The position numbers and the translations under genes were made by a program. A DNA stretch of 39,871 nt from Candidatus Gastranaerophilales bacterium (GTDB lineage Bacteria; Cyanobacteriota; Vampirovibrionia; Gastranaerophilales; Gastranaerophilaceae), in assembly GCA_944322725.1 (NCBI GenBank), contig CALUPU010000015.1, positions 1 through 39,871 of the forward strand, in the 5' to 3' direction. Shown piece by piece: positions 1-39,871 of this stretch (its first letter is position 1; every line of letters begins with the position of its first letter). Below the pieces are notes generated by a model that worked only from the letters and a program-made list of their open reading frames with translations, was not told the origin of the DNA and did not search any database.

Positions 1-748
1 AAGCATAGTTTCCTATGAAATCGCCTGTTATATTTCCTATTGTCCCTTTATCATTATAAATTGCTCCTCCATATGCATGATAAGAAGAAGCATAATTGCC
101 TATGAAATCCCCTGTTATATCTCCGATTGTTCCGAGATTATAAATCGCTCCGCCATATGTATAAGAAGAACCAGAAGCATAAACATAGTTTCCTATGAAA
201 TCTCCTGTTATATTTCCTATTGTCCCTTTATTATTATTATAAATTGCTCCTCCCTTATATGAATCCAAAAAATTATTTCCAATAAAGTCTTTATCTATAT
301 TTTCATTTTCTGTGAAGGAGGTCAGTCTCTCTGACAACCTGTTTGAGTCAACATAGTACTTTATTGCATATTCAAATGCATTACCTGTTCCGTCTGCATT
401 CGGTACAGTGACTATTATATCTTTTACCTCTGCACCTGCAAGATCTGTATTTCCGTATTCTTTTTGTTTGAGGTCTATTGTGTAGTATTTTTCATCAAGC
501 TTGTTTGTTGTTTCATTCCATTCATATCTTGTTATGGTATTTACACCTGCTTTATCTGCAGGTGTCAGTGTATAGCCTGAACCAGGATAGTATTTCAGCG
601 GGTCTGTATCCGGGATTGCCTGTCCTTGTAATTTATCGAGTGTGGGGACTGGGATTTCTTCCTGAGCAAAAGAAGAGGCATTAAAAGATAACAGTATTGT
701 CAGCGTAAAAGCCACAAGTTTACACATATCCAACATCCGTACACTCAT
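1..748 (-). CDS. Repeat-rich secreted adhesin-like protein (5' part only)
   Basis: This minus-strand reading frame is open from an ATG at 748 to the window edge, so only the first ~249 residues are present. Residues 1-30 form a signal peptide (hydrophobic core LVAFTLTILLSFNASSFA, cleavage probably before QEE). From about residue 160 on, a unit of about 30 residues repeats: GGAIYN, then GTIG(N/D)ITGDFIGNY, with variable Ser/Tyr/Ala linkers. At least three copies are seen, at a DNA period of about 90-93 bp. Such G-x-I-x-N repeats are typical of right-handed beta-helix surface or autotransporter-like proteins, so an exported surface protein is inferred; the exact family is unknown. A GAGGG about 11 nt upstream supports the start. 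The C-terminus lies outside the window, so the anchoring mode cannot be judged. Confidence 0.8.
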   Translation of the reverse strand, partial: MSVRMLDMCKLVAFTLTILLSFNASSFAQEEIPVPTLDKLQGQAIPDTDPLKYYPGSGYTLTPADKAGVNTITRYEWNETTNKLDEKYYTIDLKQKEYGNTDLAGAEVKDIIVTVPNADGTGNAFEYAIKYYVDSNRLSERLTSFTENENIDKDFIGNNFLDSYKGGAIYNNNKGTIGNITGDFIGNYVYASGSSYTYGGAIYNLGTIGDITGDFIGNYASSYHAYGGAIYNDKGTIGNITGDFIGNYA

Positions 749-871
749 CACATTTGCCCTCGTATTTCAGTTAACCTTCATGTGTACAATTCCACCTTAC
801 TTGTTTTTTTAAACATAAAAAACAAAACAATAAAAAACAATTCATATAGCAACATTAATTTTTTTTACATT

Positions 872-900
872 TTGATAAATACAAGAGATATTTATAAAAT
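872..900 (+). promoter_or_regulatory. Candidate promoter of the PRK-like kinase gene
   Basis: TTGATA (872-877) and TAAAAT (895-900) are separated by 17 bp, giving a start near 907. The surrounding 749-924 gap is very AT-rich and holds no other gene. A TATAGT at 911-916 is an alternative -10 without a good -35. Confidence 0.4.
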
Positions 901-924
901 TTTATTTTAATATAGTTATTATGA

Positions 925-1794
925 ATGGGGCTGACTATGCAATTAACAACTGAACAAACAAACAATATTATTGAACAAAATCAAGCATCTACATTTCCGA
1001 TTGTAGTAAAAATTGTTGAAAGTATAAAAAAGATTCTTGAAGAAGATAAAAAGCAGAAAAATCCGCTCTTTATCAACGTAAAAGAATCCGTTATCTTCAA
1101 CATTGCCAGACGTGCTTTGAATGAGCCGGGCGCACGCTTTCTTATAGGCATAGCAGGAGAATCCGCTTCCGGCAAAACAACTTTTGTCCAAAATGCCATA
1201 CGCTCCTGTATTGCAGAAGAAAGAACAGATTTATACACAATTGTGTGCTGCGATGACTACTACTATGACTGGTCAAATGAACTAAAAGAAGCAGGCAGTT
1301 ACGAAGCATTTTTTGCAAAAGGATACAGTTTTGACACACCAAAAGCAATTAACCTTAAACTTATGAAAGAACATCTTGTGTCTTTAAAAAATGGTTCTGC
1401 TGTCAGAAGCCCCGATTACAACTTTACAACCTGCGAAAGTTTCCCTCACGGTGTGCTTAAAAAACCGGCTCAAATAATTGTAAACGAAGGTCTATATGTT
1501 CTTAATGAAGGCATCCGAGATATCATGGATGTAAAAGTTTATGTGTTTACACCTTTTGAAATTATAAAAGACAGATGGTACAGAAGGGCAGAATCAAGAG
1601 GAAAGACAGGTCTTGCTGCTGATATGCAGTTCGAGAACGTCAATACAACCGCTCAAACATACATAAGACCGGCTATGCAGTGTGCAGATATTGTTATGAA
1701 CGGTGTAGTTTCAAGTTCATATATTCAGGAGATGACGGAAAAAATATTCAGAACAATGGACAACATTGCAAAAGGCAAAGAAGTTAATTTATAA
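925..1794 (+). CDS. Uridine kinase/phosphoribulokinase-family P-loop kinase
   Basis: Predicted soluble kinase of the PRK/URK (AAA-like P-loop) superfamily, 289 residues. A Walker A motif, GESASGKTTF, lies near residue 79. It is followed by a CDDYYYDW segment typical of the aspartate-containing substrate region of uridine kinases, a SPDYNF stretch, and VNEGLYVL at the Walker B-like position where URKs have (V/I)EG. A basic RWYRRAESRGKTG segment resembles the lid. The ~75-residue N-terminal extension before the P-loop is longer than in Udk. The true substrate (uridine, ribulose phosphate or other) cannot be told from sequence. Start: ATG 925 has no Shine-Dalgarno. The in-frame ATG at 937 has GGGG six bases upstream and is a realistic alternative. 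The gene ends just before a bidirectional terminator shared with rpsU. Confidence 0.75.
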   Translation: MGLTMQLTTEQTNNIIEQNQASTFPIVVKIVESIKKILEEDKKQKNPLFINVKESVIFNIARRALNEPGARFLIGIAGESASGKTTFVQNAIRSCIAEERTDLYTIVCCDDYYYDWSNELKEAGSYEAFFAKGYSFDTPKAINLKLMKEHLVSLKNGSAVRSPDYNFTTCESFPHGVLKKPAQIIVNEGLYVLNEGIRDIMDVKVYVFTPFEIIKDRWYRRAESRGKTGLAADMQFENVNTTAQTYIRPAMQCADIVMNGVVSSSYIQEMTEKIFRTMDNIAKGKEVNL

Positions 1795-1809
1795 AAATTG
1801 ATTTAACCC

Positions 1810-1841
1810 AAAAGCCCTCTTGAATAATCAAGAGGGCTTTT
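1810..1841. terminator. Bidirectional intrinsic terminator
   Basis: A perfect 14-bp stem (AAAAGCCCTCTTGA and its complement) encloses a 4-nt loop, with A and T runs at the ends. It lies between the convergent kinase gene and rpsU and can stop transcription from both sides. Confidence 0.85.
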
Positions 1842-1865
1842 AATTATATTTTGAAGCTTAAAAAA

Positions 1866-2039
1866 TTAAACTCTTCTTTTGCGTGCTGCTTCAGATTTGC
1901 GTTTTCTTTTTATGCTTGGTTTTTCGTAAGTTTCGCGTCTTTTGATTTCAGACAAAATACCTGCTTTTTGAATTTTTTTCTTAAATCTTTTTAAAGCGCT
2001 TTCGATACTTTCGTTCTCACCGACTTTAACTTCTGGCAT
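1866..2039 (-). CDS. rpsU: 30S ribosomal protein bS21
   Basis: A 57-residue basic protein beginning [19 protein letters not shown] and ending in an Arg/Lys-rich tail (AARKRRV). It matches bS21: the conserved (V)xVxxxESIExALKRFKK start, then [18 protein letters not shown] and a [12 protein letters not shown] tail. It is a small-subunit protein near the mRNA exit/anti-Shine-Dalgarno platform, helping initiation. It is easily missed because of its length. AAGGTGG lies about 12 nt upstream of the ATG. It has its own promoter (2085-2113) and ends at the shared terminator 1810-1841. Confidence 0.97.
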
Positions 2040-2084
2040 TAGCTTTTCACCACCTTCGCATAAATTAGTTTATCTTGTGATGTC

Positions 2085-2113
2085 ATCCTAACACGCATAA
2101 AATTTGATTTCAA
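2085..2113 (-). promoter_or_regulatory. rpsU promoter
   Basis: Read on the minus strand, TTGAAA (2113-2108) and TAGGAT (2090-2085) are separated by 17 bp. This gives a leader of about 40 nt to the rpsU ATG at 2039. Confidence 0.65.
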
Positions 2114-2153
2114 GAGTAGAGTAAAAATATTTTTATAATAAAATATAGTTATT

Positions 2154-3407
2154 ATGAATAAGAGAGTTGAATTATTACTTCCTGCAGGGAATATAGAAAA
2201 ACTGGATTATGCAATAAACTACGGAGCAGACGCCGTTTATATGGGTATGGTGGATTTCAGCCTGCGTTCTATGAGAAAAGGTGAAATCATCACAGCAGAA
2301 AACCTGAAAAAAGCGATTGACCTTGCGCATTCTTACGGCAAAAAAGTCTACATGACACTCAATATCTATGCTTATGATGATGATATTAAAAATCTTTATC
2401 AAAATATTGATATTATTAAAGAGGCAAACCCGGATGCACTTATTGTAAGCGATTTCGGGATATTAAACGTATTAAAAACAAAGCTTCCCGACATAGACAT
2501 ACACATAAGCACTCAGACAAACACTCTAAACTCGGAAGCTGTCAAATTCTGGCGTGATTTTGGCGCAACGCGTGTTATTCTTGCAAGAGAATTGTCCATA
2601 AAGCAGCTCTCTGAAATAAGAAAAAATGTCCCTGATATTGAACTGGAAGTATTTGTGCACGGAGCACAGTGCGTTTCGCTCTCAGGCAGATGTCTTCTGA
2701 GCGATTACATGACTCACGGGGAAAGAAAAGCAAACCATGGCGGCTGCTCACAGCCCTGCAGGTGGAAATACAAGCTTCTTGAAGAAACCCGTCCGGGTGA
2801 ATACTACGAAATTGAAGAAACTGCCCGCGGTACTCACATTTTGAGTACAAAAGACCTTGCTTTGATTAATTATATCCCAAGACTCATTGAAGCCGGAGCA
2901 GATTCTTTCAAAATCGAAGGAAGAACAAAAAGTCTTTACTATGTATCTGCTGTTGCTAAAGCATACAGACAGGCTATTGATGCATACTACAAAGGTGAAA
3001 AGCCTGACGAAAAAGAAATGTTCGACCAGCTTTTAAAAATAGGAAACAGAGGCTACACAACAGGATTCTACCTTGATCAACAAGACCATGAAGGATACAG
3101 CTATGATGTATCAAAAGGGCTTGCAGGCTCTGATTTCTTATTTGAATTTCATGACAAAAAAGAGCATTCTGACAAAAATCTTTATAAAGTAAAAATCAAA
3201 AACAAAATACTATTAAATGACAGAGTAGAAATAATTACACCAGACGAATGTTTTGAAACAGATGTTATAAAAATATATAATGATAAATTGGACGAAGAAA
3301 AAGAAGTTGGCAATACAAACGATGAAATATGGATTGAATTGTCAAAAGAGCCGAATAACTACAAATATGCACTTGCAAGAACTATAGGAATAAAAAACGT
3401 ACGATGA
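2154..3407 (+). CDS. U32-family peptidase / TrhP-like tRNA hydroxylation protein
   Basis: 417-residue protein of the U32 (PrtC/YegQ) family. The N-terminal half has the TIM-barrel-like pattern LLLPAGNIEKLDYAINYGADAVYMG. The family signature is clear at about residues 164-205: EVFVHGAQCVSLSGRC, LLSDYM, then a GGCSQPCRW segment, giving the four conserved cysteines expected to bind an Fe-S cluster. KIEGRTK follows, typical of the family. In E. coli the members YegQ (TrhP) and YdcP (RlhA) act in prephenate-dependent hydroxylation of tRNA U34 and of 23S rRNA rather than as proteases; which of these applies here is inferred at best. No Shine-Dalgarno is seen before ATG 2154. TATAAT at 2134-2139 leaves only a very short leader. 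Its stop overlaps the next gene's start (ATGA), so the two are translationally coupled. Confidence 0.88.
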   Translation: MNKRVELLLPAGNIEKLDYAINYGADAVYMGMVDFSLRSMRKGEIITAENLKKAIDLAHSYGKKVYMTLNIYAYDDDIKNLYQNIDIIKEANPDALIVSDFGILNVLKTKLPDIDIHISTQTNTLNSEAVKFWRDFGATRVILARELSIKQLSEIRKNVPDIELEVFVHGAQCVSLSGRCLLSDYMTHGERKANHGGCSQPCRWKYKLLEETRPGEYYEIEETARGTHILSTKDLALINYIPRLIEAGADSFKIEGRTKSLYYVSAVAKAYRQAIDAYYKGEKPDEKEMFDQLLKIGNRGYTTGFYLDQQDHEGYSYDVSKGLAGSDFLFEFHDKKEHSDKNLYKVKIKNKILLNDRVEIITPDECFETDVIKIYNDKLDEEKEVGNTNDEIWIELSKEPNNYKYALARTIGIKNVR

Positions 3408-3880
3408 TTTTAAAAGCAGATTATGAAGCAAAAACAGTATTTGAGATAAATTATGACAGACTGAAAGAAGAAGGAATCAAAATTATAGCCTTTGATTTGG
3501 ACAGTACAGTAATGAAATCAAAATCAGGAGAGTTTTCATCAGAAACTATGTCTCTCTTTGAAAACCTCAAAAAAGATTTTTACCTTATTATTATATCAAA
3601 CAACAGCAATCCCGATTACATAGCAAAAGCCGCGGGGCAGATAGATTTTCCGGTAATTGCTCCTGCCAAAAAGCCTTTTACAAAGGTTTCAAAGGATTTT
3701 TTACAAACAAACAATCTGAATATTAAAGAAATGGTTATGGTAGGTGACAGACCTTTGACGGACATTTTATTCGGTAAAATATTAGGCTGTAAAACAATTC
3801 TGGTAGACTCCATAAGCTGGCAGGAAGAAAAGCCTGTCGTCAGATTGGCAAGAAGGCTGGAAAGAATTGTAAATATATAA
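3404..3880 (+). CDS. yqeG: YqeG-family HAD phosphatase
   Basis: 158-residue HAD superfamily IIIA protein. Motif I is FDLDSTV (about residues 31-37), motif II IIISNNS (about residue 64), motif III lysine lies in AKKPF (about residue 89), and motif IV is MVGDRPLTDI (about residue 112). This matches YqeG and GEP4-type phosphatases, whose eukaryotic member dephosphorylates phosphatidylglycerophosphate; the bacterial substrate is less certain. Length fits the family (~170). The start codon overlaps the stop of the U32 gene by 4 nt, implying one mRNA. Confidence 0.85.
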   Translation: MILKADYEAKTVFEINYDRLKEEGIKIIAFDLDSTVMKSKSGEFSSETMSLFENLKKDFYLIIISNNSNPDYIAKAAGQIDFPVIAPAKKPFTKVSKDFLQTNNLNIKEMVMVGDRPLTDILFGKILGCKTILVDSISWQEEKPVVRLARRLERIVNI

Positions 3881-3887
3881 AATATTT

Positions 3888-4115
3888 TTATCCGAAAATA
3901 TTAAAACCGGCAATGAAAGTTGATACAAAGAAAACTATTGCGACACACATTGTGAGTTTATTTAAACCGGATTCAGCATTTTTCTGAGAAGAAAAAACCT
4001 GTGAAGCACCGCCGATACCAGCAATTCCATCGCCTTTAGGCGAGTGAATCATAACAAGCAGTATCAACAATAATGATGAAATAATCTGTATTACCCAAAA
4101 TATAGTTGTAATCAT
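3888..4115 (-). CDS. secG: Protein translocase subunit SecG
   Basis: 75-residue membrane protein with two hydrophobic helices (residues 3-24 and 54-73). They are separated by the conserved cytosolic loop HSPKGDGIAGIGGASQVF, the hallmark of SecG. It is the auxiliary subunit of the SecYEG channel. Start ATG 4115 is preferred over an upstream in-frame start at 4175: AAAGGGA lies just upstream and the protein then begins MITTIFWVIQI as usual for SecG. It lies 25 nt downstream of the yggU-like gene on the same strand and is probably co-transcribed. Confidence 0.93.
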   Translation of the reverse strand: MITTIFWVIQIISSLLLILLVMIHSPKGDGIAGIGGASQVFSSQKNAESGLNKLTMCVAIVFFVSTFIAGFNIFG

Positions 4116-4140
4116 ATTTTTCCCTTTTTCTGATTTATAA

Positions 4141-4446
4141 TTAAATATTAACACAAACTTGTTTGATTTTATCAATAGTACAGTTTTCTATATAAAGAGT
4201 TTTTAACTTTGATGTGCCGCCTGCTTTCAAAACAACAAAACTCTTTGGAAGTTTTAAAAGTTTTGAAAAATATTTAACAAGTTCTTCATTTGCCTTGTTT
4301 TCTACAGCAGGGGCTTTTATTTTTACCTTGAGAGCATCATCAAGTATGCCGCAGATTTCATTTTTTGAAGAATTAGGCACTGCTTTAATTTTAAGAACAA
4401 TACCGTTATCCAGTTCCTTATAGAATGATTCGTTTGTGTTTTCCAA
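4141..4446 (-). CDS. yggU: DUF167/YggU family protein
   Basis: 101-residue protein with the DUF167 pattern: IKAVPNSSKNEI near residue 20, KVKIKAPAVENKANEELVKYF in the middle (split here as KVKIKAPAVE and NKANEELVKYF), and VLKAGGTSKLKTL toward the end. Function unproven; the family is small, soluble and widespread. The start appears to be TTG 4446, with AAGGGG six bases upstream. The first codons run over the region just upstream of the divergent (p)ppGpp synthetase promoter. Same strand as secG, so probably a two-gene unit. Confidence 0.85.
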   Translation of the reverse strand: MENTNESFYKELDNGIVLKIKAVPNSSKNEICGILDDALKVKIKAPAVENKANEELVKYFSKLLKLPKSFVVLKAGGTSKLKTLYIENCTIDKIKQVCVNI

Positions 4447-4456
4447 TTAATGCCCC

Positions 4457-4485
4457 TTGTTAAGTACCGTTTAAAAGTGTACAAT
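4457..4485 (+). promoter_or_regulatory. Promoter of the (p)ppGpp synthetase gene, apparently leaderless
   Basis: TTGTTA (4457-4462) and TACAAT (4480-4485) are separated by 17 bp. Only 8 nt separate the -10 from ATG 4494 and there is no Shine-Dalgarno, so the transcript should start at or within 1-2 nt of the start codon. Confidence 0.7.
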
Positions 4486-4493
4486 AATTAACT

Positions 4494-6764
4494 ATGACAG
4501 ACAATAGTGAAGAAAAACAGCAAGAATTAGAACTTTCGCAGGATATACAGGACAACTATACTGAAGAGATACAAGATTCGGATCCTGACTTGAGCATTTT
4601 TGAACCTCTAAAGGAAATGTTGATTGCACAGCACAGGCAGGAACAGGACATAAAAGAAATTGAAGAAGCTTATGTTTTTGCTGCGAAATTACACGCCGGT
4701 CAGTATCGTATTAGCGAAGAGCCATATATTATCCACCCTGTAGAAGTTGCTAAAATTTTAACCGACCTTATGATGGACAAGCACACCATCATTGCAGCAC
4801 TTCTGCACGATATTATTGAGGATACGGGAACTGCACCCGAAACAATTAAAGAAAAATTCGGAGAAGATGTACTAAACCTCGTACAAGGAGTTACGAAACT
4901 CGGCAAATATCAGTTTAAATCAAAAGAAGAACGTCAGGCAGAAAACTTCCGCCGTATGTTTATTGCAATGGCTAACGATGTGCGTGTTATATTCTTAAAA
5001 CTCGCTGACAGACTGCATAACATGCGCACACTCAACTATATGGCGGCTGCAAAACAGCAAAAAATAGCAAGAGAAACACTGGATATATTTGCTCCGCTAG
5101 CCAACCGCCTCGGTATCGGTAAAATCAAAGCAGAACTTGAAGATTTATCCTTAAGGTATTTGAATCCTGAAAAATACTTTGAAATTGCACAGCTTGTTGC
5201 ATTAAAAAAAGCAGAAAGAGATGCGACTATTCAGGTGCTTGTTGAAAAAATCGGACAATTGCTAAAACAGCATAAAATAAAAGCCAGTATTTCCGGACGT
5301 TCAAAACACTATTATTCAATTTACGCAAAAATGAAACGCCAGAACATAGCATTTCACGAGTTGTATGACATCTCTGCTGTACGTGTAATTGTAAATACAG
5401 TTAATGAATGCTATGAGGTTCTCGGGATTATCCACTCACAGTTTAAACCGATTCCCGGCCGTTTTAAAGATTACATTGCCATGCCTAAAAGCAATATGTA
5501 CCGTTCTTTGCACACTTCAGTACTAGGACCTAAATCAAAACCTATAGAAGTCCAGATTCGAACCCATGAAATGCATCAGGTTGCGGAATACGGGGTTGCC
5601 GCACACTGGAAATACAAAGAAAAAGGTTCATTAAAAGCAAATGCGGATACAGACATACAGTTCTCATGGATGCGCAAACTCGCTGAAATGGAAAAAGATG
5701 TTTCTTCTGCAAGCGAATATGTAGAAAGTGTAAAACTAGACCTTTTCTCTGATCAGGTTTTTGCCTTTACTCCTATGGGTGATGTTATTGACCTGCCCAA
5801 AGATGCTACGCCTGTTGATTTTGCTTTCAGAATCCATACTGATGTAGGTTTCAGAATAACCGGAGCACTTGTAAACGGCAGAATATGCCCGCTCAGTACA
5901 AAACTGCATAACGGTGATATTGTAGAGATTATGACCTCTAAAACACCTGCCCCAAGACTGGATTGGCTGAATTTTGTTGTCACAAAGCTTGCACAGTCAA
6001 AAATTAAACAGTGGTACAAAAAGAATAAACGAGAAGAACATATCAATATTGGTCATAATATGCTTGAGGCTGAAATAGGCAAGGCTAAATATGACGAACT
6101 TGTAAAATCACAGGAACTTAAAAGTATAGCAGAAGCAATGAATTACAGCTGTGTAGATGATTTGCTTGCTGCTCTCGGATACGGAGAAACCACAGTAAAC
6201 AAAATTACCAACCGTATAAAAAAACCTGCAGATGAAGAACCGACGATTGTTGCTCACACAAAATCTAAAAAATCTAAAAATGATATTGTTGGTCTTGAGG
6301 GAATGCTATATTATTTCGCAAAATGCTGTACTCCTGTTCCGGGTGAACCTATTGTCGGTGTTGTCACAAGAAGCAAAGGTGTCTCCGTTCACAGGGTAGA
6401 TTGCGCTTCTCTTGATAATGTACCGGAAGAAAGATTAATCGATATAAAATGGGCAGACAAGGGACTCAGCAAAACCTATGTTGCCTCCATACGTATAGAT
6501 GTTCAGGATAAAATCGGCATATTAAAAGATGTAATGATTGAACTTACAGATTGCAACACAAATATAGCTTATGCAAACATCAAATCAAATCCTGCTAAAA
6601 AAATCGGTATTATTGAAATGGGCATAGAAGTTGATAATATTAACAGGTTAAAAAGCGTTATTACAAAACTTCAATCTATACCAGAAGTCATATCCGTTAA
6701 AAGGATACAGGGTACATCAAATCTAAAAACAGAAAAAGCCCCCATGCCCAAAAAGAAAAAATAG
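4494..6764 (+). CDS. relA: Bifunctional (p)ppGpp synthetase/hydrolase (RSH)
   Basis: 756-residue long RSH enzyme of the stringent response. Order: HD hydrolase domain with HPVEVAKIL and LLHDIIEDT (about residues 77-108); synthetase domain with SGRSKHYYSIYAKM (about 265) and RFKDYIAMPKSNMYRSLHT (about 322); TGS domain from VFAFTPMGDVIDLP (about 421); a Zn-finger-like CCTPVPGEPIVG (about 613); and a C-terminal ACT domain. The intact HD motif and the RFKD (basic RXKD) motif are features of bifunctional Rel enzymes rather than synthesis-only RelA. The conserved NGY triad reads NMY here. A ~45-residue acidic, Gln/Glu-rich N-terminal extension precedes the HD domain. The promoter points to leaderless translation. 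Confidence 0.96.
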   Translation: MTDNSEEKQQELELSQDIQDNYTEEIQDSDPDLSIFEPLKEMLIAQHRQEQDIKEIEEAYVFAAKLHAGQYRISEEPYIIHPVEVAKILTDLMMDKHTIIAALLHDIIEDTGTAPETIKEKFGEDVLNLVQGVTKLGKYQFKSKEERQAENFRRMFIAMANDVRVIFLKLADRLHNMRTLNYMAAAKQQKIARETLDIFAPLANRLGIGKIKAELEDLSLRYLNPEKYFEIAQLVALKKAERDATIQVLVEKIGQLLKQHKIKASISGRSKHYYSIYAKMKRQNIAFHELYDISAVRVIVNTVNECYEVLGIIHSQFKPIPGRFKDYIAMPKSNMYRSLHTSVLGPKSKPIEVQIRTHEMHQVAEYGVAAHWKYKEKGSLKANADTDIQFSWMRKLAEMEKDVSSASEYVESVKLDLFSDQVFAFTPMGDVIDLPKDATPVDFAFRIHTDVGFRITGALVNGRICPLSTKLHNGDIVEIMTSKTPAPRLDWLNFVVTKLAQSKIKQWYKKNKREEHINIGHNMLEAEIGKAKYDELVKSQELKSIAEAMNYSCVDDLLAALGYGETTVNKITNRIKKPADEEPTIVAHTKSKKSKNDIVGLEGMLYYFAKCCTPVPGEPIVGVVTRSKGVSVHRVDCASLDNVPEERLIDIKWADKGLSKTYVASIRIDVQDKIGILKDVMIELTDCNTNIAYANIKSNPAKKIGIIEMGIEVDNINRLKSVITKLQSIPEVISVKRIQGTSNLKTEKAPMPKKKK

Positions 6765-6794
6765 CCATATCATAAAACATACATGCTTTTAAAG

Positions 6795-6825
6795 TAATTG
6801 TAAATTTTTATTAAATTTACAATTA
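6795..6825. repeat. Perfect 13-bp AT-rich inverted repeat
   Basis: TAATTGTAAATTT and its exact complement are separated by 5 nt, about 30 nt after the end of the RSH gene. It may act as a transcript end or mRNA-stabilising hairpin. No long T run follows directly. Confidence 0.6.
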
Positions 6826-6903
6826 AAATAGTAAACATTTTTATCATAATGAATTAAGATACATGTACAAATCCCCAAATCTCCTCCCAAGATTATGAAG
6901 TAT

Positions 6904-6927
6904 AAGCTGCAATGCAGCTTTTTTTTT
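6904..6927 (+). terminator. Intrinsic terminator in the gap after the RSH gene
   Basis: AAGCTGC-AAT-GCAGCTT is followed by a further run of T, a standard short terminator. It lies 140 nt after the RSH stop codon. It could therefore end that mRNA or a small RNA transcribed from within the 6765-7088 gap. The rest of this 323-bp gap holds no ORF I can support. Confidence 0.75.
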
Positions 6928-7088
6928 GCATAAATTTACTTTTCAAGAACAATAATTAGTTATATAATCAAGTAGTGCAGTTTATTAAAAAATATGTTAC
7001 AATTTTTTAATAAACTGATTAGAATTTAGCAATATTTTTTTTGCTTATACTTATATTATATGTAAGTAAAAGTCATTGGAGTGTGTAA

Positions 7089-7793
7089 ATGATACAAGCT
7101 GCTACATCTATTAATTGTTCGCCAATAAAGCCATCATTTAAATCTAACGAGTCAAGAACCGAATTGATGCAGGATACAACTGCTCTTATTAATGATATAA
7201 GTAATTCCGGCGGAATTAAAAATGTTGATGAAAACACAATGGAAAGACTGAGAGGTCTTGTTGAAAAAATCGAAGTTGATTCTGACAGCAAAGTTATGAA
7301 GCCGTTAAAAACATTCCTGCTTACATGTATAACACTTGCTACAGGTACTATACTTACAAGAGGCACTGCAGGCAGAGTATTCTATGCGGTTAAAGACAAA
7401 AACTTTGCACAAAAAATGTTTAGCAAAATAGGCGGTAAACTCGATATAGCATCAGATGGATTAAAGCAATTAGCTGTAAATTCAGAAAATTCCGGAAAAT
7501 TTAAGAAATACTCTATCGAAGGTCTAAACTATATAATGAATAAAATTAACGGATTTACAGAAAAGGGTCTGGCAAAAGATGCTCCTGAGTTTGTAAAAGC
7601 AAAAGGTGAAAAGTTAATTAAAACAGTAACTAATGCAGTAGGCTCGGCAATCGGTTTGACCACAACAGGCGCAGCTTTATCTGTAGATAAAGACGGAAAC
7701 GGCAGATCTGATATGCTAGAAATTAACGGAAAGAAAAAAGAACAAGAAGCAATTAAAGACCTTGTTATCGCAGTTGCAGACGCTGCATTATAA
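7089..7793 (+). CDS. Hypothetical protein with N-terminal PSFKS motif
   Basis: 234-residue protein not recognised. Residues 1-19 are a flexible start ending in PSFKS, a short motif shared with several other unknown proteins of this window. The rest is mostly predicted helical. A moderately hydrophobic stretch (TFLLTCITLATGTILT, about residues 78-93) and a Gly/Ala-rich segment near 180-200 (GSAIGLTTTGAAL) might be membrane-associated. A DKDGNGRSD stretch near residue 200 resembles an EF-hand/dockerin-type calcium loop. GGAG seven bases before ATG 7089 supports the start. A terminator follows at 7811-7840, so the gene seems to be monocistronic. Confidence 0.7.
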   Translation: MIQAATSINCSPIKPSFKSNESRTELMQDTTALINDISNSGGIKNVDENTMERLRGLVEKIEVDSDSKVMKPLKTFLLTCITLATGTILTRGTAGRVFYAVKDKNFAQKMFSKIGGKLDIASDGLKQLAVNSENSGKFKKYSIEGLNYIMNKINGFTEKGLAKDAPEFVKAKGEKLIKTVTNAVGSAIGLTTTGAALSVDKDGNGRSDMLEINGKKKEQEAIKDLVIAVADAAL

Positions 7794-7810
7794 TAACAAT
7801 ATAACCAATA

Positions 7811-7840
7811 AAAAAGAGGTATATTCAGGTACCTCTTTTT
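7811..7840. terminator. Intrinsic terminator
   Basis: AAAAAGAGGTA and its exact complement TACCTCTTTTT flank an 8-nt loop. It sits 17 nt after the stop codon of the preceding gene and only 18 nt before the folP start codon, so the folP promoter must overlap it. Confidence 0.85.
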
Positions 7841-7858
7841 TTATGCTAACTTATATTT

Positions 7859-9040
7859 ATGACAAAAGACTTTAAAATAAAAATTATAAATTGCACAGAA
7901 AAAGATCTTAATGATATAGGATTTGATAAAACATACATAAAGAATGCGGTTAACAAACACAGATTTAAAACAGTAAAAATCCATAATCTTACCTGTGCAC
8001 AGGCTAATATTCTGAAACAAACAGCACTGACCTCCGGAACAGACTGCGCAGTACACAGAGAAGTTATAACCGGCAAAGTAGAACTATCTGACTGCATATT
8101 GAGCGGAAGTATAAGCCAGTTAAAAACAATATGTGAAAAACTCAAATTTCAGCCGTTAAAATTATCTTCTCTTGCAGAAGAAATTAAGAATTTGCTCTTT
8201 GAAAAATATTCACCTGTTATTATCAGAGATACGGTATTTAACTGGGAAAGACCTTATATAATGGGTATTTTGAATATTACGCCGGACTCGTCCTCTGATG
8301 GCGGAGAATTTAACAGCATTGAAAAAGCAGAAAATCACTTTAAACAAATGCTGCAAGAAGGTGCCGACATAATAGACATAGGCGGTGAATCAACAAGACC
8401 GTTTGCGAAAAAGATTACTGCCGATGAAGAAATAACCCGAGTTATCCCGGTTATCAGGCATATTCGTTCTTTTGACAGCAGCACTATTATAAGCATAGAT
8501 ACCAGAAATTCACAAACCGCACAAAAAGCGATTGAAGCAGGGGCAGATATTATAAATGACATTTCAGCTTTTGACTGGGATGAAAAAATGATTGATGCAG
8601 TAAAAGACAATGATTGCCCGATAATCCTTAACCACTCTAAAGGTACACCTGAGATTATGCAGAATAATACATTATACAATGACGTGGTTGATGATATATA
8701 CGACTATTTGCAAAGAAAGATAGATTTATTAATTGAAAAAGGTATAGATCCAGCAAAAGTAATCATTGACCCCGGTATAGGATTCGGAAAAACAACGCAG
8801 CAGAACTTTGAAATAATAAGCAGGCTGCAAGAGTTCAAGACTCTTGGTTGTCCAATACTAGTAGGACATTCACGCAAAAACTTTTTAAAAGAGACAATAG
8901 GGTCTGACAATAAAGAAGAATTGGACACAGCAACACTAACTGTTTCTCAAAAAGCAATTGAGAACTCTGCAAATATTATAAGAGTGCACAATGTAAAACC
9001 ACATAGGATACTTTTGGATGTTCTGCAATCATTTTCTTAA
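7859..9040 (+). CDS. folP: Dihydropteroate synthase with N-terminal extension
   Basis: 393 residues; the catalytic TIM barrel occupies about residues 125-390. It shows the family motifs IMGILNITPDSSSDGG (usual NVTPDSFSDGG), DIIDIGGESTRP, ISIDTRN, INDISAF, DPGIGFGKT and ILVGHSRKNFL. It condenses p-aminobenzoate with the pterin pyrophosphate in folate synthesis and is the sulfonamide target. The first ~120 residues are an extra domain absent from the E. coli enzyme (~280 residues); similar extensions occur in some other bacteria, function unknown. No Shine-Dalgarno is seen before ATG 7859 and TATATT sits 1 nt upstream, so the start or promoter arrangement is unusual. The 3' end overlaps the convergent gene by 12 nt. 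Confidence 0.94.
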   Translation: MTKDFKIKIINCTEKDLNDIGFDKTYIKNAVNKHRFKTVKIHNLTCAQANILKQTALTSGTDCAVHREVITGKVELSDCILSGSISQLKTICEKLKFQPLKLSSLAEEIKNLLFEKYSPVIIRDTVFNWERPYIMGILNITPDSSSDGGEFNSIEKAENHFKQMLQEGADIIDIGGESTRPFAKKITADEEITRVIPVIRHIRSFDSSTIISIDTRNSQTAQKAIEAGADIINDISAFDWDEKMIDAVKDNDCPIILNHSKGTPEIMQNNTLYNDVVDDIYDYLQRKIDLLIEKGIDPAKVIIDPGIGFGKTTQQNFEIISRLQEFKTLGCPILVGHSRKNFLKETIGSDNKEELDTATLTVSQKAIENSANIIRVHNVKPHRILLDVLQSFS

Positions 9041-9433
9041 ATTTTTCAACACATCGTCAAAAGATTCTATTGGTGTAAATTTATAACCGCATTTTTTACC
9101 CAGTTCACCACCCATCATAAAGATAGCTTCAGCCGGATATCTTCTGCAAATTCCAGGACGTTTTTTATGAATAGTACAGCGGTTTGATTCTTTATCAAGC
9201 TTTTGACACTCAAAAATCAAACCTATATCATCTTTTCCTACAACTTTTAAATAAGTATAAAACGGATGTAGCAGTTTAAGTTTTTCAAATTCTTCTTCTG
9301 TTTGAACGACATTTCTTACATGCCTGACATATATCTGCCTGCAGCACTCACCGCAGCCGATACAATGACCGCTTCTGTAATATGTACGCCCCAAAATATT
9401 TTTGTAGAAAAATTTTTTAAAAAATTTAAGCAC
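9029..9433 (-). CDS. CxxCxxCC-type (YkgJ family) putative metal-cluster protein
   Basis: 134-residue protein with the YkgJ/UPF0153 signature: GHCIGCGECCRQ near residue 22, then CQKLD and NRCTIHKKRPGICRRYP further on. The spaced cysteines are thought to bind Zn or an Fe-S cluster; biochemical role unknown. The start is GTG 9433, inside the last codons of the TPR gene (8-nt overlap), with only a weak AGAG upstream, which implies translational coupling. Its end overlaps folP convergently. It is the last gene of a three-gene minus-strand operon. Confidence 0.83.
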   Translation of the reverse strand: MLKFFKKFFYKNILGRTYYRSGHCIGCGECCRQIYVRHVRNVVQTEEEFEKLKLLHPFYTYLKVVGKDDIGLIFECQKLDKESNRCTIHKKRPGICRRYPAEAIFMMGGELGKKCGYKFTPIESFDDVLKNLRK

Positions 9434-10676
9434 CGAATTGTTCTCTTGCGATAATAATGCGTCTGCATTCCGCCTTGCACTTCATAGCGTATACAACTTC
9501 TTTTGAGTGGCTCTGCCCCAACATCATAATTCTATCACAAAGTTCAATACAGGCATTGAGTTTCTTCCTGTTCATCAAATCAGGAATCTGATTGTATAAA
9601 ACATTGATAACAAAAGGTTCAGGATTAGCAAAAATCTTATACTTATCTATAGTTTGCTGTATGTCAGAATTTTCAGATTCAGAAAGAATCATATAATTTT
9701 CGTATTCATCAATAGCTTCTTCATAAGCATTGTCCATTTCAGCCTCTCTTGCTTTTTCAAGATGAGACTCAATAAGTTCATGCTCTTGCAGAACCGAGGA
9801 TAAAGAGGATAGTTTTGACTTAACTTTTGAATAGTGAGAGGTGCCTTCAGGAAGCAGATTCAACGCTCTTTTATAATAAGCATATGCATATGAAGGCTGT
9901 TCTAATATGTAATACAAATTAGCAATCTCAAGCACAATCTTTGTTGTATAAGGAAAATAAAGATATACTAAAAGATAAAACTCCAGTGCTTTTTGAAAAT
10001 TTCTGTCAAAGTAAAAAATTTCCGCAATATTGGCATATATGGTCGGAAGATTGGCATATGTCGAAATCATTTTGAGATATAAAGCTGCAATAGATCTTAA
10101 ATCTTTTTTCAGTTTAAATTCCTCAACTTTTCTAGCATAAAATTCAACTTTTGCAGTCAGATTGGAAAAAGTCTGTTTTACTTTATAGTATTCAGGAGTA
10201 TTAACATTTTTCTCATACGTCAGGTATTTTTCAAAATACTTAGTTGCTTTTATCCTGCTGTTTTTCTTGTTATATGCATTAGCAAGATTCAAGTTAACAG
10301 TAGGGTTTTCCGGCATAATACTGCAAGCTAAATGCCAGTTTAAGATTGCTTCGTTAATATTTCCGTCTTTATACAGTTCATTACCAATATTTATATATGC
10401 AGAATACTCCAGAGGAGAAATTTCAATAGCTTTTTTCCAGTGAGAGAGTGCTTTGTCTTTATCATTAAGGCGTTTGTAGCAGCTGCCTATCAAAACCTGA
10501 CCGTAAGCAGAAGAGGTGAATTGAGGATCACCTTCCGCCATGTTAAGAGCCTCACTGTATCTGCCGGACTCATAGAATTCATAAGCCCTCGCCATCTTGT
10601 CAATAGAAATATTTTCACCATCATTAAACTCGACACCTGATAGTCCCGAGGCATTATTAAAATCAGTATTTTCCAT
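9426..10676 (-). CDS. TPR-repeat protein
   Basis: 416 residues, no signal peptide. Tetratricopeptide repeats are visible from about residue 28 (ARAYEFYESGRYSEALNMAE), 62 (GSCYKRLNDKDKALSHWKKAI) and 96 (GNELYKDGNINEAILNWHLA). Further helical repeats run to about residue 300 (YAYAYYKRALNLLPEG, YEEAIDEYENYMILSE). Probably a cytosolic scaffold for protein interactions; partner unknown. AGGT lies close upstream of ATG 10676. It sits 16 nt after the unknown 112-residue gene and overlaps the CxxCxxCC gene. Confidence 0.85.
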   Translation of the reverse strand: MENTDFNNASGLSGVEFNDGENISIDKMARAYEFYESGRYSEALNMAEGDPQFTSSAYGQVLIGSCYKRLNDKDKALSHWKKAIEISPLEYSAYINIGNELYKDGNINEAILNWHLACSIMPENPTVNLNLANAYNKKNSRIKATKYFEKYLTYEKNVNTPEYYKVKQTFSNLTAKVEFYARKVEEFKLKKDLRSIAALYLKMISTYANLPTIYANIAEIFYFDRNFQKALEFYLLVYLYFPYTTKIVLEIANLYYILEQPSYAYAYYKRALNLLPEGTSHYSKVKSKLSSLSSVLQEHELIESHLEKAREAEMDNAYEEAIDEYENYMILSESENSDIQQTIDKYKIFANPEPFVINVLYNQIPDLMNRKKLNACIELCDRIMMLGQSHSKEVVYAMKCKAECRRIIIAREQFGA

Positions 10677-10692
10677 ACGCTACCTAATCAAA

Positions 10693-11031
10693 TTAGCCAA
10701 GCAAATCTTTTAAAAAAGTCTGATTGTTAAAAATTCCTTCAATCACTTTGCTTTCAAAATCCATATCTTTGAAATTAAAAACATTTTGAGCAACAAGTGT
10801 ATTATGGCTCAAATCCTCAGGATCAGACATGGCAAGAGATGCAAATTTTTTGATATCCAAATCTCTTTGATAAAGATCAAGTGCCTCATTCGAAATACTT
10901 GTCTCGTCAATCAAAAGATTCTTGTCTACATTTGAATAAGGATTTTTGCTGCCAAGACTCAGCTTGTCAACATTACCGCTCTGGATTAAATTTTTATTTA
11001 TTAAATCCTGTCCGGAAAGTCCTTTTAACAT
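10693..11031 (-). CDS. Hypothetical protein, first gene of TPR operon
   Basis: 112-residue soluble, mostly helical protein, not recognised. It starts MLKGLSGQDLINKNLIQSGN and has no cysteine, signal peptide or membrane segment. Strong GAGGAG before ATG 11031. It is the first gene of the operon with the TPR and CxxCxxCC genes. The divergent intergenic region upstream contains repeated GGTCAATA half-sites that may control it. Confidence 0.7.
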   Translation of the reverse strand: MLKGLSGQDLINKNLIQSGNVDKLSLGSKNPYSNVDKNLLIDETSISNEALDLYQRDLDIKKFASLAMSDPEDLSHNTLVAQNVFNFKDMDFESKVIEGIFNNQTFLKDLLG

Positions 11032-11090
11032 ATACTTCTCTCCTCATATTAATATTATGAACATTATCAATCTTATTTCCACAATCAACA

Positions 11091-11120
11091 GGTCAATATT
11101 TATTGACCATGTGGTCAATA
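11091..11120. promoter_or_regulatory. Cluster of three GGTCAATA half-sites (putative operator)
   Basis: GGTCAATA (11091-11098), TT, TATTGACC (11101-11108) form a perfect 18-bp palindrome. A third direct copy GGTCAATA follows at 11113-11120. The cluster sits in the 197-bp divergent gap between the TPR operon and the membrane-protein gene, where a regulator could affect both. Confidence 0.55.
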
Positions 11121-11179
11121 AAACAAATAAACAGCCCTCAAACAACGCCATTATTGGAAAAATCAAACATATACTGTAG

Positions 11180-11208
11180 TTGTGTCTTTAATAGATAAAT
11201 ATTATAAT
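11180..11208 (+). promoter_or_regulatory. Promoter of the membrane-protein gene
   Basis: TTGTGT (11180-11185) and TATAAT (11203-11208) with 17-bp spacing. An AAGGGA at 11217-11222 before ATG 11229 gives a short, conventional leader. Confidence 0.65.
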
Positions 11209-11228
11209 AAAACGCAAAGGGAAATTTA

Positions 11229-11927
11229 ATGGCGTCAATAGTTGATTCTATCAGATCTGTATATCAGGACAATTATGCCTTGCTAAAGCTGGGAATTTTC
11301 AGCTGTTTAATATTTCTCATACTGGGGGTAAATCTTACAACTAAATCCTTTAATTTTTTAAATTTTATAATCTGGCTTGTCGTATACTACATATATCTTG
11401 GCTTTGCCTGTATAATTATAAGCAACCGAATTAACCAAAGAATACAGACTCTTCCTCCGTTTGATCCATTATTATTTAATGCTGTATCTCTTAAAGCTTT
11501 TGCTATCTCAGTTCCATATCTTTTAATAGGTTATTTTGTTGTTAATATAGTTGTCGGAATGTTCAATTTTGAAGGAGTACCGCAGCTTGTTGCAATATGG
11601 CTTATTCGATTTTTTATATTTTCAGTACTTATGACCGCACTTATAAACTATTCTGAAAAATACGACATAAGAGACGGTTTAAATTTATCAAAAATAGCAG
11701 CGGGTGTAGCGGATGTTCTGGTTTTTACTCTTGTAGGCGTGATTTTAGTGGCGCTTTATTCACTTTTTATAGTTCTCCCCACGCTATACCTGATATACAG
11801 ATTTTTTGAGTTTGGACCATTATTCAAATACACTGCTGTTTTATTTTCCACATTGAATATTGCGTTTCTTTCTGATTACTGGGGGCAATTACATTATGAT
11901 ATAGAAAGCAAAAACAACTATTACTAA
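11229..11927 (+). CDS. Polytopic membrane protein (DUF4013-like)
   Basis: 232 residues with about five or six hydrophobic segments: roughly 21-37, 43-64, 90-110, 118-140, 157-185 and 190-210. The overall pattern, an N-terminal cytosolic helix then glycine-poor long TM helices with an [18 protein letters not shown] loop in the middle, resembles DUF4013-type proteins of unknown function. The family assignment is tentative. AAGGGA lies upstream of ATG 11229. The stop overlaps uvrB's stop by 4 nt in convergent orientation. Confidence 0.75.
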
Positions 11928-13918
11928 CCTTTTGACTTAACCATTTCCCTTAATTTTTTCAACTGGTCGCGAATCTCAGCTGCTCTTTCAAAATCAAGAA
12001 CTTTGGCTGCAGAGTGCATATCTTTTTCCAATTTTTGTATAAGCTTCGGTATATCTTTGACACTAAGATTCATTTCAACCATTTCTTCGGCAACAATATC
12101 CTCAAGATTGCGATAACTCGAAACAAGCTGCAAAAGATTATTTTCAACAGGTTTTTTAATTGTTTTGGGTACAATATTATGTTCTTTGTTGTATGCCATC
12201 TGGATTTGCCGCCTGCGGTTAGTTTCTGATATTGCAGCCTCCATACTGTCGGTCATTTTGTCAGCATACATTATAACTTTACCCGTTGAATTTCTTGCAG
12301 CCCTGCCTATTGTCTGGATTAAACTTGTTTCCGAACGCAAAAAGCCCTCTTTGTCCGCATCCATAATTGCAACAAGAGATACTTCAGGAATATCCAGACC
12401 TTCTCTCAAAAGGTTAACCCCGACAAGCACATCAAAAGCCCCTAACCTCAAATCTCTTAATATTTCAACACGCTCAAGAGACTGAATTTCGCTGTGCAAA
12501 TACCTGACTTTAACTCCCATCTGATTCATATATTCTGTAAGGTCTTCTGCCATACGTTTTGTAAGGGTAGTTACAAGTACTCTTTCATTTTTATCCGTAA
12601 TCTTTTGTATCTCGGATATCAAATCATCAACCTGATTTTCTGTAGGTCTCACAGAAATCTCAGGATCCACAAGCCCTGTAGGCCGAATAATCTGTTCAAC
12701 AATCTGATCTGATATACTGCGCTCAAAATCAGCAGGAGTAGCAGAAATAAATATTTTTTGATGAACCCTTTCCCAGAACTCTTCATCTGTCAAAGGTCTG
12801 TTATCTTTTGCACACGGAAGTCTGAATCCGTAATCAATCAAGACATCTTTTCTTGCAGCATCTCCTCTGCACATACCTTTCAGTTGCGGTATAGTAACGT
12901 GTGATTCGTCTATAACAAGCAAAAAATCGTCTTTAAAATAGTCAATAAGAGTTTTGGGAGGAGTTCCCGGACCTCTTCTTTCAATAATCCTCGAGTAATT
13001 TTCTATACCGGAGCAGTACCCCATTTCTTTTATCATCTCTATGTCATATTTGACACGCTGTTCAAGTCTCTGCGCTTCGACAAGTTTATTTTGCGCATAG
13101 AGTTCATTGAGACGAAGTTTCAACTCCTCTCTTATCAAGCGTATTGTTTCTTCTTTGTCCTCATCATCAGAGAGATAATGCACCGCAGGGAAAAGTACAA
13201 CCTCATTCGGAGATTCCAATATTTCACCCGTAACATTATCTATACGTGTAATTTTTTCAATTTCATCGCCAAAGAAACTCACGCGTGTAATTATTTTTTC
13301 ATATGAAGGCATAACTTCGACAGAATCGCCTCTTGCTCTGAAATTTGCTCTGTCTAATTCTAAATCATTACGTGTGTACTGAGCAGCTACAAGGTGATGC
13401 AATAGTTCATCTCTATCCATCTGCTGTCCGACTTTTAATGATACAGAACCTTTATAATAACTCTCAGGAGACCCGAGACCGTATATGCAGCTTACAGAAG
13501 CAATTACAATAACGTCTTTCCTTGTGTATAGACTTCTTGTTGTATTATGACGGAGCCTGTCAATTTCTTCATTAATAGTTGCGGATTTTTCGATAAACGT
13601 ATCTGTCCTAGGGATATATGCCTCAGGTTGATAATAATCGTAATAACTTATGAAATACTCAACCGCATTTTCAGGGAAAAGTTCTCTAAATTCATTATAT
13701 AACTGTGCAGCAAGAGTTTTGTTATGAGCGATAACAAGTGTGGGCTTTTGAATACGTTCAATTACATTAGCAATAGTAAAGGTTTTGCCCGACCCGGTAA
13801 TTCCCAGCAGTGTCTGTGCGTCACAGCCGGCATTAAGCCCTTCAACAAGAGCATCAATAGCCTTGGGCTGGTCTCCTGCTGGTTTATGAGGTGATACTAT
13901 TTTAAACTTCTTTTCCAT
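11924..13918 (-). CDS. uvrB: Excinuclease ABC subunit UvrB
   Basis: 664 residues, the usual length. It recognises damaged DNA with UvrA and recruits UvrC in nucleotide excision repair. Walker [13 protein letters not shown] lies near residue 38. The beta-hairpin region is [12 protein letters not shown], followed by the helicase motifs [20 protein letters not shown]-type motif III (ISATPADFE), and [15 protein letters not shown]. The C-terminal UVR domain ([16 protein letters not shown]) contacts UvrC. The -10-like TAATAT at 13925-13930 lies exactly 6 nt before ATG 13918 and no Shine-Dalgarno is present, so translation is probably leaderless. Confidence 0.98.
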
Positions 13919-13924
13919 AACAAT

Positions 13925-13930
13925 ATATTA
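13925..13930 (-). promoter_or_regulatory. uvrB -10 element, leaderless arrangement
   Basis: On the minus strand TAATAT is followed by 6 nt and then the uvrB ATG. The -35 is weak (TATTCA at 17-bp spacing). Confidence 0.5.
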
Positions 13931-14042
13931 GCATTAATTAAAATTAGTGAATATTAAACCTGAACATTAATCTGTTGTGCTTGTTTCATAAAAATATGTT
14001 TTGTATAATCAGAACAGTAAATATTATCAGAGGGAAAAGCGT

Positions 14043-15458
14043 ATGGCAAATAAAACGGTAGCAGCGGCACTTGTAAAGGCACAACAGTTTGAAGATGAAG
14101 ACAAACTGGAACAGGCTTACGAATGTTATAAATACGCTTACGAAGCCGACAAAAATGACACAGATGTGCTTCAAAGGCTTGCTGTATGCGCACAGATGCT
14201 CCAGTATAACAATGATGCCATAAACTACTGGAATACGTTCATCGCTTTAAAACCGGAAGACCCTATCGCCTACAATCAATTATTGGATTTGTATTTTCAC
14301 GAGAATAAATATCAATACTATCTTACAAGAGCAAAACTCAAAACTATTGAAGGCAGACTTGCTCAAGCTGCAGATGACTACAAAAAAGCCGTAAATAATA
14401 CAACAGAAGAAAAAGAAATCATTGCTGCAAGATATTTGCTGGCACAAACTTATGAAATATTAAACAAATCTGTACAGGCAATCGATGAATACTTAAAAAT
14501 ACTTGATTATGACCACAATGAAAATGTATATCTTTCACTGGCTGAATTGTATTATTCTGAAGACAGGTCAGCAGCTATAAGTTTATTAGAAAAAGCAATA
14601 CAGCAATATCCTGAAAGTAAAGACATCAAAGAGTTTTTATGCCGTTTATATCTTTCTACCGGCGATTATGAACAGGCAGAAAAATATGCCGTTAGTATAT
14701 TTAACAAAATTAAAGCCTTGCTTATGCAGGAAAAGAATGAAGAAGCCTTCAAACTGCTGAACAGTCTTTCTGATAAAGAAAAACAGGATATCAGCTACAG
14801 TGCACTCATGGCAGAGTATTACTACAATATTGGAGAAGATGATAATACGCTCAAATGGATTGACGTGTTTGAAAAAATGAATCCTGACAATCCGCTTCCA
14901 TATCAGATGAGAGCGCTGGTTTATGAAAAGAACAACAATGATTATGATGCACATTACAACTGGGGCAAATATTATATTAAGAAAAATAATCACGAACTTG
15001 CACTGGATGAATATTTAAATGCATACAACGCTGACAAAAATAATACAGAAGCAATAAAAGAACTGATAAATTTATACTCTTCATTGAATGACAATTTTGC
15101 CTGTGCAGAATTTTGCGAAAAATTAGTTGCTATAGAAAAAGACGACATTGCAACACTAAAAAGACTCGTAAAATTCTATGAAGAACAGGGATATGAAGAC
15201 AAGGTAATGGAATATCTGTTTGCACTGGCGGAAATTAATACAAAAGACTACGCTACATTCTTGAAACTCGCAAAGCATGCTGAAAAAGCAGGAAGAATCG
15301 AAGAAGCAGCAGATTACTACAACAAATATCTGAAATTTGCACCGAATTCAGATGAAAAAGAGGAAATCAAAAAAAGGGTTGATTTGCTGGCTAACGGCGA
15401 AATGGCAGAAGAAGAGGGCATTCTCGATAAAATACTGGGATTTTTCTCAAAAAAATAA
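14043..15458 (+). CDS. TPR-repeat protein
   Basis: 471 residues, cytosolic, almost entirely helical repeats. TPR-like units include AQQFEDEDKLEQAYECYKYA (about 10-30), AQAADDYKKAVNN (about 108), SVQAIDEYLKILDYD (about 142), GDYEQAEKYAVSIF (about 205), NHELALDEYLNAYNAD (about 315) and RIEEAADYYNKYLKFAP (about 420). It ends in a short amphipathic tail, LDKILGFFSKK. The frame is open upstream, but ATG 14043 has AGAGGG eight bases before it and is clearly the start. TATAAT at 14004-14009 may be the -10. Function unknown; it resembles the TPR gene at 9426-10676 in style. Confidence 0.85.
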   Translation: MANKTVAAALVKAQQFEDEDKLEQAYECYKYAYEADKNDTDVLQRLAVCAQMLQYNNDAINYWNTFIALKPEDPIAYNQLLDLYFHENKYQYYLTRAKLKTIEGRLAQAADDYKKAVNNTTEEKEIIAARYLLAQTYEILNKSVQAIDEYLKILDYDHNENVYLSLAELYYSEDRSAAISLLEKAIQQYPESKDIKEFLCRLYLSTGDYEQAEKYAVSIFNKIKALLMQEKNEEAFKLLNSLSDKEKQDISYSALMAEYYYNIGEDDNTLKWIDVFEKMNPDNPLPYQMRALVYEKNNNDYDAHYNWGKYYIKKNNHELALDEYLNAYNADKNNTEAIKELINLYSSLNDNFACAEFCEKLVAIEKDDIATLKRLVKFYEEQGYEDKVMEYLFALAEINTKDYATFLKLAKHAEKAGRIEEAADYYNKYLKFAPNSDEKEEIKKRVDLLANGEMAEEEGILDKILGFFSKK

Positions 15459-15467
15459 GAAAAATTA

Positions 15468-15495
15468 TTGACAGCATATATTTATTTAGTAATAT
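15468..15495 (+). promoter_or_regulatory. Promoter of the tRNA-Val leader
   Basis: TTGACA (15468-15473) and TAATAT (15490-15495) with 16-bp spacing. The start would fall near 15502, just before the first 91-bp repeat, so the repeats are predicted to be transcribed with the tRNA. Confidence 0.7.
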
Positions 15496-15511
15496 AGTTA
15501 TACAAAGCAAT

Positions 15512-15693
15512 TGACGCGGGCGTTTAGTTCGGTTGCTAAGTGAGGATTACCTCACAAATTTAAATAAAGCTTCCCGAAAGGGAAGTGCGTGAAAACTAAA
15601 TATGACGCGGGCGTTTAGTTCGGTTGCTAAGTGAGGTTTACCTCACAAATTTAAATAAAGCTTCCCGAAAGGGAAGTGCGTGAAAACTAAATA
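15512..15693 (+). repeat. Two 91-bp tandem units upstream of tRNA-Val, each starting with a tRNA-like 5' end
   Basis: Units begin at 15512 and 15603, and the tRNA region begins in register at 15694, giving an exact 91-bp period. Each unit starts GCGGGCGTTTAG like the tRNA, then diverges. It contains two perfect hairpins: GTGAGG-(A/T)TTA-CCTCAC, and CTTCCC-GAAA-GGGAAG. The second resembles the tRNA-Val anticodon stem (CTTCC/GGAAG) with the loop replaced by GAAA. The two units differ by a single base (ATTA versus TTTA loop). Confidence 0.9.
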
Positions 15694-15699
15694 TGGTGC

Positions 15700-15775
15700 G
15701 GGCGTTTAGCTCAGTTGGTAGAGCGCTTCCCTTACAAGGAAGATGTCGGGAGTTCGAGCCTCTCAACGCCCACCA
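15700..15775 (+). tRNA. tRNA-Val (anticodon TAC), CCA encoded
   Basis: GGGCGTT pairs with AACGCCC. The D-arm is AGCTCAGTTGGTAGAGC, the anticodon arm CTTCC-CTTACAA-GGAAG has anticodon TAC, and the T-loop is TTCGAGC. Discriminator A is followed by an encoded CCA (15773-15775). Confidence 0.96.
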
Positions 15776-15788
15776 TTAGAAAAATTAG

Positions 15789-15820
15789 CACTTTCAAGCA
15801 TAGGTTTGAAGGTGTTTTTT
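15789..15820 (+). terminator. tRNA-Val terminator
   Basis: CACTTTCAA and TTGAAGGTG form a 9-bp stem with one G-U pair and an 8-nt loop, followed by six T. Confidence 0.8.
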
Positions 15821-15917
15821 ATTGTATTTTCCAGACAAAATCCTTACATACACGTAATATCATGTGTTTTTAAAATCATTATAATGACCTTAATATTTAA
15901 ACTTTTGAGGTCTCATA

Positions 15918-16106
15918 ATGAAAAAGTTTTTGATTGGTTTGTTTCTCTTCCTTTTTTGCTCATGTGCGTGCTACGCATTGGTTCATACGGTAAAGGCTGA
16001 CCAGAGGCGCGGCTGTTGTTCTCATCATGGCGGCGTTTGCGGATGTAAAAATGCCAGAGCATTATGTTGTGACGGAACACTCAGTCCATCTTGCGGGTGT
16101 TATTAA
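15918..16106 (+). CDS. Small secreted Cys/His-rich protein
   Basis: 62 residues. An N-terminal signal peptide (FLIGLFLFLFCSCACYALV) is followed by a ~35-residue mature part. This carries RGCCSHHGGVCGC, then ALCCDGTLSPSCGCY, with nine cysteines and two histidines. The CSHHGGVCGC...CCDGT.SP.C pattern recurs in small bacterial secreted proteins, often annotated only as hypothetical; disulfide or metal binding is inferred. GAGG lies upstream of ATG 15918. The stop TAA overlaps the next ATG by one base (TAATG), so the two proteins are made together. Confidence 0.8.
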   Translation: MKKFLIGLFLFLFCSCACYALVHTVKADQRRGCCSHHGGVCGCKNARALCCDGTLSPSCGCY

Positions 16107-16510
16107 TGAAAAAACTTTACCTTTTATCAATTCTTTGTATATTTAGTGCTAACTCCTGTTTTGGCGCACATTGTTATCTTGAAAAAGAATACCAGAACAA
16201 ATGGTGCAAAGCCAATCATGGTACGGCAGAATACATATTAAACGACAAAACCAGAATTGACTGCCTTACAAAAGACTATGCAATTGAATTTGATTTTGCC
16301 TCAAAATGGGCGGAATCCATAGGACAATCCCTATACTATGCTCTTTCTACAAATAAAAACGCAGGTGTTGTATTGATTATGGAAAATCCGCAAAAAGACA
16401 TGAAATATTTAATTCGCCTTAAAGAAGTTGCGCAAAAGTATAATATAAAAGTTTGGACAATGACTCCCGAAGATATGCTTCCTGTAAAGAACTGCGCTGT
16501 TATTCATTAA
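16106..16510 (+). CDS. Exported protein with PD-(D/E)XK nuclease-like motifs
   Basis: 134 residues starting at ATG 16106 inside the TAATG overlap; the open frame extends upstream but ATG is the coupled start. Residues 1-21 are a signal peptide (KKLYLLSILCIFSANSCFG). The core reads TRIDCLTKDYAIEFDFASKW, then GQSLYYAL. The D, E-x-D, K and Q-x-x-x-Y spacing resembles the PD-(D/E)XK nuclease fold with a RecB-type Q...Y motif. A beta strand (VVLIM) and a helix follow. Exported nuclease function is an inference from motif spacing. It has four cysteines in the mature part, two (HCYLEKEYQNKWC) in an N-terminal loop. Confidence 0.7.
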   Translation: MKKLYLLSILCIFSANSCFGAHCYLEKEYQNKWCKANHGTAEYILNDKTRIDCLTKDYAIEFDFASKWAESIGQSLYYALSTNKNAGVVLIMENPQKDMKYLIRLKEVAQKYNIKVWTMTPEDMLPVKNCAVIH

Positions 16511-16630
16511 ATCGCTCTTCCTCAAATGTTACAGAATCGTTACAAAACATGCTTTAAAAAAGCAATTATTGAATACAAAATGTTTTTATTTAGATACGAG
16601 GAATAACTAAACACGAGAGGACGACCAACA

Positions 16631-17170
16631 ATGGGTTACGCAATTTTCACAGCAAGAAAATTGATGTTGACAAACCGCATCGCTCAATTAAATTTCAGGA
16701 GGATGCAGTTGAGCCAGCAGCAACAAACCTTAGCCGATAACGCGGCCAAGTTGGAACGTGCTATCGCTAACACCAAGAATTTATTCAGCACTATAGGCAA
16801 TGTCTTCCAGATGGGAATGACAATGAATCAAAACATGAATATGATGTTATTATCGCAGAAAATGCAAGCTACAAATGGCGATTTTAACGATCCAACAATA
16901 AGAGCCCAACTCCAAAATCTATTAGCAACAGGTTTAAATGGAGGCAACAACTTCATGAGTACGGAACTGGGAATGTCATTAAGCCTTATGAATCAATCTA
17001 TTGAAACAGTTAATGCATCTAAGCTTCAGCATATTAAAGATATGGAAAATCAAATAGAATTACAGGCAAAATCCATAGAAACACAGCTGCAAGCAGCACA
17101 AAAGGAATTGGAAGCAGTCGAAAAACAAGAAGAAAAAGAATGCGAACGTTCGGCTCCGAAATTCGCATAA
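16631..17170 (+). CDS. Hypothetical coiled-coil protein
   Basis: 179 residues, not recognised. A short hydrophobic start (MGYAIFTARKLMLTNRIAQL) is followed by Gln-rich helices (about 25-55, SQQQQTLADNAAKLERAIAN). The middle is Met/Asn-rich (GMTMNQNMNMMLLSQKM). A long C-terminal coiled coil (about 125-172) reads KDMENQIELQAKSIETQLQA, then KELEAVEKQEEKE. GAGG precedes ATG 16631. A terminator follows at 17203-17230. Confidence 0.75.
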   Translation: MGYAIFTARKLMLTNRIAQLNFRRMQLSQQQQTLADNAAKLERAIANTKNLFSTIGNVFQMGMTMNQNMNMMLLSQKMQATNGDFNDPTIRAQLQNLLATGLNGGNNFMSTELGMSLSLMNQSIETVNASKLQHIKDMENQIELQAKSIETQLQAAQKELEAVEKQEEKECERSAPKFA

Positions 17171-17202
17171 ACAAAATAACAAATACGAATACACCATTAA
17201 TG

Positions 17203-17230
17203 AAGCCAAATTCAATGAATTTGGCTTTTT
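17203..17230. terminator. Intrinsic terminator between convergent genes
   Basis: AAGCCAAATTC-AAT-GAATTTGGCTT, an 11-bp stem with a 3-nt loop and a T run. It lies 33 nt after the coiled-coil gene and just before the rarA stop, serving the plus strand at least. Confidence 0.85.
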
Positions 17231-17235
17231 ATTTA

Positions 17236-18465
17236 TTATTTAAAATACTTCTTATCCTTCAATTCATCGGGCATAAACTGCTGGATATAATCAGGATTGT
17301 CATGTGTATAAACATAACCTTTACCGAATCCGTATTTTTTTGCATCTTTATAATGCGCATCTCTCAAATGCATAGGCGGCGGATAATCCATACCAGAAGA
17401 GATATCGGACAATGCCTCATCTATCGCACATATAGCAGAGTTAGACTTCGGAGCATCAGCGACATAAGCCACAGCAAGAGCCAGAGGGATTCTGCCTTCT
17501 GGGAGTCCGAGCAGTTCAACTGCTTTGTAAGCATTTACAGCTATGTTCATTGCATTGGGGTCCGCAAGACCAACATCTTCCGCAGCACACACTATCAGGC
17601 GTCTGGCAATAAATCTTGGATCTTCTCCCCCTGCCACCATTTTGGCAAGCCAGTATATTGCTGCATTCTTATCACTGCCGCGCAAACTTTTTTGAAAAGC
17701 AGAAGCCATGTCATAATGTTCCTGACGAGAGTATTTTATTCTCTTTTCCTGAGCAAGACTTTCAAGAATTTCAAGAGAAAGTGAACGCTTGTTATCTTTG
17801 TAATCCGCAGCAAAATATGAATTTTCAACAAGATTAAGCGCAAGTCTTGCATCACCGCCCGCATATTTTACGATAAAGTCTATAACCTGCTGTTTTAAAA
17901 CAATTGCACCATGCTTGTCAGAAAGATATTTAAATCCTTTTTCAACAATTGCATATAAATTGTCATCATCTATCGGCTGCAGCATTAAGACCTGAACACG
18001 TGAAATCAAAGCAGGAACCACCTGAAAAGAAGGATTTTCCGTAGTAGAACCTATAAGATAAAAGGTTCCGTTCTCAAGGTAAGGAAGCAAAGCATCCTGC
18101 TGAGTTTTTGAATACCTGTGAATTTCATCTATAAAAAGAATTGTTTTCTTGTTGTATCGAAGATTTTCTTTAGACTTTTCAACACAGTCTTTAATATCCT
18201 TGATACCGGAATTCACTGCACTGAGTTCTATAAATTCGCTGTTGGTATTAGATGCTATCAGCCTTGCAAGCGTAGTCTTACCGCAGCCGGGAGGTCCCCA
18301 GAAAATACAGGAAAAAAGCCTGCCTGAGCGAAGCAGATTAATAAAAGCAGAGTTTTGCCCGACAATCTGATTTTGACCAAGATACTCCTCAAGAGTCTTC
18401 GGCCGCAATGTTTCTGCAAGCGGAATCTGCTTATTTGCTATTTCCAGTGAGTCAAATAAATTCAT
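17236..18465 (-). CDS. rarA: Replication-associated recombination protein RarA (MgsA)
   Basis: 409-residue AAA+ ATPase related to the clamp-loader subunit and RuvB, acting at stalled replication forks. It starts with MNLFDS and the PLAETLRPKTLEEYLGQNQI segment. Walker A is WGPPGCGKTTLARL (about residue 57) and Walker B is ILFIDEIHRYSKTQQD (about 108). The sensor GSTTENPSF is near 139 and arginine-finger region ALISRVQVL near 151. The C-terminal tetramerisation part contains SLRGSDKNAAIYWLAKM, and the RPPPMHLRDA-like motif reads YPPPMHLRDA. The promoter at 18472-18500 leaves no leader, so translation is probably leaderless. Confidence 0.96.
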   Translation of the reverse strand: MNLFDSLEIANKQIPLAETLRPKTLEEYLGQNQIVGQNSAFINLLRSGRLFSCIFWGPPGCGKTTLARLIASNTNSEFIELSAVNSGIKDIKDCVEKSKENLRYNKKTILFIDEIHRYSKTQQDALLPYLENGTFYLIGSTTENPSFQVVPALISRVQVLMLQPIDDDNLYAIVEKGFKYLSDKHGAIVLKQQVIDFIVKYAGGDARLALNLVENSYFAADYKDNKRSLSLEILESLAQEKRIKYSRQEHYDMASAFQKSLRGSDKNAAIYWLAKMVAGGEDPRFIARRLIVCAAEDVGLADPNAMNIAVNAYKAVELLGLPEGRIPLALAVAYVADAPKSNSAICAIDEALSDISSGMDYPPPMHLRDAHYKDAKKYGFGKGYVYTHDNPDYIQQFMPDELKDKKYFK

Positions 18466-18471
18466 ATTAAC

Positions 18472-18500
18472 ATGATAAATGCGAGATAAAACAAAGTCAA
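18472..18500 (-). promoter_or_regulatory. rarA promoter, leaderless arrangement
   Basis: On the minus strand TTGACT (18500-18495) and TATCAT (18477-18472) are separated by 17 bp. Six nt then lead straight into ATG 18465; no Shine-Dalgarno is present. Confidence 0.75.
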
Positions 18501-18503
18501 AAT

Positions 18504-18532
18504 TATGACTTAAGGCAAAATTCAGTTATAAT
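18504..18532 (+). promoter_or_regulatory. Promoter of the exported 202-residue protein, leaderless
   Basis: ATGACT (18504-18509) and TATAAT (18527-18532) with 17-bp spacing, then 6 nt to ATG 18539. It stands back-to-back with the rarA promoter, with the two -35 boxes only 3 bp apart. Confidence 0.75.
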
Positions 18533-18538
18533 AAAACT

Positions 18539-19147
18539 ATGAAAAAATTTATTTCAAAGTCAATTCTATTCTTGTTTGGAGTGCTTATTTGCTCAGGTTC
18601 CGGATACAAAGGAAGTCTGCCTGATATTAACGGTCAATTCGAATATGTAAGAAACACGCCTCAAAAAACAAAACCTGTTTTTAATACATCAGGTGTGAAC
18701 AACCCTAATCCAAGATATAAGAAAATTCCCAGGGAAAATCCACAGTATATTGATATTATTTTAAAAAAAGATAAAACCTCCCCATATATAAATGATCTTA
18801 ACGATGTAATATTGATTCTAGAAAAAATGCAAAAGTGTATTGATACAAACGGCAGCGTCCAAAAATTCAATGCAATAGCAAGTTCTATCATAGACCATGC
18901 AGATTTTATGGCGGAAAAATATGCGCAAAGACCTGAAAGATATTACATATCTTTTTCAAAATTACAGGATATTGCAGCACAGGCACGTTCTATTGCTACT
19001 TTAAGATGTGAATCACAGGTTTATATAAAATATCTTACTTATCAGGGAGAAGGACAGGTTTACAGCAAAGACAGCATAAACAGGCAGATTGAACTTTTTC
19101 GTGAACAGCTTAATATAACCATTCGTATTTTAAAGGATTCAACATAG
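18539..19147 (+). CDS. Exported hypothetical protein
   Basis: 202 residues, not recognised. A signal peptide occupies residues 1-21 (KKFISKSILFLFGVLICSGS). The cysteine is preceded by Ile, so it is not a good lipobox. A proline/asparagine-rich linker (about 30-70) follows. A helical C-terminal domain (about 85-200) contains VILILEKMQKCIDTNG, ASSIIDHADFMAEKYAQRP and IELFREQLNITIRILKDS. It has a leaderless promoter. Its 89-nt gap to the next exported gene has no clear terminator, so both may be co-expressed. Confidence 0.75.
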   Translation: MKKFISKSILFLFGVLICSGSGYKGSLPDINGQFEYVRNTPQKTKPVFNTSGVNNPNPRYKKIPRENPQYIDIILKKDKTSPYINDLNDVILILEKMQKCIDTNGSVQKFNAIASSIIDHADFMAEKYAQRPERYYISFSKLQDIAAQARSIATLRCESQVYIKYLTYQGEGQVYSKDSINRQIELFREQLNITIRILKDST

Positions 19148-19235
19148 CCGAAAAATATACATATCTGTCTAATGCGGCAGTTAAAAATAGGTTTTATTTT
19201 TATGTTGTTCAAGCAAAAAGACAGGGGCTGTTAAC

Positions 19236-20075
19236 ATGCGTAAATACAGTATGCATTTTTTTACGTTTATTTTAATAATTGCTATGGCTGCACCAGCACA
19301 TGCCTATAAGGTAAAGACATTTAAACCGCTTGCCGTAAATCCTATGGCGATAAACCCGCTTGCAGTACCTTACAATAATCCTGCAATAAACGAAAGTTAT
19401 CCCAAAATTACACAAATAGAACTTAATCTGTTCAAACGCACCTACGAAAGACAAAATATCTACGACAGACTTACACGTATTGAAAATAAAATTTTCAGAA
19501 GAAATTTTACAGCAATGCCTCTTGCAAATCGTGTAGACAATATTCTTGCCAATATTGACCCCGGTGTAATGTACAATATTTCAACTAAAGAACTTGCTAA
19601 ACTTGAGAGCAAGATTCTCGGCAGAACATATATGAATGATGACACTGAATCTCGAATCACAAGGCTTGAGAAAGAAATGCTCGGTGCAATGCAGGGCGGA
19701 AACCTGACTGAAAGATTCAATACAGTAAAAACAGCGTCAAAACATTACAACTCTTATCCGGAACTTATGCAGAGCCAGAGTGTATACCCTCAGTACAGCG
19801 GTAATGCAAATCCGTATTACATGTCAAAAAACTGGAGCGGGACAAGATCAAGAAGAGGTGTCAGCGGACTTGTACAAAATCTGCTGGGTACAATCTTCGG
19901 TGATTTCAGTGCAGGCAGCCTGACAGGTTTTACACCGCCAATTTATGACCCGTACAATCCATATGGAGGATTTAACCCCGGAATGGGTACACAGAACTAC
20001 TATATGGGAAATCATGGCGGATATATGGATAACAGAAATATTGGAAATACATCAACAGTAAAAATTTTAGATTAA
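19236..20075 (+). CDS. Exported protein with LExKIFGRxY-type repeats
   Basis: 279 residues. Signal peptide 1-24 (FFTFILIIAMAAPAHA). Residues 50-165 hold three imperfect repeats of about 35-45 residues: IELNLFKRTYERQNIYDRL, then LTRIENKIFRRNFTAMPLANR, then LAKLESKILGRTYMNDDTESR and ITRLEKEMLG. Each has the form L-x-x-[IL]-E-x-[KE]-[IM]-[FL]-x-R-x-[YF]. The C-terminal ~90 residues are Gly/Asn/Tyr-rich (NPYGGFNPGMGTQNYYMG) and probably disordered. A periplasmic or surface protein is inferred. Start ATG 19236 is chosen because the signal peptide follows at once. Confidence 0.75.
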   Translation: MRKYSMHFFTFILIIAMAAPAHAYKVKTFKPLAVNPMAINPLAVPYNNPAINESYPKITQIELNLFKRTYERQNIYDRLTRIENKIFRRNFTAMPLANRVDNILANIDPGVMYNISTKELAKLESKILGRTYMNDDTESRITRLEKEMLGAMQGGNLTERFNTVKTASKHYNSYPELMQSQSVYPQYSGNANPYYMSKNWSGTRSRRGVSGLVQNLLGTIFGDFSAGSLTGFTPPIYDPYNPYGGFNPGMGTQNYYMGNHGGYMDNRNIGNTSTVKILD

Positions 20076-20076
20076 C

Positions 20077-20105
20077 CTGACATATTTGTCTGATTTTGCT
20101 ATAAT
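20077..20105 (+). promoter_or_regulatory. yajQ promoter
   Basis: CTGACA (20077-20082) and TATAAT (20100-20105) with 17-bp spacing. A strong AGGAGGT at 20124-20130 precedes ATG 20135, giving a conventional leader. Confidence 0.75.
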
Positions 20106-20134
20106 AACAGTCTAATATTATTCAGGAGGTATTT

Positions 20135-20635
20135 ATGGCAAAAGAGTGCAGTTTTGATGTTGTTTCAGAATTTGATAAACAAGAACTTGTAAATGCGGTT
20201 GATCAGGCAAAAAGGGAACTCTCATCAAGATTTGATTTAAAAAATACAAATTCGGATATTAATCTTGAAGCAGACAAAGCAATTACAATAACTACAAGCG
20301 ATGATATGAAGCTTCGAAATATACTGGATATTCTGCAAACAAAACTTGTGAAAAGAAATATAAATATTAAAATATTAGACCCTCAGCCTGTTGAAAATGC
20401 ACTGGGAGGAAATGTCAGACAGGTCTTTAACCTGAAAAAAGGACTAAATGTTGAACTCGGTAAAAAAATAGTTGCTGATATAAAAGCTTCAAAGCTTAAA
20501 GTACAGGCTTCTATTCAAGGAGATCAGGTTAGAGTGTCAGGCAAAAGCAAAGATGATTTGCAAGATGTTATAAAACTTTTAAGAGAAAAAGAAGATTCTT
20601 ACGACATCCCGTTACAATTCCAGAATTACAGATAA
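20135..20635 (+). CDS. yajQ: YajQ-family nucleotide-binding protein
   Basis: 166 residues, the full DUF520/YajQ length. It starts AKECSFDVVSEFDKQELVNA and continues ELSSRFDLKNTNSDI. The central KGLNVELGKKIVADIKASKLKVQASIQGD, cited in parts as ELGKKIVADIK and KVQASIQGDQVRVSGKSKDD, is highly typical. Two ferredoxin-like domains bind nucleotides; in some bacteria a member binds cyclic di-GMP. Canonical promoter and Shine-Dalgarno. Confidence 0.96.
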   Translation: MAKECSFDVVSEFDKQELVNAVDQAKRELSSRFDLKNTNSDINLEADKAITITTSDDMKLRNILDILQTKLVKRNINIKILDPQPVENALGGNVRQVFNLKKGLNVELGKKIVADIKASKLKVQASIQGDQVRVSGKSKDDLQDVIKLLREKEDSYDIPLQFQNYR

Positions 20636-20829
20636 ATTCTTCATACTATCATTGAATCTCTGCCTTAAAAAATAATGTTAATTTATGTTGCATTATTGGC
20701 ATGCAATAGCAAAAAAAATTTCTTACAAACATTCATATACAATGAGTGGAAAATGCTGATTAATATTAAAATTAGTTAAATTTTCATTTAAGCTTATTGA
20801 AAAAGAAAAAAGCTTATGCGACATTACAT

Positions 20830-23796
20830 ATGGGCAGGAATATGATAATTAATCAAAATCATAACATTCTATATAAAGAGCGAATGGGTCACAAGGTTAA
20901 GTCTCGTGTGACTAAAGAAGAGTTTTCTCAAAATAATTATAATCAACCGTCTTTAAAGAGAGAGTTAAGAGATATTTCCTTTAAAGGCGGTTTTTCTTTT
21001 GTAAAAAAAGTCATAGAATCTTCTATATACAAAAAAACAAAAATATATGACTACAATTCATCTGTTGACACTATGAAGAGATATTTTCAATCCAGTGTAG
21101 AGTCACTTACAAATGCAATCAAAAAACAAAAAACAATTAATAAACAGATAATTTTAGATGAATCCGGCAAAATTCAATTTAAAGAAAAAAAATTTTTAAA
21201 ACAAGTAACCGACGGTATTATCTATCCTCTAAAACTTCCTTTACATCTCTTGGATACATTTATTAATGTATTGAGAAAAAGACAAATTGTTTCTGAAAAT
21301 TTTGGAAAAAACTCAAATACATTATTTGGAAAATTCAGAAACAGACTTGACGACAGTGACAAGTTTAATTCACTGGTAGGGTTTGTAAAATCTGCTGATA
21401 AATATAAGTATGATTCTGAAAAAGTAAGAGCTGCCGCTCTGTTTAGAGACGGAATGAAAGCATTTGACCCCAAATCAGGCAACTATAACAGTGTGCATGA
21501 AAGAGCTTTGACCAGAATCGTTACAGGTTTTATTCCTGCATTTTTCCTTGCAAATGATGCTTACAACCTATCCAGATTGTGCGATGATGATCCGAAACTT
21601 GCAGATAAAGAAAAGAAAATCCGTTTTAATCAAGAATCAAAACGAGTACTCTCAAATGCATATATTCAGTTAATCACGCTGGGCGCCTTATCTAAATTTG
21701 TTAATTCCAGCAAACTTGCATTCGTTACAGTAACTGTTATCACAACCTTGTTTACTGAGATTTATTCAAGACTTTCTAACGGAAAGAAAATACACTTTAT
21801 CTCTAAAGAAGAAGCTCAAAAAATTAATAAAAAAGAACAGGAAAAAATAAAGAATAACAAAAAAGAGGATTCAACAGTTTCTGAAGTTAAGGACGAACCT
21901 GCTGAAAAAACAAGTATACAAGATGAACAAATTACACCCGAAAAAACTTCAAATAGACCCGGATTTAAAAGTTCAATGGTATTTAAAGATTTTGCAATAC
22001 CATCAAATATCTCTTTTACAGACCGAACTAAAGAAGTGAATAATAATAAAAACGAAAAAGAACAAACAAAAGAATTAAAACCGCTTCTCAACGTAAAATC
22101 GATTGTTACCTGGATTCTTGGAACTATAGCTATCGGCTATGCAATCAAAGCCGGTAAATACGGCTATAAAAAATTATTGGATAGTAAAAAACTGGCAGAT
22201 AAGCCGTTTATAAAAACTTTGAAAAATATAAAAGCAAATAATAAAGAAAGAACAAAATCAATAGAAAAATTCTTTGGTTTAGAAAAAATTAAAGGCAAAA
22301 CATTATTTGAAAAACTTTACAATAAAATCACAACAAAAGAACATAGAATTTCTCAAGAAGAATTCAAAACAACTGTCGAAAGGTTAAGAACATATGACTC
22401 AGGCCTTGGCAGCAAATTTCATCTGGTTACTAAAAATTATCAGAAATATGAAAAAATAAAAGAATTCGCATCTGAATTTGCTCAAGAACTAAGAAAAGCA
22501 GGCTTAGAGAAATATGCTGATGAATTTGAAAATATAGCTAAAGGTGAATTTACTAAAGCACGTAAAAATAAAATTATTAAGTCAAACTTTGAAAACTTCT
22601 ACAATCAATTAATAGAACAAAAAGAACTTTCTCTTGCTGACGAAATAAAAAATAAAGTTATCAATGCTGACGGTTCAATTAATACAGACAGCTATGAACA
22701 AATTAGAAAAATGCTTATAAAAGTTGGTAAGATAAGACCCCAAAGCGAAATTAAAGAATTCGCAATGGCATTCGATAATGTTTTTAAGGTTGATCAAGAT
22801 GAAGCAAATCTCAAACTGTATTTTGACGCAATTAAGGAATTACGAAAACTAGATAAAACAGAAATTGTTAACAAATATCACAAATCATTAGTTAAGGCAG
22901 TAAATATTGAATATGTAAATCTGGGAAGACAAAACAGATTTATAATAAAAGAATTAACAGATTTAGTTATTCAGCCGTTCAAATTTATATGGAACACAAT
23001 TACATTTCCTTATAAACTTGCTACTAAAGTTGAAAAAATGACAAAACCTGCAAAATTACCGGAATGGAAGCCTGAAATAGAAACTGTATCTAACAGCATA
23101 AAAAAACTAAATAAAACATATGACAAAGTTGAAAAACAAGTAAAAAAATGGAATGCAAGAGCCGACAGAAAGAATGGAAAAGCAATACGTAACGGTAAAA
23201 AACCATATATAGAAAAAAAAGATATTGATACCGAATTTGCTAAAATAATGAATAAAAAAATAAGCAAAGCCTTTAATACCGTGACCATGTCAAGTATATC
23301 CAATGCAGAATTATCAGAACTGGCAAAATACTCAACAACTGCAGCAACAGCCTGGTTCTTAATCGCAGACAACTACAATATGGTTATGCTCAAATCCAAT
23401 GGTGAAAAACAAAAAGAAGCCGGAATGAAAGCAAAAGAAAGGGCAATGCAAGAAACTTCAAGATTATTCTATTCACAGATGCTAATTAACTTATTTAATA
23501 ATACATTCAGAAATGTGTACAACAACAGCTTGTTTGGAGCACAGGCAGTAAATGCAGTGTCGACATCACTGGGTGAATATTTGAACAGGGTAACAATAGG
23601 TATACCGGTTAAAGAATGTACTAAAGATGAAATTATTAAACAGGATGAAGAAAATCTCAAAAGAAAAGATGCAAAAGGCAAGCTTATCAGATTTATGTCA
23701 CGACTTACAGGGAAAAGAGCATTAACGTTGAGAGAAAATGTTCAAAAAAGAGAAAATGTTCAAAAAGAAACCAAAGAATCTGAAAATAAAAAATAG
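20830..23796 (+). CDS. Large hypothetical protein (~990 residues) with ISFKGG motif
   Basis: Long, Lys/Glu/Asn-rich protein, not recognised. An N-terminal ISFKGGF motif (about residue 50) matches the short motif in other lineage-specific proteins here. The sequence has two similar halves. Each has a hydrophobic/aromatic region (IYPLKLPLHLLDTFINVL near 140; FKFIWNTITFPYKLATKVEKM near 725). Each also has an alanine-rich region with FFLANDAYNLSRL or AWFLIADNYNMVML, followed by a SRLFYSQMLINL-like or AYIQLITLGAL helix. An internal duplication is therefore likely. Low-complexity charged linkers lie around residues 340-420, and one clear hydrophobic segment is near 440 (IVTWILGTIAIGYAIKAG). Start uncertain: ATG 20830, ATG 20842 and TTG 20797 are all in frame, none with a good Shine-Dalgarno. 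Confidence 0.75.
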   Translation: MGRNMIINQNHNILYKERMGHKVKSRVTKEEFSQNNYNQPSLKRELRDISFKGGFSFVKKVIESSIYKKTKIYDYNSSVDTMKRYFQSSVESLTNAIKKQKTINKQIILDESGKIQFKEKKFLKQVTDGIIYPLKLPLHLLDTFINVLRKRQIVSENFGKNSNTLFGKFRNRLDDSDKFNSLVGFVKSADKYKYDSEKVRAAALFRDGMKAFDPKSGNYNSVHERALTRIVTGFIPAFFLANDAYNLSRLCDDDPKLADKEKKIRFNQESKRVLSNAYIQLITLGALSKFVNSSKLAFVTVTVITTLFTEIYSRLSNGKKIHFISKEEAQKINKKEQEKIKNNKKEDSTVSEVKDEPAEKTSIQDEQITPEKTSNRPGFKSSMVFKDFAIPSNISFTDRTKEVNNNKNEKEQTKELKPLLNVKSIVTWILGTIAIGYAIKAGKYGYKKLLDSKKLADKPFIKTLKNIKANNKERTKSIEKFFGLEKIKGKTLFEKLYNKITTKEHRISQEEFKTTVERLRTYDSGLGSKFHLVTKNYQKYEKIKEFASEFAQELRKAGLEKYADEFENIAKGEFTKARKNKIIKSNFENFYNQLIEQKELSLADEIKNKVINADGSINTDSYEQIRKMLIKVGKIRPQSEIKEFAMAFDNVFKVDQDEANLKLYFDAIKELRKLDKTEIVNKYHKSLVKAVNIEYVNLGRQNRFIIKELTDLVIQPFKFIWNTITFPYKLATKVEKMTKPAKLPEWKPEIETVSNSIKKLNKTYDKVEKQVKKWNARADRKNGKAIRNGKKPYIEKKDIDTEFAKIMNKKISKAFNTVTMSSISNAELSELAKYSTTAATAWFLIADNYNMVMLKSNGEKQKEAGMKAKERAMQETSRLFYSQMLINLFNNTFRNVYNNSLFGAQAVNAVSTSLGEYLNRVTIGIPVKECTKDEIIKQDEENLKRKDAKGKLIRFMSRLTGKRALTLRENVQKRENVQKETKESENKK

Positions 23797-23802
23797 ATAC
23801 TA

Positions 23803-23829
23803 AAAAGCCTCGAAATAATCGAGGCTTTT
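23803..23829. terminator. Bidirectional terminator
   Basis: AAAAGCCTCGA and its exact complement TCGAGGCTTTT flank a 5-nt loop, between the convergent large gene and trxA. Confidence 0.85.
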
Positions 23830-23837
23830 ATTTATAA

Positions 23838-24161
23838 TTACAAATGTTTTTCTATATTAGAAACAATTGTTGTTTTAGGCATTAAGCCAACAAGTCTTTC
23901 AACAGCTTTGCCTTCTTTGAATATCAAAAGAGTAGGCAGACCGCTCACAGAATATTCCTTAGCCGTTTTAAGATTCTCATCCGTATTTAATTTAACAACT
24001 TTAAGTTTACCCTCAAAGTCTTTAGCAACCTCATCTAATACAGGACCCAATTTTCTGCAAGGTCCGCACCAAGGCGCCCAAAAATCAACTATAGTCAGTT
24101 CCGATGAATTAATAACTTCTTGTTCAAATGTTGAGTCATTAATATCCATTGCATTTGACAT
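23838..24161 (-). CDS. trxA: Thioredoxin
   Basis: 107 residues, normal for thioredoxin. Active site DFWAPWCGPCRKLGP at about residues 28-42 (WCGPC), then VVKLNTDEN, and the cis-proline region SGLPTLLIFKEGK. Cytosolic disulfide reductant. Start ATG 24161 is preferred to an upstream in-frame start at 24215 because AAGGAGGAG lies just before it and the length then fits the family. It ends at the shared terminator 23803-23829. Confidence 0.96.
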   Translation of the reverse strand: MSNAMDINDSTFEQEVINSSELTIVDFWAPWCGPCRKLGPVLDEVAKDFEGKLKVVKLNTDENLKTAKEYSVSGLPTLLIFKEGKAVERLVGLMPKTTIVSNIEKHL

Positions 24162-24255
24162 AAATGTCTCCTCCTTAATTAACATTGTTTTTAATGTATA
24201 GAATAATTTTAACAAAAAGTCAATTAATAGGCTAGATATAGATTAAAAAAAATTA

Positions 24256-24283
24256 TTGACTCGAGAGTTTTATTTGGTATGCT
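24256..24283 (+). promoter_or_regulatory. tRNA-Phe promoter (extended -10)
   Basis: TTGACT (24256-24261), 16 bp, then TATGCT (24278-24283) preceded by TGG, an extended -10 element. The start would be near 24290, giving a short 5' leader. Confidence 0.7.
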
Positions 24284-24316
24284 TAATAAGGTGGTTAGAT
24301 GTTAAGTTAAAACTAA

Positions 24317-24392
24317 GCCGCGTTAGCTCAGTTGGTAGAGCAAGGGACTGAAAATCCCTGTGTCCTTGGTTCGATTCCGAGACGCGGCACCA
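24317..24392 (+). tRNA. tRNA-Phe (anticodon GAA), CCA encoded
   Basis: GCCGCGT pairs with ACGCGGC. D-arm TAGCTCAGTTGGTAGAGCA, anticodon arm GGGA-CTGAAAA-TCCC with GAA, T-loop TTCGATT. Discriminator A and encoded CCA at 24390-24392. Unlike the other three tRNAs here it has no flanking repeats. Confidence 0.96.
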
Positions 24393-24395
24393 CTT

Positions 24396-24420
24396 AAAAG
24401 ACTCCTTCGGGAGTCTTTTT
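24396..24420 (+). terminator. tRNA-Phe terminator
   Basis: AAAAGACTCC-TTCG-GGAGTCTTTTT, a UUCG-loop terminator starting 3 nt after CCA. The remaining gap to the exporter gene (24421-24494) holds nothing further. Confidence 0.9.
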
Positions 24421-24494
24421 TATTCTCGCAATCGAAACATGGGCTCTCCACCTTCTGCATTTATAACATAAAATTTCTTTTTAGTCGGATTAAC

Positions 24495-24809
24495 TTACAC
24501 CAATAATCTTAATCCTGTTATTCCGCTTATAATAAGAGCAATACAGATTAGTCGCATAGCGGTTACTGGTTCTTTAAAAAGTATAATTCCGAAAATGACA
24601 GTTCCGACTGTTCCGATTCCTGTCCAGATTGCATATGCAGTGCCTAAAGGAAAATGTTTTAGCGCAAGCGCCAGAAAATAAAAACTCGCAATCATACAGA
24701 CAACTGTTATGATAGATGGAATAATCAGTGAAAACCCTTGTGTAAACTTCAAACCTACAGCCCAGCTAATTTCAAATAATCCTGCTACTAATAAATACAT
24801 CCAATGCAT
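24495..24809 (-). CDS. gdx: Guanidinium exporter Gdx (SugE-type SMR protein)
   Basis: 104-residue, four-helix small multidrug resistance family protein. Helix 1 has AGLFEISWAVGLKFTQGF with the essential Glu near residue 13 in the SugE-type E-(I/V)-x-W-A-V-G-L-K context. The loop GTAYAIWTGIGTVG and helix 4 (LICIALIISGITGL) match SugE/Gdx rather than EmrE. The family exports guanidinium in exchange for protons as a dimer of antiparallel subunits. A guanidine-I riboswitch and terminator lie directly upstream (24841-24950), which supports the substrate assignment. Confidence 0.93.
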   Translation of the reverse strand: MHWMYLLVAGLFEISWAVGLKFTQGFSLIIPSIITVVCMIASFYFLALALKHFPLGTAYAIWTGIGTVGTVIFGIILFKEPVTAMRLICIALIISGITGLRLLV

Positions 24810-24840
24810 AAAATTTCTGCTTGTCCTTTCATTTTTATAG

Positions 24841-24876
24841 AAAAAACCTGAGAGATATATTATCTCCCAGGTTTTT
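24841..24876 (-). terminator. Riboswitch-controlled terminator upstream of gdx
   Basis: On the minus strand AACCTGGGAGAT pairs with ATCTCTCAGGTT (12 bp including one G-U) around a 5-nt loop, followed by T. Its 5' arm overlaps the 3' side of the aptamer, so ligand binding would compete with the terminator. Confidence 0.85.
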
Positions 24877-24950
24877 ATCCTTCCGTGTACACAAACTTTG
24901 TGAGTTTTCTCTCGGACCAGACCAATAATATAATTGCGGAACCCTAGAAA
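24860..24950 (-). ncRNA. Guanidine-I (ykkC) riboswitch
   Basis: The minus strand carries the conserved ykkC blocks in order: CTAGGGTTCCG (24947-24937), CTGGTCCGAGAGAAAAC (about 24922-24906), ACACGGAAGGATAAAA (about 24891-24876) and CCTGGGAGA. This is the guanidine-sensing aptamer class. The overlapping terminator predicts that guanidine binding permits transcription into gdx. Confidence 0.92.
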
Positions 24951-25025
24951 ACATTTATTATTAAATTATAATAAGAGTTTATCATAAAATTTACCATAAA
25001 CAAGTATAATCTAAATAAATAAATG

Positions 25026-25050
25026 AAAAAGACTCCCGAAGGAGTTTTTT
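25026..25050 (-). terminator. Terminator of the CMD-cupin operon
   Basis: On the minus strand ACTCC-TTCG-GGAGT followed by C and five T, about 100 nt past the stop codon. It is nearly the same sequence as the tRNA-Phe terminator. Between it and the gene, a strong GCCGGCT/AGCCGGC hairpin (25081-25100) lacks a T run. Confidence 0.75.
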
Positions 25051-25151
25051 CATATTTACTAATCTAGTGTCACAATTGCTGCCGGCTCATCGCAGCCGGC
25101 AATTGTTCACCTTTTCAATAAGCCACTCAAAAATTTCGTTCAAGTTCCTTA

Positions 25152-26219
25152 TCACGAAATTTTCTCGGACAACTTATATTCCTCATCCGTAACAGGCTCA
25201 AGCCATGTTGTATTGTTATCAGGAAGATTAGTTTCAATTGAAATATGAGAAAATTCACTGTCAGGAGCAGCACCATGCCAGTGTTTTACCTCAGGAGGTA
25301 TTCTCACAACATCTCCGGGTTTAAGAACTTGAATTTTTTTACCATATTCTTGATAGCGCCCCTCTCCTGCCGTAACAAGAAGTATTTGACCGCCCGAATG
25401 CATATGCCAGTTAGTTCTTGCTCCTTTTTCAAAAGTAACGTTAGCTATTGATGAATTCCAAACATCATCATTTGCACTCAATCTTGTAAGATAAGTATTT
25501 CCCGTAAAAAATTTGTTATAAGGGTTTGGCTCCCCTTTTGCAAAAGGTTGCTTTAAATCATCATGCTTCAATTCAGAAACTATTTTCTCTATTTCTTTAG
25601 CCTGATTATCTGTTAATCCCATATTTTTTGCAGCTTTAAGATGGGCATTTTTTTGAGGACAAACACCGTCTAATGCAGTAAGAGCAGCAACTGTTGCTAT
25701 TTCTCTGTCTTTAAAAGACAAGACACCACGTTCAAATATATCACAGAACAAATGTTCTTTTAGAAAATTGTCAGCAGCAGGTGCAAATATTTCAAAAGGC
25801 GCCTTTGTGTCAGATTTACCGAAAAGTGTTTCATGATTTGCTTTACCCGCAGCATATTTATCGGATAATGGAACTTGCTTTGGCTCTTCACCTATAGAAT
25901 CGCTAATACCGTTGCTTTTTCTTGTATTTATTACTTTCATTGCTGTATTTATTGCATTCAAACTTCTTGGAAATCCGCAATATGCATACATTTGTACTAG
26001 GACTTCCTTCAATTCATTTAAAGTCATTCCGTTATCAAGGCTTTTGTTTATAACAATTTCCAATTTATCCTGCTCTCCTGCAGCCGTAAGAGCAGCAATT
26101 TTTACTATATCTTTTTGTTTCTGCGTTAAATTATCCATATTTTTAGCCTCCGCATAATTCATTACGTATGTAAAAATAGCAAAACACATTAAAATCTTAA
26201 AAAAGAGTTTCACGAGCAT
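25152..26219 (-). CDS. Secreted carboxymuconolactone decarboxylase-cupin fusion
   Basis: 355 residues. Signal peptide 1-25 (FFKILMCFAIFTYVMNYAEA). Two carboxymuconolactone decarboxylase (AhpD-like) domains follow, about 28-105 (ALTAAGEQDKLEIVINKSLD, EVLVQMYAYCGFPRSLNAIN) and 140-220 (FKDREIATVAALTALDGVCP). A C-terminal cupin (about 245-330) has WHMHSGGQILLVTAGEG and HWHGAAPDSEFSHISIE, with the metal-binding His/Glu/His pattern. The family is often annotated as (R)-mandelonitrile-lyase-like or quercetinase-like cupin; the true reaction is unknown. Each CMD domain has one cysteine (YCGFP, GVCP) instead of the AhpD CxxC pair, so peroxidase activity of the AhpD kind is doubtful. It follows the flavodoxin gene by 4 nt. 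Confidence 0.88.
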   Translation of the reverse strand: MLVKLFFKILMCFAIFTYVMNYAEAKNMDNLTQKQKDIVKIAALTAAGEQDKLEIVINKSLDNGMTLNELKEVLVQMYAYCGFPRSLNAINTAMKVINTRKSNGISDSIGEEPKQVPLSDKYAAGKANHETLFGKSDTKAPFEIFAPAADNFLKEHLFCDIFERGVLSFKDREIATVAALTALDGVCPQKNAHLKAAKNMGLTDNQAKEIEKIVSELKHDDLKQPFAKGEPNPYNKFFTGNTYLTRLSANDDVWNSSIANVTFEKGARTNWHMHSGGQILLVTAGEGRYQEYGKKIQVLKPGDVVRIPPEVKHWHGAAPDSEFSHISIETNLPDNNTTWLEPVTDEEYKLSEKIS

Positions 26220-26223
26220 CTCC

Positions 26224-26754
26224 TTACAAACTTTTTCCTAACTCATAAGCAAGTTTTGTATATTCAGTTTGATTTACACTACCTGCTTGCCATACACCGG
26301 GAGCAATAACCTCCCCGGCACTTGACCAGCCCAAATATCTTAATATAGATTCATAATGATTCTTGATAGGCAAAGCTTCCTGTTCTGTAGTATCTGCATA
26401 AGTCATAAACAATGCCGCCTTTTTAGGTGATTGAATCTTGCCGTTAATTGCATAAAATCTGTCAATTACGGCTTTTAATTGTGCAGATATGCCAAAATAA
26501 TACATAGGAGTAGCAAATACAACCATATCAGCATCTATAATATTTTCACGCACAAACTCAAAATCATCTTTATATACGCATTCACCATCCATTGAGCAAT
26601 GATTACAAGCTGAACATGGGTGAATCTTCTTGAATGCAGAATCAAATCTTATAATCTCGTGACCATTTTCTAAAGCACCCTTTATAAAATGGTCGACCAG
26701 AGTATTTGAATTACCGTTTTTTCTTGGGCTTCCTGTAAGTATTAAAATTTTCAT
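26224..26754 (-). CDS. Flavodoxin-fold NAD(P)H-dependent FMN reductase
   Basis: 176 residues. The FMN phosphate loop TGSPRKNGNSNTLVDHF is at residues 7-23. A CSACNHCSMDGECVYKDDF segment (about 48-66) has the four-cysteine pattern typical of iron-sulfur flavoprotein-like reductases. The FMN-ring loop is FATPMYYFGISAQLKAVIDR. A cytosolic reductase of unknown substrate is likely. TCAGGAGAAAG precedes the ATG. It is first in the operon with the secreted CMD-cupin protein. Confidence 0.88.
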   Translation of the reverse strand: MKILILTGSPRKNGNSNTLVDHFIKGALENGHEIIRFDSAFKKIHPCSACNHCSMDGECVYKDDFEFVRENIIDADMVVFATPMYYFGISAQLKAVIDRFYAINGKIQSPKKAALFMTYADTTEQEALPIKNHYESILRYLGWSSAGEVIAPGVWQAGSVNQTEYTKLAYELGKSL

Positions 26755-26786
26755 AGTCTTTCTCCTGATTAATAAGCTATAATATT

Positions 26787-26820
26787 AAGGAATACCGGCA
26801 TCTATAATCCGGTATTCCTT
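26787..26820. promoter_or_regulatory. 12-bp inverted repeat between dxs and the flavodoxin gene
   Basis: AAGGAATACCGG and CCGGTATTCCTT flank 10 nt. A T-rich run follows only on the plus strand, where no gene ends. As a terminator of dxs (minus strand) it lacks a U tract. It may be a processing/terminator structure or an operator for the flavodoxin gene. Confidence 0.5.
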
Positions 26821-26826
26821 CTTTTT

Positions 26827-28578
26827 TTATAAAAGATTTTTTATATCTTGTATCATCAAATCAGTTGTAAGATGATTTAGTTTATATATTTCCTCAAGCG
26901 GTACCCTGTCAGTAAATTCTTTTTTAGCACCAAAATTAAGCACCTTCATCTCTGAATTGCCGTAAAAACGTGTAATCTTCTCACCGAAACCGCCGTCCAA
27001 TATGCCGTCTTCAAGAGTAACAACAAGCCTGTGATTTTCTTTCAAAGATTCCAGCATCTCTGTATCAATCCCCGTAATAAATTTAGGATTAATTAAAGTA
27101 GCATCAATACCGGCAGATTCTTTAAGAATTCTTTTCAGTTCTTTACCCTTTTCAAAGAAAGTACCCAGTGCAATAACAGCAACATCAGAACCTTTTTCAA
27201 CCATACAGTATTTATTTAGTTTAGAATAATCCGTATTGTCAGCCACGCCTGTTGAGATAAAAGCCCCGAATGGAACCCTGATAGCAACCGGGTGTTGTGT
27301 TTGTTCTACCGACCAGTCAAGCATAGCAAGGTACTCTTCTTTATTAGCAGGTGCCAGATAAACAAGATTAGGGATATTACTTATCATAGGTATGTCAAAA
27401 CATCCGAGGTGAGTCATATCAGCACCTGACAAACCTGCCCAGTGAACAAGAATTGTAGCAGGAGAGTTGTTAAGACACAAGTCCTGTGAAAGCTGGTCAT
27501 ATGTGCGTTGGATAAAAGAACTCAATATAGATAATATCGGTTTTGCACCGGCTTTTGCCATAGCAGAAGCACAGGCTACAGCATGCTCTTCTGCTATGCC
27601 GACATCAGTATATTGCTTGCCCATTTTTTCACGGAACTCGCGTGTAAATCCATAAGCACCGGGAGTAGCAGGAGAAATAGCAAAAACTGTTTTATCCTGC
27701 TTTGCTTTATTAAGAATATAATCTGTGGTCACAGTAAAATAGTTTTCAGAAGCCTGTTCAGGAGTATCCTTTTTATCAAGAGTACCGGGAAGAATCCAGT
27801 GGAACGCTTCTTTATCCGCTTCGGCAGGTGCAAGCCCCTTACCTTTCAATGTATGCAAATGAACAACAACAGGATGTTTAATATCTTTAACTTTTTTAAA
27901 CAGTTCAATCAGTTCTGCCGTATTATTGCCGTTTTCAAGATAGTAGTAATCAAAGCCCATTGCCTTAAAGAAATTGCATTCCGCTTTGCCGTTAGTTTCT
28001 CTTAAAAGACGCAGGTTAGAGTATAGACCCCCAAAATTAGGAGCAATAGACATTTCATTATCATTAACAATTATTATGATATTAGACCCGAGTTCAGCAG
28101 CATTGTTCAAGCCCTCGTATGCCTCGCCGCCGCTCAAGGAGCCGTCGCCTATAACTGCAATAACATTTTCATTTCCGCCTTTTAAATCTCTCGCCTTAGC
28201 AAGCCCGCAGGCAAGGCTGACCGATGTAGAAGTATGTCCTACAACAAAACAGTCATATTCACTCTCGTCAGGATTGGTATAGCCTGAAAACTTAGCATAA
28301 TTTTCAGGTTTTAAAAAGCCTTCTTTTCTGCCTGTCAAAATTTTATGAGTGTAACACTGGTGTGAAACATCATAAACTATTTTATCCTCAGGTGTATTAA
28401 AAACATAATGCAAAGCTATTGTAGGCTCCACAAACCCAAGATTCGGCCCCATATGTCCGCCTGTTGTATTCACTTTTTTTATTAACAGGTCTCTTATTTC
28501 CTGTGCAAGAGTTTCCATTTCTGATATAGCAAGTTTTTTCAAATCATTCGGGTAATAAACTTTTTCTAAAATACTCAT
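26827..28578 (-). CDS. dxs: 1-deoxy-D-xylulose-5-phosphate synthase
   Basis: 583 residues, at the short end for DXS (usually ~620). First enzyme of the MEP isoprenoid pathway, thiamine-diphosphate dependent. Seen: GHMGPNLGFVEPTIALHYVF near residue 38, YDVSHQCYTHKILTGR, GHTSTSVSLACGLA, the TPP motif GDGSLSGGEAYEGLNNA with NDNEMSI, then EEHAVACASAMAKAGAKP and a transketolase C-domain. Start ATG 28578 has AAAGGAGAC upstream and is preferred to an in-frame start at 28632. The promoter carries a palindrome between -35 and -10. Confidence 0.94.
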   Translation of the reverse strand: MSILEKVYYPNDLKKLAISEMETLAQEIRDLLIKKVNTTGGHMGPNLGFVEPTIALHYVFNTPEDKIVYDVSHQCYTHKILTGRKEGFLKPENYAKFSGYTNPDESEYDCFVVGHTSTSVSLACGLAKARDLKGGNENVIAVIGDGSLSGGEAYEGLNNAAELGSNIIIIVNDNEMSIAPNFGGLYSNLRLLRETNGKAECNFFKAMGFDYYYLENGNNTAELIELFKKVKDIKHPVVVHLHTLKGKGLAPAEADKEAFHWILPGTLDKKDTPEQASENYFTVTTDYILNKAKQDKTVFAISPATPGAYGFTREFREKMGKQYTDVGIAEEHAVACASAMAKAGAKPILSILSSFIQRTYDQLSQDLCLNNSPATILVHWAGLSGADMTHLGCFDIPMISNIPNLVYLAPANKEEYLAMLDWSVEQTQHPVAIRVPFGAFISTGVADNTDYSKLNKYCMVEKGSDVAVIALGTFFEKGKELKRILKESAGIDATLINPKFITGIDTEMLESLKENHRLVVTLEDGILDGGFGEKITRFYGNSEMKVLNFGAKKEFTDRVPLEEIYKLNHLTTDLMIQDIKNLL

Positions 28579-28604
28579 ACTGTCTCCTTTCGTATAATAA
28601 AAGT

Positions 28605-28632
28605 TTAATACCTGATAGCTGCTATCAGTCAA
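28605..28632 (-). promoter_or_regulatory. dxs promoter with palindromic operator in the spacer
   Basis: On the minus strand TTGACT (28632-28627), 16 bp, TATTAA (28610-28605). The palindrome CTGATAGC-A-GCTATCAG (28628-28612) fills the spacer and overlaps the -35 by two bases, a classic repressor-operator position. Confidence 0.7.
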
Positions 28633-28642
28633 TACCCTTATA

Positions 28643-28670
28643 AAAAAAAGAGGCGTAAGCCTCTTTTTTT
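28643..28670. terminator. Terminator after the 117-residue hypothetical gene
   Basis: AAAAAAAGAGGC-GTAA-GCCTCTTTTTTT. It starts at the stop codon of the minus-strand gene and isolates it from dxs. Confidence 0.85.
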
Positions 28671-29022
28671 AGTTCCAAAAACTCTGTGTCTCATTATAGA
28701 TATATGCTCTTATATCAGATAATGAGGCAGCTTCTGAACATAGTGTAGAAAAATCCAGATTTGAAAGGTAAGAGTCCAGTTTTGAAGCCAGCTGGGGATA
28801 TTGTGCTTTGAGGGTTGCTATATATGATCTTGCAGTTGATTCTGCAGTATCCTCGGTTATAGTTGAGGACGTATTATTATTTGCAGATTTATCTGTTTTA
28901 TTGTCAGTGGGAAATAATCCTTCTTCTTCGGCTTTTTTCTTCTTTTTCTCTTCCTCTGATAAACCATTTGTACTTGTAGATTGTACGCTTGATGCGGATA
29001 AAGAGCTTACTGAATTAACCAT
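28669..29022 (-). CDS. Hypothetical Ser/Thr-rich protein
   Basis: 117 residues, not recognised. A Ser/Thr-rich start (NSVSSLSASSVQSTSTNG) leads into a charged EEEKKKKKAEEEG stretch, a disordered Asn/Thr linker, then a helical C-terminal ~50 residues (ARSYIATLKAQYPQLASKLD, LSDIRAYIYNETQSFWN). No signal peptide. AAGGAG lies eight bases before ATG 29022. It has its own terminator, so it is probably monocistronic. Confidence 0.7.
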   Translation of the reverse strand: MVNSVSSLSASSVQSTSTNGLSEEEKKKKKAEEEGLFPTDNKTDKSANNNTSSTITEDTAESTARSYIATLKAQYPQLASKLDSYLSNLDFSTLCSEAASLSDIRAYIYNETQSFWN

Positions 29023-29224
29023 TTCATTTTCTCCTTAAAATTAAAATAAACTTACATATATACAATTCCCCGAACAACAACAGTTAAATTAGCCCTAAAG
29101 AGCCTGATTTTTGTTACAATTAGTGAAAAAAAGATGAAATTAGTTTACAAACAGGATAATTTTTTAGATTTAAGAGCTGATTTATAATATAATCAAAATC
29201 AGAATCATTGAACAAGGGATAAAA

Positions 29225-31132
29225 ATGGAAAATATATTAACTTCTCAAAAGGTTTGGCAAAACTGGCATATTAGCAGCGATTTAAAAAATGTGTTTGAAA
29301 CAGCACGGAATGTAATACTGCCTGAAAAAAGAGAAGAACTTATAGACCTTTCAACAAACGGTGCAGATAATCTTATATACGATGTAAAATATGATGTTTC
29401 AGGAAAAGGAGAAATAACAGAAGCACGTGTAGTAAAATGTAAAAACGGTATAGCGGTTAATTATACTGACCCTTATATGAGAAGAAGAGACCCCAACTGT
29501 ATGGTCGTTAACAACATAGAAATGACAGACAAGGTAACTTTTCAACAAAGATTTCATAAGGATTTTGCACCATTAAGACAGGAAACTCTTGACTGGCTTG
29601 CAACAAATGAGATTATCCTTGTTCCGTTTATGGCAGGCGGGACAAAATACGGATACCCTGCTTTGATGGTTGCCCCGAAAAATGCAGCTTTCTTTGCCGC
29701 CAGCATATACGACCTGCAGGGAATGATTCCTAATGACAAACTGGAAAAAGACTTTGCACCCAAAGCCATAATATACGTTGCACCCCCATTCAGACATTCT
29801 CACTTTGACGGAAAACAGGTAGTTGTTCACAATCAGCAGGATTCTGTTCACGAGGTATTTTCATACAATCTTTATCCCGGCCCGAGTGCAAAAAAAGGTG
29901 TTTACGGCGTTCTTTTAGCACTGGGCTTAAAAGAAGATTTTGTAACAGTGCACGCATCAACCGTTAATATAACAACACCTTATGATAACGATATAAGTAT
30001 ACTTCACGAAGGCGCATCAGGCAGCGGAAAGAGTGAAATGCTTGAATACGCACACCGTGAAGAAGACGGACGTTTGCTTCTTGGAAGAAATGTTGTTACA
30101 GGAGAAGAGAAATATCTTGCATTACAGCAGGGTTGTAAACTCCAGCCTGTTACAGACGACATGGCGTTGTGCCACCCGAGTTTCAGAAAAGATAACGGTC
30201 GTTTGTGTGTAGCAGATGCAGAACGTTCCTGGTTTGTCAGAATTGACCATATAAAAAAATACGGCACAGACCCTAATCTTGAAGCAGTAACAACAAATCC
30301 GAAAGAGCCCTTAATATTCTTCAATCTTGAAGCACATCCGGATGCAACCTGCCTTATTTGGGAGCATACAGAAGATGAACCGGGAAAAAAATGCCCTAAC
30401 CCCAGAATCATTATTCCCAGAGACCAGATGAAAAACATTCAGGATGGTCCAATAGAAATTGACTATAGAAGCTTTGGACTGAGAACACCACCCTGCACTA
30501 AAGAAAACCCGTCATACGGTATTTTTGGTATGCTTCACATTCTTCCTCCTGCTCTTGCATGGCTTTGGAGACTGGTTGCACCGAGAGGTTTCGGCAACCC
30601 GAGTATAACAAGCATGGGAAAAGATGCTTTCAAACTCCAAAGCGAAGGTGTAGGTTCATTCTGGCCGTTTGCTACAGGCAAACGCGTAGACCTTGCTAAC
30701 ATATTGCTTGAGCAGTTTATGAAAACTACAAAAACAAGAAATATTCTTATCCCGAACCAGCATATAGGCTCTTGGGAAGTAGGATTCATGGCTGAATGGG
30801 TCATAAGAGAGTACCTTGCAAGAAGAGGTCAGGCGTCTTTCCGAAAACTAAATCTTAAACCTGCAAGATGCCCTCTTGGAGGATATATTCCGGAGAATAT
30901 TCACGTCGAAGGTACACCTATTTCAAAAAAATTCTTTGACGTAACAAAACAGCCTCAAATAGAGAATGAAGGTTACGATAAAGGTGCAAAAATGCTTGAA
31001 GATTTCTTTAAAGAGGAATTAAAACTCTATTTGAAATCTGATTTACACCCTCTTGGAAAAGCAATTATACTTTGCTGTATGGATAACGGTACAGTAGACG
31101 ATTACGAAAAACTTATTCCGGGCACATATTAA
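29225..31132 (+). CDS. DUF4914 family P-loop protein (PEPCK-like)
   Basis: 635 residues, consistent with DUF4914. A P-loop GASGSGKSEMLEYA at about residues 262-275 lies in a context like the nucleotide site of PEP carboxykinase/HPr kinase folds. The downstream DDMALCHPSF segment may supply the metal-binding acidic residues. Other notable stretches: PFMAGGTKYGYPALMVAP, VVAPRGF-like region LVAPRGFGNPSI, and PNQHIGSWEVGFMAEWVIRE. The enzymatic role is not established. AAGGGA upstream of ATG 29225 and TATAAT at 29183-29188 support the start. It is monocistronic. Confidence 0.82.
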   Translation: MENILTSQKVWQNWHISSDLKNVFETARNVILPEKREELIDLSTNGADNLIYDVKYDVSGKGEITEARVVKCKNGIAVNYTDPYMRRRDPNCMVVNNIEMTDKVTFQQRFHKDFAPLRQETLDWLATNEIILVPFMAGGTKYGYPALMVAPKNAAFFAASIYDLQGMIPNDKLEKDFAPKAIIYVAPPFRHSHFDGKQVVVHNQQDSVHEVFSYNLYPGPSAKKGVYGVLLALGLKEDFVTVHASTVNITTPYDNDISILHEGASGSGKSEMLEYAHREEDGRLLLGRNVVTGEEKYLALQQGCKLQPVTDDMALCHPSFRKDNGRLCVADAERSWFVRIDHIKKYGTDPNLEAVTTNPKEPLIFFNLEAHPDATCLIWEHTEDEPGKKCPNPRIIIPRDQMKNIQDGPIEIDYRSFGLRTPPCTKENPSYGIFGMLHILPPALAWLWRLVAPRGFGNPSITSMGKDAFKLQSEGVGSFWPFATGKRVDLANILLEQFMKTTKTRNILIPNQHIGSWEVGFMAEWVIREYLARRGQASFRKLNLKPARCPLGGYIPENIHVEGTPISKKFFDVTKQPQIENEGYDKGAKMLEDFFKEELKLYLKSDLHPLGKAIILCCMDNGTVDDYEKLIPGTY

Positions 31133-31251
31133 CAACTAATCATACCTAAGCATAACAAATCCCATACTTTTTGATACTTAGTTTTTGGATTGCGGTGATT
31201 CATAATATTTTTTGGATATCTGTAAATTTTATCAGGGATATTTGAAAACAT

Positions 31252-33033
31252 ATGTTATCAGTCAACTACAATCCTTCTGTGATGATTACTCAGAGGAACA
31301 TAGCTTTGGCGTCCGGCGGTGTTTTTTCTGCGCTGGAGCGGATGAGCACGGGGTTTAGGATCAACCGTGCTGCTGATGATGCAGCGGGGATGTATGTTGC
31401 TACGGGGTTAGAGGTACAGATTAGGGGGTTAAGGCAGGCGCAGAGGAATGTAAGTGATGGGATATCACTTTTGAATACGGCTGATGGTGCATTGAGTAAT
31501 ATGACGGGGTTGTTGTCGAGGATTCGGGATCTTGCGGTGCAGGGGGGTAATGGGGTATATGATGATTTATCAAGAGAAGCTATGCAGATGGAGGCTGATT
31601 CTCTTATTGACGAGTTATATCAAGTTAGGGATTCTGCGGTATTTAACGGGATGAAGATATTTGGGGATGGTGTTAAGGCTTCTGCTGCGGGGGTTTCGGC
31701 GGTCAGTGCCCCCCGAGACTCTAAAATCCTTGCTATGAGTGATGTTTCAGCGTTAAGTTCTAATGTTGTTCCTGAGGGATACATAGGGATTTACAGTGCT
31801 GAGGATTTAGACAGGGTAAGGGATAATCTTGGCGGCAAATACATACTTATGAATGACATTGATTTATCATCTTTTGCGAACTGGGATCCGATTGGGGATA
31901 AGGGTGCTGCGTTTACGGGGGTTTTTGACGGGAACGGGCATGTTGTTAAGAATTTGACGATTGACAGAAGTGATGAAAACGATGTGGGGTTGTTTGGGTA
32001 TGTTGAAGGTTCAACAATAAAGAACCTGGGGGTAGTAGATGCAAATGTTAAAGGCAATGAATATGTCGGTATTATCATCGGGTCTGCACAGACGCACTTA
32101 AATAATCTATATCAATGTTATTCAACTGGGAGCGTCAGCGGTGCAACAACTGTCGGGGGTATTGCTGGTTACGGGGATAATATTTATATAGACAAATGCT
32201 ATTCATCAGCGAATGTAACAGGTACTGTATTTACAGGTGGAATTTCTGGTCATGCAGGGTGGAGGCTAAATAATTGTTATTTTAGCGGAACTGTAACAGG
32301 TAGAGAAAGAACAGGAGGAATCGTCGGAAATAACTGGGGAAGGATAGAGTATTGCTACGTAACAGGTGAAGTTTCAGGCATTAATGTAGGCGCAACAGGT
32401 GCAATAGCCGGCGGGAATAATCCAAGAACAATACAAAACTGTTTATGGGATACGGAAAAAACAGGGGTAACAAAAGTTGTTGGTACTGATAACGGGGGAA
32501 CTTATATAAACAATAATGGTTTAACCGGTGCTGAAATGGCTGACCCCAGTAACTGGGAAGGGTGGGATTCTTCTGTCTGGGATTTATCAAAAGTACCGCC
32601 CGAAATTATATTTATAATAGAAAAGCCCGAACAGTCTACAGGCAACATCCGTTTGCAGGTTGGGGCGGATTCTGACCCTTATGCTAATGCGGTATACGTG
32701 GATACAGTTCTTGAGTTAGGAGATTTTTCTGTTGATTTTTCGACTGCTGAGTCTTGTGCTGGTGCTATTGATGATATTGATGAATTAATGAATGTTGTTA
32801 CAGCGAAGCGTTCTGAGGTTGGGGCTTACATTAACAGGTTAGAGTCTGTTTTAGATACACAGATTACCAGCATAGAGAACCTGACTGCTGCCAAGTCTAC
32901 TATTATGGATGCTGATATTGCTCAGGAGTCTGCTAATTTTGTTAAGAATCAGATTCTTCAACAGACCTCTGCGGCTCTCCTTTCTCAGGCACAGAGGGCG
33001 AGAGCTTCTGTTATTATGGCTTTGATAACCTAA
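31252..33033 (+). CDS. Flagellin with GLUG-repeat central insert
   Basis: 593 residues. The N-terminal flagellin D0/D1 domain (1-140) has the family motifs ERMSTGFRINRAADDAAGM, LRQAQRNVSDGISLLNTADG and LSRIRDLAVQGGNG. The C-terminal D1/D0 domain (about 495-593) has AIDDIDELMNVVTAKRSEVG, ENLTAAKSTIMDADIAQESA and LLSQAQRARASVI. The variable centre (about 180-440) is not a usual D2/D3 domain. It consists of GLUG-type repeats: VGGIAGYGDNIYIDKCYSSA, TGGISGHAGWRLNNCYFSG, TGGIVGNNWGRIEYCYVTG. An ENLGGKYILMNDID-like start precedes them (NLGGKYILMNDIDLSSF). No Shine-Dalgarno is close; CAGGGAT lies 12 nt upstream. Flanking coding DNA is G-rich (many GGG codons), unlike neighbours. Confidence 0.93.
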   Translation: MLSVNYNPSVMITQRNIALASGGVFSALERMSTGFRINRAADDAAGMYVATGLEVQIRGLRQAQRNVSDGISLLNTADGALSNMTGLLSRIRDLAVQGGNGVYDDLSREAMQMEADSLIDELYQVRDSAVFNGMKIFGDGVKASAAGVSAVSAPRDSKILAMSDVSALSSNVVPEGYIGIYSAEDLDRVRDNLGGKYILMNDIDLSSFANWDPIGDKGAAFTGVFDGNGHVVKNLTIDRSDENDVGLFGYVEGSTIKNLGVVDANVKGNEYVGIIIGSAQTHLNNLYQCYSTGSVSGATTVGGIAGYGDNIYIDKCYSSANVTGTVFTGGISGHAGWRLNNCYFSGTVTGRERTGGIVGNNWGRIEYCYVTGEVSGINVGATGAIAGGNNPRTIQNCLWDTEKTGVTKVVGTDNGGTYINNNGLTGAEMADPSNWEGWDSSVWDLSKVPPEIIFIIEKPEQSTGNIRLQVGADSDPYANAVYVDTVLELGDFSVDFSTAESCAGAIDDIDELMNVVTAKRSEVGAYINRLESVLDTQITSIENLTAAKSTIMDADIAQESANFVKNQILQQTSAALLSQAQRARASVIMALIT

Positions 33034-34789
33034 ATTTGCACCCTTCATCATCTTTGTCAATTTTACCGTCAAAATCATTATCAATACCGTCATAACATGA
33101 ATTAATCGAGTTCAAAGACTCTGCACGGGGATTCTTATATAGCCATTTATCAGGAATTTCTTTCCAAAAATATAAAAATTTTGACTTAAAAGCAGCTGCA
33201 AGTTTCGAATTTTCAATAATCAGAACATTCTCATCATTGTAGCGTTCACCGCTTTTTGTAAAATTCATAGATCCGACAACAACATATTTGTCATCAATGA
33301 TTATGGATTTCATATGCATTTTACCGGCACGGTTTTCTGTTTTTACCTTTACATTATTGTCTCTCAGCGTTTTTACAGATGAATATTTAGAACCGGCAGA
33401 GGTTGCATCCACTATCAGCCTGACATCTACACCGCGATTTTTCGCATTTATCAATGCATTTACAAATGATTTATGCGTAACAACAAAGACAGGAACATAC
33501 ACATATTTTTTAGAATTATTAATCAACACAAGAATATGCTTACTTATTGCACTATCCTGTGGAGAAAAATAAACAGACATCTTTGAGGCATCTACCTGAT
33601 TAATATTCGGTTCTGTCAAAGATTTCAGCATATGAAATTTGCCCGAGTACATCTGCTCAAACTCTCTTTTATAGATTTTTGCAATATTTTCTGAATTTAT
33701 AAGAACAGCGGAATTTGCATTAAATCCTGACAGGTCAGTATGAGAAATATTTGCGGAACCTGTCCAGACTTTTTTATTATCAAAAATAAAAAATTTATTG
33801 TGCATAATTGCATCTTTCACAGTTTTTTCGGTAACGTATCGAGGCGGATAATCAATATCTCTCCTGCAGTTTTGCAGTGAATTTTTAAGTTTTAATGTCT
33901 CTGAATATATTGTAGCCCCTTTCCTGTCAGTGTCATAAACCCATCTGATCTGCACACCTCTTTTTTGTGCATTAATCAGTGCATTTGTAATCTCGGGCTG
34001 ATTATCTATCCCGTAAATGGCAAAGTCAATTGAATAAGTTGCGTTATTTATCTCTTTGAGCAGAGATTGGCACGCTGTTGTAAGGCATTTTGAAGAGGGA
34101 TAAAAATATTTTACAAAATCAGTTACATAAAATTCCAGTGCACTGTCTTTATACAAAGGCATATATTTTTCATATACATCACGGGGATATTTAATATGTT
34201 TTTCAGAAGAAGATTCAGGCTTTTTATATGTCACATGGCAATACTTGCACGGCATAGCATCTTTTTCTAATTCTGAAAGCTTTTTAACTTCTATAAAAGG
34301 TGAATCAAAAGCATATTTACAGTCAAGCCTGTGATATCTTTTTGTATTTTTATTATATGCAACAAGGTTTATGGTTTTGGCATACTCTATTTTTTGTTTG
34401 ACTTTATCTTTGTTATTGCGTGTATAAACAAGACCATCATCAATGAGGCTTTTTCTGTAATCAATACCGTTATTAAGCAGAACCTGTGTATTGCCGTTAC
34501 TGTCCGAAAAGACTTTTATATTTTTATTTAAAAGATTTTCTCTTGCATATTTGAGTCCAAGATATTTCAAACGAAGAATATCCGTTTTATCAAGTTCATC
34601 GGGTTCAATATCAATATCTTGCAGGTGAACGAGTTCTTCTGTATCAGCAACCATATTGTCATTAAAATCCACATAAAACTCTACGGGAGAAATAATTTTT
34701 AAAACTGTGTGCGTGTCGCTTTTGTTTAAAGAAAAAAATAAAACCGCACAAAATATGCATAATATAACTGCTATAGAGAATTTTTTCAT
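33014..34789 (-). CDS. Exported SNase-like/phospholipase D-family nuclease
   Basis: 591 residues. Residues 1-20 are a signal anchor (KKFSIAVILCIFCAVLFFSL). About 27-125 resembles a staphylococcal nuclease-type OB fold (NKNIKVFSDSNGNTQVLLNN, DYRKSLIDDGLVYTR). A zinc-binding-like YHRLDC and PCKYC pair follows, as seen after other SNase domains. Two PLD/HKD motifs come next: HNKFFIFDNKKVWTGSANIS (about 330) and HMKSIIIDDKYVVVGSMNFT (about 500), pairing into one active site. The C-terminus ends in CYDGIDNDFDGKIDKDDEGC, a calcium-loop-like motif common on secreted proteins. Extracellular or periplasmic DNA cleavage is inferred. Its promoter is leaderless. The end overlaps the flagellin gene by 20 nt. 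Confidence 0.88.
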   Translation of the reverse strand: MKKFSIAVILCIFCAVLFFSLNKSDTHTVLKIISPVEFYVDFNDNMVADTEELVHLQDIDIEPDELDKTDILRLKYLGLKYARENLLNKNIKVFSDSNGNTQVLLNNGIDYRKSLIDDGLVYTRNNKDKVKQKIEYAKTINLVAYNKNTKRYHRLDCKYAFDSPFIEVKKLSELEKDAMPCKYCHVTYKKPESSSEKHIKYPRDVYEKYMPLYKDSALEFYVTDFVKYFYPSSKCLTTACQSLLKEINNATYSIDFAIYGIDNQPEITNALINAQKRGVQIRWVYDTDRKGATIYSETLKLKNSLQNCRRDIDYPPRYVTEKTVKDAIMHNKFFIFDNKKVWTGSANISHTDLSGFNANSAVLINSENIAKIYKREFEQMYSGKFHMLKSLTEPNINQVDASKMSVYFSPQDSAISKHILVLINNSKKYVYVPVFVVTHKSFVNALINAKNRGVDVRLIVDATSAGSKYSSVKTLRDNNVKVKTENRAGKMHMKSIIIDDKYVVVGSMNFTKSGERYNDENVLIIENSKLAAAFKSKFLYFWKEIPDKWLYKNPRAESLNSINSCYDGIDNDFDGKIDKDDEGCKFRLSKP

Positions 34790-34795
34790 ATATGA

Positions 34796-34824
34796 ATTAT
34801 AATTTTAAATTACATATATGTAAA
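34796..34824 (-). promoter_or_regulatory. Promoter of the PLD-family gene, leaderless
   Basis: On the minus strand TTTACA (34824-34819), 17 bp, TATAAT (34801-34796), then 6 nt to ATG 34789, with no Shine-Dalgarno. Confidence 0.75.
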
Positions 34825-34848
34825 ACTAAGTAAACATAGTTTAATATT

Positions 34849-34877
34849 TTGGCAGAAAAAAGCACATGGATTAATAT
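34849..34877 (+). promoter_or_regulatory. Promoter of the GH38 gene, leaderless
   Basis: TTGGCA (34849-34854), 17 bp, TAATAT (34872-34877), then 6 nt to ATG 34884, with no Shine-Dalgarno. Confidence 0.75.
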
Positions 34878-34883
34878 TGTAAT

Positions 34884-37334
34884 ATGAAGAAAAAAGTATA
34901 TGCTTATGTTCATACCCACTGGGACAGAGAATGGTACAGAGAATTTGATGAATTCCGTGTACGTCTTAATGAGGTTTTCAATGATGTTCTGGCAAAGCTG
35001 CAAGCAAATGAACTTGATTCCTTTTACTTTGACGGACAAACCTCAGCTTTAGAAGATTATTTGCAAATTAATCCCGAAAATGAAAACATTATAAAGCAAT
35101 TAATCAAAGACAAAAGACTCTATATTGGTCCATACTTTTGCTCTACTGACAGTTTTCTTGTTGACAGTGAATCCCTGATAAAAAATCTCCAAATAGGTAT
35201 TGAATATTCAAAAACTTTCGGATGTACGGACTATATTGCATACCATGCTGACACCTTCGGTCACAGTGCACACATACCACAGATAATCAAATACTTTAAT
35301 ATCCCGAATGCAGTCTTTTGGAGAGGGCTGGGAGAGTTGGAATCAGAATTTTTGTTTAACGGACTAAAGTCAACTTATTTGATTGAGGGATATTTTCACG
35401 ATTATTTAAGCGCGCCGGTTAGTTATGAAAAAAAAGCGGAATTTTTGAAACGGACACTGGACAGAATAGCAAAATACAGTTCTGACAGCATATTGCTTCC
35501 TCTGGGTGCAGACCATCTTGCCGCACCTGATAATATAAAAGAGCAGATAAGAGAACTGAATAAACGCCTTGATGATTATGAAATTATTTTGTCCACACCA
35601 TTTGAATATCTGGAAAAAGTCAAGAATAATTATAAAAAGAATATTAAACACGAATTCAGAGACACAAAAAGAAACTTTATTCTCCCCGGCGTACTTTCGT
35701 CAAGGATAGATTTAAAACAACAAAATGCAAAACTGCAGTGGGAGTTGTCAAGAATAACACAGCCTTTGCAGGCAATAACGTCATTTCTGGGAAAATCAGC
35801 AAATTTTCAAAAAGAAATTAATAATGCGTACAAAGAACTTATTAAAAACCACGCCCACGACAGTATTTACGGCTGCAGTACAGATAATGTACACAAAGAG
35901 AACAAAAACCGTTTTAAACGGGTCTCACAGGCTTGTCATGCCATTTTAAACTCTGTAAGAAGGGATTTGTATAACGAAGACGAATTGTCAGTTATAAACC
36001 TTTCAGGCAATGTTTTAAACGGAGCACTCAAACTCAGAACAGACAAAAAACTGTCTGCAAAATACAATGCCCAGCTTATTTCAAGAACAAAAGGATTCCC
36101 GCTTACGAAACTTTATGCAATAAATCAAATTCCTATTACCGAAGATTACACCGATATATATGAATATCTTGTTGATTTGAAAAATATTCCTGCCTACTCT
36201 ATACAAAATATAAAACCTGAAAATATTCAAACTTCATCGAGTCTAAAAATCGCTCAAAATTCTATAGAAAACGATAAAATATCACTGTGTGTAAAAAACG
36301 GACAAATAATAATTTCAGACAAAATTAACAATAAAGAATATAAGGATTTTATAAAATTTATTGACAGAGCCGACATAGGAGACAGCTACAACTTTGGTGC
36401 ATTGAAAAATGACAGACCTGTGTTTTCTAAAATTATAAGAACAAAGATTAAAGAATCAGGAAAAATAAGAAGTATTCTTGAAATAGTTTTTGAACTTTTA
36501 ATCCCTGCAAAGTCAGGATTATCGGGGCGTTCAAAGAAAATAAAAAAACATTGTTTATCAATGCAGGCTATTCTTGAAAATCAAAACGACCGGATTGAGT
36601 TCAAAATTGATTGGAAAAATCAAAGTACAGACCACCTTCTTCAAGTTGAATTCAACATGAAAGAGCCCGTAAAAGAGACGATTTCAGATGACCTTGCCGG
36701 ATATTTAAAAAGACAATTTGATACTGATTATGATATTTATAAGCATATTCCTGCACCAAGAGGCATAGAACTCAAGCATAACACTGCGCCTTTGCAAAAA
36801 TGCCTTTTCGCTCAGGGCTTGTGTCTAACAACAGAAGGTTTACAGGAATATGAGATATATAAAAACAAGCTGAGGTTGACTATACTCAGAGCAACAGGCA
36901 CAATATCAAATCCTGTCAATCCGACAAGAGGCACACCGGCAGGTCCGCCTTTGCCTACGCCTGATTTACAAATGCAGGGTGCAAATACGGCAAGATTTAC
37001 ATTATGTTTTAAAGACACTATACAAGAAGCAGAAACCTGTGTAGAGAAATTCTATGGCGCAGCACTTCTATTAAGTGCTGATTTGATTGATACAAAGCTT
37101 TTTGAAATTAACAGCAAAGAATTTAAACTAAGCACTATAAAGCTGGATAAAGACGACAATCTTGTTTTGAGATTTTTGAACAAATCAGACAAAGAACAGC
37201 TTTTTGATTTTAATACAGAATTACAACACTCAAATATTTACATTACGGATGCAATGGAGCAGGAGAAAAAAGAATTTGCACCAACAAAAATTGAGCCGAA
37301 TTCTTTTGTGACATTAATAATAAAAAATAATTAA
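34884..37334 (+). CDS. Glycoside hydrolase family 38 alpha-mannosidase
   Basis: 816 residues, cytosolic (no signal peptide). The GH38 catalytic domain (1-270) has HTHWDREWYREF with the metal-binding His/Asp, and AYHADTFGHSAHIPQI, where the Asp of HADTFG is the expected nucleophile. The middle helical domain has NHAHDSIYGCSTDNVHKENK. The C-terminal beta-sandwich contains the PRGIEL segment and a late NPTRGTPAGPPLPTPD loop. It removes alpha-linked mannose from oligosaccharides, possibly recycled or imported glycans; the linkage specificity is unknown. The start follows a leaderless promoter, and the HTHWD motif begins only 9 residues in, as in relatives. The stop overlaps the next minus-strand gene by 4 nt. 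Confidence 0.93.
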   Translation: MKKKVYAYVHTHWDREWYREFDEFRVRLNEVFNDVLAKLQANELDSFYFDGQTSALEDYLQINPENENIIKQLIKDKRLYIGPYFCSTDSFLVDSESLIKNLQIGIEYSKTFGCTDYIAYHADTFGHSAHIPQIIKYFNIPNAVFWRGLGELESEFLFNGLKSTYLIEGYFHDYLSAPVSYEKKAEFLKRTLDRIAKYSSDSILLPLGADHLAAPDNIKEQIRELNKRLDDYEIILSTPFEYLEKVKNNYKKNIKHEFRDTKRNFILPGVLSSRIDLKQQNAKLQWELSRITQPLQAITSFLGKSANFQKEINNAYKELIKNHAHDSIYGCSTDNVHKENKNRFKRVSQACHAILNSVRRDLYNEDELSVINLSGNVLNGALKLRTDKKLSAKYNAQLISRTKGFPLTKLYAINQIPITEDYTDIYEYLVDLKNIPAYSIQNIKPENIQTSSSLKIAQNSIENDKISLCVKNGQIIISDKINNKEYKDFIKFIDRADIGDSYNFGALKNDRPVFSKIIRTKIKESGKIRSILEIVFELLIPAKSGLSGRSKKIKKHCLSMQAILENQNDRIEFKIDWKNQSTDHLLQVEFNMKEPVKETISDDLAGYLKRQFDTDYDIYKHIPAPRGIELKHNTAPLQKCLFAQGLCLTTEGLQEYEIYKNKLRLTILRATGTISNPVNPTRGTPAGPPLPTPDLQMQGANTARFTLCFKDTIQEAETCVEKFYGAALLLSADLIDTKLFEINSKEFKLSTIKLDKDDNLVLRFLNKSDKEQLFDFNTELQHSNIYITDAMEQEKKEFAPTKIEPNSFVTLIIKNN

Positions 37335-37618
37335 ATTTTATTTTTATTCATTGAATCTGCTTCTTTTTTGTTTGCAATATAGTCAAGACCTAATCCTAAC
37401 CCTAATGAAAATATTAAGGAAGAAGCAGCAGAAAAATAAGTAACCTTTTTCGGCATTAATTTTTCAAAACCGTCTAGGGCAGAATCCTTATATAAGTATT
37501 TCATAATTTTAGGCATTGCAAGCAAACTTGTAGCTGATACTGTGCCTAATGTAGTCATTATTTTAGTGTTTCTGTAATTTTTTTGATATTCTTTTTTACC
37601 AAAAGAAATAGAATTTAT
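37331..37618 (-). CDS. Small two-helix membrane protein, apparent ATA start
   Basis: From an internal ATG at 37558 the protein has 75 residues with two hydrophobic segments (TVSATSLLAMPKI and FSAASSLIFSLGLGLGLDYI). The frame extends upstream without ATG, GTG or TTG to a stop at 37622-37624. The extension (codons at 37618-37559) reads N-S-I-S-F-G-K-K-E-Y-Q, matching the N-terminal motif of other proteins here. AGAGG at 37626-37630 lies seven bases before an ATA codon (37618-37616). The likely product is therefore ~95 residues initiated at ATA, or a gene whose ATG has mutated. If neither holds, translation starts at ATG 37558 without a good ribosome site. Function unknown. Confidence 0.55.
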   Translation of the reverse strand: MNSISFGKKEYQKNYRNTKIMTTLGTVSATSLLAMPKIMKYLYKDSALDGFEKLMPKKVTYFSAASSLIFSLGLGLGLDYIANKKEADSMNKNKI

Positions 37619-37643
37619 TTTTTAACCTCTTTATTAATTAAAA

Positions 37644-37787
37644 TCGGGATGATAGGCTGTCGTTGGCGAGATACGAGCCTTACGAAAGCGAATCAGACAT
37701 TCCGAAAAATAGCGTAAGCGTTCTTTTTCGAGAAGTCTGACAAGATGTAATCTTGTTCCATAATCTTTGAATAATAAGCAAACAAAA
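37644..37787 (-). repeat. 3' flanking unit of tRNA-Pro(CGG), ending in a copy of the tRNA 3' end
   Basis: Downstream of the tRNA one 144-bp unit ends in TCATCCCGATTTT, identical to the tRNA 3' end plus trailer. It contains a long hairpin (CAGAC...GTCTG with CGAAAAA/TTTTTCG inside, about 37693-37741). It also holds a conserved small fold at 37660-37685 that recurs in the tRNA-Pro(TGG) 3' units. Confidence 0.8.
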
Positions 37788-37861
37788 TCGGGATGACAAG
37801 ATTCGAACTTGCGACCCCCGCGACCCGAACACGGTGCGCTACCAAACTGCGCTACATCCCG
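37788..37861 (-). tRNA. tRNA-Pro (anticodon CGG), no encoded CCA
   Basis: Minus strand: CGGGATG pairs with CATCCCG. D-arm GCGCAGTTTGGTAGCGC, anticodon arm CCGTG-TTCGGGT-CGCGG with CGG, T-loop TTCGAAT, discriminator A. The next bases are TTTTG, so CCA must be added after transcription. Confidence 0.93.
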
Positions 37862-38063
37862 ATTTCTATATTCAGAATTTCGCGCCCCTACGGTGCTACC
37901 TCTCGTTCGAAATGACATTTAGTCATTTCTCCCTCGGCACAGTCAAACTGCGCTACATCCCGATTTCTATATTCAGAATTTCGCGCCCCTACGGTGCTAC
38001 CTCTCGTTCGAAATGACATTTAGTCATTTCTCCCTCGGCACAGTCAAACTGCGCTACATCCCG
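37862..38063 (-). repeat. 5' flanking array of tRNA-Pro(CGG): two 101-bp units
   Basis: Copies of the tRNA start recur at 37962 and 38063, exactly 101 bp apart. Each unit begins with the first 19 nt of the tRNA (CGGGATGTAGCGCAGTTTG). It continues with GTGC, a perfect hairpin GAAATGAC-TAAAT-GTCATTTC, and GCAC, then a GTAGGGGCGCG stretch and an AT-rich linker. The units lie on the transcribed 5' side of the tRNA. The further gap 38064-38249 is AT-rich with no gene. Confidence 0.9.
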
Positions 38064-38249
38064 ATTTCTATTAAGTTTTCAATTTTTACTATTTAATTTT
38101 ATCATAAAATATCTAATTACAAGAGTATTAAACTGAAAAATATTTCTTAATAAAAATATTAAAAAATTTAAGTTATTGACTAATTTTAAAATTTCAATTG
38201 TTTTATAAAATCGTAATAGTAAGTAAAAACAATAATAAAAGGTGGAATC

Positions 38250-38357
38250 ATAGTTCAACAAATAAAGATAAATGCAGGAAATGCGATTGCTTTTAAGCAA
38301 AACAATGAAACAAATGAAACAAATGAAACAAAAAGACTCGAAAACATTGAAAAATAA
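38250..38357 (+). CDS. Small protein with IAFKQ motif, apparent ATA start
   Basis: A 35-codon frame begins at ATA 38250, with AGGTGG (38240-38245) four bases upstream. It reads V-Q-Q-I-K-I-N-A-G-N-A-I-A-F-K-Q, then a (NET)x3 run coded by three 9-bp tandem repeats, and ends RLENIEK-stop. No ATG, GTG or TTG occurs in frame between the upstream stop (38220-38222) and the motif. It could be a real short gene using ATA, or the decayed start of one. It converges with the CheR-like gene 6 nt away. Function unknown. Confidence 0.4.
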   Translation: MVQQIKINAGNAIAFKQNNETNETNETKRLENIEK

Positions 38358-38363
38358 TTGCTA

Positions 38364-39152
38364 TTATATGTCTTTATTATCTTTTATCGCAAATATATTT
38401 TTACCTATCTCTTTAAAATTCAAAATATCAAGTGTTTTTAAAAGAATCGGTAGTTTTTCTCTGTCATAATCGCCAATTACAAGTATACTGTTTTTGTGCA
38501 TAGCATTCTTAAGATTATACAAAATTAATGTTGTATCTACACTTCCAAAACTCTGTGCAAGACAATTCCTGACAATAAATATGGAATTTCCTATGTCTTT
38601 TGTATTTGCAATTCTTTTTTGTAAATCCATAACATCAAATTTAAATAGTTTTTTAAAATCAGGCTTTAACATATAAGCCCTTGATGATAGAGAATATTCC
38701 GATCCCTTGGGCAGCATCGACTTATCAATTTCTTCAAAATATTTATATAAATTTTTGCCAAAAATTCTTGTTTCATCATCGCTGAGAGACACTATACCCT
38801 TTTGTCCAAATGAATTAATAATATATGAATCAACATCCGATACCAAAATAGGAAATATTCTTTTTAATGTTTTAACATCAAAAATATTTAGTATTGAATT
38901 AGCAATAAGATAAGCTTCCGTACCATCAGAACCATTCATAGGCATTAAATTTATTTTATCATAACCTGCAAAACGATTTTTGATTATTGTTGCAAGTTCA
39001 TCATAATCCAAATCATTTCTCGCACCTGTGGTATTTTGGGTAGAACGATTATTGCCATAGCAGTCTGTATATGATGTAAGGCGGAATAATGATTTAAAAG
39101 CCGGTTTTTTATAATAATTATTGATGTATCCCAAACTATTATTTATTCGCAT
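38364..39152 (-). CDS. Divergent CheR-like methyltransferase-fold protein
   Basis: 262 residues from ATG 39152 (GTG 39167 gives five more). A short start with KKPAFKS (about residues 15-21) leads to a region with the CheR-like order of motifs: MPMNGSDGTEAYLIANSI (SAM motif I-like, CheR CSTGEEPYS), FPILVSDVDSYIINSF (acidic adenosine site, CheR ATDID), GSEYSLSSRAYMLKP, FKFDVMDLQ, and NSIFIVRNCLAQSF (CheR DLIFCRNVLIYF). It ends ILVIGDYDREKL. The chemoreceptor-binding N-terminal domain of true CheR is missing, so a chemotaxis role is doubtful. No clear Shine-Dalgarno; TATATT lies 3 nt before ATG 39152. Confidence 0.6.
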   Translation of the reverse strand: MRINNSLGYINNYYKKPAFKSLFRLTSYTDCYGNNRSTQNTTGARNDLDYDELATIIKNRFAGYDKINLMPMNGSDGTEAYLIANSILNIFDVKTLKRIFPILVSDVDSYIINSFGQKGIVSLSDDETRIFGKNLYKYFEEIDKSMLPKGSEYSLSSRAYMLKPDFKKLFKFDVMDLQKRIANTKDIGNSIFIVRNCLAQSFGSVDTTLILYNLKNAMHKNSILVIGDYDREKLPILLKTLDILNFKEIGKNIFAIKDNKDI

Positions 39153-39223
39153 ACTAATATAAAACACAAAAAAATTTTTTTGCTTACTTTAATATGAGTT
39201 AAACTGAAAAAATTTATTACATA

Positions 39224-39537
39224 AAAAAATCCGATGCGTGAAACCTGCGAACAATTACAAAAAAATATCGGAACGACAGGATTTGTCTTGAACTGTTGAC
39301 GAGTTTGCGAGTCTTACAGTTCAGGATCAGGCGAGTGATTTTTGAGTCCGGAGGACGTAAAAAATCCGATGCGTGAAACCTGCGAACAATTACAAAAAAA
39401 TATCGGAACGACAGGATTTGTCTTGAACTGTTGACGAGTTTGCGAGTCTTACAGTTCAGGATCAGGCGAGTGATTTTTGAGTCCGGAGGACGTAAAAAAT
39501 CCGATGCGTGAAACCTGCGAACAATTACAAAAAAATA
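39224..39537 (-). repeat. 3' flanking array of tRNA-Pro(TGG): two 135-bp units plus a partial unit
   Basis: The sequence at 39231, 39366 and 39501 recurs at an exact 135-bp period. On the tRNA strand each unit ends with AAATCCTGTCGTTCCGA followed by TATTTTTTTG, identical to the 3' end and trailer of the tRNA. Each unit also holds a degenerate T-arm (GTTCGCAGGTTTCACGC) and a hairpin at 39290-39322 (and 39425-39457) matching that of the CGG locus. A third copy is cut off near 39224. Confidence 0.9.
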
Positions 39538-39611
39538 TCGGAACGACAGGATTTGAACCTGCGACCCCCACCACCCCAAGGTGGTGCGCTACCAAGCTGC
39601 GCTACGTCCCG
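39538..39611 (-). tRNA. tRNA-Pro (anticodon TGG), no encoded CCA
   Basis: Minus strand: CGGGACG pairs with CGTTCCG (one G-T pair). D-arm GCGCAGCTTGGTAGCGC, anticodon arm CCACC-TTGGGGT-GGTGG with TGG, T-arm CAGGTTCAAATCCTG, discriminator A. CCA is not encoded (TATTTT follows). Confidence 0.94.
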
Positions 39612-39812
39612 ATATTTCTATTCAATTTTCAAACACCTTGCCCGCGCACCTACGCTGCTTCCTCTCGTTCGAAATGACATTTAGTCATTTCTCACTCGGC
39701 AGAGTGTCCCGATATTTCTATTCAATTTTCAAACACCTTGCCCGCGCACCTACGCTGCTTCCTCTCGTCCGAAATGACATTTAGTCATTTCTCCCTCGGC
39801 AGAGTGTCCCGA
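39612..39812 (-). repeat. 5' flanking array of tRNA-Pro(TGG): two ~100-bp units
   Basis: Copies of the tRNA start (CGGGAC with upstream GAATAGAAATAT) recur at 39711 and 39812, with periods of 100 and 101 bp (one extra T in the outer unit). Units contain CTGC, the GAAATGAC-hairpin-GTCATTTC, and GCAG. They share about 35 nt with the CGG-locus units. A candidate promoter lies outside (TTGTCT at 39859-39854 with a weak TAGATT at 39836-39831). Confidence 0.88.
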
Positions 39813-39871
39813 TATTTCTATTCAATTTTCAATCTATAATAATATTTTAATACAGACAAAAAAAAATATAA

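Follow-up and report, generated by a model that had tools for sequence, protein, structure and literature searches.

Proline tRNA genes and their tandem units

The window, meaning the whole stretch of DNA that was analysed, is 39,871 nucleotides in length and is contig C15 of a 1.9-Mb draft genome of Candidatus Gastranaerophilales. It contains two intact proline tRNA genes accompanied by copies of their own ends and by hairpin-forming sequence. The features are as follows.

37787–37862, minus strand: intact tRNA-Pro(CGG) (ARAGORN; Rfam RF00005, 60 bits)
37843–37943, plus strand: unit 1 at Pro(CGG), 101 nt, composed of the antisense tRNA 5' end (D-arm and acceptor), flank, left hairpin, and hairpin module (exact tandem repeat)
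37882–37896, plus strand: left hairpin H1 of Pro(CGG) unit 1, GCGCC-CCTAC-GGTGC (DNA fold z of −2.5 for the segment; comparison with other units)
37899–37943, plus strand: hairpin module H2, copy 1 at Pro(CGG), CCTCTC...TCGGCACAGT, with its stem at 37909–37916 / 37922–37929 (family alignment, pair counts)
37944–38044, plus strand: unit 2 at Pro(CGG), an exact copy of unit 1, with the H2 module at 38000–38044 (exact tandem repeat)
38045–38071, plus strand: displaced third copy of the Pro(CGG) 5' end with 7 nt of flank, 27 nt (exact 27-nt repeat)
37640–37786, no strand assigned: 3' side of Pro(CGG), a decayed copy of the tRNA 3' end (AAAATCGGGATGA at 37640) and intervening hairpin sequence (13-nt exact repeat at 37640 and 37784; by eye)
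39537–39612, minus strand: intact tRNA-Pro(GGG) (ARAGORN; Rfam RF00005)
39606–39705, plus strand: unit 1 at Pro(GGG), 100 nt, with the H2 module at 39661–39705 (tandem repeat, module search)
39706–39805, plus strand: unit 2 at Pro(GGG), 100 nt, with the H2 module at 39761–39805 (tandem repeat, module search)
39806–39832, plus strand: displaced copy of the Pro(GGG) 5' end with 20 nt of flank, 27 nt (repeat comparison)
39224–39555, minus strand: 3' side of Pro(GGG), two 135-nt tandem units and a 62-nt partial unit; the hairpin here (GAACTGT...ACAGTTC) is a different one, and the tRNA 3' end is present as a copy (repeat comparison, window only)

The 5' side of Pro(CGG) thus carries two exact 101-nucleotide tandem units (37843–38044), and that of Pro(GGG) two 100-nucleotide units (39606–39805) that are 98% identical. 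At the start of every 5' unit is the copied tRNA 5' end with its flank, and each unit contains GAAATGAC-ATTTA-GTCATTTC, the 8-bp hairpin that an earlier note on this DNA had described as shared by both loci. The same note had pointed to a near-identical core between differing flanks. This core is present and extends for approximately 40 nucleotides, from CCTCTC to CGGCA. The second locus had been taken for tRNA-Pro(TGG) and is tRNA-Pro(GGG); tRNA-Pro(TGG) is located on another contig of the same genome, with its own unit. The TGACATTTAGTCA core of the hairpin occurs four times in the window, against 0.15 expected.

By comparison with other units, hairpin H1 at Pro(CGG) is derived from a fold-back of the tRNA D-loop sequence. 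The CTACC found beside some module copies comes from the tRNA D-loop; in other contexts it is missing. The GAACTGT...ACAGTTC units 3' of Pro(GGG) indicate that tRNA ends are used by more than one hairpin family. The tRNA-Val(tac) and tRNA-Phe genes of the window have no module beside them, though the copies of these genes in relatives have one.

A CheR-like methyltransferase gene (38364–39167, minus strand) sits between the two tRNA-Pro genes. The search for orthologous loci around this gene identified one clearly syntenic locus, which contains nested double modules, and no empty site. Elsewhere in the window are a flagellin gene with a GLUG-motif insertion (31252–33033, plus strand) and a Guanidine-I riboswitch (86.8 bits; 24495–24958, minus strand) just upstream of a small multidrug resistance (SMR) family gene. 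The riboswitch and the SMR gene probably form a guanidinium exporter operon.

The hairpin module and its placement

The module is 39 to 47 nucleotides in length and has the form CCTCTC-stem-loop-stem-TCGGCAGAGT. From reading of the loci, its ends (CCTCTC and TCGGCAGAGT) are the constant part, while the stems vary freely with pairing kept. The loops vary as well (ATTTA, ACTCA, ACTTA, CACTGG, and others). Fixing both ends in a search imposes apparent invariance on them; when the core was searched instead, most copies had these same ends and the remainder had the variants GACAGAGT, GGAGTCCTT, and AACAGAGTTCTT.

In its own genome, the TGACATTTAGTCA core has 16 copies, with no control matches, and most of these adjoin Pro, Thr, Leu, Arg, and Val tRNAs. 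The core is present in 102 of 191 genomes of the family. The ends-only search found the module in all 13 of the first-tested genomes, with up to 44 + 42 copies and not one match in the controls. Within a single Gastranaerophilales family, almost every genome sampled carries between 1 and about 86 copies, numbers that are subject to miscounting of arrays in draft metagenome assemblies. A phylum-wide draw returned the module in 83 of 85 family genomes and in none of three class outgroups; 6 of 106 genomes of other cyanobacteria gave a match, each single and without a paired stem. The module is absent from the viral contigs and plasmids searched, and a phage or plasmid origin was rejected on this ground. 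Rfam 15 covariance models recovered only the tRNA at gathering score and nothing credible at E values up to 5, and no description of a hairpin repeat in this lineage was found in the open-access literature. The tandem hairpin units beside the Pro tRNAs belong to a previously unnamed repeat family of gut Gastranaerophilales.

Module arrays at tRNA genes occur at or near contig ends, as at the start of C1, the end of C4, the end of C15, and the start of C17 in this genome. These positions suggest that the arrays break assemblies. Another dispersed palindrome, ending in CAGACACAGTGAGCCTCGTCGGTCCCGCC and having the same TGACATTTAGTCA tip, is found near tRNA-Asp (loci L251 and L264).

At tRNA genes, the module sits between the intact tRNA and a displaced copy of its terminal segment and flank. 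A copy of the tRNA's own end follows 96 of the 103 modules close to tRNA genes. Tail matches of at least 10 nucleotides were found for 92 of the 103, whereas comparison with tRNAs for other amino acids gave 61 of 515. Among the 96 matches, the 5'-side junctions fall at nucleotides 11/12 (52), 17–20 (17), 6–8 (9), and 26 (2), and the 3'-side junctions at approximately 62–67, or at 74 in the long-arm Leu tRNAs (14 together). The two further tail matches fell outside the tRNA. Within the same genus, 39 of 95 cores are located within 300 nucleotides of a tRNA, compared with an expectation of about 1.5% that assumes 45 tRNA genes per 2 Mb.

The duplication often extends past the tRNA, into the AT-rich, promoter-like sequence upstream or across the terminator (its length is, for example, 47 nucleotides at tRNA-Val(tac), locus L263), and because this flank is included the tRNA gene is left intact. 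An AT-rich motif, TTGAMAATTNAATA in tRNA sense, lies about 20 nucleotides upstream of the tRNA and is often the outer limit of the duplicated segment (e.g., L111, L244, and L262); it may be a promoter element. The module is antisense at 5'-side tRNAs and sense at 3'-side tRNAs, with its GGCAGAGT end always outward. Its orientation is therefore set by the tRNA end and not by transcription.

Two further arrangements were observed at tRNA genes. The inserts of L263 and L269, 3' of tRNA-Val(tac), start with an inverted T-arm copy (GTTGAGAGGC..ACTCCCGAC); compensated changes distinguish the stems of the two species, and the insertions are otherwise near-identical. The tRNA-Gly(TCC) gene at L024 (1825–2090, contig C7 of the same genome) has tandem units with another hairpin (CCTGCCTTCTCGGCAGG ... 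GAGTGCTCTGCACTC) that end in the tRNA 5' end and follow the arrangement of the Pro units.

Over half of the same-genus copies have no tRNA nearby. Some occupy the loops of intergenic palindromes, in the pattern CTGAGATTCTTCGCC[module]GCTCAGAATGACG (e.g., L141 and L176). A dispersed composite of approximately 95 nucleotides (TATACGGCACGCAG...GAGTTCTT) also carries the module; where it is inserted in a palindrome, a duplicate of the palindrome arm may flank it (L284 and L291). Modules may also abut one another as AGAGT|CTCT (L223, L242, and L271). A larger transposon with the module at its end was considered and rejected: the longest shared stretches (approximately 300–360 bp, several dispersed copies in one genome) look by eye like nested palindromes.

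Compensatory change and the folded strand

The earlier note had placed a compensatory change in an outer helix, GTGC...GCAC at one Pro locus and GCAG paired with CTGC at the other. These sequences are present, but they do not constitute a conserved helix. The 5' partner of GCAG is CTGC, fully paired, in 6 of the 71 elements scored at that position, and an unpaired GTGC stands opposite GCAG in 9. Of 197 distinct elements, 24 have CTGC somewhere in the 12 nucleotides upstream, where chance would give 11. The outer helix rarely forms because GCAG belongs to the invariant 3' sequence TCGGCAGAGT. The compensatory change that keeps the fold is instead found in the inner stem, across many loci and species. 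The window is one of the poorest places to see it, since the inner hairpin is identical in all four copies.

Covariation was measured on 40 distinct 45-nucleotide modules with shuffled and slid controls. Paired cells make up 90.5% (75.3 when shuffled), and 99 cells are changed on both sides (25.9 when shuffled). The covariation score is 0.339, compared with 0.081 for shuffled and 0.047–0.081 for slid versions. Because related sequences were counted as independent, significance is overstated by the shuffle controls, whereas neither the slid controls nor the effect size depends on this assumption. Stem position 14-28 is occupied by GC, AU, CG, or UA, with no unpaired case. Position 13-29 holds a Watson-Crick pair or, in 34 of 83 elements, C.C.

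A 3' insertion at tRNA-Val(tac) common to two species illustrates the pattern. One species has the stem TTTTAAAAC/GTTTTAAAA, the second TTCCAAACC/GCTTTGGAA. Between them, two pairs change with full compensation (TT/AA to CC/GG), and one A-T pair is replaced by C.C. The tRNA-Val(tac) of the window is identical in 76 of 76 positions to the tRNA with the insertion and has no insertion beside it. The fold is maintained by compensatory mutations in the inner stem.

The mismatches differ between strands. Unpaired cells comprise 64 C.C and 108 T.C against 1 G.G and 6 A.G, and this holds in every context. A.C (34) outnumbers G.T (15) on the tRNA 5' side, on the 3' side, and elsewhere alike. The minus strand has the more stable fold in 128 of 136 modules with RNA parameters and in 117 of 136 with DNA parameters. 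Since the pattern is alike in all contexts, the strand is fixed by the element and not by tRNA transcription. Mismatches that are pyrimidine-pyrimidine on one strand, whatever the direction of the tRNA, fit a strand-specific folded-DNA element better than a leader RNA, and we infer that one folded strand of the module is recognised. Folded DNA as the recognised form is favoured, not proven; the recognised form may instead be an RNA made from the element's own minus strand.

Origin of the units and relation to known systems

The units are probably copies of a lineage-specific, non-autonomous, and probably mobile palindromic repeat, a reading held with moderate confidence. The module would enter a hairpin-forming site (D-arm, T-arm, or intergenic palindrome) as a folded single DNA strand. 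Entry would duplicate the outer arm and flank, and the tRNA gene would survive. The resulting direct repeats could then expand by slippage into arrays like those of the window. Recognition of the folded strand as the substrate would explain why compensatory changes are retained. The earlier suggestion that the units reflect more than neutral duplication is upheld to this extent, yet the tRNA end and flank are genuinely duplicated in them, which makes duplication part of their history.

Several observations stand against a mobile repeat. Many copies may come from local duplication or vertical inheritance instead. No transposition event came to light, each of RAYT/Y1 transposase, integron integrase, and reverse transcriptase is lacking in element-rich genomes, and viral contigs and plasmids yielded no copy. 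The duplicated stretch, from about 11 to more than 50 nucleotides, exceeds the usual transposon target duplication in length and in variability. An outer stem formed from tRNA-derived arms averages 4.4 versus 4.1 nucleotides, which is weak overall; a general three-way junction closed by such arms, seen at some Leu, Val, and Gln loci, was rejected for the same weakness.

REP and REPIN sequences are the closest comparison. They are palindromes with strand specificity and a conserved mismatch (PMC8266576; PMC3733652), and in E. coli the REP stem-loops are strand-specific and their conserved mismatches are needed for recognition (PMC8266576). These repeats, which are mobilised by RAYT (TnpA-REP) HUH transposases, are palindromes of 20–50 nucleotides with many dispersed copies per genome. 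The module is also strand-specific with a conserved mismatch, and it likewise has many dispersed and, at the loci read, mostly intergenic copies (up to about 86 per genome, with no control matches). It differs in having no unpaired GTAG or CGTC tag, with the pyrimidine/purine ends CCTCTC and TCGGCAGAGT throughout; in its concentration at tRNA ends, with duplication of the tRNA end; and in the lack of a Y1 transposase in module-rich genomes. Y1_Tnp is absent from genomes G033, G064, G092, and G112 and from four element-rich genomes of its own genus (4 of 4 g33 genomes), and a RAYT was therefore rejected as the mobiliser.

The repetitive hairpin elements of fungal and sponge mitochondria are also small; they multiply, can insert as tandem copies, and join to form double hairpins (PMC2800124). 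Those elements are organellar and unrelated in sequence, and the passages describing them give no rule of tRNA-end duplication. The element is classed among mobile palindromic repeats because it resembles REP/REPIN, although it lacks their tag and transposase; the integron attC likeness is one of logic only, and the insert, whose displaced tRNA fragment is reminiscent of genomic islands, holds no gene.

An origin with no dedicated element is unlikely but still a rival. Quasi-palindromes would then be built and corrected by replication errors templated by hairpins, through fold-back synthesis and template switching in tRNA arms and later slippage. Units do hold inverted tRNA segments, such as the T-arm copy at tRNA-Val(tac) noted above and GGTAGAC-AA-GTCTACC at tRNA-Leu; tandem copies are often exact, and quasi-palindrome correction can yield paired stem changes without selection. 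Such errors do not account for fixed non-tRNA ends that recur family-wide with free stems, or for junctions at preferred tRNA positions, and correction should erase the C.C kept at stem position 13-29.

Somewhat less probable is a cassette-array system, by analogy with integrons. Integration would take place at tRNA arms, and the hairpin module, as a folded single strand, would be the recombination site of a host recombinase, possibly Xer-like, with no cassette genes and no relation to IntI/attC. The attC hairpins are bounded by R'/R'' boxes (GTTRRRY / RYYYAAC). The module shares with attC conserved ends, a variable paired stem, extrahelical bases, strand bias, and head-to-tail arrays, but neither box is present in its invariant ends, there are no cassette genes, and the target is tRNA arms. 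The integron integrase model TIGR02249 had no match above cut-off in any of 29 genomes, which led to its rejection as the mobiliser. Its only matches were Xer-like and also occurred in control genomes; Xer-like proteins are present in all 29 genomes searched.

More doubtful again is that the hairpins are selected as RNA, in the leader or trailer of the tRNA transcript, for processing, stability, or regulation. The earlier note had favoured an RNA made with the tRNA, a claim left unsupported, since neither module orientation nor the non-Watson-Crick pairs track tRNA transcription. The strong stem covariation, the position beside tRNA genes, the promoter-like and terminator-like flank copied into each unit, and the more stable folding of the minus strand, which is tRNA-sense at 5' sites, would all suit such an RNA. 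Modules at 3' sites nevertheless run opposite to those at 5' sites relative to the transcript, and the G.T/A.C ratios do not switch with tRNA direction. The majority of same-genus copies that are not near a tRNA, the lack of a module at the window's tRNA-Val and tRNA-Phe, and the lack of a matching Rfam family also count against it.

Very unlikely is SINE-like copying, in which hairpin targets would receive the reverse-transcribed copy of a transcript with a 3'-terminal hairpin; the 3' end would then be constant, and the 5' end and the target duplications variable. The right end is indeed constant, the left end differs by locus, and the duplications are long and variable, but C.C/T.C-type mismatches persist and RVT_1 is missing from 9 of 10 genomes of the genus, including some with up to 86 modules. 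A reverse transcriptase was rejected as the mobiliser on the latter count.

Most improbable are eroded genomic islands or prophages, whose integrase-dependent attachment sites would have left the displaced tRNA ends: the geometry of intact tRNA, insert, and displaced terminal fragment at the far end (96/103) is that left by island integration (PMC4383910 abstract), but the inserts are short (repeat units of approximately 90–135 nucleotides) and gene-free, the units of about 100 nucleotides being too short for an integrase gene; 5' and 3' ends of many tRNAs are used, with several tandem copies; one hairpin recurs at many different tRNAs and at non-tRNA palindromes; and the local flank is duplicated, not an imported attachment site.

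A mobile palindromic repeat would add a family that targets the arms of tRNA genes and leaves the gene working. This family is common across an uncultured gut lineage, where its arrays are often at or near the contig ends of draft genomes. Compensatory changes around a tRNA gene need not indicate a functional RNA. Should movement via folded single-stranded DNA be demonstrated, IS200/REP and integrons would be joined by a third system of this kind.
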